From assembly GCF_900114835.1 (NCBI RefSeq), contig NZ_FOUJ01000002.1, positions 204,374-268,373 on the forward strand: a stretch of DNA of 64,000 bases, given 5' to 3'. Position 1 is the stretch's first letter. Each line of letters starts with the position of its first letter. A model generated the notes under the pieces. That model was not told the origin of the DNA. It searched no databases and was given only the letters and a program-made list of their open reading frames with translations. Shown in pieces: positions 1-64,000 of this stretch. This DNA is from Methanolobus profundi (GTDB lineage Archaea; Halobacteriota; Methanosarcinia; Methanosarcinales; Methanosarcinaceae). A program made the translations under genes and the position numbers.

Positions 1-208
1 TCCACTTGTCCTCGATGAGAGGTGCGATCTCTCGCACAACAATGCCAGTGGCAAATACAGCCACAATAGCATCGTACTCCTCGAATGCCTTTTTGAAGAT
101 GGTCTTGTCATACATCAGGACATCAGCATTCAGATGTCCTGCCAGGCGCTCTGCAACCTCAAGATTTCTCTCAAAGGTTATGATAGCGGTTCTTGTGCCA
201 CTCCGTAT
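1..208 (-). CDS. cbiG: CbiG, cobalt-precorrin-5A hydrolase (N-terminal part, cut by window edge)
   Basis: CbiG opens the ring of cobalt-precorrin-5A and releases acetaldehyde in the anaerobic cobalamin pathway. The minus-strand frame reads [17 protein letters not shown] and then [19 protein letters not shown], the conserved N-terminal ATGIVVR...P core of CbiG. It follows cbiF immediately and overlaps its end by about 30 bases. The frame contains no ATG, GTG or TTG between its upstream stop (near 229) and the methionine about 30 codons in. A GGAGG ribosome site lies about 8 bases before an ATA codon at 208, so I use that as a tentative, non-canonical start. The rest of the gene lies left of the window. 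Family call is firm, start is not. Confidence 0.8.
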
Positions 209-921
209 AAGTAAGACCTCCCGAAGTTACCATATTCCACAGGTTCTACAACCCCGCCAATAAGGATCATTGCGGAGCGCTTGATGCCTGCTTCCTTGAC
301 CTTGCCGGCAATGTCAGCAACAGTGCCCTTAATGATCTTCTGGTCTGGCCATGATGCATGGAAGACAACTGCCACAGGAGTGTCATCAGGATATTCCACC
401 TTCTCCATGATCTGCTCGATCTTCTGAGTTCCCAGGAAAACAGCCATTGTGGCACCATGTCTGGAAAGCTCCGTGATCTTGTCCTCATCAAGTGTCTTAC
501 CTGCAGGACGCGTAATAATAAGGGTTTCTGAAACCTCGTTAAGTGTAAGCTGGGTCTGTAATGCAGCCGCTGTTGCAAATACAGAGGATACACCAGGAAT
601 TACCTCAACCTCTACATCGAACTTCTTCAGTTCCTCGAACTGCTCAACGATGGAGCCGTAGAGTGAAGGATCACCGCTGTGTAACCTTACTACCTTCTTA
701 CCTGCTTCAAGATTATCGACTATGAGCTTGGTGGTCTCAGTAAGAGTAAGTCCGTAACTGTCTATCTTCTCACCTTTACAGTAATTGACAACTTCAGGAT
801 TTACAAGGGAACCTGCATAAATTACAAGGTCTGCACCTTCAAGAAGTTCTTTACCCATCACAGTGATGTATTTTGCATTTCCCGGACCGGACCCTACGAA
901 ATATACTTTTTTATCTGTCAT
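178..921 (-). CDS. cbiF: Cobalt-precorrin-4 C11-methyltransferase CbiF
   Basis: SAM-dependent tetrapyrrole methylase that methylates C11 of cobalt-precorrin-4 on the anaerobic cobalamin route. The N-terminus [10 protein letters not shown] is the SAM-binding glycine-rich signature, followed by the family motifs [10 protein letters not shown] and HSGDPSLYG. The length of about 247 residues is normal for CobM/CbiF. I chose ATG at 921 because a GGTGG ribosome site precedes it by about five bases; an in-frame GTG at 930 is the alternative. The gene lies 15 bases after cbiL and runs into cbiG, so cbiT-L-F-G look co-transcribed. Confidence 0.93.
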
Positions 922-936
922 TTGATCCACCCTGTA

Positions 937-1551
937 TCATTCTTCCTTCTCAGCGAAGACTATACTGAAGTAGTTACCTTTCTCAGGGATATTCTCCCTT
1001 TCTGTGATTATGACTTCCCTGTCACTGAAAAGGCGTTCACAGAATGTGAATTTGTTGAAACCTTCCTTTTCATAGGATTCTATTATCTCAACTGGTTTGC
1101 TTGCCTTCAACCTGATCCTGTACTTGCTGTCAGATCCGTCACTCACCTCAAAAGATGAGTCGACCTCTGCTCCGGTCTGGGCAGCGAATGATGTGATAGA
1201 ACTGATACCAGGAATGGTTGCAGTCTCAACATCTGGATAGAACTTCTTCATCACACGCTTCAGGTGAGTGAATGTTGAGAAGAAATTAGGGTCACCGATA
1301 AGACCAAAGACAACAAGGTTATCCTTTGATTCCTCAGCAAGCATGTCAGCATTCTTCTTCCAGACAGCATTGAGAACATCGTAATCCGTCAACATTGGGA
1401 ACTCAAGGATCTCTGCTTCTGCATAAGGTGCCACCAGATCAGCTGCCATGCGACCGGGAACGTATACTTTATATGCATTTTTCAGGCTTTCAACAGCTTT
1501 CAACGTAAGAAGCTCCGGATCTCCCGGGCCAAGTCCAACTCCAACAAGCAT
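937..1551 (-). CDS. cbiL: Cobalt-precorrin-2 C20-methyltransferase CbiL
   Basis: Methylates C20 of cobalt-precorrin-2 using SAM, an early step of anaerobic corrin ring assembly. The N-terminus LVGVGLGPGDPELLTLKA is the classic CobI/CbiL SAM-binding motif, and VFGLIGDPNFFSTF is the second conserved block. At 204 residues it is at the short end of the family but has both ends of the tetrapyrrole methylase fold. It lies between cbiT (20 bases upstream) and cbiF in one minus-strand run. Confidence 0.93.
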   Translation of the reverse strand: MLVGVGLGPGDPELLTLKAVESLKNAYKVYVPGRMAADLVAPYAEAEILEFPMLTDYDVLNAVWKKNADMLAEESKDNLVVFGLIGDPNFFSTFTHLKRVMKKFYPDVETATIPGISSITSFAAQTGAEVDSSFEVSDGSDSKYRIRLKASKPVEIIESYEKEGFNKFTFCERLFSDREVIITERENIPEKGNYFSIVFAEKEE

Positions 1552-1571
1552 TTTTTTATCACCATTAAAGA

Positions 1572-2126
1572 TTAATTTTTACCTGATCTGCCAACTACAA
1601 TATAGATCGGATTCTCAGGTTTGAACATTGTTTCACCGGTAATCGGTGCACCTCGCGAAACTATCACGTGCAGTACCTCATCGAATAAGTCAAGTTCTTT
1701 CATCTTATTTATTACATTTACGACAGTTTCGATCCTGACTGCATTCAATACAATACTCTTTGCCTTTTTCTCAGCAAGTACTTCAAGTACACGGGAAATG
1801 TTTTTTGTGCCTCCAATGAATGCACAGTCGATAGAACCAACTTCCTGTTTTTCAAGGATCTCGGATGATTCACCGGAAAACACTTGGGCATTGCTAATCT
1901 TAAATGCTTCGAAATTTTTCTTCGTTACATTGATCGCCTCTTCCCTTGCATCCATGGCGCATATGCTAATATCACGCACCATTTTTGAAGCTTCAATTGA
2001 TACGGCTCCCGTGCCACAACCTATGTCAAAGAATCTGCATCCATCAGCTAAATCAAGTTTAGATAGGGATACTGCAATGATCTCAGGTTTTGTCGGGCCG
2101 CCACTTACATGCAAAAGTTCAGTCAT
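1572..2126 (-). CDS. cbiT: Cobalt-precorrin-6B C15-methyltransferase (decarboxylating) CbiT
   Basis: Methylates C15 and decarboxylates the C12 acetate side chain of cobalt-precorrin-6B. Motifs seen are GGPTKPEIIAVSLSKL near the N-terminus and the class I methyltransferase SAM motif FFDIGCGTGAVSIEAS near residue 33. At 184 residues it matches the stand-alone archaeal CbiT rather than the CobL fusion of aerobic bacteria. It is the first gene of the minus-strand cobalamin operon, with a GGTGGA ribosome site just before the ATG and a TATA-like element at about 2161-2170. Confidence 0.93.
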   Translation of the reverse strand: MTELLHVSGGPTKPEIIAVSLSKLDLADGCRFFDIGCGTGAVSIEASKMVRDISICAMDAREEAINVTKKNFEAFKISNAQVFSGESSEILEKQEVGSIDCAFIGGTKNISRVLEVLAEKKAKSIVLNAVRIETVVNVINKMKELDLFDEVLHVIVSRGAPITGETMFKPENPIYIVVGRSGKN

Positions 2127-2240
2127 GTTCCACCTAACTAAGATAAACTGGAGTTAAGTAGATATAAGTTGCCCTTCATAAAACTGTTGCATAGTCACGA
2201 AATTGTATAAGACAGTAAAAATAATTAAAGGGCGGTTGCA
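2127..2240. promoter_or_regulatory. Divergent cbiT / cbiP promoter region
   Basis: This 114-base gap separates the divergent cbiT and cbiP genes. On the minus strand CTTATATC (about 2163-2170) fits an archaeal TATA box some 35-40 bases before the cbiT ATG. On the plus strand TTGTATAAG (about 2203-2211) lies about 30 bases before the cbiP ATG, which has an AAGGGCGG ribosome site. No clear operator repeat was found. The assignment rests on spacing and base composition only. Confidence 0.5.
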
Positions 2241-3722
2241 ATGGAAAACAAAAAAAATGCAAAGAAGTTACTGGTACTTGGTACTGCATCAGATGTCGGC
2301 AAAAGTATAATGGTCACTGGCCTGTGCAGGATACTTTCCAGAAAATACAAGGTTGCACCATTTAAGGCCCAGAACATGAGCCTGAACTCGTGGATAACAA
2401 AAGATGGAAAAGAGATAGGTATCGCACAGGCGATACAGGCCAAGGCAGCAGGAGTGGAGCCCACCGCTGACATGAATCCTGTCCTCCTTAAACCAAAAGG
2501 TGACAGAACATCACAGGTCATCGTACTTGGGGAACCATATGCTGACAAGACCGCAGGCAACTATTACGATTCCATAGAAGAGATGCATGGCGTACTCCGC
2601 GGAGCACTTGAAAGACTGGAATCCGAATATGACCTCATCGTCATGGAAGGCGCAGGAGGCGCCGCTGAGATCAACCTCTACGACCGCGACATTGTGAACG
2701 TAGGAACTGCACGTATAACACAGGCACCTATTATACTGGTAGGAGATATCGAATCAGGCGGAGTATTTGCAAGTCTTTACGGAACAAAAGAACTTCTCCC
2801 GGAGGATGTCGGCAAGAATCTCAAAGCTTTTGTCATCAATAAGTTCAGAGGCGACCCTGCAATACTCGAACCCGGGCTCAAACAGCTCGAAGACCTTACA
2901 GGGGTGCCCGTCCTTGGAGTACTACCCTATTACAAGATCAAGATACCCTCCGAGGATTCTATGGCCATCAGAAAGAAGAAAGGCAAGGAAGAGGATGAGG
3001 ATATCAACGACATCGATATTGCGGTCATCCGTCTGCCAAGGATATCCAACTTCACAGACTTCGAGCCCCTTGAGAGGATCGCAAAGGTCAGGTATGTGGA
3101 CCTTGATGATGAACTTGGAACCCCTGATTGTGTCATTATCCCGGGAACCAAGAACACCGTCAGTGATCTGCTGGACCTTCAGACAAGTGGCATGGATGCG
3201 CAGATAAAGAAGATCAAAGACAAGGCAGTTATCTTTGGCATCTGCGGAGGTTACCAGATGCTTGGAAAGGTCATCCACGACTCCGGCGTAGAGAATGGTG
3301 TTGAGGCAGATTATGAAGGACTTGGGCTGCTTGATATCGAAACATCTTTTGGTGAATACAAGAAGAGAACTGTCCAGGTCAAAAAAGAGATAGTTGCTGA
3401 CGGACCGATCTTCAAGAACATCAAGGGTGATGAGATATGCGGTTACGAGATCCACATGGGGACCACCATGACACCAAGGACCGTCTTTGGAGATGATGGC
3501 AGCATTGACGAGAGCGGAACCATTGTAGGAACATACCTGCACGGACTTTTCGATAATCAGAACATCCGCCATGCACTGATGATATACCTTGCTGAGAAGA
3601 AAGGTGTGGAGTATCATCCTGAGACCGTTACAACAGAGGATGAGGCATACGAGGAGCTTGCAGAGATAGTAGAGAGCTGCCTGGATATGGACAAGATCTA
3701 CGAGCTCATCGAGAACCAGTAG
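2241..3722 (+). CDS. cbiP: Cobyric acid synthase CbiP/CobQ
   Basis: Glutamine-dependent amidotransferase that amidates side chains b, d, e and g of adenosylcobyrinic acid diamide. The N-terminal dethiobiotin-synthetase-like domain carries the P-loop LGTASDVGKS (about residues 13-22) and the conserved KAQNMSLNS. The C-terminal triad-type amidotransferase domain has FGICGGYQMLG with the nucleophilic Cys, and GTYLHGLFDN with the His of the triad region. The length of 493 residues is typical. It is transcribed divergently from cbiTLFG, which completes a local cobalamin cluster. Confidence 0.96.
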   Translation: MENKKNAKKLLVLGTASDVGKSIMVTGLCRILSRKYKVAPFKAQNMSLNSWITKDGKEIGIAQAIQAKAAGVEPTADMNPVLLKPKGDRTSQVIVLGEPYADKTAGNYYDSIEEMHGVLRGALERLESEYDLIVMEGAGGAAEINLYDRDIVNVGTARITQAPIILVGDIESGGVFASLYGTKELLPEDVGKNLKAFVINKFRGDPAILEPGLKQLEDLTGVPVLGVLPYYKIKIPSEDSMAIRKKKGKEEDEDINDIDIAVIRLPRISNFTDFEPLERIAKVRYVDLDDELGTPDCVIIPGTKNTVSDLLDLQTSGMDAQIKKIKDKAVIFGICGGYQMLGKVIHDSGVENGVEADYEGLGLLDIETSFGEYKKRTVQVKKEIVADGPIFKNIKGDEICGYEIHMGTTMTPRTVFGDDGSIDESGTIVGTYLHGLFDNQNIRHALMIYLAEKKGVEYHPETVTTEDEAYEELAEIVESCLDMDKIYELIENQ

Positions 3723-3905
3723 ATCCCTTCTTCTCTTTCCTTTTTGGTCTGTAAATAATCCACAGACCACTGATATTTTCATTTTGCAGCATATGGTCGG
3801 TCAGCTTTGCTTCGATCAAAGACCATGTTCTCTTTTTTTTGGATCCGGCCAAATTTGCCACTTCTAGTGATTATAATTAAGACTATTGTAATAAGCCCAT
3901 CAAAA

Positions 3906-3942
3906 TTAATATATACTTGTTTAAACATGTTAGGCATACCTA
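3906..3942 (+). promoter_or_regulatory. feo promoter with DtxR/IdeR-type iron box
   Basis: A strong TATA box (TTAATATATAC, about 3907-3917) is followed by two palindromes: TGTTTAAACA (3918-3927) and TTAGGCATACCTA (3930-3942), whose TAGG-N4-CCTA core resembles DtxR/IdeR/MntR-family operators. The expected transcription start, about 25 bases after the TATA box, falls on the second palindrome, so a bound metalloregulator would block initiation. The feoA ATG is 30 bases further on. The regulator is not in this window, and the match to the family consensus is by eye. Confidence 0.6.
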
Positions 3943-3971
3943 CAAAACTTAAACGAACAAAAGGCAATAAC

Positions 3972-4208
3972 ATGAATGAAAAAACACTGGACCTCATTGA
4001 ACCGGAACTATCTGTCAAGGTTCTGAAAGTAACAGGTCAGAAATCCTCAAGGAAAAGGATCCTTGACATGGGATTAACTCCCGGAACACGAGTTGATGTC
4101 ATCCGAAGGGCACCTCTTGGCGACCCGGTGGAATTCAAGCTTAAAGGATACAACCTCTCCCTGAGGAAAAGAGAAGCTGAGACCGTCCTGGTCGAAGTGG
4201 TCGAGTAA
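3972..4208 (+). CDS. feoA: FeoA, ferrous iron transport accessory protein
   Basis: Small cytoplasmic SH3-like protein that supports the FeoB ferrous iron transporter. The 78 residues include VLKVTGQKSSRKRILDMGL, then PGTRVDVIRRAPLGDPVEF and SLRKREAETVLVE, the full FeoA pattern. The frame stays open upstream to 3807, but that extension would run through the TATA box and iron box, so ATG 3972 is the better start. feoB follows 28 bases later, first in a four-gene operon. Confidence 0.92.
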   Translation: MNEKTLDLIEPELSVKVLKVTGQKSSRKRILDMGLTPGTRVDVIRRAPLGDPVEFKLKGYNLSLRKREAETVLVEVVE

Positions 4209-4236
4209 AAGGATAACATAACAGGATGGTGGCAGA

Positions 4237-6258
4237 ATGACAGATAAAATAACTGTGGCCCTGACAGGAAACCCAAATGTTGGAAAGACCTCGATCTTTA
4301 ATGCGATCACCGGTTCCAAACAGCATGTGGGCAACTGGCCCGGTGTTACAGTGGAGAGGAAGATAGGAAAGAGAGTCCACAATGACATTGAAATGGAAAT
4401 TGTGGACCTGCCGGGAACCTACAGCCTGACAGCTTATTCCCTTGACGAGATCATAGCCCGTGACTTCATAATCGAAGAAAAGCCGGACATAGTAGTGCAG
4501 GTAATTGACGCGACAAACCTTGAAAGGAACATGTACCTCACGACCCAGTTAATGGAACTTGGGGTCAAGCTCATAATTGCGCTCAACATGACCGACCTTG
4601 CACTTGCAAAAGGTGACAGCATAGATTCTGAGAAGATGCAGGAGTTCCTGGAAGTCCCGGTAATATCTACCATTGGAAGCAAGGGGAACGGTATTGAAGG
4701 TCTTCTGGATGCTGTTGCAGATGAACTGCACAAGACCAGAGTAACTGAGAACATATTCACCTACGATAGCGATATCGAGACCAGAGGAGAAGAACTTGAG
4801 AAGGTCCTGAACAACGACCCATATTTCGCACATTACCCTTCACGATGGTTCAGCATGAAATTGCTTGAGGGTGATGAGAACATACTCAAAAAAGCAAAAG
4901 AAAGCGAGAGCTATCCGGAAATAGAAAAGATACTCAATGAGCTTGATGCCGATAGTTTCGAGGCTAAGATCGCAGACCAGAGATATAAGACCATACAGAC
5001 AATGCTGCGGCAGGTCTGTGACATAAACACCGAACACCTCAGCGGTTCTGATATGGTCGACCGCGTAGTGACGAACAAGGCACTGGGAATCCCTATATTC
5101 CTGTCACTTATGTGGGCAGCCTTTGAGATAACATTCACATTTGCAACGCCGTTCATGAATATAATAGACATATTCTTTGGATGGTTTGCAGAGACTGCAA
5201 CTAACCTCATCACAATACCATGGCTCTCCTCCCTTGTAGGAGAAGGAATGATAGCAGGTGTTGGATCAGTGCTCATATTCCTCCCTAACATCCTGCTGCT
5301 CTTCTTTATGCTTTCACTAATGGAAGACAGCGGTTACATGGCAAGAGCCGCCTTTATCATGGACAAGATCATGAGCAAGATCGGACTGCACGGCAAGTCA
5401 TTCATTCCACTTGTCATGGGATTCGGATGTAATGTGCCTGCGATCATGGCAACACGTACCATCGAGGATACCCGTGACAGGCTCATAACCATACTTATCA
5501 CACCTTTCATGTCATGCGGAGCAAGGTTGCCGGTCTACGTACTGCTGGCTGGTGCATTCTTCGGACGTGATGCAGGTGTTGTGATATTCAGTCTCTACGC
5601 ACTGGGCATACTGGTCGCGATCGTGAGTGCAAAGCTCATGCGCAGTACGATCCTCAGAGGAGAGGATGCCCCGTTCATCATGGAACTCCCATCATACAAG
5701 ATACCCACACTAAAGGGCAGTTTCATCCACATGTGGGAAAGAGGAAAGATATACCTCAAGAAAGCAGGATCGATCATCCTCATTGGAGTTGTGGGAGTAT
5801 GGCTCCTTGCATCGATACCAGCACCAGGAAGTGGAGGAGTCTTTGCTTCAGAAGAAGTGTACGGTACCACTAACTCAGTAATCGGTGTCATCGGACAAAT
5901 TATCGAACCCCTTGTAGCACCTCTTGGATTTGACTGGAGAATTGCAGTAGCACTGTTGTTCGGTGTAGTTGCAAAGGAGATAGTTGTCGGATCCATGGGT
6001 GTGCTCTATGGAGCAGGAGAGAATGAAGATACACTTTCGGACATACTTGCCGCAGGTGCAATGACCCCTCTTGCAGGACTGGGACTTATGGTGTTCACTC
6101 TTCTGTACGCCCCATGTTTCGCCTGCATAGGTGTTATCAAAAGAGAGACCGGATCATGGAAATGGACCCTTTTCCAGCTGGCTTACGGCACAACACTTGC
6201 ATGGACATTCGCATTCGCAGTATACCAGATAGGAAGCAGAATAGGAATGCTTGCCTGA
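4237..6258 (+). CDS. feoB: FeoB, ferrous iron transporter with N-terminal G domain
   Basis: Inner-membrane Fe(II) importer. The N-terminal GTPase domain shows G1 GNPNVGKTS (residues 11-19), a G2-region Thr in PGVTVER, G3 DLPGTYSL and G4 NMTDLA. A helical linker of about residues 170-270 is followed by the membrane domain with two gate segments, including FIPLVMGFGCNVPAIMATRT and the later PCFACIGVIKRE with conserved Cys. The 673-residue length matches the family. It is flanked by feoA upstream and two small accessory genes downstream. Confidence 0.97.
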   Translation: MTDKITVALTGNPNVGKTSIFNAITGSKQHVGNWPGVTVERKIGKRVHNDIEMEIVDLPGTYSLTAYSLDEIIARDFIIEEKPDIVVQVIDATNLERNMYLTTQLMELGVKLIIALNMTDLALAKGDSIDSEKMQEFLEVPVISTIGSKGNGIEGLLDAVADELHKTRVTENIFTYDSDIETRGEELEKVLNNDPYFAHYPSRWFSMKLLEGDENILKKAKESESYPEIEKILNELDADSFEAKIADQRYKTIQTMLRQVCDINTEHLSGSDMVDRVVTNKALGIPIFLSLMWAAFEITFTFATPFMNIIDIFFGWFAETATNLITIPWLSSLVGEGMIAGVGSVLIFLPNILLLFFMLSLMEDSGYMARAAFIMDKIMSKIGLHGKSFIPLVMGFGCNVPAIMATRTIEDTRDRLITILITPFMSCGARLPVYVLLAGAFFGRDAGVVIFSLYALGILVAIVSAKLMRSTILRGEDAPFIMELPSYKIPTLKGSFIHMWERGKIYLKKAGSIILIGVVGVWLLASIPAPGSGGVFASEEVYGTTNSVIGVIGQIIEPLVAPLGFDWRIAVALLFGVVAKEIVVGSMGVLYGAGENEDTLSDILAAGAMTPLAGLGLMVFTLLYAPCFACIGVIKRETGSWKWTLFQLAYGTTLAWTFAFAVYQIGSRIGMLA

Positions 6259-6290
6259 ACTCTAAAATATGAACTAGGAGAATGATAAAG

Positions 6291-6752
6291 ATGAAAAATA
6301 ATTATGGGAACAAAGAAGTAGCTTTTTCAGCACTTGCCGGAGTGCTCTACGCACTCTTTGGACTGGTACATATAATAGAAGGACTTGGCATCGACACTGG
6401 CCTCTCAGGCATGCTATTCATCCCCGGGGACATCCTTGGAGGATTCTGTCTTGTGGTCATAGGAGCAGTTTTCCTCATTGGTTTCAAGGAAATGTTGCAG
6501 GGTCTGAATGCAGGCGTGTCCTTCGTTTATGTAGGCATCCTGATGTCCCTCATCTTCATGGCGGTCTACCTGTTGATAATGGGAGGAAATCTGCTGGATT
6601 CATTCATTGTCCCTGATGACTATGAAGGATGGAGCGTGATGGAAACCTTCAGACCGGGAATATACCTTGGTCTCCTTTCACTTGCAGGCATACTGTACTG
6701 GAGAGACAGGTTCTCCCTGAACGAGGTACTTGTCTTCAGGGAGGGAGCATAA
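6291..6752 (+). CDS. Four-helix membrane protein of the feo operon, unknown function
   Basis: Not a family I recognise. The 153 residues form about four hydrophobic segments: ALAGVLYALFGLVHIIEGL, GDILGGFCLVVIGAVFLIGF, VSFVYVGILMSLIFMAVYL and YLGLLSLAGILYWRD. ATG 6291 is preferred over ATG 6282 because the AGGAG at 6276-6280 is well spaced only for the former. It lies 32 bases after feoB, and its stop shares one base with the next start, so it is translationally coupled to the FeoC-like gene. The position suggests an iron-transport accessory role, which is inference only. Confidence 0.8.
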   Translation: MKNNYGNKEVAFSALAGVLYALFGLVHIIEGLGIDTGLSGMLFIPGDILGGFCLVVIGAVFLIGFKEMLQGLNAGVSFVYVGILMSLIFMAVYLLIMGGNLLDSFIVPDDYEGWSVMETFRPGIYLGLLSLAGILYWRDRFSLNEVLVFREGA

Positions 6753-7051
6753 TGGTCGTAGGATACAGGTTCTTCCTGAAAAGGATAGCTGCAATGATAG
6801 ACTCGAAAGAGAACCTTACTATCAGAACGATAGCAGACCGGCTAAACCTCCGGCATGATGAGTTCAGGGATATCCTGAACATCATGGTCCAGAAAGGTGA
6901 CATCGAATGTATCGAAGATAGTTCAGCCGGCTGCAGTGGAAGCTGCCCGGGTTGCTCCAGATTGTGTGCCGGACCCCATCTGTCCAGCAAGACGGGGAAA
7001 GTAAGGTCTTACAGATTGACAGATAAAGGCAGGATGAACTGTAAAGGATAG
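6752..7051 (+). CDS. FeoC-like winged-helix protein with four-cysteine Fe-S motif
   Basis: The first 55 residues look like a winged helix (TIRTIADRLNLRHDEFRDIL then MVQKGDIECIE). This is followed by a loop with C61-x3-C65-x2-C68-x3-C72, then a second strand region ending RLTDKGRM. This is the architecture of FeoC, a small wHTH protein whose wing carries a [4Fe-4S] site that senses redox state or oxygen and controls FeoB stability or feo expression. The start overlaps the preceding stop by one base. At 99 residues it is slightly longer than enteric FeoC. Assignment as FeoC is by analogy and operon position. Confidence 0.75.
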   Translation: MVVGYRFFLKRIAAMIDSKENLTIRTIADRLNLRHDEFRDILNIMVQKGDIECIEDSSAGCSGSCPGCSRLCAGPHLSSKTGKVRSYRLTDKGRMNCKG

Positions 7052-7546
7052 GCCAGGGAAGAAACAATACCATCTTATCCGTTCATTTTTCACTGAACCC
7101 TGCTTTTCTTTCTATCTTTTTTACTGTTTTAGCCGTTGGATCAGTTCAGTCTGCTTTTGTGTTGAAAAGGAAAAAACGTCTCTATAGAGATTCTTCCAAT
7201 TGCAACTTTGAACTCAGCAATTTTGAATAACTGCATTATTTCAATTGTCTTCAGGATAGCAGTGAAGGAGCGTGCCGCCTGCGGTGGATGGTCGCATTGT
7301 CCTTTGTTCGCCAATGATCTGTTGTTTAGCTATCGAAACACAAGGAAGCAGGGAACAATAAGTTTGACCGATCGGAAGTCATAAACAACTAAAAACATCC
7401 CGGAGGGGTACGGCGAAGCCGGCACGATACGAAAAAGTGGATTTAATAGTATATTGCTTAAACTTATTTCTGCATTCAAATGAGAAAAACTACAAAGCCC
7501 ACAAAGCCATAACCCTTAAATACGATTAGCCATCTTTTAATCAATA
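7052..7546. other. Gene-free stretch between feo and trp operons with a GC-rich patch
   Basis: No convincing gene lies in these roughly 500 bases. A T-rich run (about 7085-7130) follows the FeoC-like stop and may terminate transcription. The segment 7265-7430 is richer in G and C than its surroundings and holds GCGTGCCGCC near 7270 and the inverted match GGCACGATACG near 7423. Between them are a small GCCGCCTGCGG patch and CGGCGAAGCCG, a 4-bp stem with a GAA loop. It could be a decayed mobile element, a structured RNA or a leftover gene end. A TATA-like CTTAAATAC near 7515 begins the trp promoter. Confidence 0.4.
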
Positions 7547-7586
7547 TTGTACAACTATATACATTACTGCGTTAAAAGGTGCTACC
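7510..7586 (+). promoter_or_regulatory. trp operon promoter with TTGTACAA palindrome
   Basis: The TATA-like CCTTAAATACG (about 7513-7523) would place the transcript start near 7545. The perfect palindrome TTGTACAA (7547-7554) sits at that point. In Methanothermobacter the TrpY repressor binds TGTACA boxes at its trp promoter. The similarity is suggestive, but only one box is seen here and TrpY is not in the window. Confidence 0.4.
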
Positions 7587-8624
7587 ATGAAGGAATACAT
7601 CAGTAAAGTAAGTGAAAAGCAGGACCTTACAATAACAGAAGCAGAGGATGCTATCACAAAGATATTCACAGAGGCCACGGACGCACAGATAGGCGGCCTC
7701 CTTATTGCCCTTAAAATGAAGGGAGAGACCCCTGATGAGATCGCGGGTTTTGCAACCGGTATGAAGAAAGCTGCCAACACCATTGCTCCTAAAGTTGAAG
7801 GTGCACTTGTGGATGTTGTAGGAACCGGAGGGGACAAGCGCAACACCATCAATATCTCAACAGCCTCTGCGATCGTTACCGCAGCAACTGGTGTCGCGGT
7901 TGCAAAGCATGGTAACCGCTCCATAACTTCACTTTCCGGTAGTGCAGATGTCCTGAGAGAACTCGGGATAAAAGTGGACAAAGCACCTGAAGAAGTAACG
8001 CAGTCCATAGAAAAGAACGGGATCGGATTCATGTTCGCACCTATCTTCCATCCTGCAATGAAAAGGGTCGGACCGATAAGACAAGAAATGGGAGTAAGGA
8101 CAGTTTTCAATATACTCGGACCACTTACAAACCCTGCAAATGCAAAAGTGCAACTTGTAGGAGTGTTTGACAAGAGTCTCTGCGAGCCTTTCGCCCAGGT
8201 AATGAAGAAACTTGGAGTTGACAGGGCAATGGTAGTCCATGGTGACGGCATGGATGAGATATCCAATTTCTCAGAGACATACGTTGCTGAGCTTAAAGAT
8301 GGAAATATCACTACCTACACACTCACCCCGGAAGAACTTGGCATGAACAGAGCAACTCCGGAGGATATTGCAGGCGGTACACCTAAGGAGAATGCAATAG
8401 ATATCATAAGAATATTGAAGGGTGAGAAGGGACCAAAGAGAGATATCATCGTAATGAACTCAGCTGCAGCGCTTTATGTTGCCGGCAAGGCAGCCTCTGT
8501 CAAAGAAGCGATCCCTATGGTAGAAGAAGTTCTTGACAGCGGCAAAGCACTGGCAAAACTGATAGAGTTCAGTGATGACGACAACATTCATGGAGTCATA
8601 GATGAAGCATCTTCCCAGAGTTAA
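7587..8624 (+). CDS. trpD: Anthranilate phosphoribosyltransferase TrpD
   Basis: Joins anthranilate to PRPP, the second committed step of tryptophan synthesis. Seen motifs are GTGGDKRNTINIST (PRPP/pyrophosphate binding, about residue 75), KHGNRSITSLSGSAD, and PIFHPAMKRVGPIRQEMGVRT around residues 153-173, which shapes the anthranilate site. The length of 345 residues is typical. It is the first gene of the plus-strand trpDFEG operon, and its 3' end overlaps trpF by 23 bases. Confidence 0.96.
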   Translation: MKEYISKVSEKQDLTITEAEDAITKIFTEATDAQIGGLLIALKMKGETPDEIAGFATGMKKAANTIAPKVEGALVDVVGTGGDKRNTINISTASAIVTAATGVAVAKHGNRSITSLSGSADVLRELGIKVDKAPEEVTQSIEKNGIGFMFAPIFHPAMKRVGPIRQEMGVRTVFNILGPLTNPANAKVQLVGVFDKSLCEPFAQVMKKLGVDRAMVVHGDGMDEISNFSETYVAELKDGNITTYTLTPEELGMNRATPEDIAGGTPKENAIDIIRILKGEKGPKRDIIVMNSAAALYVAGKAASVKEAIPMVEEVLDSGKALAKLIEFSDDDNIHGVIDEASSQS

Positions 8625-9279
8625 GATATGCGGAATGAGAACTGCTGAGGATGTAGAACTTGCAGTGAACTGTGGAGCCGATGCTGTGGGCTTTATCACA
8701 GAGGTTCCGGTGAACACTCCAAGGAAACTGGATGTGCAGACAGCATCTGAACTTATCAGGAATGTACCTTTCTTCGTGAATTCAGTGCTTGTCATAATGC
8801 CAGAGGACGGCTACCAGGCACTTGATCTTATTGAAAGGACAAAGCCGGATATAGTGCAAATCCACAACGACCTCAGTGCAGAGGATATAGAGATAATACG
8901 TAACGGCACACACCAGAAGATCATTAAGGCATTTACCATACCCGTAGAAAGCAAAGAGTTGCCTTCTGACATGATGACAGAGATAGAGTCACTTTTTGGT
9001 AATGACCTGATAGATGGCATTCTGCTGGATTCTGGGAAAGCCGGTTCAAGCGGCGGAACAGGACTGGTACACGACTGGTCAATAAGCAGAAAGGTAGTTG
9101 AGAACACTGATGCCCCGGTAATACTGGCAGGTGGCCTCAAGCCTGAAAATGTAAGTGATGCCGTAAATGAGGTAAGGCCATTTGCCGTGGATACTGCCTC
9201 AGGTGTAGAGACAGATGGAAAGAAAGATCCTGCAAAGGTATGCAGGTTTATAGAAGAGGCCAGGTGTATCAATGGTTGA
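8602..9279 (+). CDS. trpF: Phosphoribosylanthranilate isomerase TrpF
   Basis: Amadori rearrangement of phosphoribosylanthranilate to CdRP on a TIM barrel. The N-terminus VKICGMRTAEDVELAV carries the catalytic Cys, DGILLDSGKAGSSGGTG the catalytic Asp, and AGGLKPENVSDAV plus VDTASGVETDGKKD the phosphate-binding loops. The 225-residue length is normal. It starts inside trpD and ends eight bases inside trpE, which indicates tight translational coupling. Confidence 0.95.
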   Translation: MKHLPRVKICGMRTAEDVELAVNCGADAVGFITEVPVNTPRKLDVQTASELIRNVPFFVNSVLVIMPEDGYQALDLIERTKPDIVQIHNDLSAEDIEIIRNGTHQKIIKAFTIPVESKELPSDMMTEIESLFGNDLIDGILLDSGKAGSSGGTGLVHDWSISRKVVENTDAPVILAGGLKPENVSDAVNEVRPFAVDTASGVETDGKKDPAKVCRFIEEARCING

Positions 9280-10840
9280 TTTTGATCTTAGTAAAGAGGA
9301 ATTCACATCCCTCGTCGAAAATTCACAGAAGCCTGCAATAGTGCAGCTTATGACAAAGGTGGATAGCATTTGCAGCCCACTACAATTGTATGCAACTCTG
9401 CAGAACGCAGGGCATTCATATCTACTTGAATCCGTAGAGAAGGAGAAAAGACATGCAAGGTACTCCTTTGTAGGATACGAGCCTGAGATGGTCGTATCTA
9501 TCAAGGACAGATACCTCACCATCGAATGCCAGATGAACTCCGAGCTTACCAAACATATCTACAATAAGCTCAAGGCCATGGGAGATGTGGAATCGCTCAT
9601 TGGCGGCAAGTTCAGGGTAAAGGTCAACGAAGGTGACGATGCCCTTGCAGCTTTCAGAAAGATATATCCGACAAGTACCGACACTGTTCTGCTTAACCAG
9701 AAGCGTTTTGACAGGCAGACATTCCTTGGAGGTGCCATCGGCTACAACAGCTATGACCTTGTTTATGATTCCTGGTTGGACAGGGACAAGAAGCCCGATG
9801 CTGACACCCCGGATATGCACTTCGCGATCATGTCAAAGACCTTTGTCTTTGATCACATTACCAATGAGACATACATGGTCATCACACCATTCGTCACAGA
9901 TTCCAGTGATCTGAACGATGTTTACGACCATGCTAGCTCAGAAGCCCAGTTGATGGAAAGGTCACTCCAGATGGCCTCGGTCATCAGTATAAGTGAGGAC
10001 ATACCTGCGGCAGATCCGGAAGAACCTGTTGCCAACATGGATCAGGATGCCTATGAAGAAGCTGTGAAGATAGCCAAACAGCATATCATAGACGGTGATA
10101 TCTTCCAGGTGGTACCATCCCGCAGATACACCGTCAAAATGAAGCAGACACCCCTGCAACTCTACATCAGGCTCAGGAACATCAATCCAAGTCCTTATAT
10201 GTACATCTTCAACTTCAAGGACATCGGCATCGTAGGTGCAAGTCCGGAAACCCTGATGACCGTCTTTGACAGAAAGGTCATCACAAATCCGATCGCTGGA
10301 ACATGTCCACGTGGTAAGGATGAGGAAGAGGACAAGGTACTGGCAAATGAGATGCTCAGCGACAAAAAGGAACGTTCAGAACACATAATGCTCGTGGACC
10401 TTGGACGTAACGATGTGAGGATGGTCTCAAAGAGTGGCACTGTCAATGTCGATGACCTTATGAGCGTGGTAAAATACTCTCACCTTCAGCACATCGAAAG
10501 TACCGTAAGCGGAGAGCTCAGGGAAGAATGTGACCAGTTCGACGCCACACGCGCGATATTCCCGGCAGGGACACTGTCCGGTGCACCAAAGATAAGAGCT
10601 ATGGAAATAATAGATGACCTTGAGCCAGAGTCCAGAGGAATATATGGCGGAGGAGTAGGCTATTATTCATGGAACGGTGATGCTGACTTTGCCATTGTCA
10701 TCAGAACAGTGCTCATTAAAAATAACACAGCTTACGTACAGGCAGGAGCAGGTATCGTAGCTGACTCAGACCCGACATACGAATACAATGAGACCGAAAG
10801 GAAAATGGCTGCAATGATAAAGGCCATAGGAGGCAAATAA
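9272..10840 (+). CDS. trpE: Anthranilate synthase component I TrpE
   Basis: Converts chorismate to anthranilate with ammonia from TrpG. The C-terminal chorismate-binding domain shows QVVPSRRYTVKM, PSPYMYIFNF, GASPETLM, PIAGTCPRGKDEEED, LVDLGRNDVRMVSKSG and FPAGTLSGAPKIRAMEII. The N-terminal part has LLESVEKEKRHARYSFVGYEP, whose ES motif belongs to the tryptophan feedback site. At 522 residues it is a standard TrpE. It overlaps trpF by eight bases and abuts trpG by one shared base. Confidence 0.96.
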   Translation: MVDFDLSKEEFTSLVENSQKPAIVQLMTKVDSICSPLQLYATLQNAGHSYLLESVEKEKRHARYSFVGYEPEMVVSIKDRYLTIECQMNSELTKHIYNKLKAMGDVESLIGGKFRVKVNEGDDALAAFRKIYPTSTDTVLLNQKRFDRQTFLGGAIGYNSYDLVYDSWLDRDKKPDADTPDMHFAIMSKTFVFDHITNETYMVITPFVTDSSDLNDVYDHASSEAQLMERSLQMASVISISEDIPAADPEEPVANMDQDAYEEAVKIAKQHIIDGDIFQVVPSRRYTVKMKQTPLQLYIRLRNINPSPYMYIFNFKDIGIVGASPETLMTVFDRKVITNPIAGTCPRGKDEEEDKVLANEMLSDKKERSEHIMLVDLGRNDVRMVSKSGTVNVDDLMSVVKYSHLQHIESTVSGELREECDQFDATRAIFPAGTLSGAPKIRAMEIIDDLEPESRGIYGGGVGYYSWNGDADFAIVIRTVLIKNNTAYVQAGAGIVADSDPTYEYNETERKMAAMIKAIGGK

Positions 10841-11430
10841 TGAAAGTATTGTTCATAGACAACAAGGATTCTTTTGTCTGGAATCTTGTGGACTATGTTT
10901 CCATATACGAGCCTGATACTCAGGTAGTATCTAACACCATTTCCCTTGAAGAAGTAAAGGATATCAACCCGGATGCCATTGTGATCTCACCCGGACCAGG
11001 GACACCACATAAGGCAGAGGATATCGGTTCATCACTTGAGATAATAAGGGAATTCGGGTCAAAGATACCAGTGCTTGGGGTCTGTCTTGGCCACCAGGCG
11101 ATAAACACAGCGTTCGGTGGGACCATAGGACATACAAAAGGTGGACCTATCCACGGAAAGACATCTGACATCACCCATGAAGGATCACCACTTTTCGAAG
11201 GACTTGAAGACACGTTCAAGGGTGGAAGATATCACTCACTTGCTATCGAAAAACTTGCAGAGGACCTAAAGGTTACTGCAAGGACGGATGATGGCATCAT
11301 CATGGCTGTTGAACATAAGGAGTACCCGGTTTATGGGGTGCAGTTCCATCCGGAGTCCATACTTACCGAGGACGGATTATGGATCGTCAAGAACTTCCTG
11401 AAGATAGCCGAGGCCGCCCATAAGAATTAA
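10840..11430 (+). CDS. trpG: Anthranilate synthase glutamine amidotransferase TrpG
   Basis: Class I glutaminase that supplies ammonia to TrpE. The motifs are FIDNKDSFVWNLVDY at the N-terminus, ISPGPGTPHKAED, VLGVCLGHQAI with the nucleophilic Cys near residue 83, and YGVQFHPESILTEDG with the triad His and Glu. The 196 residues match the stand-alone subunit. The start codon shares a base with the trpE stop. trpC, trpB and trpA are not in this window. Confidence 0.96.
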   Translation: MKVLFIDNKDSFVWNLVDYVSIYEPDTQVVSNTISLEEVKDINPDAIVISPGPGTPHKAEDIGSSLEIIREFGSKIPVLGVCLGHQAINTAFGGTIGHTKGGPIHGKTSDITHEGSPLFEGLEDTFKGGRYHSLAIEKLAEDLKVTARTDDGIIMAVEHKEYPVYGVQFHPESILTEDGLWIVKNFLKIAEAAHKN

Positions 11431-11454
11431 GCACTTGCAGGCTCATTGTTCACT

Positions 11455-12006
11455 ATGCTTATTGGTATCACCGGAACACCGGGTACAGGAAAGACGTCAG
11501 TAACAAAACTGTTTGAAAAGGACCCTTTCTATCAGGTCATCCACCTCAACGAGCTGATCAAAGAAGAGAAGCTCTACTCAGAAGTGGATACCGAAAGGGA
11601 CTGTGTCGTTGCTGACATGGACCTGGTATATAACAGGGTCCTGGAGCTGCAGGACAGCTTCTATCCTGTTACTATAGTAGATAGTCACCTTTCTCATCAT
11701 ATTGCTGATATCGTTATTGTACTGAGGACATCGCCTGTAAAGTTGAAAGAAAGACTTGAAAAAAGGAAGTATTCAGTTGACAAAGTACGGGAGAACCTCG
11801 AAGCAGAAGCCCTGGACATCATCCTGGCGGAAGCGGTGGACTGGTGCGAGAAGGTCTTTGAACTCGATACGACAGCAGGAGCTGTGGAAGGAACCTTCAA
11901 GGATATCGAAAGAATAGTTAAGGGACTTCGAAATGGCGACACAGAGGAACTAGAGAAAGAATTCAGACCAGGGTCCGTTGACTGGAGCGACTATTTCTTT
12001 GACTAA
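11455..12006 (+). CDS. AK6/Fap7-like adenylate kinase family NTPase
   Basis: P-loop nucleotide kinase of the archaeal putative adenylate kinase (AK6, Fap7) family, which in eukaryotes assists 18S rRNA maturation. It opens with IGITGTPGTGKTSVTK, has VVADMDLVYNRV and IVDSHLSHHIADIVIVLRT (the DSH motif of the NMP-binding half), and LKERLEKRKYS as a lid helix. ATG 11455 gives 183 residues; a TTG three codons earlier is possible. It follows trpG by 24 bases and may be a passenger of that operon. Its last four bases overlap the convergent kinase gene. Confidence 0.88.
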   Translation: MLIGITGTPGTGKTSVTKLFEKDPFYQVIHLNELIKEEKLYSEVDTERDCVVADMDLVYNRVLELQDSFYPVTIVDSHLSHHIADIVIVLRTSPVKLKERLEKRKYSVDKVRENLEAEALDIILAEAVDWCEKVFELDTTAGAVEGTFKDIERIVKGLRNGDTEELEKEFRPGSVDWSDYFFD

Positions 12007-13574
12007 TGCAGACCAGTAGTACATCTGTCCTGACCAGTTATCTCCCGGGAGACAGGGGATGAAGGCAATATCAAAGTGAACGTACTGCCATGCCCATAAT
12101 TGCTTTTCACCTGAACATCGCCATTATGCATCTTTGCATATGTTCTGGCAAGCATAAGACCAAGACCTACTCCTCCATATTTACGACTTGTTGAACCATC
12201 TACCTGTACAAATGGCTCGAATATCCGTTCCACATCGGTCTTTTTTATGCCAGTCCCATTGTCAGAGACAGATATGTATATGCTATCATCCCCTTTTTTG
12301 ACATCAATAGATACCTCACCACCATCAGGTGTGAATTTCAGAGAATTTTCGACCAGATTGTAGAGGATCTCTGTGATCTTTGTCGCGTCTGCCATGATCT
12401 CACCCACCTCCGGATCTACATTCATACTTAGAGAGATGTTCTTTTTAGATGCCATTGGATCGGTCCTGTTGAGAACGACAGATAATACGTATTCAGGATG
12501 GAAATTCTCAAATATCAGGTCCATACCTCCTGATTCTATTTTAGACAGGTCCAACATCCGGTTTATTAGTTCCAGAAGACGATTGCCACTATTGTTGATA
12601 GTAAATATCTGTTCTTTTTGCTTGCTGTTCAGTTCTCCTGAATAACCTTCCAGCAAGACATCAGAAAAACCAATTATGGAACTTAAAGGCGTTCGCAGCT
12701 CATGGCTCATGTTTGCAAGCAGCTCATCCTTATAGCGATTAGCCTCTTCAGCAGCCATCCGGGCACGCAGGATTTGCTCTTCTGCAAGTTTCCTGCTGGT
12801 AATATCTATGAACGTACCGATGGCACGATGAGGAACCCCATTCTCATCTATATCAAAGGGTTTCCCACGTCCAGTAACCCATATCCATTTACCTGATTTG
12901 GACAGCATTCTGAAATCCATCTGGAATACTTCCAGTTTCCTGAGATCATTCATCAAACGGCCAATAACAAGACCATGGTCATCAGGATGCAGAAGAGTTG
13001 CCCAGGCATCGAAAGTACCTGGAAGTTCATCAGGCTTGTATCCAAACATGAAATACCACCCCTGACTAAAATATGCGTCGTTGGAATCCATATCCCAGTC
13101 CCAGAACCCATATTCAGATACCTCCATTGCAAGCTGAAGTCTCTCTTCACTTTCCCTGAGAGAGAGCTCCGCCTTTTCCCTTGCCACAAAAGCTGCCTTC
13201 TTATCAAGTGCCTCCATTACAGAGAAAGGAAGCCTCCTTATACGGTCCTTTAGAATATAGTCCGTAGCACCAGCCTTCATGCATGCCACTGCAGTCTCCT
13301 CATTGAGCGAGCCTGTGAAAACAATGAACGGTATGCTGCTGTCGTGATCAAGAAGGATCCTAAGTGCCTCCATCCCATCAAATGTTGGAAGATTATAATC
13401 TGATATCACAATGTCAGGAGAGAATCCATGCAATTCCTCTAAGAAATCCTCGGCAGTTTCCACTCTTCTGGACTGGAATTCCAGTCCGTTCTTTAAGAGT
13501 ATCCTTTCTGCCAGTTCAGTATCAGGAGGGTAATCCTCTACGAACAGTATACGAAGTACAGAACCGTTTTCCAT
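12003..13574 (-). CDS. Receiver-PAS hybrid sensor histidine kinase
   Basis: Cytoplasmic signalling protein of 523 residues with no membrane segment. An N-terminal receiver domain (residues 8-125) has acidic pocket E13/D14, phospho-acceptor D59, switch T87 and K109. A PAS domain (about 145-270) ends with a PAC motif GTFIDITSRKLAEE. The kinase core has ANMSHELRTPLSSIIGF with the phospho-His, an N-box NLVENSLKFT, and G-boxes SDNGTGIKKTD and YGGVGLGLML. It is the last gene of a three-gene minus-strand signalling operon. Receiver at the front rather than the end suggests the upstream kinase may phosphorylate it. Confidence 0.92.
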   Translation of the reverse strand: MENGSVLRILFVEDYPPDTELAERILLKNGLEFQSRRVETAEDFLEELHGFSPDIVISDYNLPTFDGMEALRILLDHDSSIPFIVFTGSLNEETAVACMKAGATDYILKDRIRRLPFSVMEALDKKAAFVAREKAELSLRESEERLQLAMEVSEYGFWDWDMDSNDAYFSQGWYFMFGYKPDELPGTFDAWATLLHPDDHGLVIGRLMNDLRKLEVFQMDFRMLSKSGKWIWVTGRGKPFDIDENGVPHRAIGTFIDITSRKLAEEQILRARMAAEEANRYKDELLANMSHELRTPLSSIIGFSDVLLEGYSGELNSKQKEQIFTINNSGNRLLELINRMLDLSKIESGGMDLIFENFHPEYVLSVVLNRTDPMASKKNISLSMNVDPEVGEIMADATKITEILYNLVENSLKFTPDGGEVSIDVKKGDDSIYISVSDNGTGIKKTDVERIFEPFVQVDGSTSRKYGGVGLGLMLARTYAKMHNGDVQVKSNYGHGSTFTLILPSSPVSREITGQDRCTTGLH

Positions 13575-13589
13575 ATATCCCTACCTCTA

Positions 13590-14033
13590 TCATTTTTTGA
13601 ACTCGTTCATCAGCAGCCAGTAAAAACCGATCTTATTTATGGATTCCACGAAATTATCAAAATCAACAGGCTTTACAATGTAACTGTTAACACCTAACTT
13701 ATAGCTCTCAACTATATCACATTCCTCTCTGGAGGAAGTAAGCATAACAACTGGGATAGAGCTCACATCAGGGTCACTTTTAATTGTCTTCAGTACTTCA
13801 AGACCATCCACTTTAGGTAGTTTCAGGTCGAGCAGTATCAGACGGGGGAATGCCTTTATTTCCCTTCCTTCGAACTCACCCCTGCCATATATGAACTCAA
13901 GGGCTTTCTCACCATCACCCAGTACAACAACATTGTTTGCAATATTGTTCTTTCTCAATGCCCTCAGTGTTAGTTCCACATCCTCCGGATTATCTTCCAC
14001 AAGCAATATCTCTACTTCATTCTCCACACACAT
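13590..14033 (-). CDS. CheY-like single-domain response regulator (Rcp1 type)
   Basis: A stand-alone receiver of 147 residues: [17 protein letters not shown] at the start with D14, phospho-acceptor D69 in [17 protein letters not shown], switch Thr in VVMLTSS, and the invariant Lys in [11 protein letters not shown]. The [12 protein letters not shown] signature is typical of receivers paired with phytochrome-like and PAS kinases. Its ATG lies inside the end of the giant kinase (17-base overlap), preceded by GGAGGATA. It probably shuttles phosphate between the flanking kinases. Confidence 0.93.
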
Positions 14034-17000
14034 TATCCTCCTTTTTCAATGGTAATGTAAAATAAAATGTAGCTCCTTCACCAACTTTACCTTCAGCCCA
14101 TATTCTCCCACCATGCCTCAGGACTATACGCTGGACTATAGCAAGACCCACACCAGTACCCTCAAATTCCCTTTCACTATGCAAGCGCTGGAATATACCG
14201 AATAGTTTATCGCTGTATCTCTGATCGAACCCCACACCATTGTCCTTTACATAATAGATATTTTCATCTCCGTCGTCGATAGAACCAATATCTATACGTA
14301 TCTCGTCTTTTGGCATACTGTACTTGATGGAATTGGAAATGAGATTCATCCATAGTTGTTTTATGAGAATAGGGTCTGCGCATGCTTCCGGAATATCATC
14401 AATATCAAGAACATATTTCTTTTCAGTATCATTCATGGTCAGGTCATTGAATATAGAACGTATCATGGAAACCATATCGATATTTACATTGTTCATCTCA
14501 TTACGACCGATCCTGGAAAGGGCCAGCAGGTCAGTTATAAGTTTGTCCATCTTCTGTGTATTCGTCCTGATAACATCAAAAAGACGTATTCCCTCATCAT
14601 CAAAGACATCAACATAGTCCTCAAGGATTATCCGCGAGAAACCATCTATTGCACGCAATGGTGCCCTGAGATCATGAGATACGGAATACGTGAATGCTTC
14701 CAGCTCTTTGTTGGCACTTTCAAGCTGAGATGTACGTTCGTTCACACGGTCCTCAAGCTCGGCGTTGAGCTTTCTTATCTCTGTTTCTGCCACTTTGCGT
14801 TCGGTGATATCGCTAACAAATCCCAGAAACCTTGTTTCACTCAATTTGACCGTTTTTATAGTACATATTATAGGATCACCATTAGATCTCAAAAGCTGGA
14901 TGTCACCAGCCGATATCCCAACATCATCGGCAGCAAGGAAGGTTGAAAAAGCACTATCTTTTTCTTCAGGAGAGACCATGTCCACAAAGTTCATTCTGAG
15001 AAGCTTTTCTCTGGAATGACCTGTGATCTTGCTTAGCGCTTCATTTACATCAACGTAGTTACCATCTTTATCGGCAATGAACAGACCATCAGGAGCCTGT
15101 TCCACATAACTGCGGAATCTTCTTTCACTTTCATTGAGCGAGGCAAGCAGTTCGTCACGTTCTCCCAAGGTCCTTGCAAGCTTGACATTACTATAACTTA
15201 ATATGGAGATCATTTCGGTCAGACGGGAGTAATAGGTCATCAGCGAATTCACCATTTCCCTGCTCAATCGGGGAACCCTGTCAAGTGCTTCCATGTACTC
15301 CTTTTCGTCAAACCCGTATTTCTTTGCCTGGAGCCTGAATGTATCATAGGGGATCTCTTCATCATCAAGGAAGAACTGGCCAATGTAAAGATTTCCCATA
15401 TGGGAACCACCCAATACAATAGGAGTTACCATATCCCACATGTTGTTCTTACACTTGTAGAACCTGTATGTACCGGGAGCTACACCCCTTGTCAGATTCA
15501 GATCACTTTCAAGACAGTGTTTACAGGAATCCGGATGAACACGATGGAATTTCGTGCATATATCCTGCCACCCAATAGCTACCAGAACATTACCCTTCAT
15601 ATCGAGTATAGCCATTCCTCCTATATGGGTAAGCTCATGAAAATTATCCATTAGCTCTTGCAGGGATTCGATATCAACGATATCGGCAAGTTCCAGTTCT
15701 CCAATATCCCCATCTGGTTCCAGAATGGCAGCTAACTTCTTTTTAACTCGAACCTCACTCTCGTGCAAGGCCTTTTCAGACAGTTTACGTTCGGTGATAT
15801 CCTGGAAAGAACCGGTCATTTTCACGACCTTACCATCTTTCATTAAAGGACGACCCAGCGTACGTACCCATTTATGAACACCTTTGGCAGATATCAGTTC
15901 CAATTCAAGATCATAGGGTTCACCATTCTCTATCGAATTGCGAATAGCTTCCTCTAGTATCTTTCTTGAGGAGGGAGTATAGAAATTTAATCCGATATCT
16001 TTGCTGGTACCAGCTCCCGGATCAAGATCATGTATAAGGGCAACTTCAGGGGTCCATTTTCCTTCTCCGGTGGAAATATCGAATTCCCATCCTCCTATCT
16101 TGGCAATACTACCCACTTCATTAAGGAGACGATCACGATCATGGAGGGCATTCTCTGCCACCTGGTACCTGGTGATATCTTCCGAAAAAATGACGATCCC
16201 ACCAATTTCATTGTCTTTTTTTCTCCATGGCCGAACTTCCCAGCGTAGCCATTGGACACTTCCATCAGCTCGCTGGAAACGGTCATTGTCACCAGTGATA
16301 ACCTCACCTTCCATAGCCCTGCGGTGTATCGATCTAAGATCATCCCCGACCTCCGGGAAAAGATCATAGTGGCTCAGACCCTGAATATCCCGGTCGCCAA
16401 GAGAAAAGTCTTCAAGCCAGCGATGACTGGCTGCAATGTAACACATATTAAGATCGAACATAGCTAATGAGGCAGGTGCATGCTCTATGAAAAGCCTCAG
16501 CATTGTTTCGCTTTCAAATAACTTGTTCTCAGCATTTTTGCGTTCAGTGATATCCTGAAGATATCCCACTACCTTGACAACTTTGTCACCTTCATATACA
16601 GGACGTCCTCCGGTACGCACCCACTTATGCTCACCTTTTGAAGAAACGAACTCAAGTTCAAGATCATACGGCTCCCCCTTATCGACAACATCCTGAAATG
16701 CTTTCTCAATTAACGGCCTTGACCGGGGAGTATAGAAATCAAGTCCGAACATTAAACTTGGGTCAACGTCCTGGTCAACGCCATGTATCCTGGCTATCTC
16801 AGGGGTCCACGAACCTTTTCCTGAGCGCAGATCCACCTCCCAGCCACCGATCGCAGCAATTGTACCCACTTCGCTCAAAAGACGTTCACTTTCATGAAGT
16901 GCTACTGCAATTTCCTTATATTCACTTATATCCTGAAATGAACCAAGTACCTTTTCAATAACACCATCTGCAACAATGGATCTTGCACTTGCTCGCACCC

Positions 17001-17685
17001 ACTTATGATTTCCTTTCGCAGATATCAGTTCCAGCTCAAGGTCATACGGAGTACCTTTCTCAATAGCGTCCTGAAATGCTTTTTCAATAACAGAACGAGA
17101 TGCTGGCGTGAAGAATCCAAGACTTTCATCAACACTCAGCTGGGTCTTGGGGTCAAGGTCATAGATCATGGCCACCTCAGATGTCCATGAGCCTTCACCT
17201 GAAGCCGGGTCGAATTCCCAGCCACCGATCTTAGCAATATTCCCTACTTCGTTTAAAAGACGCTCCCGTCCCAGAAGAGAGAGCTCCATACTTTTATGGT
17301 CCGTAATATCCTGAAATGATCCAATTACCTTGACGACCTTTCCATTTTCCCTAATAGGACGACCACTGGAACGGACCCATTTATGAATACCTTTTGCAGA
17401 GATGAACTCAAGTTCAAGATCATAGGACGTACCATTCTCAATTGCTTCCTTTAATGCATTTTCAAGAGACTTTCTTGACCCGGGAGAATAGAACTCCAGA
17501 GCAGACACCACATCAGGATGGTAATCCATATCCTGATCATGTATCCTGAATACTTCAGGAGTCCAGAATACATCCCCGGAATCCATATCGAGACTCCATC
17601 CGCCTATACGACCTATTTTGCTTACCTCATTTAGCAGGGACTCACTTTCCCTGAGAGCCTCTTCTGTATCTTTCAAACTATCCAT
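14017..17685 (-). CDS. Giant multi-PAS / PocR sensor histidine kinase
   Basis: 1222 residues, no membrane segments. Order: three near-repeat PAS domains with conserved IGGW Trp at 30, 156 and 282; a divergent PAS (about 385-508, [16 protein letters not shown]); a fourth repeat PAS (Trp 533); a PocR-type ligand domain (about 650-810) with a Cys-rich [12 protein letters not shown] stretch and [14 protein letters not shown]; a further PAS (about 850-965); then His[19 protein letters not shown] and HATPase [17 protein letters not shown] with [11 protein letters not shown]. PocR domains bind small hydrocarbon-type ligands or, in some methanogen kinases, are linked to heme and redox sensing. The signal is unknown. 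It is co-transcribed with the response regulator and hybrid kinase downstream. Confidence 0.93.
15784..17652 (-). repeat. Tandem PAS-encoding repeats, 378-base period
   Basis: Four copies of a 126-codon unit inside the giant kinase gene. The conserved GGW tryptophan codons lie at 17596-17598, 17218-17220, 16840-16842 and 16087-16089, giving spacings of exactly 378, 378 and 753 bases. The last gap holds one unrelated PAS. Shared blocks include FYTPxSR, PYDLELExxSxKGxHKWVR and a GSFQDIT end. The copies are similar but clearly diverged at third positions, which points to older internal duplications. Confidence 0.85.
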
Positions 17686-17690
17686 ATCCC

Positions 17691-18144
17691 TTACCTGGCA
17701 ACTATAAGCATGTGTTCGTTCATCATCGGATATCTTGTATTGAGACCGATGGGAAAACCAGTATCATTCTTGTGTGAATAACACCCATTGATCACACAAA
17801 GTGTATTATCGGCAGTGATGCTCCGATCCACCCTGATAAAAATATATCTCTTCAATTCACGTTCCGGAAAAAGATTGTAAGCAACTGGTAAATGCAAAAG
17901 AGTAACTACTGCCCCTAACGATCCGATATGACCCTGACCCATACGAGACAGAATCCCCGTGATGCCCTTTGATCCACCGAGCATATCCCCTGTCATACTC
18001 CCACTTGAACAGCAATTTCACAATTCCTTCGAACCAGTTGGCTATGCCCCAGCTTCCAACAGATATAATGTCATGACCGAAAGGATCACTGTGAGATATT
18101 ATGCTGTATTTTAACCTTTTACTAAAAGAGTAATCAGTGCTCAT
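17691..18144 (-). pseudogene. Small gene upstream of the giant kinase, apparently frameshifted
   Basis: Two minus-strand frames look coding and follow each other. The first (from about 18144) reads STDYSFSKRLKYSIISHSD and SVGSWGIANWFEGIVKLLFK. The second (from about 17996 to 17691) reads GGSKGITGILSRMGQGHIG, then VTLLHLPVAYNLFPERELK, and ends MNEHMLIVAR. Together they would make one protein of about 150 residues, with the frame change somewhere in 17945-18010. The second stop lies five bases before the kinase ATG, so the gene heads that operon. I do not recognise the family. Alternatives are a sequencing error or an independent start at ATG 17996, which lacks a spaced ribosome site. Confidence 0.5.
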
Positions 18145-18355
18145 AAATAAATTTTTGCACGGACATACAAATTGAAAGATCTCAAATGTGAATATAAGAG
18201 ATACTACCATAATGCATTCTGAAGAAATTCAGGAAATATCATATCAGGAAACATCTGCATTGGCATATCTTGCCACAAAGCACCAGTTTTAATAATAATA
18301 TGCAATTAAAGTAAATTGACAGCAATTAATTGTTGTGACAGACTGTTATCCTTAT

Positions 18356-18428
18356 GCCGAGGTGACAGAGTGGCTAATGTGACCGCCTGCAGAGCGGTTT
18401 TTCGGGAGTTCGAATCTTCCCCTCGGCA
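18356..18428 (+). tRNA. tRNA-Cys (anticodon GCA)
   Basis: The acceptor stem GCCGAGG pairs with CCTCGGC (18421-18427), followed by discriminator A. The anticodon arm is ACCGC-CTGCAGA-GCGGT with anticodon GCA, and the T arm is GGGAG-TTCGAAT-CTTCC. A long D-loop region (ACAGAGTGGCTAATGTG) completes the cloverleaf. CCA is not encoded. It ends 25 bases before cysS, on the same strand. Confidence 0.93.
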
Positions 18429-18453
18429 CTTTTATTGACAAAGGTGTTCTACC

Positions 18454-19887
18454 GTGGTTTTAAAAATATACAATACGCTTACAAGAGAGCTTGAGGATTT
18501 CATCCCCATCAATGGGAAGAAAGTGAATATGTATGTTTGTGGTCCCACTGTATATGACCACTGCCACCTGGGACACGCCAGAAGTTACGTTTCCTTTGAT
18601 GTTATCAGAAAATACCTCATTTACAGAGGTTACGATGTCAATTATGTTTCCAATATCACTGATGTGGATGACAAAGTGATAGCAAGGGCAAAAGAAACAG
18701 GTGAAGACCCTTTTGTATTATCCAGGAAATTCACCGATTCTTTCATAGAGGATATGGAAACCCTTGCAGTGTTACCACCTGATACAAGACCAAAGGTCAC
18801 AGAGCATATACCGGAGATCATCGAAACGATCAGCACATTGATAGACAATGGCACAGCTTATGTGACCGCCAGAGGAAATGTGTACTATGACCTTACCTCA
18901 TCAAAAGAAAAGATAGGTATCCTGAGCCACCAGACCGAAGAAGGGCTCCTTGAAGGCTCCGGCTGCAGAGTTGATGTAGAGGACGACAAAAGATACCAGC
19001 TTGATTTCGTACTCTGGAAAACTGCAACTGAGGAAGAAACTGGCTGGGACAGCCCATGGGGCAGAGGTCGTCCGGGATGGCATATCGAATGTACTGTAAT
19101 GTCCATGAAGTATGGCTCCGAGCAACTGGACATACACGGAGGAGGCATGGACCTTGTCTTCCCCCACCATGAAGCAGAGATACATCAATCTGAAAGCTGC
19201 AGCGGAAACCACCAGTTCAGCAAATACTGGATGCACAACGGATTCCTCACAATAGATAAGGAAAAAATGTCGAAATCCCTCGGGAACTTCTTCACTATCA
19301 AAGAGGTACTGGATGAATTTCCGGCTGCGACTATCCGTTTCTTCATAGTTTACACTCATTACAGAAGTACCATCGATTTCAGCAAGGAAGCACTTGAGGA
19401 AGCAGGCAGAGCAAGAAAAAGACTTGTCAATACGATCACAAATGTAGAGCATGCCTTTGAAAACGCCGCTGATACCGGAGAAGACCATGGACTCACCGAA
19501 CTCATCAATGAAACGAGGGATGCTTTCATCGACTCCATGGATGATGACTTCAATACCAGAGAAGCAATAGGGAACCTCTTTGCATTCGGTCGTAAGGTCA
19601 ATTCAATAATTGCTGACCAGAAGCCTGGAAAAGGATCACTTCAAGATGTGCTTGACTTCTTTTCAGAGGTCAACCAGGTGCTGGGGATCTTTATAGATGA
19701 CCACGGACCAGCGAATGATGAACATGCCCTTTCTGACGAGGAGATCGCAGAAATGATAGAGCTCAGAGAAAAGGCACGTGCAGAGAAAGATTGGGCAAGC
19801 TCGGATTCCATACGTGATGAGCTCAAAGAGAAGGGCATCATCATAGAGGATGGAAAAGAGGGTGTCAGGTGGAAACGGGAGATTTAA
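18454..19887 (+). CDS. cysS: Cysteinyl-tRNA synthetase
   Basis: Class Ia synthetase that charges tRNA-Cys. It shows the HIGH-type signature in CGPTVYDHCHLGHARSYVSF, zinc ligands in GWHIECTVMS and FPHHEAEIHQSE, the WMHNGFL motif and the KMSKSLGNFFTI loop. The 477-residue length is normal. The start is GTG at 18454, the only start that keeps the conserved IYNTLTREL N-terminus. The gene follows its own substrate tRNA directly. Many methanogens also use the SepRS/SepCysS route, which is not visible here. Confidence 0.96.
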   Translation: MVLKIYNTLTRELEDFIPINGKKVNMYVCGPTVYDHCHLGHARSYVSFDVIRKYLIYRGYDVNYVSNITDVDDKVIARAKETGEDPFVLSRKFTDSFIEDMETLAVLPPDTRPKVTEHIPEIIETISTLIDNGTAYVTARGNVYYDLTSSKEKIGILSHQTEEGLLEGSGCRVDVEDDKRYQLDFVLWKTATEEETGWDSPWGRGRPGWHIECTVMSMKYGSEQLDIHGGGMDLVFPHHEAEIHQSESCSGNHQFSKYWMHNGFLTIDKEKMSKSLGNFFTIKEVLDEFPAATIRFFIVYTHYRSTIDFSKEALEEAGRARKRLVNTITNVEHAFENAADTGEDHGLTELINETRDAFIDSMDDDFNTREAIGNLFAFGRKVNSIIADQKPGKGSLQDVLDFFSEVNQVLGIFIDDHGPANDEHALSDEEIAEMIELREKARAEKDWASSDSIRDELKEKGIIIEDGKEGVRWKREI

Positions 19888-19888
19888 G

Positions 19889-20677
19889 ATGACCGTTATC
19901 TGGCAGGTAGATGCATTCACAGACAGACCATTCTCGGGGAATCCTGCTGGTGTTTGTCTCCTGGAAGAGGAGGCGGATGAAGAATGGATGCAGAACGTGG
20001 CAAAGGAGATGAACCTTTCAGAAACGGCTTTCCTCTATCCGGAGGAAGGAGCTTACAGACTGAGATGGTTCGCACCTGATTCCGAAGTCGATCTCTGCGG
20101 CCATGCAACACTGGCAAGTGCACATATCCTCTGGGAAAAAGGATATGCGGAGAAGGAAGATATCATTGAGTTCCATACAAAGAGCGGAACCCTTACAGCA
20201 AGTCTCAAAGATGAATGGATAGAACTTGATCTCCCACTACTTGATGAAGAGGAGACAGAGATACCTGAAGGACTTGTTGAAGCCCTGGGTGTCAAACCTT
20301 TGTATGTTGGAAAGAACGCCTTTGATTATATTGTAGAGATCAGTTCTGAAGAGCAATTGATATTGATCGAACCTGACCTTACAAAACTTGCAACTATCAC
20401 CGCAAGAGGAATAAGCGTAACAGCACGTTCGGCCTCGGAGGAATATGACTTCGTATCAAGGCTATTTGCCCCTGCGATAGGAATTCCCGAGGACCCGGTA
20501 ACGGGTTCAGCACACTGCTGCTTGGGACCTTACTGGGAAAAGAAGCTCAATAAAAGTAGTTTCACTGCATATCAGGCATCTGAGAGAGGAGGGACCTTGA
20601 AAGTGCAGGTGAAAGGAGATAGAGTTCTCATTTCTGGAAAAGCAGTAACTGTGATCGAAGGCCTGATACTTGTATGA
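19889..20677 (+). CDS. PhzF-family isomerase/epimerase-like protein
   Basis: 262-residue member of the PhzF/diaminopimelate-epimerase-like fold. Motifs: WQVDAFTDRPFSGNPAGVCLLE at the N-terminus, SETAFLYPEEG with the catalytic Glu region, RWFAPDSEVDLCGHATLASAH (the classic DLCGHAT) and EDPVTGSAHCCLGPYW. The physiological substrate is unknown for most members. ATG 19889 lies one base past the cysS stop with a GGGAG ribosome site, so the two genes are probably co-transcribed. Confidence 0.92.
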   Translation: MTVIWQVDAFTDRPFSGNPAGVCLLEEEADEEWMQNVAKEMNLSETAFLYPEEGAYRLRWFAPDSEVDLCGHATLASAHILWEKGYAEKEDIIEFHTKSGTLTASLKDEWIELDLPLLDEEETEIPEGLVEALGVKPLYVGKNAFDYIVEISSEEQLILIEPDLTKLATITARGISVTARSASEEYDFVSRLFAPAIGIPEDPVTGSAHCCLGPYWEKKLNKSSFTAYQASERGGTLKVQVKGDRVLISGKAVTVIEGLILV

Positions 20678-20726
20678 GATGAAAGAAAAAAAGGATTAAA
20701 CTGCAATAGTGCTAAAATGATATCAC

Positions 20727-21239
20727 TTAATCTGCATCTGAGCCGGAAACACTTTTGAGCCTGTTGACACCATCTATGTCATCAATGACATCGGCAACTT
20801 CCTCAGGTACAAGTGACCTCCAGTTCTCATCAGCTAACATACGCCTTCTGATCTCACTGCCGGAATAACCTTCCCTCTGATACATAGGTGGCTGTTTGAC
20901 ATTGATACCGGCTTCCTTGAAAAGACGTACAACTAATGGATTATTAGAATAGACCACATCAAAAGGTGGTGTCATAGAAATAATATGAGAGACCCACACG
21001 GCATTCCTTTGCAGGTCTTCTATGGGAATTGCGTAATGCATCACGTCAGCATCCTCGAGAGCATGCCTGATCATCATTACGCGCTCACCTGCAGTAAATG
21101 GATTCTTAGGCTCGTGGCTTTTCTGCGCACTGCCTATTCCAATTACTACCTCATCCACATCCCGGGCAATATCATTTATGATAGAATAATGTCCGAGATG
21201 GAATGGTTGGAAGCGTCCAATATAGAACGCTCTTCTCAT
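20727..21239 (-). CDS. nadM: Archaeal nicotinamide-nucleotide adenylyltransferase NadM
   Basis: Adenylates NMN to NAD+. The HxGH nucleotidyltransferase motif is in FYIGRFQPFHLGHYSII, and SGSEIRRRML is the C-terminal phosphate-binding ISGTxIR counterpart. About 170 residues, as in the archaeal NadM family. I use the methionine at 21239 (RRAFYIGRF); one two codons earlier is possible. It lies 18 bases beyond the fpoF stop and is probably the third gene of the mer-fpoF-nadM unit. Confidence 0.93.
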   Translation of the reverse strand: MRRAFYIGRFQPFHLGHYSIINDIARDVDEVVIGIGSAQKSHEPKNPFTAGERVMMIRHALEDADVMHYAIPIEDLQRNAVWVSHIISMTPPFDVVYSNNPLVVRLFKEAGINVKQPPMYQREGYSGSEIRRRMLADENWRSLVPEEVADVIDDIDGVNRLKSVSGSDAD

Positions 21240-21257
21240 GTGCATATTTGATAACCA

Positions 21258-22286
21258 TCAGTGAATGCCACATTCATCGAATGTGAACTTCTCACAGACT
21301 TCAAGATAGTGTCCTGAGTTGTTATCGTGTTTCATCTTAGCAAGTTTCTGGATAAGGTCCATTCCTGGTTTTGGATCTTCCATGATCTCGACCTTGTCCT
21401 TTACAAGCTCGAACATCTTCTTGCCTACTTCTGTGCGTATGAGCACACAGTTCCAGCCATCTGGTGTACCGACAGATCCCAGTGATATATCTGCTGACAC
21501 TGAGGTGTAGTCACAACAGTTGTGGCATGGGTTCCTTGCGTAATGAGCTACTTCCGGGATCTTCACGCTGTGGGCTTCGCCGTCCTTTGTGTAGTTCCAG
21601 AATTTACCCTTACCGAAGTCCATCTTGACAACATCATCAAGGTCAAGTCCCATTACTTCAGGAACGATCTTCTCGGTCATGATGTCGTGATAGAAACTCT
21701 CCATACACAGGAGTCCAAGGATGACAACGATCTTATCGTTGTTATTCTCAAAGAGGAGACGTGCGCCGTGTGCCTGGCAGGGTACACCAATTACGCCTAT
21801 CTTATCATATTTCTCGAAAGGCTCTCTGAGTGCTGAAAGTACTGAATCGTAGGTATATTTGGTACCTGTAGTTCTGTCAACATCCTCCGGCTTGGTCATA
21901 ATGATAAGCTCAGTACCCCATTTACCATCCCTGGCGATACCGACAATACAATCTACCGTACCGGTCTCGAGCAAAGCTTTTGCCAGAATAGAGGTGACAC
22001 CACCGTCCTGACCTTGTATGGTACTCTTTGCTCCAAAGAACTCTTTCACGTTTGCAAATTCGTCTTCTTCATATCCGTCAATTACAGGACAGAGCCTTGC
22101 ACATGTGAGACATCCCTCACATACATTTGGTGCTGCACCTTTGACGTATAATTCTAAATTATCAGGGTCACGGACTTCTGCATGCTTGTTCATAACAATA
22201 GCACCTGCAGGACATGCTGAAACGCATGCCCCACAAGAAGTGCAGACGTCGTGCTCAATGACCTCTAATATTTTTGGATGGGCCAT
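21258..22286 (-). CDS. fpoF: F420H2 dehydrogenase subunit FpoF (FrhB family)
   Basis: The electron-input subunit that oxidises F420H2 and feeds the membrane Fpo complex. The N-terminus holds two [4Fe-4S] motifs, CTSCGACVSACP and CEGCLTCARLCP. The rest is an FrhB-type F420/FAD domain with GAKSTIQGQDGGVTSILAKA, TTGTKYTYDS, IGVPCQAHGARL and NPCHNCCDYTSVSADISLGS. The 342-residue length matches FpoF of Methanosarcina, where the gene also lies away from the main fpo cluster and beside mer. Other FrhB-like paralogues exist, so the specific name rests partly on context. Confidence 0.87.
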   Translation of the reverse strand: MAHPKILEVIEHDVCTSCGACVSACPAGAIVMNKHAEVRDPDNLELYVKGAAPNVCEGCLTCARLCPVIDGYEEDEFANVKEFFGAKSTIQGQDGGVTSILAKALLETGTVDCIVGIARDGKWGTELIIMTKPEDVDRTTGTKYTYDSVLSALREPFEKYDKIGVIGVPCQAHGARLLFENNNDKIVVILGLLCMESFYHDIMTEKIVPEVMGLDLDDVVKMDFGKGKFWNYTKDGEAHSVKIPEVAHYARNPCHNCCDYTSVSADISLGSVGTPDGWNCVLIRTEVGKKMFELVKDKVEIMEDPKPGMDLIQKLAKMKHDNNSGHYLEVCEKFTFDECGIH

Positions 22287-22313
22287 TAACTGCCTCCGAC
22301 GCTCTTTTTGTGT

Positions 22314-23678
<1,365 letters not shown>

Positions 23679-23918
23679 ATGAAATGCTATGAATGCGAAA
23701 AAGATGGAAAAGATAGCGATACAGTGGCTATCTGCATAATATGTGGGAGAGGGGTCTGTAAGGAACACCATGTCAGGGAGGAGACACCTGTATGGGAAGG
23801 TGAATACAGCATCAAACTCAAATGTGGAATGGGCATAGCCTGCGACTACAAAGATGTACAGCACTGGAAGAAAGTACTCTGTATGCCCTGCCATAAGGCA
23901 TTGGTTGATAATTACTAG
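23679..23918 (+). CDS. DUF2180 zinc-ribbon-like protein 1
   Basis: A small cysteine-rich protein of 79 residues matching the archaeal DUF2180 family of unknown function. Paired CxxC motifs are seen: MKCYECEKDGKDS, ICIICGRGVCKEH and VLCMPCHKA, suggesting one or two bound zinc ions. An upstream methionine is in frame, but the second gene of this type starts MKCYDC, so I place the start at 23679. It heads a run of same-strand redox genes reaching 29.9 kb. Confidence 0.8.
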   Translation: MKCYECEKDGKDSDTVAICIICGRGVCKEHHVREETPVWEGEYSIKLKCGMGIACDYKDVQHWKKVLCMPCHKALVDNY

Positions 23919-23929
23919 GTGATATCATG

Positions 23930-24145
23930 ATGAAATGTTATGACTGTATGGAAGAAGGAAAAGATTCAGAAGCCACCTGTGTCTGTATCACCTGCGGAAA
24001 AGGACTTTGTACCGATCACACAAAGGAACTGGAACTCCCTGTATCCGTAGGACAACCCCCTAACGTAGAGAGGCTTCCTAACGGACTGCCAAGAATACTG
24101 TGCAAATACTGTTTTGATCAGACAATTGAAGATTCATTTGACTGA
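23930..24145 (+). CDS. DUF2180 zinc-ribbon-like protein 2
   Basis: Paralogue of the preceding gene, 11 bases downstream. MKCYDCMEEGKDSEATCVC, ITCGKGLCTDH and ILCKYC carry the same cysteine pairs. An AGGTGA ribosome site at 23917-23922 is best spaced for the second of two adjacent ATGs (23930). It has 71 residues. The tandem copies look like a local duplication. Function is unknown; zinc binding is inferred from the cysteine pattern. Confidence 0.8.
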   Translation: MKCYDCMEEGKDSEATCVCITCGKGLCTDHTKELELPVSVGQPPNVERLPNGLPRILCKYCFDQTIEDSFD

Positions 24146-24174
24146 ACCTACCGGAAAATAAAGGAGGATAAATT

Positions 24175-24546
24175 ATGTGTGGAGAAGGAAAAGGTAAAGG
24201 ATGCGGACACAGAGAGATAATCGATGACATGTCCGATAAATTGGGATTCACACCCCAGATATTGGAGACGCTTGGAGAACTTGAACCTGAGTTCCTGCAC
24301 AAGTACAACATGTGCAACAACAAGATACTCAGTGATGGAGCACTTCCAGCTAAAACAAAGATATTGATGGCACTCGCTATCGTTGCATCAAAGCAGTGTG
24401 AACGCTGTGTGGCTTCACAGATGAAGAGTGCTCTGAAGAACGGAGCAACAAAGGAAGAGATCATGGAAACAATGGATGTAATTTTCATCACATCCGGAGC
24501 TCCTGCAGTTGCTGCATGTAGAGATGCACTTAAACATCTCAAATAA
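24175..24546 (+). CDS. AhpD-like carboxymuconolactone decarboxylase family protein
   Basis: 123 residues with the AhpD core [28 protein letters not shown], where the CERC pair is the redox-active CxxC of the family, then [19 protein letters not shown]. The usual His three residues after the second Cys is Gln here. Related proteins are peroxidase partners or small-thiol reductases in archaea. An AAAGGAGG ribosome site precedes the ATG. It lies between the DUF2180 pair and the cytochrome, in line with a redox-stress or electron-transfer operon. Confidence 0.87.
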
Positions 24547-24626
24547 GACATCCTGAAGGGGCCTTCCCGGTCCCTTTAGACCATTTACCATTTTACGATC
24601 ATAATAGTTCACTGAGAGGATAGGAT

Positions 24627-26054
24627 ATGTGGGGGACCATTTTAAAGGGCAGCTTGCTTTTTGTGGCAGCCATGTTGTTGTTATCAATGACAGGATGTTC
24701 TGCATACGCTACTGAAGCTACTGAGTTCGGAGAGTTATCATCTGACGATTTCACCTATGAGAGCAGATGCAGACAATGCCATGCGATCATCTATTCAGAC
24801 TGGGAAGGGACCATGCACTTCAACGCATATCTTGACCCGTTCTATCTGGAAGAGGTCAAAGTTGCAAGCGAGGACACTGATGGTCTTGTAGACGAGTTCT
24901 GTTCACGCTGCCACACACCCATAGGAGTTGTATCCGGCGAGATACCACCAATTGACGGATCAGAGATGAGCGATATCGCCAAACTTGGCGTCCAGTGTGA
25001 TTTCTGCCATGTGGTATCAGGAAGTAACGGAACCGGTAATGCACCTTTCACAGTCACCCCCGGAAACACTAAGTGGGGACCTTTTGACGATTCAAGGTCA
25101 GCCTATCACGACTCAGAATACCTGGAACTCTATACGCAGTCAGAATACTGCGGTATGTGCCATCTGGTCATACACCCGGTCAACGGACTTGTGATAGATG
25201 ATACATATACAAGCTGGCAAGAAAGCCAGTATGCAGAGGATGAGGTTGTTTGCCAGGACTGTCACATGACAGATGGTATCACAGAATTCGAAGCGAACCC
25301 CGGACGTGCAGGTTCGGGTGCACCTAAGAGAGAGCATATCTCATCACACGATATCGTTGGAGCTAATGCATTCATCCCACCAATGTTCGGTGCCAGCAGC
25401 GTAGCTGACATGGCAGTGGAAAGACTCCAGAGAGCCGCAACATTAGAAATTAGCACACCTGAGATAGCATCTGCCGGAGAAGAAGTAATGATCGAAGCTG
25501 CTATCACAAACTCAGGAGCAGGGCACAACATCCCAACCGGAGTATCAGAGATAAGGCAAATGTGGCTCGAAGTAGTTGTCACAGATAGCGAAGGCAATGA
25601 GATATACAATGCCGGAACCCTCGATGCTGACGGGAACATAGAAGAAGCAAAGATCATCTATAACAATGTTCTTGGAGATAGTAACGGCAGTGCCACAGAT
25701 AGTTTCTGGCTTGCTGACAGAGTGCTTGAGGACAACAGGATAGGACCAAAGGAAACAGTGACAGAAGAACATACATTCACACTTCCTGATAATGTGGCCT
25801 ATCCACTCACCGTGGAAACCAGCCTGAATTACAGATCAGCACCACAGTACATGATCGACCATCTGATGGGAGAAGATACTGAAGTACCTGTCATCAGTAT
25901 GAACAAGGAACTTGCGATCATTTACGACCCTTCAACACCAATAGATGAAAGAGGCCAGCCAAGGTCATCAGAAAGCACATCAACCCCTGGTTTTAGTGTC
26001 TTTATCGCATTGGCTGCTCTGAGTATTACGATGTATATATTCAAAAGAAAATAG
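24627..26054 (+). CDS. Pentaheme c-type cytochrome, surface-anchored
   Basis: 475 residues. An N-terminal hydrophobic segment (9-24), ending with a lipobox-like LSMTGC, exports the protein. Five CxxCH heme sites lie at residues 48-52, 92-96, 124-128, 175-179 and 209-213, with extra His in MHFNAY and SAYHDSEY as candidate axial ligands. The second half (about 265-440) is heme-free and beta-rich. The C-terminus has TPGF, a hydrophobic stretch and KRK, like a PGF-CTERM archaeosortase signal. It is therefore likely anchored outside the membrane. Methanosarcina has multiheme cytochromes tied to energy conservation and extracellular electron transfer; this one's partner is unknown. It is followed directly by ferredoxin and flavoprotein genes. 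Confidence 0.92.
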   Translation: MWGTILKGSLLFVAAMLLLSMTGCSAYATEATEFGELSSDDFTYESRCRQCHAIIYSDWEGTMHFNAYLDPFYLEEVKVASEDTDGLVDEFCSRCHTPIGVVSGEIPPIDGSEMSDIAKLGVQCDFCHVVSGSNGTGNAPFTVTPGNTKWGPFDDSRSAYHDSEYLELYTQSEYCGMCHLVIHPVNGLVIDDTYTSWQESQYAEDEVVCQDCHMTDGITEFEANPGRAGSGAPKREHISSHDIVGANAFIPPMFGASSVADMAVERLQRAATLEISTPEIASAGEEVMIEAAITNSGAGHNIPTGVSEIRQMWLEVVVTDSEGNEIYNAGTLDADGNIEEAKIIYNNVLGDSNGSATDSFWLADRVLEDNRIGPKETVTEEHTFTLPDNVAYPLTVETSLNYRSAPQYMIDHLMGEDTEVPVISMNKELAIIYDPSTPIDERGQPRSSESTSTPGFSVFIALAALSITMYIFKRK

Positions 26055-26071
26055 ACGGAGGAAATTAAAAA

Positions 26072-26263
26072 ATGCCACCAGTAGTAGACAAAAATAAATG
26101 TGAAGGAATCGGTGCATGTGCAGAAGCATGCCCAACAGATGTTATAGACATTGAGGAAGATGCGAACGGAGATCTCAGATCAGTTATCGCACGTCCTGAT
26201 GACTGTGTGGAATGTGGCAACTGTGTTGATGCCTGCCCACAGGAAGCAATAACAATAGACTAA
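26072..26263 (+). CDS. Small two-cluster ferredoxin lacking one cluster I cysteine
   Basis: 63 residues, cytoplasmic. Cluster II is canonical: C45-x2-C48-x2-C51-x3-C55-P. Cluster I reads C10-E-G-I13-G-A-C16-A-E-A-C20-P, with Ile where the second Cys should be, and the DNA (TGT GAA GGA ATC GGT GCA TGT) confirms it. Such sites often hold a [3Fe-4S] cluster, so a 7Fe ferredoxin is possible. It lies 17 bases after the cytochrome and 18 bases before the iron-sulfur flavoprotein, and so probably serves as their electron carrier. Confidence 0.9.
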   Translation: MPPVVDKNKCEGIGACAEACPTDVIDIEEDANGDLRSVIARPDDCVECGNCVDACPQEAITID

Positions 26264-26281
26264 CCAAACTGGAGTGACATT

Positions 26282-26902
26282 ATGTCCGATGACACCAGCA
26301 TCAAATTGCTCGGAATATCAGGTAGCCCGAGAAAAGGATCTACAGACTACGTTGTCAATGAAGCGCTCAGGTATGCACAAGAGAAGTACAACGTTGAAGT
26401 TGAGTATTTCTCTGCAAGAGCAAAGAACATGAAGTTCTGCATTCATTGCGATTATTGTGTCCGCAAGAAAGAAGGATGCGTACACAAGGATGATCTTGTT
26501 GAGCTCTATGACAAGATGCTCTGGGCAGATGCATGGATCATCGGTACTCCCGTTTACCAGGGTACATTAAGTGCCCAGACAAAGACAATTATGGACAGGT
26601 GCCGCGCAGTAGTTGCCCGAAACCCAAAAGCCTTCCTGAACAAGGTCGGTGCTGCAACAGCAGTTGGTGGTGACAGAGTAGGAGGACAGGAACCTGCAAT
26701 GCAGACCATCCATAACTTCTACATCATCAGTGAGATGATACCCATTGCAGGCGGATCTTTCGGTTCCAATCTGGGAGCCGCTTTCTGGTCGCAGGATAAA
26801 GGTGCCGAGGGTGCTGCAGAAGATTCAGAGGGTATAAGGACCCTTCACAGGACCGTGAACAAGATGATAAAGACCGCAATTGCGATGAAGAGTATCAAAT
26901 AA
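26282..26902 (+). CDS. Iron-sulfur flavoprotein (Isf family)
   Basis: 206 residues with a flavodoxin-like fold: LGISGSPRKGSTDYVV binds the FMN phosphate, and GTPVYQGTLSAQTKTIMDR is the second conserved block. A compact cysteine cluster C53-x2-C56-x2-C59-x6-C66 is the Isf hallmark and would ligate a [4Fe-4S] cluster. Methanosarcina Isf accepts electrons from ferredoxin and can reduce O2 or peroxide. Its place between ferredoxin and the FNR-like gene fits that chain. Confidence 0.88.
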   Translation: MSDDTSIKLLGISGSPRKGSTDYVVNEALRYAQEKYNVEVEYFSARAKNMKFCIHCDYCVRKKEGCVHKDDLVELYDKMLWADAWIIGTPVYQGTLSAQTKTIMDRCRAVVARNPKAFLNKVGAATAVGGDRVGGQEPAMQTIHNFYIISEMIPIAGGSFGSNLGAAFWSQDKGAEGAAEDSEGIRTLHRTVNKMIKTAIAMKSIK

Positions 26903-26914
26903 AGGGGTGCTCCA

Positions 26915-27613
26915 TTGAAATTTGAAGAACCTGTGACAGAGATTATACAGAGAGCATATAATGTGAAAAGTTTCAGGTTCAACAGACCGGAAGCTTTTGA
27001 CTTCAAAGCCGGACAGTACATTACGGTCACACTTGATAATAACGGGAAGAAGACAGGCAAACCTTTTACTATTTCTAGCAGTCCCACTGAGAGAGAACAC
27101 ATAGAGTTCACAAAGAAGCTCACTGGCCATGAATACTCGAACCTGCTGGATGCTATGGGGACAGGAGATACTGCACTCATAAGTGGTCCTTTCGGAAAGA
27201 TGACATTCGAAGGGGAGTATGAGAAGATAGCACTGCTCAGTGGTGGTATTGGTATTACTCCCATGATAAGCATCTGTAAATATGCAACTGATATGAAGCT
27301 AAGTACGGATATCATGCTCATCTGCAGCGATAAGACAGAGCAGGACATGGTGTTCACAGAAGAGCTTGAAGATATGAAAAAAGAAAATCCAAGGCTCTCG
27401 GTCTTCAATACCCTCACAAGAGCATCAGAGAACTGGAAAGGATGCAGGGACCGCATCTGCAGTAACATGATCGAGAGGGAAATACCAGATTACGCAGAAA
27501 GGATATTCTATGTATGCGGACCACCACCAATGGTGGATTCTATGATGGATATGCTCCACGAGATGAAGATACCTGACAGCATGATATACAAGGAATCGCT
27601 TACAGGATATTGA
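26915..27613 (+). CDS. FAD-dependent ferredoxin-reductase-like oxidoreductase
   Basis: 232 residues of the FNR superfamily. The FAD-binding barrel has FKAGQYITVTL and KPFTISSSPTEREHIEF; the NAD(P)-binding half has ALLSGGIGITPMIS and FYVCGPPPMVDSMMD. There is no C-terminal [2Fe-2S] domain, so it must pass electrons to a separate carrier. The start is TTG at 26915 with GGGG about eight bases before it; no ATG lies near. It is 12 bases after the Isf gene. Confidence 0.88.
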   Translation: MKFEEPVTEIIQRAYNVKSFRFNRPEAFDFKAGQYITVTLDNNGKKTGKPFTISSSPTEREHIEFTKKLTGHEYSNLLDAMGTGDTALISGPFGKMTFEGEYEKIALLSGGIGITPMISICKYATDMKLSTDIMLICSDKTEQDMVFTEELEDMKKENPRLSVFNTLTRASENWKGCRDRICSNMIEREIPDYAERIFYVCGPPPMVDSMMDMLHEMKIPDSMIYKESLTGY

Positions 27614-27645
27614 AGTGGAACTGAACTAAAGGAGGAAAAAAGATC

Positions 27646-28194
27646 ATGAAAAGAATAGCATGGGGAATTACCGGATCAGGAGATCTGATCAAAGAAACAT
27701 ATGATATAATGGTCGATATAAAGAAAAAGAGCAACATTGAGATCATGGTCTTCCTTTCAAAGGAAGGAGAGACCGTTATGAAATGGTATCACATGTGGAA
27801 TGACATACAGAAGGATTTCCCTAACTTCAAGACCGATGCAGGACCAAACTCACCATTTATAGCAGGACCCTTACAGGTAGGACACTATGATGCACTTATC
27901 ATTGCACCTACAACTGCGAATACCGTTGCAAAGATAGTCTATGGTATTGCAGACACTCTTGTTACCAATGCAGTTGCACAGACTGCAAAAGGAAGTACAC
28001 CGATCTACATCCTTCCTGTGGACCAGAAGAGAGGGACTGTAAAGACATACTCGCCTGAAGGCAGGGAAATGGTGCTTAAGATGCGTGAAGTTGATGTTAC
28101 AAATACTGAAAAGCTTGCGCAGATGGAAAATATAAGCATTCTGGAAAGACCAGATGATCTTTACGACCTTCTTGGCATCAGTAAGGATCAATAG
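27646..28194 (+). CDS. afpA: Archaeoflavoprotein AfpA
   Basis: 182-residue flavoprotein of the HFCD/Dfp-like fold. WGITGSGDLIKETYDIM opens it and ALIIAPTTANTVAKIVYGIADTLV is the FMN-binding core. This matches AfpA, described from Archaeoglobus as an FMN protein that receives electrons through ferredoxin and flavoprotein partners. The gene sits after ferredoxin, Isf and FNR-like genes in the same order of ideas. It is preceded by AAAGGAGG. Its final acceptor is not known. Confidence 0.87.
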   Translation: MKRIAWGITGSGDLIKETYDIMVDIKKKSNIEIMVFLSKEGETVMKWYHMWNDIQKDFPNFKTDAGPNSPFIAGPLQVGHYDALIIAPTTANTVAKIVYGIADTLVTNAVAQTAKGSTPIYILPVDQKRGTVKTYSPEGREMVLKMREVDVTNTEKLAQMENISILERPDDLYDLLGISKDQ

Positions 28195-28222
28195 ACCTTA
28201 AAACACATACGATCAAAGGGGA

Positions 28223-29857
28223 GTGGGGGATACATATGAAGGATATCGAGCTTATGCGCTCTTTTTTACCAGACCTGCTGGTGATGAGGAAAAGATAGTC
28301 CTGATGCTTAACAAGCTGCTTAAAAAGATAGACAGTAAAGAGAACGGCACCATTATTGGAAAAAAAGAAACTCTGGATTATGAGAAGCTTATGAGGGAGA
28401 CAAAGTTCCCCCATAGGATGAGCAATGAAACAGATGTTGGAGATTTTATTACCGGGCTTTACGAAGGTATAAACCTATGGAGCCACCCGCTTATGCAGTC
28501 AAACGTGGTGCCACCTGCCACAGCACTTTCAATTGTTGCAGATGCACTTGGTGCGAGATACAATGAGAACTCCATCAGTGACGACTATGGAGTGAGTGCG
28601 GCACGTTCTGAGATAATGGCAATAGCTATGCTTGCAGACCTTATAGGATATGATACGACAAAAGCTGGAGGTATCTTCACTTTTGGAGGAACAGGCTGCA
28701 ATCTTTATGGTGCACGCATAGGCATAGAGAAAGCAGACCCTAATGCGAAGAACACAGGTATAAGGGACAGGATACATTTCTTTTGCTCCGATGTTTCCCA
28801 TTACAGCATCAAATCTGCCGCCCTGTGGACAGGAGTAGGATTGGATAACGTAAAGACGATACCTTCGTATGATAACATAATGGATATCCATCTGCTTGAA
28901 GAAGAGATGGAAAAAACGATCAGTGAAGGTGCACGCATTGGAACGATATTTGCCACAATGGGGACTACAGATGCCTTTGGCATAGACCCTTTGAAGAAGA
29001 TAGTGGAATTACGCGACAGAATACAGAAAAAGCTGGATTACCGGATACACATACATGCCGATGCGGTTATTGGATGGCCATACCTGACATTCAGAGGAGA
29101 CACTTGTATCGATCACCTCCCACATATGTTACAGGAGGAGATCAGAGAGATCCTCTCAGGAATGAACGACCTTCAACATGCTGACTCAGTGGGCGTAGAC
29201 TTCCATAAGACCGGGTGGGCACCGTACCTGTGCAGTGCATTTGTGATAAAGGACAGAGAGGAACTTACCCTTCTCCAGAAGCAGAAAAAGGATATGCCAT
29301 ACCTGTTCCATGGCGAAGGTTACCAGCCAGGAACATTCACACTGGAATCAAGCAGACCGAATTATGCACAAAAAGCACTTGCAAATATGATGTTAATGGG
29401 GAAACAGGGATATGAGACCCTCATAGTACATCTGATCACTGCTGCTGACCATCTGAGGGAGATGATAGAGAACAGTCAGGATATTGACCTTCTTAACAGG
29501 CACAATCCAGCTTTTGTAACCGATCTTAGAATCTATCCCCACACAAAATATGACAGCGAAGGGAGATCATTGTTCCTGAAAGAGATGCGTGACGAAACTG
29601 AAAAGGAGTTCACGGAAAAGACAAATCTGTACAACAAAAGAATAGCGCAGTACATGATCGAAAAGGCACAACATGAAGGTACTGCTATGATATCCTATAC
29701 TGATAATTACAAGACAACGGGAGAGAACAGGGAGATAGTGGCGTTGAAGTCCTATCCTATGAGCCCATTTGTCGAAAAGGAACATATGGATGAAATGCTC
29801 AGGCAAATATACAAAGCAAAAGAATGGGTCGATACAAACTACGGATCTGAAGTATGA
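28223..29857 (+). CDS. Group II pyridoxal-phosphate-dependent decarboxylase
   Basis: 544 residues, longer than MfnA tyrosine decarboxylase (about 390). PLP-fold motifs are FTFGGTGCNLYGARIGIEKA, IFATMGTTDAFGIDPL, IHIHADAVIGWPYLTF with the Asp that pairs the cofactor, and SVGVDFHKTGWAPYLCSAF with the Schiff-base Lys. The start is GTG at 28223 in a G-rich run, which keeps an N-terminus (YEGYRAYALF) before the fold. It closes the plus-strand redox operon, 28 bases after afpA. The substrate is not predictable; glutamate, aspartate, diaminobutyrate or aromatic amino acids are all possible. Confidence 0.85.
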   Translation: MGDTYEGYRAYALFFTRPAGDEEKIVLMLNKLLKKIDSKENGTIIGKKETLDYEKLMRETKFPHRMSNETDVGDFITGLYEGINLWSHPLMQSNVVPPATALSIVADALGARYNENSISDDYGVSAARSEIMAIAMLADLIGYDTTKAGGIFTFGGTGCNLYGARIGIEKADPNAKNTGIRDRIHFFCSDVSHYSIKSAALWTGVGLDNVKTIPSYDNIMDIHLLEEEMEKTISEGARIGTIFATMGTTDAFGIDPLKKIVELRDRIQKKLDYRIHIHADAVIGWPYLTFRGDTCIDHLPHMLQEEIREILSGMNDLQHADSVGVDFHKTGWAPYLCSAFVIKDREELTLLQKQKKDMPYLFHGEGYQPGTFTLESSRPNYAQKALANMMLMGKQGYETLIVHLITAADHLREMIENSQDIDLLNRHNPAFVTDLRIYPHTKYDSEGRSLFLKEMRDETEKEFTEKTNLYNKRIAQYMIEKAQHEGTAMISYTDNYKTTGENREIVALKSYPMSPFVEKEHMDEMLRQIYKAKEWVDTNYGSEV

Positions 29858-29875
29858 TACTGCATGTGTTGTAGT

Positions 29876-30703
29876 TCAGAAAAAAGTATATCCTTCCACC
29901 ATATAGTTTTCCGGAAAACTATCGGGTCCCATTTCCAGTCTGGGAAGTGACCGGAAGGTAGAGTATACTGCAATTATGCTGTCAAGAGCGTCGCCTTCTG
30001 TATCTTGAATTGCTTTCTCCTGTAATGAGGAAGGGATCACAAGACCTTTGCCCAAAAAATATTCGAGTATACGAAGGCGGGCATTTTGCCTGTCATCCGT
30101 CTTGCCTTTATAAGGAATATACATCTCTTCTTTCTTCAGTCTGCATGCAGGACATATCTCTATAAGCCATGGCTTTTCACTCTTTGCTTTCTGCATCGGA
30201 AGAATACATGCAAGGTCATCCCTGACAAGAGGATGCAGGATATCCCTAATGCCAAAATAGGTCTGCCGGTATAATCTCAGATTATAGACTGAAAAAGGTA
30301 CCTTACTGCTTATCTCTGAGATACGTTTCAATTCCTTGCCGCCAGCCATACTCCGACATGACTCACGGAACTGTTCTGCAGATGGATATTTTGAAGGGAA
30401 GGACAGGACGAGATCCTCCCAGCTTTCCTCCATGAGAGGTTCAGGCAGGGAAAAGGAGAGGTCGATACCAAAAACCGCGTCTTTAGCATTAACAATGACA
30501 GACCTCAGTTCAGCAAGACATTCATCTCTCCCTGTAGAAGAGTTAACACCTGAGCCTACTATGTCTGCAAGCCGAAAACACTCATCGATGTGCAGAGTAT
30601 TACCTACAGGTCTCCCTCTGCTAACCCATATTTTCTTGCATGCGCTCTTTGCAGCGCTGAAGTCGATACCATAAATGCTGCTGCGCTTCTGAGGTATCGA
30701 CAT
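29876..30703 (-). CDS. DUF429 family protein (RNase H-like fold)
   Basis: 275 residues. The N-terminus YGIDFSAAKSACKKIWVSR and the internal FGIDLSFSLPEP resemble the beta-strand/Asp core of DUF429, a predicted RNase H-like fold of unknown role. CPACRLKKEEMYIPYKGK and GDALDSIIAVY near the C-terminus are also typical. It lies 14 bases after the stop of the inositol-phosphate synthase gene on the same strand, and is convergent with the PLP decarboxylase. A nuclease or phosphotransfer role is guesswork. Confidence 0.75.
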   Translation of the reverse strand: MSIPQKRSSIYGIDFSAAKSACKKIWVSRGRPVGNTLHIDECFRLADIVGSGVNSSTGRDECLAELRSVIVNAKDAVFGIDLSFSLPEPLMEESWEDLVLSFPSKYPSAEQFRESCRSMAGGKELKRISEISSKVPFSVYNLRLYRQTYFGIRDILHPLVRDDLACILPMQKAKSEKPWLIEICPACRLKKEEMYIPYKGKTDDRQNARLRILEYFLGKGLVIPSSLQEKAIQDTEGDALDSIIAVYSTFRSLPRLEMGPDSFPENYMVEGYTFF

Positions 30704-30717
30704 ATTAATATTGACTA

Positions 30718-31821
30718 TCAGTTGTCGCGCTGTCCTTTGATGAACTCGTCCGTCATGACGTGAGCCTCATCGTCTGTGAACTGCTTTGGCGGATGCTTCA
30801 TGAAATAGGATGAAGGTGAGTACAGGATACCGCCAATGCCTCTTTCAAGTGCAAGTTTACAACACCTTATAGCGTCTATGACCACACCTGCTGAGTTCGG
30901 AGAGTCCTCGACTGAAAGACGAAGCTCGATGTTCATTGGCACATCTCCGAAGAGCTTACCTTCCATTCTAAGGAAGCAGACCTTGTTGTCGTTCTGCCAT
31001 GGTACGTAGTCACTTGGACCTACATGGATGTTATCATCATCCATTCTCTGACCAACTACTGACTGGACCGCTTCGGTCTTGGATTCCTTCTTTGATGCAA
31101 GTCTGTTCCTGTTGAGCATGTTAAGGAAGTCAGTGTTACCGCCTGTGTTAAGCTGGTATGTCCTTTCCAGTTTCACACCACGTTTACGGAAAAGGTCTGC
31201 AAGTGTCCTGTGAGTGATGGTAGCACCTAGTTGTGCTTTTATATCGTCACCTATGACAGGGATACCTTTCTCCTCGAACTTTGCTGCCCATTCAGGGTCG
31301 CTGACAATAAAAACAGGCATGTTGTTAATGTATGCAACTCCTGCCTCAAGTGCACATTCTGCGTAGAAACGGGTCGCTTCCTCAGAGCCCACCGGAAGAT
31401 AGTTCAGCAGGATCTCTGCACCGGAATCCTTCAGCTCCTTTATTACGTCTTCTTTAGCGGATTCCTTTTCTGATGAAGGAATAAAGCTCCTGTTCTCGCT
31501 GTAGCCCGCCATGTGCTCAGAGACACCGTCAAGGATACATCCCATCTTTACGATAGTACCGGCCTTTGGCACCTCAGGGCAGAATACAGCAGTACAGTTA
31601 GGTGGTGCAAAGATAGCTTCTGATACGTCCGTTCCGACCTTCCTTTTGTCGATATCAAAAGCAGCGACTACCTCAATATCAAATGGTCTGTAACCTCCGA
31701 GATCCCAATGCATAAGGCCTATAGCATCGTTTTCATCTTTGTCCTTGTAATACTCAATGCCTTGTATCAGAGAACTTGCACAATTGCCAATACCCGCAAT
31801 TGCAATCTTGATCTTGTCCAT
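30718..31821 (-). CDS. ino1: Inositol-1-phosphate synthase
   Basis: NAD-dependent cyclisation of glucose 6-phosphate to inositol 1-phosphate, used for archaeal phosphatidylinositol lipids and inositol solutes. The Rossmann motif IAIAGIGNCASSLIQGIEYY begins the protein. GDDIKAQLGATITHRTLADL and QLNTGGNTDFLNML are the catalytic and NAD-contact blocks, and EDSPNSAGVVIDAIRCCKLA is the C-terminal signature. The 367 residues match the short archaeal/actinobacterial form. It heads a two-gene unit with the DUF429 gene. Confidence 0.94.
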   Translation of the reverse strand: MDKIKIAIAGIGNCASSLIQGIEYYKDKDENDAIGLMHWDLGGYRPFDIEVVAAFDIDKRKVGTDVSEAIFAPPNCTAVFCPEVPKAGTIVKMGCILDGVSEHMAGYSENRSFIPSSEKESAKEDVIKELKDSGAEILLNYLPVGSEEATRFYAECALEAGVAYINNMPVFIVSDPEWAAKFEEKGIPVIGDDIKAQLGATITHRTLADLFRKRGVKLERTYQLNTGGNTDFLNMLNRNRLASKKESKTEAVQSVVGQRMDDDNIHVGPSDYVPWQNDNKVCFLRMEGKLFGDVPMNIELRLSVEDSPNSAGVVIDAIRCCKLALERGIGGILYSPSSYFMKHPPKQFTDDEAHVMTDEFIKGQRDN

Positions 31822-32100
31822 TAAACTACCTCTATAATAGCGATTTTTTCAAAAATCAATGACACACAAATCTAACCACATACATGTATTGTTACAAATA
31901 AAAAGTTTTCTAAATAGAGGGTGGTTGCCTACATTTAATAAAAAGGGGGTGTGCAGGCCCGAACTGTCCAAGCTCGAAAGATATATTAAGTCAGAGCCAG
32001 ATAAGACTTGATACAGTGGGTATTATCGTCTTTTGTTCAACAGGAGATGATACTTTGAGTTCAGAGAACTATTTATTATTGCTTTAAAGGAGATCATATA

Positions 32101-32589
32101 ATGAAAGATATACTACATGAGATCGCAGAGGAGCTTGATCACCTTGGATCATTGGATGAAGCTATCGGCCTGGCAATAGAGCTTGAAGAAGAGGGGATGC
32201 AATATTACAGCGAGAAGGCGTCCGTAATGAAGAACGAGACAGCCAGCAAACTATACATATTCCTTGCTGATGAAGAAAAGAAGCATGCAGGATACCTCAA
32301 GCAATACAGGGAAAGCAAGAACATCCCTGAAGTTGATTTCAAATATCCTAAGTTCGAAGCATCGTTCACAGAGGAGTTCTCAGATGAGAAACTTGAGGAG
32401 ATAGGCATACTCCTTGCAGCACTCAGGTTCGAGCACAAGAGCGAATACTTTTACACAGAGCTTGCAAAAAGGGCAGAGGATGATGAGCAACGTGCATTCT
32501 TCGAGAAGGTTGCTGCTGCTGAGCGGGGACACTACATGATAATCGATGAATTACTGGGGTCTGCTACCGAGTTTAGAATGCAGACATAA
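32101..32589 (+). CDS. Ferritin-like / rubrerythrin-type diiron protein
   Basis: 162 residues. Two helix-bundle motifs carry the diiron ligands: ELEEEGMQYYSEKA with FLADEEKKHAGYLKQY (the first E...ExxH set), and RFEHKSEYFYTELA with AAAERGHYMIIDEL (the second). No rubredoxin domain is present. Such proteins reduce peroxide or store iron in anaerobes. A TTAAAGGAG ribosome site precedes the ATG. It is the first gene of an oxygen-defence run with the F420H2 oxidase 17 bases downstream. Confidence 0.87.
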   Translation: MKDILHEIAEELDHLGSLDEAIGLAIELEEEGMQYYSEKASVMKNETASKLYIFLADEEKKHAGYLKQYRESKNIPEVDFKYPKFEASFTEEFSDEKLEEIGILLAALRFEHKSEYFYTELAKRAEDDEQRAFFEKVAAAERGHYMIIDELLGSATEFRMQT

Positions 32590-32606
32590 TTCAGGGAGAG
32601 AGCATA

Positions 32607-33818
32607 ATGGATGATCACAAACCACTTGAGCTTGCCAAAGGGATATACTGGGTAGGTGTGGTTGACTGGAACCTGAGAGATTTCCACGGATATGAGACAC
32701 CAAAAGGTGGAAGCTATAATGCATACCTCATCGTCGACGAGAAGATCGCACTCATTGACACCGTAAAGGCACCTTTTGCAGGCGAGATGCTCAACCGTAT
32801 AGAGCAGATAGTCGACCCTTCAAAGATAGACTATGTTATCTCGAACCATGTTGAAATGGACCATTCAAGTTCCATATCCACGATAATGAAGGTAGCCCCT
32901 AAAGCAAAGTTGTTTACATCATCCAAGGGACAGACAGGCCTTTCTGAATATTATAAAGAGGAAGGTTTTGATGACTGGGACCTGAACACGGTCAAGACCG
33001 GAGATGAACTGAGCCTCGGGGAGAGGACACTCATGTTCATCGAAGCTACTATGCTGCACTGGCCTGACAGTATGCAGACATATGTCAAGGAAGACAAGAT
33101 ACTCCTTTCCAATGACGCATTCGGACAGCATGTCGCAACCTCCAAGCGCTTTGATGATGAGGTTGATGACGTAATGGATGATGCCGAGATATACTACGCC
33201 AATATCCTCCTGCCATTCAGCTCCCAGGTCCTCAAGTACATAGAGAAGCTCAAAGAGCTCAATGTCGAGCCAGAGATGATAGCTCCTGGACATGGTATCA
33301 TCTGGAGAAAGGATGTTGCCAGAGTTATCGAAGAATACGGCAGATGGGCCAGAGGTGAAGCGACCCCGAAGGTCATAGTGATCTATGATACAATGTGGGG
33401 AAGTACAGAGAAGATGGCAATGGAGATCATTGAGGGAGCAAGGTCAGCTGGTGTCGAAGTTAGATTGAGGCATCTGCGCAAGAACGACTGGAGCCTTACT
33501 ATGAAAGAGCTTATGGATGCATCCGTAGTCGCCCTAGGTTCACCTACGATGAACAATGGTATGTTCTTCACAGTAGCCGGATTCCTTGCCTACATGAAGG
33601 GACTGAGGCCAAAGGGCAAGAAATTCTTCCTGTTCGGATCATACGGATGGGGAGGCGGAGCTGTCAAGGGAATGGAGAAAGAACTTGAGAGTGGCAGGTT
33701 CGAACTTGCCATGGAGAGCATGCAGATAAAATTCAGACCCTTTGAAGATGACAAGAAGGCTTGCAGAGAGATAGGTTACAAGCTTGCAGAAATAGCAAAA
33801 GAGAATGCAAGATCTTAA
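32607..33818 (+). CDS. fprA: F420H2 oxidase (flavodiiron protein FprA)
   Basis: Reduces O2 to water with F420H2. The N-terminal metallo-beta-lactamase-like domain has the diiron ligands in SNHVEMDHSSSIS, EATMLHWPDSMQ and APGHGIIW. The C-terminal flavodoxin domain (from about residue 255) begins VIVIYDTMWGSTEKMAM and has SPTMNNGMFF and FGSYGWGGGAVK. The 403-residue length is typical of methanogen FprA. It sits between the ferritin-like and FTR genes, in a set that handles oxygen and disulfide stress. Confidence 0.94.
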   Translation: MDDHKPLELAKGIYWVGVVDWNLRDFHGYETPKGGSYNAYLIVDEKIALIDTVKAPFAGEMLNRIEQIVDPSKIDYVISNHVEMDHSSSISTIMKVAPKAKLFTSSKGQTGLSEYYKEEGFDDWDLNTVKTGDELSLGERTLMFIEATMLHWPDSMQTYVKEDKILLSNDAFGQHVATSKRFDDEVDDVMDDAEIYYANILLPFSSQVLKYIEKLKELNVEPEMIAPGHGIIWRKDVARVIEEYGRWARGEATPKVIVIYDTMWGSTEKMAMEIIEGARSAGVEVRLRHLRKNDWSLTMKELMDASVVALGSPTMNNGMFFTVAGFLAYMKGLRPKGKKFFLFGSYGWGGGAVKGMEKELESGRFELAMESMQIKFRPFEDDKKACREIGYKLAEIAKENARS

Positions 33819-33863
33819 ATTAATGGAAATGAATGTTCCTAACGAAATAACGAGAGTGTTACT

Positions 33864-34139
33864 ATGAGATTCGACAATGATCTAGAAGCTGAATTCTACG
33901 AGAGATCCAAGAAAAATGCGGAAACAACCGGCTACAAGCTCAACACCGACTGGGATGTTATCACAACTGCCGTAAAGGGCATTTGCAACAACAAGAAAGA
34001 GTTTGGAGAATGGTACTGTTTCTGTCAGAAGAGAACAGGTGACAAAGAGCAGGACAAGAAGATCATCTGCCCATGTGCCGCAAGGACAAGGGATGTCGAG
34101 ATGCGCGGTTCCTGCAAGTGCGGACTTTACATTAAATAA
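33864..34139 (+). CDS. Ferredoxin:thioredoxin reductase catalytic subunit
   Basis: 91 residues. The cysteine set ICN near residue 51, WYCFCQ, IICPCAARTRD and SCKCGLYI matches the [4Fe-4S] and active-site disulfide cysteines of FTR beta. This enzyme takes electrons from reduced ferredoxin to thioredoxins. It follows fprA by 45 bases with GAGAGTG before the ATG. No variable subunit is adjacent, as usual in archaea. Confidence 0.9.
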   Translation: MRFDNDLEAEFYERSKKNAETTGYKLNTDWDVITTAVKGICNNKKEFGEWYCFCQKRTGDKEQDKKIICPCAARTRDVEMRGSCKCGLYIK

Positions 34140-34215
34140 GACTTTTTTATTTTAGATGTCACTGAAGCTATGATCGCTTCGGGCATCTTTTTCATATTTT
34201 TGGATATATTTGCTC

Positions 34216-34737
34216 ATGTCCGAGAATGAAGAGGGAACACCAGAAAGAACGGATGTCCGGAAAGAAGAAGAGGACAGTCCCAGAGACCGGACCAGATTAT
34301 CTGATATCTGCGCAGATGTAAAGATCAGCGAGGTCATGTCTGAGGAGACAACTGTTGTGAGGGAAAGTGAATCCATCGAGGATATCATAGAGCTCATGAC
34401 AAGGACACCCTACCACAGCTTTCCCGTCCTGAATGAAAATGATGAACTTCTCGGCGTCATCGGGCAGGACAACATACTGGAACTACTTTTCTTTGAAAGG
34501 AGCCACCGCCATCATCACACACATCTGATGGCTATTAAGGCATTAAGTGAAGATGCATCCACACTCATGGTTCATCATCCTGTCACCATATCACCTGACT
34601 CCACACTGTGCGATGCTGCCGACCTGATGATCAAGCATCACATCGACCGATTGTATGTGATCAGGGAGAAAAAGCTCGCAGGTGTTGTTTCAAGAGCCGA
34701 CATCATCAAAAAGATACATGGACTGAGGAGACAATGA
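34216..34737 (+). CDS. Two-CBS-domain protein with a His cluster
   Basis: About 173 residues. A charged N-terminal tail of some 35 residues is followed by CBS 1 (ISEVMSEETTVVRESESI to LGVIGQDNILELLF) and CBS 2 (LMVHHPVTISPDSTLCDAA to GVVSRADIIKKI). Between them is RSHRHHHTH, a possible metal or anion site. CBS pairs bind adenosine nucleotides and often gate transporters. The antiporter ATG lies three bases past this stop, so a regulatory role over it is likely. I prefer ATG 34216 to TTG 34210. Confidence 0.88.
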   Translation: MSENEEGTPERTDVRKEEEDSPRDRTRLSDICADVKISEVMSEETTVVRESESIEDIIELMTRTPYHSFPVLNENDELLGVIGQDNILELLFFERSHRHHHTHLMAIKALSEDASTLMVHHPVTISPDSTLCDAADLMIKHHIDRLYVIREKKLAGVVSRADIIKKIHGLRRQ

Positions 34738-34740
34738 GCA

Positions 34741-35925
34741 ATGGAAGCACTCCTCCAGATACTGGCCATACTGTTCCTGGCAAAGATATTCAGTGAGCTC
34801 AGTGAGAGAGTAGGGCTACCCGGAATGATCGGAGAGATCGGAGCAGGGATGTTTTTTGCCTTTGCCATGAAACCTGATGATATAGAGGTAGTCACATTCT
34901 TTGCCGAACTTGGAGCCATATTCCTGCTATTCACGGCAGGTTACAGAGAGGTGCATGTGAATGACCTAAAAGCTGCATCTACAAAGGCCCTCATACCCAC
35001 ACTGACCCAGATACTCTTTGCATTCGGCTTCGGATTCATGCTTGGAAATATGTTCGGTTTTGGATTCACAGAGAGTCTTTTTCTTGCAGTAGCCTTTAGC
35101 CCCACAAGCATCAGTGTTGTGGTCAAGACCTTAATAGATACTGATTACCTCTCCAGTAAGCCCGGGTCCATGATGCTGACATCAGCGATATTCGATGATG
35201 TTATCGGTATATTCCTGCTTTCGGTCGTGGTCTCTGTAGCAACACTGAACCAGTTCCCCTCAGCAGAACACATTCTGGGAATACTTGTGAATATCATTAT
35301 ATTCGTTATCATAATGATCCTTCTTGGATGGAAGGTATTTCCCCGCCTTTTTGAGCAGGTCCAGAAAATGCATACAAGAGAATCGATATTCTCGTTTGTA
35401 ATTATCATAGCATTGCTATCGGCATACCTGTCAGAGTTTTTCGGACTTCACGCTGTCATCGGTGCTTTTTTTGGAGGTGTGCTCCTTTCTGACCTGCCTC
35501 TGGCAAAGATAGAGACAGTACAAAAGAAGGTCAGCGGTATTGCCTATGGTTTTTTCACACCGCTGTTCTTTGCATTCATCGGGCTTACAGTAGAGACCGA
35601 GGTATTGTATACTGCCGGTATTTTCACCACACTTGTGATAGTGCTCGCCCTTTCAGGAAAGCTCATTGGAGGGTTCATCGGCACAAAGCTTGTAGGATTT
35701 GGTTCAAAGGATAGCCTGATATTCGGAATAGGCATGATGCCGCGCGCCGGTGTGGAACTTGTGGTCATTGCCATTGGCAAGGAACTTGGAATTATCAGCA
35801 ATGAAGTGTTCTCGGCCATTGTCCTGATGGTGGTGGTGTCTATCATCGTCTCACCGATATTGCTCGAAATGTCCATAAGGTACAAAGAAAAAGGACTAAC
35901 TGAACCGGAACAGAAAGTTGCCTGA
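34741..35925 (+). CDS. Monovalent cation:proton antiporter (CPA2/Kef type)
   Basis: 394 residues with about 12 hydrophobic segments. Features include ELSERVGLPGMIGEIGAGM near the N-terminus, FTAGYREVHV, AVAFSPTSISVVVKTLID (the discontinuous-helix region), TSAIFDDVIGIFLLSVVV with the FDD ion-binding aspartates, and GMMPRAGVELVVIAIG. There is no C-terminal TrkA-N domain; the CBS protein just upstream may supply regulation instead. It likely exchanges Na+ or K+ for H+. Confidence 0.92.
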   Translation: MEALLQILAILFLAKIFSELSERVGLPGMIGEIGAGMFFAFAMKPDDIEVVTFFAELGAIFLLFTAGYREVHVNDLKAASTKALIPTLTQILFAFGFGFMLGNMFGFGFTESLFLAVAFSPTSISVVVKTLIDTDYLSSKPGSMMLTSAIFDDVIGIFLLSVVVSVATLNQFPSAEHILGILVNIIIFVIIMILLGWKVFPRLFEQVQKMHTRESIFSFVIIIALLSAYLSEFFGLHAVIGAFFGGVLLSDLPLAKIETVQKKVSGIAYGFFTPLFFAFIGLTVETEVLYTAGIFTTLVIVLALSGKLIGGFIGTKLVGFGSKDSLIFGIGMMPRAGVELVVIAIGKELGIISNEVFSAIVLMVVVSIIVSPILLEMSIRYKEKGLTEPEQKVA

Positions 35926-36000
35926 CGATCAGGACAACAATTACTTAAATTATTGAAGGAGACTAATATTAGCATTAGCATTTGATAAGAAGGGGTTTTT

Positions 36001-36501
36001 ATGGGTCAGAACACAGGATTTGGCAAATTCAGCAATAGTGACAGTAAAGAAGACCGTCTGGGAGATAATACCGAGCAGGGGACACAGGAATGTGATACCA
36101 GACCAATGGACCTGCAGAAAAAGATGGAACTTCGTATCAAAGCTCTTGAGGGACTTGTTAACAACACCGGAGTGATCGCTTTCCTTCGAAGTCCTGCCGA
36201 AGATGCACCTGTTGAGTTCATCTCAAAGGGAATAGAAGCCTTTGGCTACAAGGTTGAGGACTTCACTTCGGGCAAAGTCACATTTGGAGACCTTATCCAC
36301 CCCGAAGATAAGGACAGGGCATTTCTGGAACTTACCGAGAATGCACTTGAAGGTGCATCCGAGCTCAAACAGACCTACCGGATAAGGACGAAGAAAGAAT
36401 ATGTCAGGTTCGTTGAGGAAAGGACTGCCATCATGAGAGATGATAATGGAAAGGTCATCTTCTACCAGGGAGTCCTTGAAGATATCACTGATAAACAATA
36501 A
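36001..36501 (+). CDS. Single PAS-domain protein without output domain
   Basis: 166 residues. A charged N-terminal region of about 45 residues is followed by one PAS fold: NNTGVIAFLRSPAEDAPVEF, KVTFGDLIHPEDKDRA, and a PAC end YQGVLEDITDK. No kinase, cyclase or DNA-binding region is present, so it must act on a separate partner. It has a GAAGGGG ribosome site. The pfkB-like gene lies 23 bases downstream. Confidence 0.85.
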   Translation: MGQNTGFGKFSNSDSKEDRLGDNTEQGTQECDTRPMDLQKKMELRIKALEGLVNNTGVIAFLRSPAEDAPVEFISKGIEAFGYKVEDFTSGKVTFGDLIHPEDKDRAFLELTENALEGASELKQTYRIRTKKEYVRFVEERTAIMRDDNGKVIFYQGVLEDITDKQ

Positions 36502-36524
36502 GATGATCATCTGCAGGTTTTGAT

Positions 36525-37448
36525 ATGAACCGCGTCTTTGCCATTAGTGAAACATTCTATGACATCCTTATCGTTAAAGGTAAACCGATCGCCGCATGCC
36601 CGGGAGGATCAATGCTCAATTGTTCGGTATCACTTGGCAGAGCAGGTATCCCCGTATCATTTATAAGTGAATTTGCACATGACAAGGTAGGGGACATGAT
36701 ACATGATCTTCTGGTTGAGAACAACGTAGCAACCAAACATCTCTTCCGTTTCCATGGGAATTCTCCGCTGGCACTTGCTTTTCTTGATCACAGGAATGAG
36801 GCTACATACCAATTCTACGATGAGTTCCCCCAGGAACGTCTCATCATTGAGATTCCAGACTTTGCATCTGATGATATTGTCATGTTCGGATCGATACTTT
36901 CGGTCACAAAAGAAACAAGGAAAGAACTTGAAAGCATCATCCATGCCGCAAAGGATGCTGGCTCCACCATTATCTATGACCCGAACTTTCGCCGGTCACA
37001 ACTGCCATTGCTCCATGATATCAAACCGATGATCATGAAGAACATATCATATTCGGATATTGTACGTGCTTCGCATGAGGATATGAGAATGATACATGGA
37101 TGTAGTAATGCGGAAGAAGCATACGGTTTTGTCCTTGAGAATGGATGTGATCACCTGATGTATACTACAAGTTCCGAGGGCGTTCATTTAAAGACCCCTT
37201 TACTCTCTAAATACTACAAGGTCCCCACTATCGAAACAGTAAGCACCGTCGGTGCAGGAGATAACTTCGATGCTGGTCTGGCCTATATGCTTTATTCAAA
37301 AGGAATTAATTCGATCAATAGTGTTTCTGAGAGCAACTGGGACGAGATTATCAGAATGGCTACAGACTTTGCATCTCATGTTTGCATGAGCACTGACAAT
37401 TACATATCCAATACTTTTGCCAGTGGATTAAAAAAGATAGAGCACTAA
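36525..37448 (+). CDS. PfkB-family sugar/nucleoside kinase
   Basis: 307 residues of the ribokinase superfamily. Seen are ACPGGSMLNCSVSLGRAGI (substrate-binding GG pair region), ISEFAHDKVGDMIHDLL, IYDPNFRRSQLPLL, and the catalytic VSTVGAGDNFDAGLAYML with the GAGD anion hole and base Asp. The substrate is not evident; archaeal relatives phosphorylate ribose, fructose, nucleosides or 2-keto sugars. It precedes the P-type ATPase by 40 bases. Confidence 0.88.
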   Translation: MNRVFAISETFYDILIVKGKPIAACPGGSMLNCSVSLGRAGIPVSFISEFAHDKVGDMIHDLLVENNVATKHLFRFHGNSPLALAFLDHRNEATYQFYDEFPQERLIIEIPDFASDDIVMFGSILSVTKETRKELESIIHAAKDAGSTIIYDPNFRRSQLPLLHDIKPMIMKNISYSDIVRASHEDMRMIHGCSNAEEAYGFVLENGCDHLMYTTSSEGVHLKTPLLSKYYKVPTIETVSTVGAGDNFDAGLAYMLYSKGINSINSVSESNWDEIIRMATDFASHVCMSTDNYISNTFASGLKKIEH

Positions 37449-37488
37449 TATAAAGTATCTTATTCAAAAGTGGCAGGGAGTTAATACT

Positions 37489-40182
37489 GTGGGAAGTACA
37501 CCCTTGGGTATCAAAGATACGTTCAAAGAACTTGACAGTTCGGCAGATGGACTGACCGGACAGGAAGCCCTCTCAAGGCTGGAGAGGTATGGAAAGAACG
37601 AACTTGAAGAGAAGGAAAAGACAACGGCATTGAAAGTATTTGCCGGACAGTTCGTGAATCTCATCGTGTGGGTCCTGATGGCTGCTGCCGTTATTTCCCT
37701 GATGATCGATGAGGTCATTGATTTCTGGGTGATAATGTTCACCATAGCTGTTGTCATCGTACTGGGTTTCGTACAGGAATACAGAGCAGAGAAAGCTATG
37801 GAAGCCCTCAAGAGCATAGTCCAGCCTGAGACCACCGTTATGAGGGATAAAAAACTGCGGAAAATAGCTACAGGTGATGTAGTTCCCGGAGACGTACTTG
37901 TTCTGGAGACAGGAGACAAGATCCCTGCAGATGCTCTTCTTTTTGAAACGGTCGCCCTGAAGATAGATGAATCTGCACTGACAGGGGAAAGCGTACCTGT
38001 CAGAAAAGTGGAAGAAGAGAGTATCTTTGCCGGAACACAGCTCGTACACGGCAAATGTAGAGCTGTTGTCACGGAAACCGGGATGTCTACTAAGATAGGA
38101 CAGATAGCCAGCCTGATACAGACAAAGGAAGAGGATACCCCGTTACAGGTCAAAATAACAAAACTCTCACTGACACTTGCTTTCCTTGCCATACTCGCCT
38201 CGGCGATCACCTTTGCCATAGGAATATCCATTGGTGCTCCTTTTGCTGATATGCTGCTGATATCTCTTGCACTTGCAGTAGCAGCCGTACCTGAAGGACT
38301 GCCGCTTACACTTACGATAACCCTCGCCTATGGTATGAAGAAAATGGCAGGGCACAATGCCATTATCAGGAAAATGCTTGCCGTGGAGACCCTTGGTTCA
38401 ACCACTGTGATATGTACTGATAAAACAGGCACCCTGACCAAGAACGAAATGACCGTGGAGAAGATATTTACTGGTGGTAACGTTCTTGAGTTCACCGGGG
38501 CAGGATACGTGCCCAAAGGAGATCTCCTGAAAAGAGGCGATCATGTTGACCTTAAAGATGAGCCTACAACAATAAAACTGCTAAAAGGGATCGCCCTCTG
38601 TAACAATTCCGCGATCGAAAAGAAACAGGATAAATGGGAGGTCGTTGGAGACCCCACAGAAATTGCACTTACAGTTGCTGCTGCAAAGGCCGACCTCTGG
38701 AAAGATGAACTAGGAAAAGACTATGAGATGGTCGAGGAGATAGTCTTCACCTCTGAAAGAAAGCTCATGTCCACTATCCACAGCACGTCAGAAGGAATGG
38801 TATCTTTCACAAAAGGAGCACCTGAGTTCGTTCTTCCTCAATGCAGCATGATAGAGAAGAACGGAGAACTTCATCCTATAACAGAGCAGGACAGAGAGAA
38901 GATATTGGAGAAGAACCTGGATTTTGCAAGTTCAGCCTATCGTGTGCTGGCAGTTGCATCCAAGGAAGGTCCAAAGGATAAAATGGATGGAGATTTTGAA
39001 ACAGACATGACCTTCCTCGGACTTGTTGCAATGATAGATCCACCACGTGAAGAAGTAAAGGGTGCCATTGAGATGTGTAGAAAGGCAGGCATCCAGGTCA
39101 TTATGATCACCGGGGACAATCAGGAAACTGCAAAGGCAATTGGAAGGAGCATCGGACTCTTTGAGGGCAAGAGCGGATGTGGTGTATATGAGGATGAGAA
39201 GCTACGACGTATCGCCGAGGACTGTGCCGTCACAGGTGATGAACTTGAAGAGCTCAATGATGAAGAATTCGATATAATCGTAGAGAACATAAATGTCTAT
39301 GCCAGAACCATGCCCGAGCAGAAACTAAGGATAGTCGATGCCCTGCAGAAGAAAGGACATATCGTTGCTATGACAGGTGATGGTGTCAATGATGCACCAG
39401 CCCTGAAAAAAGCAGATATTGGCATTGCAATGGGTATTAAGGGAACGGATGTTGCCAAAGAGTCCAGTGTAATGATATTGCAGGATGATAATTTTGCCAC
39501 CATAGTTGAAGCTGTCAGGGGTGGAAGAACCATCTATAACAACATAGAGAAGTTCATCACATACCTTATTTCGAGGAACTTCACGCTGATCATACTCATC
39601 ATGGCAGGTATCAGCCTACTTGGTTTTGACCTCATACCACTGCTGGCACTACAGATCCTTTTCATCAACATGTTCAATGAGATCATGCCGGCAATCTCCC
39701 TGGGACTTGATCCTGCAACGGAAGGCATAATGAAAAGACCTCCAAGGGACCCAAATGATAATTTCCTGAAAAAGAGGAACCTTTTCCTTGTAATCACCCT
39801 GGCATTCATCATGGGGATCGCATCCTTCCTTGTGTTCGCATGGAGCGACCCTGCCGGAGATACCATCATGGCCAGAACACTCACCTTTGCAACCGTGGTC
39901 AGCATGATACTGTTCATTCCGCTGGCATTCAGGTCACTTGAGCGCTCTGTAATAAGCATAGGGATATTCAGCAACAAACTGATGATAGCAGGAGTTACAG
40001 CCACTTTCTTCGCTACCATGTCAGTGATGTACATACCTAAACTGAACGAAGCCTTCGGATTGTTGCCACTTTCCCCCATAGAATGGATAATGCCTATTGG
40101 AGTTGCCTTTGGTACATTCCTTTTCGCAGAAGGACTGAAATATGCAACAAGGAGCGTGAGACAAGCAGATGATGGCAAGTAA
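37489..40182 (+). CDS. P2A-type (SERCA-like) cation-transporting ATPase
   Basis: 897-residue membrane pump. The N-terminal cation-ATPase domain is followed by TGES in ESALTGESVPVRKVEEE, the transmembrane PEGL motif in VAAVPEGLPLTLTITLAYG (Ca2+-type), the phosphorylation site CTDKTGTLTKNEM, the N-domain KGAPEFVLPQC, and the hinge MTGDGVNDAPALKKADIG. Ten hydrophobic segments are plausible. The ion is probably Ca2+, but Na+ is possible in type II pumps. The start is GTG 37489 with GGGAG upstream. Its last 11 bases overlap the next gene. Confidence 0.93.
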   Translation: MGSTPLGIKDTFKELDSSADGLTGQEALSRLERYGKNELEEKEKTTALKVFAGQFVNLIVWVLMAAAVISLMIDEVIDFWVIMFTIAVVIVLGFVQEYRAEKAMEALKSIVQPETTVMRDKKLRKIATGDVVPGDVLVLETGDKIPADALLFETVALKIDESALTGESVPVRKVEEESIFAGTQLVHGKCRAVVTETGMSTKIGQIASLIQTKEEDTPLQVKITKLSLTLAFLAILASAITFAIGISIGAPFADMLLISLALAVAAVPEGLPLTLTITLAYGMKKMAGHNAIIRKMLAVETLGSTTVICTDKTGTLTKNEMTVEKIFTGGNVLEFTGAGYVPKGDLLKRGDHVDLKDEPTTIKLLKGIALCNNSAIEKKQDKWEVVGDPTEIALTVAAAKADLWKDELGKDYEMVEEIVFTSERKLMSTIHSTSEGMVSFTKGAPEFVLPQCSMIEKNGELHPITEQDREKILEKNLDFASSAYRVLAVASKEGPKDKMDGDFETDMTFLGLVAMIDPPREEVKGAIEMCRKAGIQVIMITGDNQETAKAIGRSIGLFEGKSGCGVYEDEKLRRIAEDCAVTGDELEELNDEEFDIIVENINVYARTMPEQKLRIVDALQKKGHIVAMTGDGVNDAPALKKADIGIAMGIKGTDVAKESSVMILQDDNFATIVEAVRGGRTIYNNIEKFITYLISRNFTLIILIMAGISLLGFDLIPLLALQILFINMFNEIMPAISLGLDPATEGIMKRPPRDPNDNFLKKRNLFLVITLAFIMGIASFLVFAWSDPAGDTIMARTLTFATVVSMILFIPLAFRSLERSVISIGIFSNKLMIAGVTATFFATMSVMYIPKLNEAFGLLPLSPIEWIMPIGVAFGTFLFAEGLKYATRSVRQADDGK

Positions 40183-41518
40183 CAGGAAAGAGAGATACAT
40201 ACTTCTTGTGATTCTGGCTGCAATAGCCATTTTTGCCATTGTTCTGAACGAAGGACCCCGGCAAGTAGAGGAAGAGATCATCATACCAGATGAGATACTG
40301 GATTGTGATTACTGCACCTTCGATTACGGAACACCATACACACTTGCATATACCTATCTTCAGCCAGACGGGAACAGGGTAATAGACGGGAAACTGGATA
40401 TTCTGAATGCAGAACGCCTTGAAGTGAACCTTGAAGGGATACCGGAATGGGTGCTTGCTGCACCCTCTGATAATGGCAGTATCTGGGCTGTTGTAATGGA
40501 CAATGGAGCAGTACAGGCCTTTGAACTTTCAGATGGAACCGTTGAAGAGGTAGACATAGATCCTTCAAATATTCATCCCGACACCCCACCGATACTTATG
40601 GTCAAAGATGATGAAGCCTTCTTACTTGCACCGGGTTCATGGAACGAGTCACTATATACACACCCTATAGTACTTGCAAGTTCAGGAAGGAACGTGTTCA
40701 TAGATACAGAAGGGGACCTTGTATTCAGGGTCAATGAAAAGGAATCTGCACGGCTTGATGTGAACGCTCTGCCTGATGCACGCCTGATACAGGATGAGAA
40801 TGAAAGGATATTGCTGCTCACAGGTCCCACAGAAGAATACAGACATGGCGTCCTGGGTGACAGCATAGAGGCATCCAGCATAACTATCGTTGAGACTGCC
40901 GGAGTGCCAGGGATCAGTAAAGTGATAGACCTGCCTGAAGGAGATGTGGTAGAAGGTATCGCACCAATATGGTCCGACCTGAACGATGACGGAAAGCGCG
41001 AGATCATAGTCACTTTGAGCAATGCAGAAGAGGGAGCAAGGGTAGTTGTCCTTGATGAGGACGGCAGCATCCTGGCTGAAGGACCTGATGCAGGTACCGG
41101 ATATAGATGGAGACACCAGATAGCTGTTGCAGCATTTGGACCGGACGGCGAGACTGAGCTAGTTGATGTGCTCACACCACACATCGGAGGAATTGTCGAG
41201 TTCTATCAATGGGAAGATGATGAGCTGAAGGTAGTATCAGGTCTTTCAGGATATAGTTCCCATCTTGCAGGTTCACGAGACCTGGACATGGCAATTGCAG
41301 GGAACTTTGATGAGGACGAGGAAATAGAGTTGCTGGTGCCTTTGCAGAGTTACAGGGAACTGGCTGTTCTGGAACACACCGACGATGGAGTAACTGTAGT
41401 GACAAATATAGAGCTTACAGATAGCCTTAGTACCAATATTGCAGCAGTGAACAATGGATACGGAATGACTGCGATAGGTGTTGGAACAAATGATGGAATG
41501 CTGAGTATCTGGTTCTAA
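40172..41518 (+). CDS. Membrane-anchored beta-propeller-like protein, unknown function
   Basis: 448 residues. A single N-terminal transmembrane anchor (YILLVILAAIAIFAIVL, about residues 8-25) is followed by an extracytoplasmic domain. It contains repeated FG-GAP/VCBS-like motifs, DLNDDGKREIIVTL and NFDEDEEIELLVPL, which are calcium-binding loops of seven-bladed propellers. I do not recognise a specific family. It starts inside the end of the P2A ATPase gene, so the two are translationally coupled; Ca2+-loop motifs beside a Ca2+-type pump are suggestive. Confidence 0.8.
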   Translation: MASNRKERYILLVILAAIAIFAIVLNEGPRQVEEEIIIPDEILDCDYCTFDYGTPYTLAYTYLQPDGNRVIDGKLDILNAERLEVNLEGIPEWVLAAPSDNGSIWAVVMDNGAVQAFELSDGTVEEVDIDPSNIHPDTPPILMVKDDEAFLLAPGSWNESLYTHPIVLASSGRNVFIDTEGDLVFRVNEKESARLDVNALPDARLIQDENERILLLTGPTEEYRHGVLGDSIEASSITIVETAGVPGISKVIDLPEGDVVEGIAPIWSDLNDDGKREIIVTLSNAEEGARVVVLDEDGSILAEGPDAGTGYRWRHQIAVAAFGPDGETELVDVLTPHIGGIVEFYQWEDDELKVVSGLSGYSSHLAGSRDLDMAIAGNFDEDEEIELLVPLQSYRELAVLEHTDDGVTVVTNIELTDSLSTNIAAVNNGYGMTAIGVGTNDGMLSIWF

Positions 41519-41588
41519 CTGATAAAACACCCAATAATATAATAACACATATATATTTTGAACTGCCATTAGTTCATGGTGATGATAT

Positions 41589-41996
41589 ATGGCACTTATC
41601 ACATGGTCCGATAAATACAGCGTAGAGATAAAAGAGATAGATGACCAGCATAAGGTTCTGGTGGGTATGATCAATGATCTTCATGATTCAATGAAACAGG
41701 CAAAGAGCAAGGAAGTATCACTTGAGATCATCAACAAGATGGCAGAATACACTAAATTCCACTTCTCCACAGAAGAGAAATACATGAAACGTTTTGCATA
41801 TCCTGATTACGAGGAACATAAAATGGAACATGAGAAGTTCGTGGAGAAAGTACTCAGATTCAAACAAGATTATGAGGATGGAAAAGCAGGTGTCAGTTAC
41901 GATATACTTAACTTCCTCAAGGACTGGCTTGTTGGGCACATCCAGCTAACTGATAAGAAATATGCACCACTTTTCATCGAAAAAGGCGTAAATTAA
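41589..41996 (+). CDS. Bacteriohemerythrin
   Basis: 135-residue four-helix diiron O2-binding protein. All ligands are visible: His in IDDQHKVLVGMINDLH, His and Glu in KFHFSTEEKYM, the two His in YEEHKMEHEKF, and WLVGHIQLTDKKY with the last His and Asp. It probably binds or buffers O2 for this anaerobe. It stands alone with its own TATA-like region (ATATATATTTTG near 41550). An ArsR-type regulator follows 71 bases later. Confidence 0.93.
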   Translation: MALITWSDKYSVEIKEIDDQHKVLVGMINDLHDSMKQAKSKEVSLEIINKMAEYTKFHFSTEEKYMKRFAYPDYEEHKMEHEKFVEKVLRFKQDYEDGKAGVSYDILNFLKDWLVGHIQLTDKKYAPLFIEKGVN

Positions 41997-42067
41997 GCTT
42001 TTTTCACTTTATTTTACAGTCAATATTGCAAAACATATTAATCATTTAGACAATAAGTATCCAGCAG

Positions 42068-42427
42068 ATGAAAATGCAGGAAACTGAAAAAAAGAAGGAA
42101 CCTTATATCCTTCCTGATGCCACAACACTTAAGGTCCATTCAGCAATGGAAGAGAATGTTGAGCATCTGGTATCTCTTTTCAAGGTTCTCTCCGACCCCG
42201 TAAGGATACACATACTCAAAGCCCTACAGGTAAGCGAACTGTGTGTCTGTGTGCTGGTAGAGATAACAGACTACAAGCATTCTGCACTTTCATATCATCT
42301 GAAGCTGCTCAAAGATGCAAACCTCATAGATTCCAGAAGGGACAAGAATTTCCAGGTATATTTCCTCACCGAATTCGGGGAAAAAATGCTGAGGACAATA
42401 GAGTCCTCGTTCAAAAAAGGATTTTGA
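42068..42427 (+). CDS. ArsR-family metal-sensing transcriptional regulator
   Basis: 119 residues. A winged helix carries LFKVLSDPVRIHILKALQ, the metal-site motif ELCVCVLVEIT in helix alpha3, and the recognition helix HSALSYHLKLLKDANLIDSRR. The ELCVC pattern is that of ArsR/SmtB/CmtR-type sensors for arsenite, zinc, cadmium or nickel. It is convergent with nikR, leaving a gap of only 11 bases. The target genes are unknown; hemerythrin upstream is one candidate. Confidence 0.9.
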   Translation: MKMQETEKKKEPYILPDATTLKVHSAMEENVEHLVSLFKVLSDPVRIHILKALQVSELCVCVLVEITDYKHSALSYHLKLLKDANLIDSRRDKNFQVYFLTEFGEKMLRTIESSFKKGF

Positions 42428-42438
42428 TCGAATTAAGT

Positions 42439-42861
42439 TCAGATCTTCTCTGTAGGAAGAGCAGTATTGAGCTTGACATAATTGACGCCTTTCAGAGCCA
42501 TAGTCCTCTCTGCAACCGCTTTTACCTCTTCACCTTCCCCATCAAGTATGATGACCTCAAGACAGTTGTCGTGGTCGAGATGGATGTGGACGGAAGATTT
42601 AATAATATGAGAGTAATCATGTTGTATTTCAGTGAGAGCACTTGAAAGGCCACGTTTTGTATGGTCATATATCAAAGTAATAGTACCTACACGCCTGCCT
42701 TTTACGTCACTCATCCATTCATAATGGGTAATATAGTTCCTGATGGAATCCCTGATCCCCTCTGAACGGGAAGAATAACCTCGCTGCTCGATGATCGAAT
42801 CAAATTTAGTAAGAAGATTTTCGGGAAGGGACACCCCTATGCGCATAAGTTCCTGATCCAT
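42439..42861 (-). CDS. nikR: Nickel-responsive regulator NikR
   Basis: About 140 residues. An N-terminal ribbon-helix-helix ([18 protein letters not shown] then [14 protein letters not shown]) binds DNA. The C-terminal ACT-like domain holds the nickel ligands in [21 protein letters not shown], where the His and Cys set matches NikR. I start at 42861 (MDQELMRIG) with AGGTGA upstream; two codons earlier is possible. A palindrome sits 42 bases before the start. Nickel is needed for F430, CODH and hydrogenases. Confidence 0.94.
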
Positions 42862-42902
42862 ATGATTCACCTATAATAATCAATTACGTGTTATAATAAC
42901 AT

Positions 42903-42919
42903 TTAGTATGCAATACTAA
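42903..42919. promoter_or_regulatory. Palindrome upstream of nikR, candidate NikR operator
   Basis: TTAGTAT-GCA-ATACTAA is a perfect inverted repeat with seven-base arms and a three-base centre. It lies just upstream of a TATA-like TTATTATAAC on the minus strand that would serve nikR. The same TTAGTA/TACTAA arms occur twice before the nickel/cobalt transporter gene near 61.7 kb. The spacing is unlike the GTATGA-N16-TCATAC of enteric NikR. Confidence 0.5.
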
Positions 42920-43011
42920 TACATTAATGATACATAAATTAAGACATAAATAATTATAGAACATTCAGTATAAAGGTAACCTAGGAATATAACTGTAAAA
43001 GGATGATGCAG

Positions 43012-43725
43012 ATGAAAAAAGAAGAACTATACTCAGGAAAGGCAAAGACCATCTACAAGACAGATAACCCGGCAGAGCTTATCTCCGAATTCAGGGACAG
43101 CCTCACGGCATTTGATGGGAAGAAGAAGAGCGAGGCAAAGAACAAGGGTTATTTCAACGCCCAGATATCAAAGAAGATCTTTGAGATGCTTGAAGAAGAG
43201 GGTATCCCTACACACTACATCAAAATGGTATCAGACACTGAAATGCTCGTGAAGGCTGTTGAGATCATACTCATAGAAGTGATCCCACGTAACATCGCAG
43301 CCGGTTCTATCACACGCAAATACCCGATCGAGGAAGGTACGGTTTTCGAGAACCCTGTAATTGTAATGGACTACAAGAGCGACGAGCACGGCGACCCTAT
43401 GATGAACGAGGATATCGCTGTTGCAATGGGCATAGCCACCTACGAGGAGATCGCACAGATCCGTGAGATGGCACTTAAGATCAATGAGATACTTAAGAAC
43501 TATCTTGGAGAGAAAGGATTCCTCCTTCCTGACTTCAAACTCGAGTTCGGAAGAGTTGACGGTAAAATAGTAGTAGCTGATGAGATCTCATGTGACACAT
43601 GCAGGTTCTGGGACAAGACCACCGGTGCATCCATGGACAAGGACATTTTCCGCTTTGACAAAGGAGACCTCTCAAAGACATATGAAGAGGTTGCAAAGCG
43701 TATAGTTCCTGAAATATTCGAGTAA
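43012..43725 (+). CDS. purC: SAICAR synthetase PurC
   Basis: Phosphoribosylaminoimidazole-succinocarboxamide synthase, an ATP-dependent step of purine synthesis. Motifs are [13 protein letters not shown] at the nucleotide site, [11 protein letters not shown]-like [55 protein letters not shown] and [14 protein letters not shown] 43012 (KKEELYSGK) fits archaeal homologues; two earlier in-frame ATGs exist. 237 residues is normal. It stands between nikR (divergent) and the CrtI-like gene. Confidence 0.96.
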
Positions 43726-43755
43726 GCATACACACTATCGTAATGAGGGGAAATG

Positions 43756-45210
43756 ATGGAAGATTACGATGTGATAGTTGTGGGTGCAGGTATAAGCGGA
43801 CTTCTATCCGCACTCACGCTTTCCAAACACGGAAATAAAGTACTGGTACTTGAAAAAGGTAAGTTCGTTGGCGGCAATTGTAACAGCTACATGGTTGATG
43901 GTTTCCAGGTAGATACAGGCGCGCATGCCATCACACACCTTCAAGTAGGGCCTCTTAGAAGGCTCATGGACAATTATTTTGATTACGCTCCGGTCTTTGA
44001 GGACTACGGTAACTACTTTATAAGGACAAATGATGCCTTCATGAAGGTTCCTTCCAATATCAAGGAATTCGTTACCTTTGACATCCTCCCGCGCAAGGAC
44101 AGGATGGTCATAACACAGGCGATCACAAAGGCGCTGACACTTTCAACATTTGGCACAGATCTTTCAAAGCAATCCGTATACGAGTTCATGCCAGGTAACC
44201 TTTCACAGGATACTTACGATTTCATGGACACCATATGTCACTTCCTTTCAGGAAAGGACATGGAACAGACATCTGCACAGAGAATACTTGCAGGTAGCAG
44301 TTTTGTCCGTGACAGCGTACCGGAAGAACAACTTGAGACCATAATGAGGTCAAATGAGAAGGTAGGCATAGAACCTGTACCAGTTCCAAAGTCCATATTA
44401 CCACCGAACCTTCATGCATCATTGCAGACAAGGCTCAGCAAGGTATCAAATCCATTTACATCACTTGGAAGACTGGCAACCAACAAGGTCACATATTCCC
44501 AGGGCTACCCAAGGAAAGGACTAAAATCACTGCTTAATGCACTTTTGTTCTCACTTCCAAAGACAGTTGAGATAAGAACAGGATGTGAAGTGAAGAAGAT
44601 ACTTACCAGCAATGGCAGGGTCACAGGTGTTGAAGCTGATGAAGTATACACTGCCAGCAAGGTCATATTCACCGGATTTGTTACTGACATGCCTTCAATG
44701 ATAGAAAGCCTTCCAAACTCCTATATCGAAGAGCTCAAAGGTGTCGTACACACCAAGAGCCTGACCGTGTGGACAGGACTTGATACCATAATGGATGAGT
44801 TCAATTATATCGGTTCAGAGATCTGGTTCAAGGATGCACCTTACTGGGCCATGCCTATCAGTAACTATGATGCATCACTGGCACCAAAAGGAAAGCAGCT
44901 TGTTGGTTTTACATTCATAGTCGATGCGCAGAAGAGCGAAAGTGATCAGATAAAGAAGGCATATGATACCATCTACCAGGCGATCCCGGGAATCGAGGAT
45001 CATATAGAGATGGTACATAACCAGATAACGATCCCTGAAAAGGCTGCTGTGACAATAGATGGTTATTTTGCTGATGTGAGAACACCGATCAGTGGACTCT
45101 ATGCAGCCGGTACCGACACTGATAAGAGAAGTATGGGAATTACCCGTGCAGCTTATTCTGTGATAGAATTACTAAAAAAGATGAACGAAGACGGATGTCT
45201 TCACAAGTGA
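43756..45210 (+). CDS. CrtI/phytoene-desaturase-like FAD oxidoreductase
   Basis: 484 residues. DVIVVGAGISGLLSALTLSK is the FAD dinucleotide-binding motif, followed by GNCNSYMVDGFQVDTGAHAI. TYSQGYPRKGLKSLLNALL is the mid-protein GG-like substrate block, and SGLYAAGTDTDKRSMGITRAA is the C-terminal FAD contact. Archaeal members include carotenoid desaturases and geranylgeranyl-type or retinol-saturase-like enzymes, and the substrate cannot be read from sequence. ATG 43756 is best spaced from the GAGGGG ribosome site. Confidence 0.87.
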   Translation: MEDYDVIVVGAGISGLLSALTLSKHGNKVLVLEKGKFVGGNCNSYMVDGFQVDTGAHAITHLQVGPLRRLMDNYFDYAPVFEDYGNYFIRTNDAFMKVPSNIKEFVTFDILPRKDRMVITQAITKALTLSTFGTDLSKQSVYEFMPGNLSQDTYDFMDTICHFLSGKDMEQTSAQRILAGSSFVRDSVPEEQLETIMRSNEKVGIEPVPVPKSILPPNLHASLQTRLSKVSNPFTSLGRLATNKVTYSQGYPRKGLKSLLNALLFSLPKTVEIRTGCEVKKILTSNGRVTGVEADEVYTASKVIFTGFVTDMPSMIESLPNSYIEELKGVVHTKSLTVWTGLDTIMDEFNYIGSEIWFKDAPYWAMPISNYDASLAPKGKQLVGFTFIVDAQKSESDQIKKAYDTIYQAIPGIEDHIEMVHNQITIPEKAAVTIDGYFADVRTPISGLYAAGTDTDKRSMGITRAAYSVIELLKKMNEDGCLHK

Positions 45211-45223
45211 TATGAGAAGGTAA

Positions 45224-45916
45224 TTACCTTCTCAGGACCATTGTCCTTAATCTGTCAGCAGAGTGTTCTGCCTTGTCTGCGATGTCACCAATGCCCCTTA
45301 CAAGACGGGCAAGGTGATATACACCAAGTGGACCTATATTGTCCTCGTTGCTGAACACAAGTCTCACAAGTTCCTTTTCGATAACATCGACCTGATGCTC
45401 CATCTCCTCGACCTTTACTACAAGTTCCAGAGTATCCTCTACATCCCTTTTACTGAAAGATGTCTCCAGAAGCTCACCAAGGCTTGACACAAGGGTCTCA
45501 TACATTTCCACCGTTGCAAGGGTCTTGTCCATAAGCTCCCTGAACCCTTCCTTTACTTCATCAGGGCCTTCGAACTTTCGTACAGTAAGCCAGAATGCAA
45601 CTTCCTGAGAATCATCTGATATGGAATCCTGTGGTTTTAAGAAATTGAGAAGGTCGTTAGCATGTACAGGAAGCATGATAGAGGATGATAGCTCTGAACG
45701 GATCGTCTGTTTTATTACATCTGCTTCATGCTCGATCACATCGATCTCACGGTTCAGTGCCTCTACTGTCTCCATATCACCTGCACAGAAAGCGCTAAGG
45801 GATTCATTGAGTTTCCTCACACAGTCCCCACCTTTGTTCGCATGCAACACAAGAGGTTTGAAAGGAGAGGTTGCAAAAATGTTCAGTACAGAACGGATAT
45901 ACTCTTTCTTGATCAT
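45224..45916 (-). CDS. DUF47 / PhoU-like phosphate-transport regulator
   Basis: 230 residues, all helical, of the DUF47 (TIGR00153) family. [24 protein letters not shown] and [15 protein letters not shown] carry the repeated acidic ExxxD/ExxD metal-binding motifs of PhoU folds, and [19 protein letters not shown] ends it. These proteins pair with Pit transporters and are thought to gate them. Here the start overlaps the pit stop by four bases, giving the expected pair. Confidence 0.92.
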
Positions 45917-46944
45917 AGTCCAACTCCCAAAAGTCCTGCAAATATGATAGCAGAGGTGAGTGCCGCAATTGGCACAGTAACTATCCAGGATACAACTATC
46001 TTACCTATTACACTTAAATCAACTGCTGCAAGACCACCTGCAAGACCTACACCTATTACTGAACCAACAAGTGTATGGGTGGTCGATATTGGCAGGGAAC
46101 TGTAACTGTGAAGTACCACAACAGAAGCAGTTGCGAACTCAGCTGAGAAACCACGTGTAGGAGTAAGTTCAGTGATACGTGTACCGATAGTTTCTATGAC
46201 ACGGTATCCCCATGTAGCAAGTCCTATGACCATTCCAATACCACCAAGTGCCATTACCCAGAGAGGGATACTGAGACCTGCCATGTCAAGAACGTTCATT
46301 CCTGCATAAAGCGGACCTACTGCATTAGCAACATCATTGGAACCATGTGCAAAAGCGATATAACATGCTGTCAGTGTCTGAAGGATTACGAATTTCTTCT
46401 CTATATTATAAGGATCATCCGCCTTCTGAAGTATGAAGTATCTGATGATAGAAAATATAAGATACGCAAGTAAAGCACCAAGAAGAGGGGACACCAGCCA
46501 GCTACCTACGATCTTACCGAGAACTGCCCATTTGATATCGCCAAATCCTATAATGCCATTGTAGGCTGCCATCAGACCAAAACCAAGAACAGCACCTACT
46601 ATAGAGTGTGTGGTTGAGACCGGCAGATTGTAGAAAGTAGCAAGAGTGATCCAGAAACCTGCTGCAAGGATCGCTGCAAGCATTCCAACGGCCACAAGAT
46701 GGGGGTCAAGAATAGAGTCTATAGGTACGATACCTTTGGCGATGGTCGAAGTAACCCTCTTACCAAATAGAACGGCACCTGCAAACTCGAAAACACCTGC
46801 AATTATAATTACCTGTTTGATAGACAGTGCACCACTGCCTACTGACGTTCCCATTGCATTTGCAAGATCATTGGCACCTATGTTCCATGCCATATACAGA
46901 CCTGCTGCAATCAGTAATAATACGAGAGGATCAAAGAGACTCAT
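45913..46944 (-). CDS. pitA: Low-affinity inorganic phosphate transporter (Pit family)
   Basis: 343 residues, about ten membrane segments. The duplicated PD001131 signature is seen in [21 protein letters not shown] and [22 protein letters not shown], and each half has a [13 protein letters not shown] or [13 protein letters not shown] block. It imports metal-phosphate with protons or Na+. The DUF47 gene follows in an overlapping frame. Three ACTATATAG repeats lie upstream. Confidence 0.94.
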
Positions 46945-46958
46945 CGATAATATTCTCC

Positions 46959-47044
46959 ACTATATAGATTTAGTATGGCATGGAAAAACACGAACATAAA
47001 CTTACGTACCATATACTATATAGGCATCTGTAAACTATATAGTT
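46959..47044. promoter_or_regulatory. Three ACTATATAG repeats upstream of pitA
   Basis: Identical nonamers occur at 46959-46967, 47015-47023 and 47034-47042. The last is embedded in the perfect palindrome AACTATATAGTT (47033-47044). They fill most of the 104-base gap between the nreA stop and the pitA start, on the same strand. One may double as a TATA box. Repetition suggests an operator array, perhaps for phosphate control, but no factor is known. Confidence 0.5.
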
Positions 47045-47048
47045 ATAT

Positions 47049-48272
47049 TTAGAAGAAAGAATCAAGCGTCCGCTGGAATCGGACTTCCGGCAACAAAGCT
47101 GCCTTCTGCATCCATTCAGAAGAAGGGGTCTTTAAACGGGTTGAAATATCTGCAAGTGCCCTGTCAACTGACTCGAATTTCTCAGGTTCTCTGTTAAAAG
47201 CTTCCCTTACACCTTCCCTGACAACCCATACACCCAGAGGTGCCCAGTATTCAGGTCTGATCTCCCTTACCATAAATATTGTTGCCTGTCTGCGTATGGA
47301 GCGCAGGTATTCAAGTGCTCCCAGCCGTGCTGCATAGTAACCACCAGCAAGGTTGGAATATTTGCTTTTCCCACCAAAGTCCTCATGGTCCGCCTCTATC
47401 CAGGTACTTCCCCCAGACCATACAGTACGTGGCATCCAGACCTCTATAAGCTCAAAGGAGAACATCCGGGGAATGAGAATTATCTCGAAGTGGTTTCCAA
47501 AGACCCCCCCACTAAGAACTGTCACCTCGCTCAATTGTGGATAGTCCCTTATTTCCTTCAGAAGGTCCTTTCCTACCATATCATCCACTGCCGTTATGGA
47601 CCAGCGTGTTGGAACAAGCTTTCTTTCCTGGCCCAGAAGACCTATCGAAAGAAGACGGGATATATGATCTGCAGGGATATTACCATCCCATAGCTCGGAC
47701 ACGACATCCTTTGCCAGAGCATCCTCATCGTACACAAGGTAATCCACTTTCTTCGGTACTGTTGGGTTCTCAGCTATATCGAATTTCTTAAGATCACCTG
47801 AAGGACCCATAGGTGTCAGGACATTATCGAACTTGAGCTTGTTAGTGATGGGTTTGTTGAACCATGCTTCAGTATCAACCGGCTTCTTTGAAAGAGCAAG
47901 CTCCTGTGACCTTTCAATAAGAGGATTATCAGGTGAGCGGGCCTTCTTTACATTTATTCCGGTATTGGCCCTTACAAGTTGTGAACGGGAAGATATGACA
48001 TCCTGTATGTTCATCTTTAGAAGAGCTTTGGGGTCCTCAAGCTTCATTGCCTCATCCCCGGCAAGCTGTGGTGGTATCATAGGCCCTGCCCTGACATCAG
48101 GGTAATTGTACCTGCCAACGAATACCGAAGGTGGTGATGCTCCAAAAATAGATGTTTCTCCGGAAGAACTTGGAACTACAGATTCAATGGACCTGAACTT
48201 TTCCAGAATGGGACATCGAGGTCGTCCACAAAGACCTTTGCCCTTACATTTTATGCAGAGACTCTGGCTCAA
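47049..48272 (-). CDS. nreA: NreA-family DNA repair protein with C-terminal PIP box
   Basis: About 407 residues. An N-terminal zinc-ribbon CIKCKGKGLCGRPRCPIL is followed by the Nre core: PSVFVGRYNYPDVRAGPMIP, MNIQDVISSRSQLVRANTG and GGYYAARLGALEYL. The C-terminus ends QRTLDSFF, a textbook PCNA-interacting peptide (QxxLxxFF). Nre proteins act in DNA repair with PCNA in haloarchaea. I place the start at TTG 48272, overlapping the previous stop, with GGCGAGG upstream; an earlier TTG at 48302 is possible. Confidence 0.92.
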   Translation of the reverse strand: MSQSLCIKCKGKGLCGRPRCPILEKFRSIESVVPSSSGETSIFGASPPSVFVGRYNYPDVRAGPMIPPQLAGDEAMKLEDPKALLKMNIQDVISSRSQLVRANTGINVKKARSPDNPLIERSQELALSKKPVDTEAWFNKPITNKLKFDNVLTPMGPSGDLKKFDIAENPTVPKKVDYLVYDEDALAKDVVSELWDGNIPADHISRLLSIGLLGQERKLVPTRWSITAVDDMVGKDLLKEIRDYPQLSEVTVLSGGVFGNHFEIILIPRMFSFELIEVWMPRTVWSGGSTWIEADHEDFGGKSKYSNLAGGYYAARLGALEYLRSIRRQATIFMVREIRPEYWAPLGVWVVREGVREAFNREPEKFESVDRALADISTRLKTPSSEWMQKAALLPEVRFQRTLDSFF

Positions 48273-48610
48273 ATGTCCTCGCCATCTCCGCAAAGAACAC
48301 AATATCCGGCATCTGGTTCATTTTTATTGAGCCAGCCGGAACGCTGGACGAACTTGCAGACATTGCACATACCTGCAACCTGCTCCCTGGTGTTCATCCC
48401 TTTGATCAGCCTTGCAGCAAAATCCTGGATCTCCTGCTGGGCATCCCCTGAGAAGTCTATTTCAGCCCCACGCTTGTCATTAAGATATTGAGAAACTGCA
48501 GCCCTTGACAATTCCAGAATATCAGCAACTTCCTGCTGATTCTTTCCATGCTCTATTATCATATTCCTTGCAAGTTCTGCACGAATAGCAGGTAATACCC
48601 GCTGAACCAT
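48269..48610 (-). CDS. HTH transcriptional regulator with C-terminal Cys pairs
   Basis: 113 residues. An XRE-like helix-turn-helix, GKNQQEVADILELSRAAVSQYLNDKRG, is followed by a helical linker and two cysteine pairs, MCNVCKFVQRSG and YCVLCGDG, likely to bind zinc or an Fe-S cluster. ATG 48610 is preferred to GTG 48631. The gene lies after iscS and iscU on the same strand and overlaps nreA. A role in sensing Fe-S or zinc state is inferred from its neighbours, not shown. Confidence 0.82.
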   Translation of the reverse strand: MVQRVLPAIRAELARNMIIEHGKNQQEVADILELSRAAVSQYLNDKRGAEIDFSGDAQQEIQDFAARLIKGMNTREQVAGMCNVCKFVQRSGWLNKNEPDAGYCVLCGDGEDI

Positions 48611-48648
48611 TATCTCACACGTCGTCTTCACAGGAGATCACCTTGTAA

Positions 48649-49017
48649 TCATTTATTCTTTTCCTGATAATCCTCGATCGCCAGCTTAAGGGCATCAAGG
48701 GCAAAGCCTGAACACTTGTCCTTCCCTTCAGGAAGGCCACCCAGTGCTTCAAGCACATCTTCATTGGCCAGTTCAAGAGCTTCATCCACATTCTTTCCCT
48801 TTGCAAGCCTTGTTACAGCGCTGGATGTGGAAATGGCAACTACGCATCCGAATGTCTTGAACTTTATATCTTCAATGACATCATCCTTTACTTTAATGGA
48901 TATATTTATAATGTCACCATCAACGGTGCTTCCTATCTCGCCCACTCCATCAGCATCCTCTATAACACCCACGTTATGAGGATTACTGAACTCCTCAATT
49001 ACTTTCTTTGAATACAC
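48649..49017 (-). CDS. iscU: IscU/NifU-type Fe-S scaffold with first cysteine replaced
   Basis: 122 residues of the U-type scaffold family: FSNPHNVGVIEDADGVGEIG, FKTFGCVVAISTSS and GKDKCSGFALDALKLAI. Normal IscU has three cysteines. Here the first (usually VCGD) is VDGD, so Asp 33 replaces it while Asp 35 is kept; the second and third cysteines are present. The DNA reads GTT GAT GGT GAC. It lies 16 bases after iscS. The function as scaffold is likely, but cluster ligation must differ. Confidence 0.9.
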   Translation of the reverse strand: MYSKKVIEEFSNPHNVGVIEDADGVGEIGSTVDGDIINISIKVKDDVIEDIKFKTFGCVVAISTSSAVTRLAKGKNVDEALELANEDVLEALGGLPEGKDKCSGFALDALKLAIEDYQEKNK

Positions 49018-49033
49018 ACCTACTCCTCCTGTT

Positions 49034-50191
49034 CTATGAATTGGAAAGTGGGGACATCTCCCTTAGTTTCAAAACGATCTCTTTCAGACTCTCCACAACG
49101 TAGTCCACATCTTCCATCGTGTTCTCTTTTCCAAGACTTATCCGAAGGGAACCATGTATGTAATCATCCTCCAGCTTAAGGGAAGTAAGAACATGAGATG
49201 CGTTCATGGACTTTGAAGAACATGCAGATCCGGTAGATACTGCTATGCCTTTCATATCCAGCATCATCAACATAGATTCACCTTCTACATATTTGAAGCT
49301 CAGATTGACGTTGTTTGGAAGACGCTGTGTCGGATGACCGTTCAAACGGACATCAGGAAGAGCATCGAAAACCCTGCTTATCAAAGAATCACGCATCTCT
49401 TGCATGTGCTTTGCATCAGTACCAAGAAGTTCACTGGCAAGTGACATCGCCTTACCAAGACCTACAATACCAGGTATATTCTCTGTACCGGAACGCAGTC
49501 CTCTTTCATGGTTACCACCGAATACTATGGGCTCGATGACCGTACCCTTACGCACATACAAAGCTCCGGCACCTTTTGGACCATGTATCTTGTGAGAGGA
49601 TATTGAGAGCATATCAACGCCAAGGTCGTCTACATTGACCGGGACCTTTCCCACTGTCTGCACCGCATCAGTATGGAAATATATATCATTCTCCTTTGCG
49701 ATCTTAGCGATCTCCTCGATGGGTTGTATGGTACCTACTTCATTGTTCGCATGCATCACACTGATAAGTACCGTGTCATCACGGATCGAACCTTTCAATT
49801 CCTGAAGGTCAATGATCCCATCTGCATCCACCGGAACATATGTGATATCATGTCCCATACTTTCAAGGAAAGCACAGGTGTTCAGCACTGCAGGATGTTC
49901 GATCACCGATGTGATAATGTGCTTCTTTCCGGCATCATGCGGAATTACACCTCTTATTGCAAGATTGTCAGATTCCGTACCACCAGAGGTAAAGATTATC
50001 TCTTCAGGCGAAGCTCCAATGGCCTCCGCAACCTGTTCACGTGCTCTGGCAAGAGCCTCCGCCGCCTCCATACCGAAAGAGTGAAGACTGGAAGAATTGC
50101 CAAACATCTCACTAAAATAAGGCAGCATGGCATCCACCACTAAAGGGTCCACAGGGGTGGTTGCACTATGGTCCATATAGATCCGCTTCAT
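49034..50191 (-). CDS. iscS: Cysteine desulfurase IscS/NifS
   Basis: PLP enzyme that takes sulfur from cysteine for Fe-S assembly. DHSATTPVDPLVVDAMLPYF opens it, IIFTSGGTESDNLAIRG binds the cofactor, SISSHKIHGPKGAGALY has the Schiff-base Lys, RSGTENIPGIVGLG follows, and VSTGSACSSKSM carries the catalytic Cys. The 385 residues are normal for group I. Its iscU partner follows directly. Confidence 0.95.
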   Translation of the reverse strand: MKRIYMDHSATTPVDPLVVDAMLPYFSEMFGNSSSLHSFGMEAAEALARAREQVAEAIGASPEEIIFTSGGTESDNLAIRGVIPHDAGKKHIITSVIEHPAVLNTCAFLESMGHDITYVPVDADGIIDLQELKGSIRDDTVLISVMHANNEVGTIQPIEEIAKIAKENDIYFHTDAVQTVGKVPVNVDDLGVDMLSISSHKIHGPKGAGALYVRKGTVIEPIVFGGNHERGLRSGTENIPGIVGLGKAMSLASELLGTDAKHMQEMRDSLISRVFDALPDVRLNGHPTQRLPNNVNLSFKYVEGESMLMMLDMKGIAVSTGSACSSKSMNASHVLTSLKLEDDYIHGSLRISLGKENTMEDVDYVVESLKEIVLKLREMSPLSNS

Positions 50192-50263
50192 AATATCTAT
50201 AATTAGAGAAGACCTGCAATAAATAAATATCCTTCAGCACCGCTGCCGAAGAATTGTATGCAA

Positions 50264-50305
50264 GCAGAATGTCTCTGCAAGAAGATGTGTGGGAGTTCCA
50301 CACAT
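50264..50305 (-). terminator. Two tandem hairpins after the SUI1 gene
   Basis: ATGTGTGG-GAGTT-CCACACAT (50285-50305) is a perfect eight-base-pair stem with a five-base loop. It begins 15 bases past the SUI1 stop, reading on the minus strand. A second stem, GCAGA-ATGTC-TCTGC (50264-50278), follows at once. There is no T-run, so this is not a classic archaeal terminator; it may be a 3'-end processing or stability element, or an operator for iscS, which starts at 50191. Confidence 0.45.
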
Positions 50306-50319
50306 AATGAGAAATAAAT

Positions 50320-50628
50320 TTAGTCCTTGATCTGGTCCGGTGAAAATCCTTTTTGAATAAGAACATCTTTCATACGGCTCAGGTGATTACCCTGCAATTC
50401 CACTGAACTGCCTTTAACAGTCCCACCGCATGCGAATTTAGACTTTAGATAGGTTGAAAGCTCGTGAAGATCGATCTCATGGGCATCAAAACCCTCTACG
50501 ACTGTCACTTCTTTACCGTATCTTCTTCTATTCACTTTTACTACTATTCTTTGCTGTTCCTTTGCCACTTCTTCGCATATACAAAGCTCTCTTGGCAAAC
50601 CGCAGACCGAACACATTTCAGAACTCAT
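50320..50628 (-). CDS. Translation initiation factor SUI1/aIF1
   Basis: 102 residues. The N-terminus has [16 protein letters not shown], a small Cys cluster typical of archaeal aIF1. The SUI1 fold follows: [39 protein letters not shown] and [12 protein letters not shown]. It helps the small ribosomal subunit select start codons. It is transcribed divergently from the DUF192 gene. Confidence 0.94.
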
Positions 50629-50713
50629 CTTGTGGTATTTCCTCCGACATTATTATCTATTTTAAACACTCCATATGCTTTTAATTAAAATAGATGAATA
50701 GAGTAAAACTTCG

Positions 50714-51073
50714 ATGATATTAAAATCTAATGGTAAAGAGATAGCAACGGACGTTGATTTTGCATGCACCCTGCTTAGCCAGGCCAGGGGACTCATGTTC
50801 AGCAGGAGAATACCTGAGGACTATGCCCTTGTGTTTGTAATGAAAAAAGTACAGAAAGTATCATTACATATGCTCTTTGTCAACTACCCGATCGATGTGA
50901 TCTACCTCGACGAACAAAAGAAGGTCGTTAAAACGGACAGCCTGAAGCCCTGGATCGGCGGGAGTTCCAGTGGAAAGAAGATTAAGTACGTGATCGAGAC
51001 ATCACACGGAAAGAACCATAGAACAGGCATTAAGACGGGAGATGTGCTCAAGTTTGAGAACAAGTGCCAGTAA
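50714..51073 (+). CDS. DUF192 family protein
   Basis: 119 residues. The family signature is visible: ARGLMFSRRIPEDYALVFVM, then KVSLHMLFVNYPIDVIYLDEQKKVV and KYVIETSHGKNHRTGIKTGD. Function is unknown; bacterial members are often exported, but no signal peptide is seen here. A TTAAAATAG TATA-like element lies about 30 bases upstream. Confidence 0.88.
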   Translation: MILKSNGKEIATDVDFACTLLSQARGLMFSRRIPEDYALVFVMKKVQKVSLHMLFVNYPIDVIYLDEQKKVVKTDSLKPWIGGSSSGKKIKYVIETSHGKNHRTGIKTGDVLKFENKCQ

Positions 51074-51257
51074 AGCTATATTGCATACATGGACCATATT
51101 GTTGCCATCAACCTTAAAACCTGTTCAAAGAAATGTTTATTACATCCCGGGTTCTTTAAAGCCCTGATAGGACCACTTGACAGGTCCGTTCATATAACCA
51201 TTTATAATCATATTGATCAATCAATAACTTAACAATCCAATAATCTGAGGCACATAA

Positions 51258-53405
51258 ATGTTACCTGAAGAGGACTTAAAGATCATAACTGAGAAGATGG
51301 GAAGGGAACCGAATCTTGTAGAACAGGGTTGTTTCCTGAACCTTTGGAGTGAGCACTGCTCATACCGCTCAAGTGCACCTTTGCTTAAGACATTTACAAC
51401 CACCGGAGACAAAGTGATAATCGGTCCCGGAGACGACGCAGCCATCATCAGTTTCGGAAATGGATGGGTACTGGCAGTGGGAATGGAAAGCCACAACCAC
51501 CCTTCATATGTCGATCCATACAACGGTTCAGCTACTGGAGTAGGAGGGATCGTGCGTGATATCATCTCCATGGGAGCAAGACCTATCGCACTTATGGACC
51601 CACTATACTTCGGACCTCTTGACAATCCAAAGAACCTCTATCTTTTCGAGCACATCATCGAAGGGATCGCAGGATATGGAAACTGTATTGGTGTTCCTGT
51701 AGTACGTGGAGAAGCATACTTTGACAGATCATACAGTGGAAACCCACTGGTCAATGTCGTGGCAGTAGGACTTGCACGCGAGAAGGATGTTGTGACAGCC
51801 TGTGCACAGACAGCTGGCAACAAGCTCGTCCTCATGGGATCCACAACCGGAAGGGACGGACTTGGCGGAGCATCCTTTGCATCAAGGGACCTCTCAGAGG
51901 ATTCAGAAGCAGAGGACAGGCCAAGCATCCAGATAGGAGACCCGTTCACAGAGAAGCTCCTTATCGAAGCAACCCTTGAAGCTATCGGAAAAGGCTATGT
52001 GAAGTCATGCAGAGACCTTGGTGCAGCAGGACTTGCAGGAGCAAGCTCCGAAATGGCATCCAAAGGTGACCTCGGAATGAGGATCATCGCTGATAATGTG
52101 GTACTCCGTGAGACCGGAATGACACCTTACGAGATACTCATCGCAGAATCACAGGAACGTATGCTCCTTGAGGTCGAGCCAGAGAATGTAGATGCAGTCC
52201 TTGCGATCGCAGATAAGTACGACCTTAACGGCAGCATGATAGGAGAGCTTACCGAAGAACTGAACTATACTGTTGAGTTCAAAGGTGAAGTTGCTGCAGA
52301 TATCCCTGTAAAACTGCTGACAGAAGGTGCACCAACCTTCGAGCGTCCTTCAACTGTTCCAGAGGCAAGGGAGCCAGGAGAGAAACCAGAACTTCCTGCA
52401 GACCTCAAGAAAGCTGTGCTTGACATACTTTCCTCACACAATGTAGCATCAAAGAGATGGATCTACAGACAGTACGACCATGAAGTACAGGTCAGAACTG
52501 TGAGAAAGCCAGGAGACGATGCAGGCTTACTTCGCATCGATGGCAATGAAGGAATAGCACTTTCATGTGGATGTAATCCAAGACACACACTCCTTGACCC
52601 ATACACCGGTGGAAAGGGAACCGTTATCGAGAACGCAATGAACCTTGCTGTCAAGGGCGCACGCGGACTCGCAATCGTGGATTGTCTTAACTTTGGAAAC
52701 CCAGAGAGACCTGACATATACTGGCAGTTCAAACAGGCAATTCTCGGACTTGGGGATGCAGCAAGGGACTTGACAATACCAGTGGTAGGTGGAAATGTAT
52801 CACTTTACAATGAGAGTGGTGAGTTCAAGACCGCGATCGCACCTACACCATCCATCGGACTTGTAGGACACATAGAAGATGTGACCATGGCACCTGCAGG
52901 AGTATTCACCAAAGAAGGCGACACCATTATCCTTGTAGGAGAAACAGGTGACGAACTTGGTGGTTCTGAATATTACAACATCATCGGAAAGGAGATGGAT
53001 GGAAAAGCTCCAAAGCCACCGGAGAATGTTGTTAAGGTGATCGACACGCTCATAGACCTTGCAAAGAGCGGAAAGCTCACTGCATCACATGACCTTTCAC
53101 TCGGAGGAATTGCAGCTGCTATCTGTGAGATGTGCGAGAACTACGGTGCTGACATCGACCTGAGCAATGTAGCAGAGGACTTAAGAGCAGATGAGATACT
53201 CTTCTCAGAATCCTATGCAAGGGCACTGGTTGCAACATCAGAACCGGATGCAGTAAAAGAGATGCTCAAGGATGTACCATATACTGTCATAGGTACAGTA
53301 GGCGGAAACACCCTGAACATCCAGATAGGAGATTCAAAGATCGAGCTGACCCCTGAAGAGATCAATGAAGCAAGGGACAGCCTCATGGCATTGATGATGG
53401 AATAA
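51258..53405 (+). CDS. purL: Phosphoribosylformylglycinamidine synthase II PurL
   Basis: ATP-dependent conversion of FGAR to FGAM; the short 715-residue form works with separate PurQ and PurS. Seen are [20 protein letters not shown] with the catalytic His region, [67 protein letters not shown] and [16 protein letters not shown]. The 184-base leader holds GGACC-N8-GGTCC near 51170-51187 and a TATA-like TTTATAATC near 51201. purC is 8 kb away. Confidence 0.96.
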
Positions 53406-53461
53406 CCATCATCAACACTACTTTTTTGACGAGCGGTCCTTTCTTTATAGTAAGGACATGC

Positions 53462-54112
53462 TTACTCACTTTCTTTTAATGCATCTTCATAGAGCTGTTT
53501 TATGTTAGTAGGGATAGGATTATCCTTCAGTAATTTTGCGAAGAATGCAAGGTTGTTCACCATATACCTCACTGTCTTGTTGGTGTAGAGATGTTTCTCC
53601 CCACCGGCATCGATATAACTTGGCCCCGGACCTGCATCCCCTACCCAATAGCTATCCACATTTGGCGGGATAGTACATCCAAGATGGGTCAAATTGAATA
53701 AGGTATTTGCTGCAACATCATGTGCACCATCCTCATTGCCCGTGATAACCACACCTCCTACTTTCCCATAGAGCGGGAACTGACCTGTATCAGGGTCACT
53801 TTCTTCATAGGTCCCATCAAGCCGCTCGAACACCAGTTGAGCTACAGATGACCGGACACCGAACCATATAGGAGAACCAATTATGAGAATGTCACATTCT
53901 CTTATCTTATCCAGTATCAAAGGCCATTCATCACCTTCGCCTTCATTGGATGAAACACCGAACATAACATTATAGTCCACCACTCTGACCACCTCACTTT
54001 CAATACCAAGTTCCCCAAAGAGCTTCACAGCTTTATCGATAAGGGCTCTGGTATTTGATATTGCAGGTGAGCGCTTTAAAGTACAATTCAAAAATAATGC
54101 TTTTAACCCCAT
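53462..54112 (-). CDS. Flavodoxin-family NAD(P)H-dependent reductase
   Basis: 216 residues of the NADPH-dependent FMN reductase / flavodoxin-like fold. LFLNCTLKRSPAISNTRALI replaces the usual GSPR phosphate loop, and IIGSPIWFGVRSSVAQLVFERL is the second FMN block. GGVVITGNEDGAHDVAANTLFNL is family-typical. It lacks the Cys cluster of Isf proteins. It is convergent with purL and stands alone. Confidence 0.85.
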   Translation of the reverse strand: MGLKALFLNCTLKRSPAISNTRALIDKAVKLFGELGIESEVVRVVDYNVMFGVSSNEGEGDEWPLILDKIRECDILIIGSPIWFGVRSSVAQLVFERLDGTYEESDPDTGQFPLYGKVGGVVITGNEDGAHDVAANTLFNLTHLGCTIPPNVDSYWVGDAGPGPSYIDAGGEKHLYTNKTVRYMVNNLAFFAKLLKDNPIPTNIKQLYEDALKESE

Positions 54113-54256
54113 ACAAAAAGATGCAGGATCAGTGCATAAATAGATTTCCTTGTGCAGATAAGCAAGTAGAAAGAGAACTGGATAAGGAATATATGGTGAA
54201 AAGAAAGGTAATAAAAAAGAGTTTAGAAGAATGGTCAGAAACCATTCTTTGAAGGA

Positions 54257-54469
54257 TTATTCTTCCTTCTCTCCAAAAGCAAATTTACGCAATACTCTTG
54301 TGATCTTAATGTTCACGGTATCGCCGACCTGGGTCTGTGGTACAAAGATCACAAATCCTTCTACTCTTGCGATTCCGTCTCCTTCTCTTGCGATATCTTC
54401 GATCGTTACTTCGTAGGTCTCTCCAACATCTACAGGAGCTGTTGATTCTCTGTCATTGTTATTAAACAA
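54257..54469 (-). CDS. Stand-alone TRAM-domain RNA-binding protein
   Basis: 70 residues made almost entirely of one TRAM beta-barrel: YEVTIEDIAREGDGIARVEG, FVIFVPQTQVGDTVNIKITR and VLRKFAFGE. Single TRAM proteins are abundant cold-responsive RNA chaperones in methanogens such as Methanococcoides. The start is TTG at 54469, with AAAGGA about ten bases upstream; no ATG lies near. It is divergent from VAT. Confidence 0.9.
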   Translation of the reverse strand: MFNNNDRESTAPVDVGETYEVTIEDIAREGDGIARVEGFVIFVPQTQVGDTVNIKITRVLRKFAFGEKEE

Positions 54470-54729
54470 AATAATGCACGTCCTTTAATTAAAACTAAGA
54501 TCAAAGACCACACTGAAAACACCATAGATAAAAAAACACTAAAATGAATCCCAGAATAGTATCTAATCTTACACAGTTTAGTACACATACCAGATATTTA
54601 AATCTTCTCGGTCATACATTATATAATAAAGAATGCCGGAGACCATATCTTATTTATTCTTTAGAATAAAATAGGTAGTTATAAATTACAATCATACTGT
54701 GTATTCAATGTAATTTTTGGGATGAAAAT
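54470..54729. promoter_or_regulatory. Divergent TRAM / VAT promoter region
   Basis: 260 bases, strongly AT-rich, with no gene. TATA-like stretches facing VAT include TAGTTATAAATTAC (54673-54686), with the ATG 44 bases on, and ATTATATAATAAAG (54619-54632). On the minus strand TTAATTAAAGG before the TRAM gene carries its ribosome site. No repeat longer than eight bases was noticed. Confidence 0.45.
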
Positions 54730-56970
54730 ATGGATGAAGTACAGATCAAAGTAGAAAAGGCACACCCTAATGATTTTGGGAGAGGGATCATTCGCCTTGA
54801 CCCCACCACACTTTTAAGCCTCCAATTGTCACCCGGTGACATTGTCGAGATAGAAGGGAAGAGAAAGACCGCTGCTAAAGTATGGAGAGCTGAAAGACAG
54901 GATTGGGGACAGGGTATTGTCAGAATAGATGGATTCATCAGGCAGAACGCAGGAGTCGGTATCGGAGAAAGGATAACAGTAAAGAAAGCCGAGGTCACAA
55001 CTGCCACAAAAGTGATATTAGCACCACCAGAAGGTGTCACCATGGAATATGGTGATCACATAAGTGAGATCATCAAACGTAATATCATGAAACGTCCCCT
55101 TGTAGAAGGAGACATAATTCCTATAATCAGTTCAATGACACAGCCCATGACATCCCAGGTGGGCGGTGGACAGGCGATACCTCTTATCGCTGTGGAGACT
55201 GAGCCAAAGGAAGATGAGATCCTTATAATTGGAGAGTTCACTGAGATCGAACTTCGCCAGAAACCCGTCCGTGGTTACGACGGTGCTACCAGAGGTGTCA
55301 CCTACGAGGATATCGGCGGTCTTGGTACAGAGATACAGCGTGTCAGGGAGATGATAGAGCTTCCACTGAAACACCCTGAACTGTTCCAGAGATTGAACAT
55401 CGAACCTCCAAAGGGTATCATACTTTATGGTCCACCAGGAACTGGTAAGACACTTATAGCCAAGGCAGTTGCCAATGAATCCAGGGCTAATTTCCTCTAC
55501 ATTGCAGGTCCTGAGATCATGGGTAAATACTATGGTGAGAGCGAGGAACGTATCCGTAAGATCTTCGAAGAAGCAGAGGACGATGCCCCATCCATTGTAT
55601 TCATTGATGAGATCGACTCCATTGCACCCAAGAGACAGAACGTCACAGGAGAAGTAGAGCGCAGGGTCGTTGCCCAGTTGCTCACCATGATGGACGGTCT
55701 TGAGGAAAGAGGACAGGTAATAATAATCGGTGCCACCAACCGTGTGGATGCGATCGACCCGGCACTTCGCAGACCAGGAAGGTTCGACAGGGAGATAGAG
55801 ATCGGAGTTCCTGATACGGAAGACCGTCTTGAGATCCTGCAGATCCACACAAGGGGAGTTCCGCTTGCTGAAGATGTTGACGAGGATTTCCTTGATTATA
55901 TAGCAAAGCACACACAGGCATTTGTTGGTGCTGACCTTCTCGCACTTGTGCAGGAAGCTGCAATGCGTTCACTGAGACGTGCATTACCTGACATCAACCT
56001 TGAAGATGAGGACATCCCACAGGAGATACTGGACACTATCACAGTATGCAAAGAAGACTTTGATAATGCACTCAGGGAGATCGAACCATCCGCAATGAGA
56101 GAGGTACTGGTAGAGGTACCTGATGTAAGATGGAGCGACGTTGGAGGTCTTGACATAGCCAAGCAGGAGATAAAGGAAGCTGTGGAATGGCCGCTAACAA
56201 GACCTGATAAGTTCGTGAGCATGGGTATCAAACCACCAAAGGGCGTACTTCTATTTGGACCGCCTGGAACCGGAAAGACACTCATTGCACAGGCAGTGGC
56301 CAACGAATCAAATGCTAACTTCATCAGTATCAAAGGCCCACAGATGCTATCCAAATGGGTAGGAGAATCTGAAAAGGCCATCAGAGAAACCTTCAAGAAG
56401 GCAAGACAGGTTGCACCATGTATCGTTTTCTTCGACGAGATCGATTCAATTGCACCAATGAGAAGTGCCGGTTCTGAGGATTCAAAAGTATCCGAAAGAG
56501 TTGTCAATCAACTATTGACAGAACTTGATGGACTTGAACCGCTAAAAGAGATAGTAGTGGTTGCCGCAACCAACCGTCCAGACATAATCGACCCTGCACT
56601 TTTAAGATCAGGAAGGTTTGACAGGATGGTACTGGTAGGACAGTCCACATATGCAGGCAGGAAGGAGATCTTCAAGATCCATGCAAAGGACATACCACTT
56701 GGTGACGATGTCACAATAGATGACCTCGCATCAATAACGGAAGGATTTGTTGGAGCTGACATAGAAGCAGTATGCAGAGAAGCTGTTATGCTTGCACTAA
56801 GAGAGAATTTCGATTCTGAGAAAGTTGGTATGAAATACTTCAGGGAAGCTTTGAATAAGGTCAGGCCAACATTGTCCGAGAATCTTGTGGATTACTATGA
56901 GAAGATACAGGCACAGTTCAAGGGCGGTATCAAGAAAGAAGAAGCAAGTTCTTATATAGGATACAGATAA
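54730..56970 (+). CDS. VAT/Cdc48 AAA+ unfoldase
   Basis: 746 residues. The N-domain (about 1-180) has [18 protein letters not shown] and the double-psi barrel typical of Cdc48. Two AAA modules follow: D1 with [20 protein letters not shown] and Walker [16 protein letters not shown]2 with [20 protein letters not shown] and [14 protein letters not shown], each with ATNR sensor and arginine-finger motifs. It unfolds proteins for the archaeal proteasome. The C-terminus ends EASSYIGYR, an HbYX-like tail with Tyr-Arg rather than the strict motif. Confidence 0.96.
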
Positions 56971-57012
56971 ATATATGAAAAATTTAAATGTGATTATTAT
57001 ACATAGGGGCGA

Positions 57013-57294
57013 ATGAAAATGGCAAACGTCTTTGCAAAGAACCTTTCGAGCAAACAGGTAATGGCAACAGATGGAACCGAGATCGGAATTCTGTTCAACA
57101 TCGTAATGGACATAAGAACAGGAGACCTTATCGACCTGATAGTTAAACCGGATATGAGTCTTGATACATCAAAATACAAGGCAGATGAGCAGTACATACT
57201 ATTGCCTTTCGAATCGGTCAGAGCTATCAAGGACTATATAGTCGTTGATAAGAACATGGCAAGAGGACTGGTCACTGAACCGGTCAATCTTTAA
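57013..57294 (+). CDS. PRC-barrel domain protein
   Basis: 93 residues. ANVFAKNLSSKQVMATDGTEIG, NIVMDIRTGDLIDLIVKP and LLPFESVRAIKDYIVVDKNM form a single PRC-barrel. Archaeal single-PRC proteins are common and include CdpB-type cell-division partners of SepF and FtsZ, but many lack a known role. It has its own promoter (AAAAATTTAAAT near 56978) and GGGGCGA ribosome site. Confidence 0.87.
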   Translation: MKMANVFAKNLSSKQVMATDGTEIGILFNIVMDIRTGDLIDLIVKPDMSLDTSKYKADEQYILLPFESVRAIKDYIVVDKNMARGLVTEPVNL

Positions 57295-57368
57295 ATTACA
57301 GACTGCAAAGAGCATATTTGCCTTTGCGGTTCTGCCACCTCTTTTTACTTTTGACGTTACACGGTCAC

Positions 57369-58049
57369 TTAGATAAGACCTTTTGATAAAAGGAAGTCTA
57401 TAGCTTCTGCAGTGCCATCGCCATATGTTGCCTCGCTGACATAATCGGCAATATCTTTCAGGAAATCATCAGCATTGCCCACTGCAACTGCAAAACCTGC
57501 TTCTTCAAGCATTTCAAGGTCATTGACCGAATCGCCTATAGCAACGAAGTCAGATGTTTGAAGTCCCATCAGTTCCGCCATTTTCAGAAGACCTGTACCC
57601 TTGTTTATCTTCCGGCTCTTTATATGAATAGCAAAGTGAGTATCGATTATCTCAACACCCGGAAAACGGTCCTTCAATAGCTCTTTTGCTTCATCGATAT
57701 CAAAGTTACTCCTGAGGACTATCTCTGTTTTCCTGTGAACAGAATCTAGTTTTTCCATATCGTATTTTGTGGACAGGAACTCGAATGCTTCCTCGCACTC
57801 ATGTATAACATCTGAGACAATTGGTTCGTTGTCAAAGCCATCTACAATGACACCACCATTCTCAGCTATTATATTACAGCATACGCCTACAAGTTTTGCT
57901 ACGGCCTTTGCATAACACAACACATTTCCGGTTGCTATCACAACAGGAATATCCAGCGAGCGCAGCTTTTCAGCAGCCTCGAGGCTGAGCTTGCGGTCCA
58001 TATGAGTGATAGTACCATCAACGTCGATCACAAGAGCCTTGTACTTCAT
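57369..58049 (-). CDS. Archaeal phosphoglycolate phosphatase (HAD superfamily)
   Basis: 226 residues. Motif I ALVIDVDGTITHMDRKLSLEA has the nucleophile Asp, PVVIATGNVLCYAKAV is motif II, the C2B-type cap follows, and FVAIGDSVNDLEMLEEAGFAVAVGNA is motif IV. This matches the TA0175-type phosphoglycolate phosphatase/sucrose-phosphatase-like group. I start at MKYKALVID (58049) rather than 13 codons earlier. Substrate assignment is by family. Confidence 0.88.
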   Translation of the reverse strand: MKYKALVIDVDGTITHMDRKLSLEAAEKLRSLDIPVVIATGNVLCYAKAVAKLVGVCCNIIAENGGVIVDGFDNEPIVSDVIHECEEAFEFLSTKYDMEKLDSVHRKTEIVLRSNFDIDEAKELLKDRFPGVEIIDTHFAIHIKSRKINKGTGLLKMAELMGLQTSDFVAIGDSVNDLEMLEEAGFAVAVGNADDFLKDIADYVSEATYGDGTAEAIDFLLSKGLI

Positions 58050-58161
58050 ATGCACTAAATGAAATGAAATAGATAAAAGTGTTTTCAATGCATGATATTT
58101 CCAGACATCAGAAAAAGAGAGGAGGATCCCATAAAGAGATCCGGTTAGATGTTACAAACTA

Positions 58162-59139
58162 TCATGGATCACGCAGACCAGGAGTTGTAACGGAAATTAT
58201 TGCTTCACCATCAGGAAGGTTCGGAGAATCCACAAGTTTGACTATCCTCTTGTCACCCTTGGATTTACGTAAGTACAACCTGAATGTAGCCGTGTGTCCT
58301 ACGATATGACCACCGATAGGTTTTGTAGGATCACCAAAGAAAGCATCTGGTTTTGACATGACCTGATTTGTAACTACAACACTTGCGTTGTAAAGATCAC
58401 CACATTTCTGCAGGCCATGAAGGTGTTTGTTGAGCTTCTGTTGCCTGTCTGCAAGTGTTCCCCTTCCTATGTACTCTGCTCTGAAATGAGCTGTAAGGGA
58501 ATCCACGATGAAAAGCCTCACTGGCATATCAGTGTCCTTTAGCTCATTAGCCAGCTCCATTGCAGAATCAACAAGGAGGATCTGGTGATTGGAATTATAA
58601 GCACGTGCCACATGTATGTGTTTCAGGAACTCTTCGGGATCATATTCCTGACCATATACCTCGGACAGACCATCGACCATCTGCTTGATCCTTTCGGGCC
58701 TGAAGGTGTTCTCAGTATCTATTATGATCACAGACCCACTTAGTCCGCCCTGTTCCTTTGGCAATTGTACATTCACAGCAAGCTGGTGTGCGACCTGCGT
58801 TTTACCAGAACCAAATTCACCATAGAGTTCAGTAATTGCCTGAGTGTCTATACCACCGCCCATCATCTCATCGAATTCGGTACATCCTGTGGTCAGCTTA
58901 CCCACAAGCTTCCTTCGTTCCATGACCATATCACCGGTCTCGAAACCTCCAATATCTGCAGACTGGCGGGCTGCGAGAATGATCTTTGAAGCTGTAGATT
59001 CACCAATTTCGGCTGCTGTTGCAAGTTCTGCCGGTGAGGATACTGCGATCGCCTCTATCGTTGTAAAACCTGCATCCTTTAATTTTTGCGCGGTTGCCGG
59101 ACCGACATGGTCCAGTTCTTCTAATAACACTTCTGACAT
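58162..59139 (-). CDS. radA: RadA recombinase
   Basis: Archaeal RecA/Rad51 homologue that forms filaments on single-stranded DNA. An N-terminal helix-hairpin-helix ([20 protein letters not shown]) precedes the ATPase core with Walker [20 protein letters not shown], Walker [20 protein letters not shown], the L2 region [20 protein letters not shown] and [14 protein letters not shown]. The 325-residue length is exact for the family. No intein is present. It is divergent from coaD. Confidence 0.97.
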
Positions 59140-59287
59140 TTATCTTAACTCCTGGGTGCACATGTTTTCTTCTGGTGCACAGTTAGTTTACTTAATTGCT
59201 CTATGAGTATATATACATGAAGAGAGCGGGGTGAAAGTATTATTTATAACACAAGGCTTATCATCGAACATACATTATTAGAGAGCA

Positions 59288-59758
59288 ATGCCCAGAGTAG
59301 TAGTAGGCGGGACTTTCGAGTGCCTTCACGACGGACACAGAGAACTTCTGAGAAAAGCATTCGAGCTTGCCGGTGAAGGATCAGTGGATATTGGCCTGAC
59401 ATCCGATGAGATGGCAAACAAACGCCCACGCCATGTTCCTGACTATGGCACCAGAGAAGGGAAGCTCATTGAATACATCAGGAAAATAGCAGAAGGCCAG
59501 GAATATAGCATCATAGAGCTCAACGAACCCTATGGAAAAACACTTACTAAGAACTACGACTACATAGTCGTGTCTCCTGAAACATATCCCGTTGCCATGA
59601 AGATAAACAAGCTCAGAGCCGGGAAAGGTATCCAGAAGATAAATATCGTCAAAGTGGATTATGTGCTTGCTGATGACGAAAAACCGATATCATCCACCAG
59701 AATTGTTGATGGCGAGATAGATATCCATGGGCATCTGAAGTCCGGAGACAGAACATAA
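59288..59758 (+). CDS. coaD: Archaeal phosphopantetheine adenylyltransferase CoaD
   Basis: Adenylates 4'-phosphopantetheine in CoA synthesis. VVVGGTFECLHDGHRELLRKAF has the HxGH-type motif (HDGH), DIGLTSDEMANKR follows, and KPISSTRIVDGEIDIHG is the ISSTR phosphate-binding end. 156 residues, as in archaea. It precedes a small unknown gene by 31 bases. Confidence 0.95.
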   Translation: MPRVVVGGTFECLHDGHRELLRKAFELAGEGSVDIGLTSDEMANKRPRHVPDYGTREGKLIEYIRKIAEGQEYSIIELNEPYGKTLTKNYDYIVVSPETYPVAMKINKLRAGKGIQKINIVKVDYVLADDEKPISSTRIVDGEIDIHGHLKSGDRT

Positions 59759-59789
59759 TTTTATAAACTATTTTTTACAACTAAGGTCC

Positions 59790-60122
59790 ATGGGTAGAGT
59801 ATTCAACGAAATGGACAATCAGATCTTTAACAAGCTTGCACCGGAACTCAGTGGAAATACCATGTCCAATGCAGGACACAACTATCCTTTTATCCTCAGA
59901 CCGATCTCACACAAGATAGCAGAGGACGGGGAAGATTTCAGGAACAGGATGGAGAAGCTGGATACTGAGGAAATGGAATATCTTTTCCAGATGGCAATGG
60001 AAGGAAAAGAGGATGTCAGGTCACTTGAAGAGGATGATGTTGACACATTCCTTGAACTTGTTGAAGAGAAACTTTCAGCAGAGAAGCTAAAAGAGCTGAA
60101 AGCAAAGCTCGGCATGGCATAA
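59790..60122 (+). CDS. Hypothetical acidic helical protein
   Basis: 110 residues, family not recognised. The N-terminal half (FNEMDNQIFNKLAPELSGN and NAGHNYPFILRPISHKIAED) is followed by a helical Glu-rich half (EEMEYLFQMAMEGKEDVRSL, EEDDVDTFLELVEEKLSAEK). No Cys, signal or membrane segment. A TATA-like TTTTATAAAC (59759-59768) gives it a private promoter, and the next gene starts directly after its stop, so the two are coupled. Confidence 0.7.
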   Translation: MGRVFNEMDNQIFNKLAPELSGNTMSNAGHNYPFILRPISHKIAEDGEDFRNRMEKLDTEEMEYLFQMAMEGKEDVRSLEEDDVDTFLELVEEKLSAEKLKELKAKLGMA

Positions 60123-60959
60123 ATGAAGCCTTCCAAACTCCTTTTTGGTAGCGCAGGAACGCCAAAGAGCTCTAAGAAGAGAAATAGTATATCCGGCATA
60201 GAAAGAGTAAAGGAACTCGGACTTGGCTGCATGGAACTGGAGTTCGTCCGTGGTGTCAAAATGGGTGAGGCCACTGCCGGAGATGTTCGCAGGAAGGCTG
60301 AAAAAGAAGATATCTCATTGAGCGTACATGCTCCATACTACATCAATCTCAACTCCCTTGAACCTGAAAAGGTCGATGCCAGTATCGAAAGGATATACAG
60401 GTCATCATTGATCGGTAACCTCTGTGGTGCACGGAACATAGTGTTCCATCCTGCATATTACCAGAAAGATACGCCTGAAAAAGTATATGATAAGGTGTAT
60501 GAACTGCTGAAAAAGCTTACTTCAAGGTTGGCAGATGAGAGTATCGAGGTCATACTTCGCCCGGAGACCACTGGTAAAGGAACCCAGTTCGGTAGCCTTC
60601 AGGAGAATGTGAGACTTGGTGTGGAGCTCGACAATGTACTGCCATGCATAGATTTCTCCCATCTTCACGCAAGAAGTTGTGGAGCAGAGAACTGTTATGA
60701 TGAATTCGCTGCCACACTGGAGTTCATTGAGAACGAGCTTGGCAGGGAAGGACTGGATGACATGCATATGCATGTATCTGGTATAGAGTATGGTGAAAAG
60801 GGAGAAAGGAACCATCTTAACCTTGATGATTCAGACCTTCGGTATCCGGAACTTATGAAAGCCCTGAAGGATTTCAAAGTAAAAGGACTTCTGATATGTG
60901 AAAGCCCTGATAATGACGAAGACGCCCTGCTTCTTAAAAGAACATATGAGGGGTTGTAG
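60123..60959 (+). CDS. TIM-barrel AP-endonuclease-2-like protein (Nfo/EndoIV family)
   Basis: 278 residues of the xylose-isomerase-like TIM barrel. LLFGSAGTPKSSKKRNSISG opens it, SLSVHAPYYINLNSLEPEKV, IVFHPAYYQKDTPEKVYDKV, EVILRPETTGKGTQFGSLQE, CIDFSHLHARSC and DDMHMHVSGIEYGEKGERNH supply the His, Glu and Asp metal ligands of endonuclease IV. It probably repairs abasic sites, though some homologues act on sugars. The ATG follows the upstream stop without a gap. Confidence 0.88.
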   Translation: MKPSKLLFGSAGTPKSSKKRNSISGIERVKELGLGCMELEFVRGVKMGEATAGDVRRKAEKEDISLSVHAPYYINLNSLEPEKVDASIERIYRSSLIGNLCGARNIVFHPAYYQKDTPEKVYDKVYELLKKLTSRLADESIEVILRPETTGKGTQFGSLQENVRLGVELDNVLPCIDFSHLHARSCGAENCYDEFAATLEFIENELGREGLDDMHMHVSGIEYGEKGERNHLNLDDSDLRYPELMKALKDFKVKGLLICESPDNDEDALLLKRTYEGL

Positions 60960-60969
60960 ACACTCATAC

Positions 60970-61656
60970 TCAAATATGAATACCCGGTGCCACATATTCC
61001 AGCAGTGGGTGGAGCAATGTGAAGAGACCTATTGCAACAATAACAGAACCACTTACAAATGGAAGTTTGTTTATCTTTGTACTGCTCACATAGCTCTCAA
61101 TGAAGCCCTTCCCTTTAACAAATACAACTGACAGGGATGTAATGGCTATTGCCAGACCAAAACTGAATATCAGCACATAGATCAGACCATTATATATCTG
61201 ACCATTTGCAATGCTGAAAAGCAATATTGCAAGAGCAGCAGGACATGGAATAAGTCCGGTGGAAAGTCCTATTGCAATAACACCTTTTTTAGTATCGATC
61301 GCATGTTCATGAGGATGATAGAATTTTCTCAGTATCCATGCCCCCACAACTATCAGAATTATTCCTCCGACCACGCTCATTATATCATGGGTCATGTCAA
61401 CATTCAATGTTTCTACTAGATAGATCGACGCTACACCAAGTCCCAGCACAACCACGACATGGGACACAACAATGGTCAGCCCCAGAAGAAGTGCATCTTT
61501 CAGGGTTGCATCCGTACCCATGACAAAAACTGCCATTATAGATTTTCCATGCCCCGGCTCCAGTGCGTGAAGTGCACCAAGCAGAAAAGCAGATATGACT
61601 ATCAGAAAGCTAAGTTCCGATGACAGAGCCTCTGTTCCAATTGAAAGTAGTTCCAT
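60970..61656 (-). CDS. NicO-family nickel/cobalt transporter
   Basis: 228 residues, six or more membrane segments. FLLGALHALEPGHGKSIMAVFVMG carries the HAxEPGHGKS metal-binding motif of NicO/RcnA proteins. LTIVVSHVVVVLGLGVASIYL and STGLIPCPAALAILLFSIANG are further family marks. It may import or export Ni2+/Co2+. TTAGTA/TACTAA palindromes flank its TATA box, which fits control by NikR. Confidence 0.87.
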   Translation of the reverse strand: MELLSIGTEALSSELSFLIVISAFLLGALHALEPGHGKSIMAVFVMGTDATLKDALLLGLTIVVSHVVVVLGLGVASIYLVETLNVDMTHDIMSVVGGIILIVVGAWILRKFYHPHEHAIDTKKGVIAIGLSTGLIPCPAALAILLFSIANGQIYNGLIYVLIFSFGLAIAITSLSVVFVKGKGFIESYVSSTKINKLPFVSGSVIVAIGLFTLLHPLLEYVAPGIHI

Positions 61657-61712
61657 GATAAATTACCCCTTTGTTAATCAAGACCTAATTACTGACAATG
61701 TGCAGTAGTACT

Positions 61713-61790
61713 TAGTAATACTAATTTAACTTGTGTTTATAAATAAGTTATGAATAAGTATGCTACAAAAACATATATTAGTAATACTCA
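61713..61790 (-). promoter_or_regulatory. nicO promoter with two TTAGTAATACT motifs
   Basis: TTAGTAATACTAA (61713-61725) is a perfect palindrome around a single central base, and TTAGTAATACTCA (61778-61790) is a near copy 65 bases away. On the minus strand the TATA-like TTATTTATAAAC (about 61737-61748) lies between them. The expected transcript start falls on the first palindrome. The arms match the palindrome before nikR (42903-42919). Candidate NikR operators. Confidence 0.5.
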
Positions 61791-61967
61791 TTTTCAAAAT
61801 ACTACATGATCATAGACCGAAAAAGAGCATTTCAGGCAGGATCACGTGACCAATAGCAATACTGAACGTATTGCAGCATTACAGATACAGGAACATATCA
61901 GGTACGTGCATTAGAAGAAAAGGCTGAATAAAATTACAAGATATAGAAAAAGAAAGAGAGAAGGACC
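61791..61967. other. Short gene-free stretch with a 7-bp hairpin
   Basis: No gene. GCAATAC-TGAAC-GTATTGC (61856-61874) is a perfect seven-base-pair inverted repeat. It lies 94 bases past the cbiO stop on the minus strand and could mark the 3' end of the cbi transport transcript. Its GTATT arms faintly resemble the neighbouring operator motif. The rest is unremarkable. Confidence 0.35.
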
Positions 61968-63308
61968 TTAACAGGATCCTTTACCATTACCATTATCTGA
62001 ATCCCCATTTACAACCCCTACATGGAGATTTATTCCACTCTTTTCGATGTAACCGTTTATCCTCTCAAGTGCATGGTCCACCATGCCGCCGTGTGTCAGT
62101 ATAAGGCATCTCTGCCCGGAGAGTGCATTGAGTATTGACCTGTCAATGACACCGGATGTCACATGTAGATAGATCTCATCCCTTTCAGCGACGATCTTGC
62201 TCTTCTTGCCCATTGCACCTACACACTCTATGCCGTCATTCTTCAGGACCTGCAACAGTTCCTCATTATCGTAAGCTGAAGTATCATATATAGAAATAGA
62301 GCCAGCCCTCAGGGGTTTCCTTCCCATCTCGACTATTGCAAGACCATCCTCATGTTTGTGAAGGACTTTGCAGTTAGCAGCCTCGTACATAGAATCCTGA
62401 GCAAATTCCCCATAGAGGATACCCATGTTTATTGTCTCGCCTTCCTTCACCTCAGGAGGAACATCGACCCACATAAGATTTTGTGGTCTCAGTGTATGAA
62501 CAAGGTCCGGGATATCCCTTGGTGGCTTTGAAGCACGTGCAATTCCCCTTTTCCTGATCTCATCATATATCTCAAGGGTGATCGGTCTTTTAAGATAGGC
62601 TTCCTTGAGCTTCTCGGTCTGCCTGAATATCTCCTCAGGAGTTCCTTCACTTATCACCTTGCGGTCATTCATAAGGAAAACATAATCGGCCCAGCCATAT
62701 GCCAGATCCACATCATGAGTGGATATGATGATCGTCTTTCCGAAGTAATTCAGTTCATTGAGAAGGTCCATGACCTCATCGGCACCTACAGGATCCAGAT
62801 TGGAAAGTGGTTCATCAAGAACTATGACCTCAGGGTCCATGGCAACAACACCTGCTATTGCAACCCTCTTCTTCTGTCCGCCGCTCAGATGGTGAGGAGG
62901 CTTGTCCTTCAGGTGTGTAAGACCTACGTATTCAAGAGTATCATGAACTATCTTTGCAACCTTATCCTTTGGATAATCAAGGTTTGTCGGACCAAATGCT
63001 ACATCCTGATAGATGGTTGGAGCAAATATCTGGTCATCAGAATTCTGGAAAACTATACCGACGCTCTTTCTCACTTCCCTGAGTGACTTAGAGTCATATT
63101 TCAAAGGTTTTCCATGGAATAGAACCTCGCCTTTTTTGGGACGGTGAGTTCCATTGAGGGTCATGAAAAGGGTGGACTTCCCTGAACCATTGCGTCCTAC
63201 GAAGGCTATTTTCTTTCCTTTCTGAATAGTAATATTGATGTCCTCAAGGGCAAGAGTACCATCAGGATAAGAGTAACTAAGATCCTTTGTTTCTAAAATA
63301 ACCACCAT
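61968..63308 (-). CDS. cbiO: CbiO/EcfA cobalt-type ABC ATPase with a C-terminal extension
   Basis: 446 residues. The ATPase (about 1-280) has Walker [22 protein letters not shown]-loop [23 protein letters not shown], signature [21 protein letters not shown], Walker [21 protein letters not shown] and the switch His in [16 protein letters not shown] further 165 residues follow (from about 280), including [20 protein letters not shown] and [20 protein letters not shown], a domain absent from standard CbiO. It powers the ECF cobalt or nickel importer with CbiQ, six bases upstream. Confidence 0.94.
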
Positions 63309-63314
63309 TTCACC

Positions 63315-64000
63315 TCAAATAAAAGATATTCCCCTTGTTAGCCAGAAGACCACAAGTACGATCGCAAAATATGCCCCAGTAAGTAACATTTCCGGCATCT
63401 TCACTGGTCTTTTCTCATCATACATTATCATCTTGCCGTCATAACACCTTGAATTCATGGACAGATAGAGCTTTTCACCCTGTTCCCATGACCTGATGAA
63501 AAGATTAGTACCCAGCATCACCATTGACCTGAAAGAGGTCTTGAAATCACGATATCCAAGACGCACGGTCTGAGCATATCTTATCCCCATTGCAACATCA
63601 AGGAAGACAAAGATGTAGCGATACATCATCATCGCTATCTCTACAAAAGAATCAGGGAGTTTGGCGGCTTTGAGCACTGCGAAGAGTTCGATCATCGGTG
63701 TTGTCAGTGACAGGAAGAACAGACATGACATACCACTGATGGTCCTTGCAAGAATGAGCAAGGCCATATTCAGACCCTGTGAGCTCACCCCAAGAGTATA
63801 TCCAAATATATCAAATTCAAAAAGATTGGCACCTTCACCAAAAAAGAAGGCAATGATCACTATGCTCACAAGCACAAAACCTGCAGGAACTGCAAGTATC
63901 TTAAAATAGAATTTTGGAGGGACCTTTCCAAAAAAGATGGTTGCAAAACTCATACACAATGCTATGGTGAACGGAACGAAGGGAGATGAAGATGATACAC
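63315..64000 (-). CDS. cbiQ: CbiQ/EcfT transmembrane subunit (start beyond window)
   Basis: The frame is open to the right edge, so the N-terminus is missing; 227 residues are present. Hydrophobic segments include YFKILAVPAGFVLVSIVIIAFF and ALLILARTISGMSCLFFLSL. MMMYRYIFVFLDVAMGIRYAQTVRLGY and MLGTNLFIRSWEQGEKLYLSMNSRCYDG contain the coupling-helix motifs that contact CbiO. CbiM and CbiN would be expected to the right. Confidence 0.93.
   Translation of the reverse strand, partial: VSSSSPFVPFTIALCMSFATIFFGKVPPKFYFKILAVPAGFVLVSIVIIAFFFGEGANLFEFDIFGYTLGVSSQGLNMALLILARTISGMSCLFFLSLTTPMIELFAVLKAAKLPDSFVEIAMMMYRYIFVFLDVAMGIRYAQTVRLGYRDFKTSFRSMVMLGTNLFIRSWEQGEKLYLSMNSRCYDGKMIMYDEKRPVKMPEMLLTGAYFAIVLVVFWLTRGISFI

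Follow-up and report, generated by a model that had tools for sequence, protein, structure and literature searches.

A Methanolobus gene block encoding an exported pentaheme cytochrome is probably a form of the Methanosarcinales oxidant-defence operon

Introduction

Multihaem cytochromes of methanogens and ANME archaea are usually interpreted as electron-export machinery. In Methanosarcina, the exported cytochrome MmcA (MA0658) is a heptaheme protein encoded by the first gene of the rnf operon (PMC11024163), and published work found it to be required for AQDS reduction. M. acetivorans also carries MA4664/MA3734-3743, described as a putative oxidative-stress operon that includes the FpaA homologue MA3743 (PMC3729527). 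Published data show a rise of its five-heme cytochrome, MA3739, by 4.1-fold (about fourfold) during AQDS respiration and by 80% in an mmcA mutant, as well as a higher level in cells grown by DIET. Deletion of MA3739 left AQDS reduction (PMC6703419) and electron uptake from Fe(0) (PMC10989991) unchanged, and reportedly had no effect on DIET (per PMC10989991). In the literature on this M. acetivorans operon, we found neither an oxidant phenotype nor induction by O2. Here we describe the corresponding locus of Methanolobus profundi.

Results

Gene content of the Methanolobus block

The window, a stretch of 64,000 nucleotides, contains nine same-strand ORFs at 23679-29857 separated by gaps of about 8-80 bp. 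Their products were labelled by Pfam/NCBIfam profile scans, which upheld nearly all of the labels given by a first-pass annotation, including those of AfpA and of an FNR-like enzyme devoid of its own Fe-S domain. That annotation closed the cluster at 29857, but the conserved unit resumes 2.2 kb further on with genes for rubrerythrin and FprA (32101-33818), on the same strand and in the same order as the operon, two reverse-strand genes intervening. The features of the locus are as follows:

21258..22286, - strand: conserved divergent upstream neighbour, which we take to be FrhB/FpoF-like
22314..23294, - strand: conserved divergent upstream neighbour, presumably mer-like
23502..23517, + strand: candidate promoter region (ACCG.TACAGATATAT), the best-conserved upstream block in an alignment of 26 upstream regions
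23679..23918, + strand: DUF2180 protein 1 (D1), small, Cys/His-rich, zinc-finger-like (PF09947, 1.2e-22)
23930..24145, + strand: DUF2180 protein 2 (D2; PF09947, 7e-22)
24175..24546, + strand: AhpD/CMD-like protein with a CxxC motif, C75 and C78 (PF02627, 6.4e-19)
24627..26054, + strand: exported pentaheme cytochrome c with five CxxCH motifs, an N-terminal signal region and a C-terminal PGF-CTERM-like anchor
26072..26263, + strand: two-cluster ferredoxin (Fd) of 63 aa with two motifs, lacking Cys-2 of motif I
26282..26902, + strand: Isf-type iron-sulfur flavoprotein, FMN-reductase/Isf-like (PF03358, 6e-34)
26915..27613, + strand: FNR-like FAD/NAD(P) oxidoreductase (PF00175 and PF00970, no Fe-S domain match)
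27646..28194, + strand: archaeoflavoprotein AfpA (TIGR02699, 275.7 bits against a cut-off of 192.45; PDB 3wis/4mwg)
28223..29857, + strand: PLP-dependent decarboxylase (Pyridoxal_deC, PF00282), an accessory insert
29876..30703, - strand: gene separating both halves, present in two divergent versions within the genus, presumably for a DUF429-like protein
30718..31821, - strand: second gene separating both halves, which we assume to be inositol-phosphate-synthase-like
32101..32589, + strand: rubrerythrin-family protein without a rubredoxin domain (PF02915, 1.1e-10; synteny), in the downstream half of the syntenic unit
32607..33818, + strand: flavodiiron protein FprA, candidate F420H2 oxidase (PDB 1ycf, 1.4e-121; 2ohh FprA, 4.2e-91)

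The block is orthologous to the M. acetivorans operon

The Methanolobus block proved orthologous to MA4664/MA3734-3743, whose gene order was also seen in locus L193 (presumed M. acetivorans). It contains the core of the Methanosarcina operon, namely the DUF2180 pair, AhpD-like protein, pentaheme cytochrome, Isf and AfpA, in order; rubrerythrin and FprA are likewise shared and co-ordered, and both operons lie downstream of divergent Mer/FrhB-like/NMNAT-like genes. In contrast, the Methanolobus version lacks superoxide reductase (SOR), has an extra ferredoxin and FNR, has rubrerythrin-FprA split off by the two reverse-strand genes and, in some strains, has gained the PLP decarboxylase. The first-pass annotation mentioned comparable neighbourhoods in Methanosarcina and knew of no assigned function for the whole set, whereas one has already been proposed there (oxidative-stress operon, PMC3729527).

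Across 22 Methanolobus loci on long contigs, the order D1-D2-Ahp-(cytochrome or remnant)-Fd-Isf-FNR-AfpA was kept without exception, and variant forms occur throughout the family, indicating that the arrangement is not due to chance. This survey, which had been proposed earlier as a check, found the genes conserved in order rather than scattered among relatives. Rubrerythrin and FprA were syntenic in all 22 loci. The PLP decarboxylase, although present here and listed earlier as a member, was rejected as a core component, as it occupies this place in only four of the 22.

Within the family, SOR lies upstream of the cytochrome in the operon of Methanosarcina and g4 loci, and rubrerythrin lies between FNR and AfpA in Methanococcoides/Methanohalobium-type loci. 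Both Fd and FNR are missing from the Methanosarcina locus, and Fd from Methanococcoides-type loci; hence the previously suggested chain from FNR through ferredoxin to Isf/AfpA is plausible in Methanolobus but not general. The cytochrome is dispensable: two Methanolobus retain its gene as a pseudogene remnant and some Methanosarcina lack it, while the flavoproteins are kept.

The cytochrome resembles a bacterial pentaheme protein

The cytochrome has a c554-type N-terminal domain and is the orthologue of MA3739; its AF2 model has a pLDDT of 91.3. Its best match in both sequence and fold is the penta-heme cytochrome c552 of Thermochromatium tepidum (5ze8), with which it shares five haems, the N-terminal domain and a C-terminal beta domain with an H-x-x-P-T-G loop, although c552 is bacterial and the match is limited to 17% identity and a TMq of 0.56. 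A partial profile match over residues 114-408 links it to ExtKL/MccSep (NF040886; 9wt8, 9wt9), which have a GH-x-I-P-x-G loop in common with it; residue 325 of MccSep, selenocysteine judging from the mutant name U325A, aligns with Val306. Membership of ExtKL was rejected, since the NF040886 score of 64 bits falls below the cut-off of 250. Among 59 sequences, four His residues outside the CxxCH motifs (H64, H161, H241 and H300) are invariant, four for five haems. Judged by conservation, one haem possibly lacks a conserved distal His and would be open.

Small proteins and soluble carriers

For DUF2180 protein 1, C3, C6, C19, C22, C27, H30, C68 and C71 are invariant in 36 sequences. The AF2 model (pLDDT 77) gave no significant fold match in the PDB, matches to zinc-finger structures being weak. 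In locus L163, a DUF2180 gene is flanked by a DUF2193 gene on one side and, on the other, by a MIP gene (both by Pfam), and the surroundings in L174 and L177 look similar by eye. Because of these other settings, DUF2180 alone is not a marker of oxidant defence.

The AhpD active site is CxxCxxxH. In the AhpD-like protein, whose closest solved structure is AhpD 5dik, both Cys of the CxxC are conserved (76 sequences), but the active-site His was not found, Gln82 standing there in at least 95% of the 76. The ferredoxin, already described as unusual, lacks the second Cys of motif I in all 47 homologues and is predicted to be of the [3Fe-4S]/[4Fe-4S], i.e. 7Fe, type. Isf proteins are defined by a compact C-x2-C-x2-C-x4-7-C motif in an FMN-reductase fold; here, C53-x2-C56-x2-C59-x6-C66 is conserved in 74 sequences and accompanied by PF03358. 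The FNR-like protein matched NADH-cytochrome b5 reductase and sulfhydrogenase gamma in the PDB.

The downstream pair belongs to the rubrerythrin and FprA F420H2 oxidase families. FprA, the sole full-length copy found in a genome search, has beta-lactamase-like diiron and flavodoxin domains, aligns near full-length with 1ycf and 2ohh, and is closest in the PDB to Moorella FprA; from its sequence, it is a candidate user of F420H2 as donor.

Regulation

Control by the redox regulator MsvR was rejected, as its motif (TTCGN7-9CGAA) was absent from every D1 upstream region scanned and MaMsvR does not bind the operon promoter regions of M. acetivorans in EMSA (PMC3729527). One isolated match was seen upstream of rubrerythrin in L056, and no recurrent motif was common to the D1 and rubrerythrin upstream regions.

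Related archaeal cytochromes mostly lie beside oxidant-removing genes

We next considered cytochrome loci outside the family, scoring SOR, flavodiiron protein (FDP), rubrerythrin, catalase or peroxiredoxin genes within 8 kb of the cytochrome. Such neighbours were found at 15 of 17 archaeal loci (ANME-1, Methanolliviera, Methanoperedens) versus 4 of 35 bacterial homologues. ANME-1 locus L111 combines a Fur-family regulator, a rubrerythrin-like protein, the cytochrome, SOR, catalase, AhpC/Prx, flavodoxin and FDP, and in Methanoperedens the cytochrome gene is divergent from FprA. An orphan surface cytochrome beside genes removing O2 or superoxide in nearly all related archaea examined is a new observation, and it favours oxidant defence over electron export.

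Discussion

The block is likely the Methanolobus form of a Methanosarcinales oxidant-defence operon, in which the pentaheme cytochrome would be the extracytoplasmic arm. This reading is based on the linkage to rubrerythrin, FprA, SOR, catalase and peroxiredoxin across archaea, which also lends weight to the peroxide/oxygen detoxification offered earlier as a fallback; on the published oxidative-stress operon and the silence of the MA3739 deletion for AQDS and Fe(0); and on the four invariant His for five haems. Against it, neither an oxidant phenotype nor O2 induction was found in the literature on the operon, MaMsvR does not bind the M. acetivorans promoter regions and its motif was absent from the D1 upstream regions scanned, the upregulation of MA3739 is as would be expected of an electron-transfer protein, and in Methanolobus rubrerythrin-FprA forms a transcription unit of its own, no motif having been found in common between the two upstream regions.

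In the proposed mechanism, O2 would be reduced in the cytoplasm by FprA and Isf, and peroxide by rubrerythrin, Isf and the AhpD-like protein, with electrons drawn from F420H2, from the ferredoxin, predicted to be of the 7Fe type, and from NAD(P)H via the FNR-like enzyme. A role as thiol/zinc redox switches is possible for the DUF2180 proteins. The cytochrome, exported and anchored in the membrane, would be an optional extracytoplasmic arm. Most likely it takes electrons from the membrane pool and hands them to O2 or peroxide on the outer face of the cell, perhaps at the haem without a conserved distal His; alternatively, it would accept electrons from superoxide.

A dedicated superoxide oxidase or sink, passing electrons from extracellular superoxide to the membrane chain and complementing an adjacent SOR, appears unlikely. 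c-type cytochromes oxidise superoxide in vitro, SOR directly adjoins the cytochrome at Methanosarcina, g4 and ANME-1 loci and at some ANME-2-like ones, and those Methanosarcina loci that lack the cytochrome gene also lack the genes for SOR and the AhpD-like protein. However, the Methanolobus cluster contains no SOR, the single match in the genome being at C7:163343.

The cytoplasm-to-surface electron module that headed the first-pass annotation is not supported, and we consider quite improbable an extracellular electron transfer in which soluble carriers would feed the surface cytochrome and this would reduce humics or Fe(III), or pass electrons to an electrode or a partner cell. The cytochrome is exported and multihaem, has a surface-anchor-like tail (tail survey and archaeosortase search) and is distantly related to ExtKL, and its orthologue responds to AQDS, DIET and mmcA loss. 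Yet the MA3739 deletion is silent for AQDS (PMC6703419), Fe(0) and, reportedly, DIET (PMC10989991), the operon encodes no membrane-spanning electron conduit, the carriers persist where the cytochrome is lost, and its neighbours detoxify oxidants. The mutant data, cytochrome loss and neighbourhood led us to reject electron export as the main function. An MmcA-type conduit was likewise discarded, as the cytochrome has five CxxCH and the adjoining ORFs are not rnf.

Mending of Fe-S clusters or handling of sulfur species after oxidation is highly improbable. In its favour, TusA-like, DsrE, IscS-like and NifU-TrxR genes come after the cytochrome at g4 and ANME-2-like loci, and a sulfite-reductase-like gene lies near the ANME-1 cluster. 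Against it, the operon versions of Methanolobus, Methanosarcina and Methanococcoides have none of these genes, which look like a lineage-specific addition.

Returning to oxidant defence, we judge the chances even that archaeal MA3739-type pentaheme cytochromes form an extracytoplasmic oxidant-defence family instead of serving extracellular electron transfer. As proposed, this family would span Methanosarcinaceae, ANME-1/Methanolliviera, ANME-2-like archaea and Methanoperedens, and would remove O2, peroxide or superoxide at the surface before entry, alongside cytoplasmic SOR, rubrerythrin and flavodiiron enzymes. Not every multihaem cytochrome of ANME archaea or methanogens should be taken as evidence of extracellular electron transfer. 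The genes for removal of oxygen and superoxide that recur beside it in several archaeal families, together with the silent electron-transfer tests of MA3739, give this orphan cytochrome a directly testable role, one that bears on how some methanogens survive exposure to oxygen.

Gene content and limits of the operon

All nine genes described in the first-pass annotation as closely spaced on one strand were found as ORFs on the + strand at 23679-29857, with intergenic gaps of about 8-80 bp, in a source genome of 3.1 Mb in 18 contigs, where the window spans positions 204374-268373 of its contig. Profile searches backed most of the gene names that had been proposed.

Genes of the operon and its continuation
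+ strand: DUF2180 proteins, two copies (profile search)
+ strand: CMD/AhpD-like protein (profile search)
24627-26054, + strand: cytochrome with five CxxCH and a c554-type domain (profile search)
+ strand: two-motif ferredoxin (profile search)
+ strand: Isf-like flavoprotein (profile search)
+ strand: FNR-like FAD/NAD(P) protein, no Fe-S domain match, as annotated (profile search)
+ strand: AfpA (profile score over the TIGR02699 cut-off)
From 28223, + strand: PLP decarboxylase, ninth ORF (profile search)
29876-31821, reverse strand: two genes between the operon and the rubrerythrin-FprA pair
32101-33818: rubrerythrin-family gene, then flavodiiron FprA

The ferredoxin, which had been called unusual, is indeed odd: across 47 homologues motif I reads C-x5-C-x3-CP, lacking the second Cys, and motif II is complete, which leads us to predict a [3Fe-4S]/[4Fe-4S] protein. 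The limits 23679-29857 held for the nine ORFs and missed the rubrerythrin-FprA continuation at 32101-33818, which occupies the same place in 22 of 22 Methanolobus loci with long contigs. This FprA is the only full-length copy found in the genome (other PF19583 matches lie in ORFs of 217-242 aa), and its best solved-structure matches are 1ycf, 1e5d and 2ohh, which are Moorella FprA, Desulfovibrio rubredoxin:oxygen oxidoreductase and Methanothermobacter FprA, respectively.

Divergent Mer-, FrhB/FpoF- and NMNAT-like genes lie upstream, a setting that Methanolobus and most other members of the family share; the flanking labels mer, FpoF/FrhB, NMNAT, DUF429 and inositol-phosphate synthase are our own, assigned by reading the sequences. 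Some 170 bp ahead of the first DUF2180 gene, a block, ACCG.TACAGATATAT (23502-23517), is strongly conserved across Methanolobus.

Of 22 Methanolobus loci, 4 carry the PLP decarboxylase (the window, L054, L055 and L061). The DUF429-like gene of the latter three, and of L063, which lacks the decarboxylase, is the window version (69-75% identity, 43-51% in the remaining loci), suggesting that a PLP-DUF429 cassette has been exchanged at the operon's end (28223-30703).

Oxidant-removal genes recur beside the cytochrome

A synteny survey of cytochrome loci, a check proposed in the first-pass annotation, revealed oxidant-removal genes recurring beside the cytochrome in arrangements that vary by group. 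The operon is a Methanolobus variant of the known Methanosarcina operon, ordered D1-D2-AhpD-SOR-cytochrome-Isf-AfpA-rubrerythrin-FprA (D1 and D2, DUF2180 pair; SOR, superoxide reductase). Gene order in Methanosarcina locus L193, which we take to be M. acetivorans C2A, agrees with the published M. acetivorans gene numbers. Methanococcoides/Methanohalobium-type loci are without the ferredoxin, and a rubrerythrin with a rubredoxin domain sits between FNR and AfpA. In g4, a genus-level group of Methanosarcinaceae, SOR precedes the cytochrome, TusA-like, DsrE, IscS-like and NifU-TrxR genes follow it, and rubrerythrin lies further down; ANME-2-like loci are ordered AhpD-(SOR)-cytochrome-TusA-IscS-NifU/TrxR. 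The TusA-like, DsrE, IscS-like and NifU-thioredoxin-reductase genes, seen after the cytochrome in L034, L037, L039, L043, L044 and L102 of these two groups, are possibly an Fe-S/sulfur repair add-on.

SOR adjoins the cytochrome in most ANME-1/Methanolliviera loci, and Pfam matches around the ANME-1 cytochrome of L111 comprise a Fur-family regulator, rubrerythrin-like protein, SOR, catalase, AhpC/Prx, flavodoxin and flavodiiron protein (FDP). This oxidant-defence island (L111, 3998-13650) also includes a small sulfite-reductase-like gene. FprA and cytochrome are divergent in Methanoperedens L120, L123 and L125, and FprA was seen only as a 57-aa fragment in L124.

We read the gene set as probably an oxidant-defence operon, in line with the peroxide/oxygen detoxification option of the first-pass annotation. 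Outside Methanosarcinaceae, 15 of the 17 archaeal loci had SOR, rubrerythrin, FDP, catalase or peroxiredoxin within 8 kb of the cytochrome (one of the two negative loci has just 1.2 and 3.6 kb of flank); among bacterial homologues the count was 4 of 35. The source genome has about six genes of these kinds in 3.1 Mb, which gives a rough expectation of a few percent for a stretch of that size. Methanosarcinaceae, ANME-1/Methanolliviera and Methanoperedens each form one group in the cytochrome tree (SH-aLRT 82, 97 and 100, by a quick method). Because arrangements differ between these groups, the association is more than a single frozen operon, although loci of one family are not independent.

The DUF2180 pair and AhpD-like gene also occur by themselves in the Methanosarcina family (L199, L200, L202 and L204), without other operon genes or Mer/FrhB-like neighbours in the stretches covered. 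In a distant archaeon (L163), DUF2180 has a DUF2193 gene on one side and a MIP/aquaporin gene on the other, and in L174 and L177 it lies between genes resembling those of L163; DUF2180 thus has a second, unrelated-looking context in more distant archaea.

Flavoproteins without the cytochrome

In two Methanolobus loci (L073 and L074) the cytochrome is a short C-terminal remnant and all other operon genes are intact. Furthermore, Methanosarcina L195-L197 carry D1-D2-Isf-AfpA-rubrerythrin, with SOR, AhpD-like gene and cytochrome absent as one block; FprA was located in one of these three loci. Judged by gene content, the flavoproteins are independent of the cytochrome. Isf itself reportedly reacts with O2 and H2O2, according to Cruz and Ferry in 2006.

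The M. acetivorans counterpart, MA4664/MA3734-3743, has been termed a putative oxidative-stress operon; MA3743 is a homologue of FpaA (F420H2 oxidase), and MaMsvR does not bind the promoter regions (PMC3729527). Expression of MA3739, the cytochrome orthologue, rises 4.1-fold with AQDS, and its deletion leaves AQDS reduction unchanged (PMC6703419). MA3739 is higher in DIET-grown cells (PMC8546582) and up 80% upon loss of mmcA (PMC11024163). Fe(0) use is unchanged without it, and the same study reports that none of the cytochromes concerned, MA3739 included, was needed for DIET (PMC10989991).

The cytochrome as a candidate extracytoplasmic arm

The closest named relatives of the window cytochrome are from Methanolobus. 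Its N terminus has a hydrophobic region and its C terminus a PGF-CTERM-like tail, a tail borne by 88 of 100 homologues; the window protein itself did not reach the Pfam PGF-CTERM model. Archaeosortase A is encoded in the genome. The AF2 prediction (five models, pLDDT 91) best matched the T. tepidum penta-heme c552 (5ze8, E 9e-19, TMq 0.56).

Four His outside CxxCH (H64, H161, H241 and H300) are invariant among 59 sequences down to 38% identity; with five haems, one haem therefore lacks a universally conserved distal His. A five-coordinate haem is known from Nitrosomonas c554 (haem 2). This pattern of His conservation hints that the cytochrome may hold a reactive haem. In the alignment, the position of MccSep selenocytochrome residue 325, taken as Sec from the mutant name U325A, is Val306 in the window protein and not Sec; it lies in a loop also found in that family.

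The best current reading, to which we give about an even chance, is that the cytochrome forms the extracytoplasmic arm of the oxidant-defence operon, where it would either reduce O2/peroxide or oxidise superoxide.
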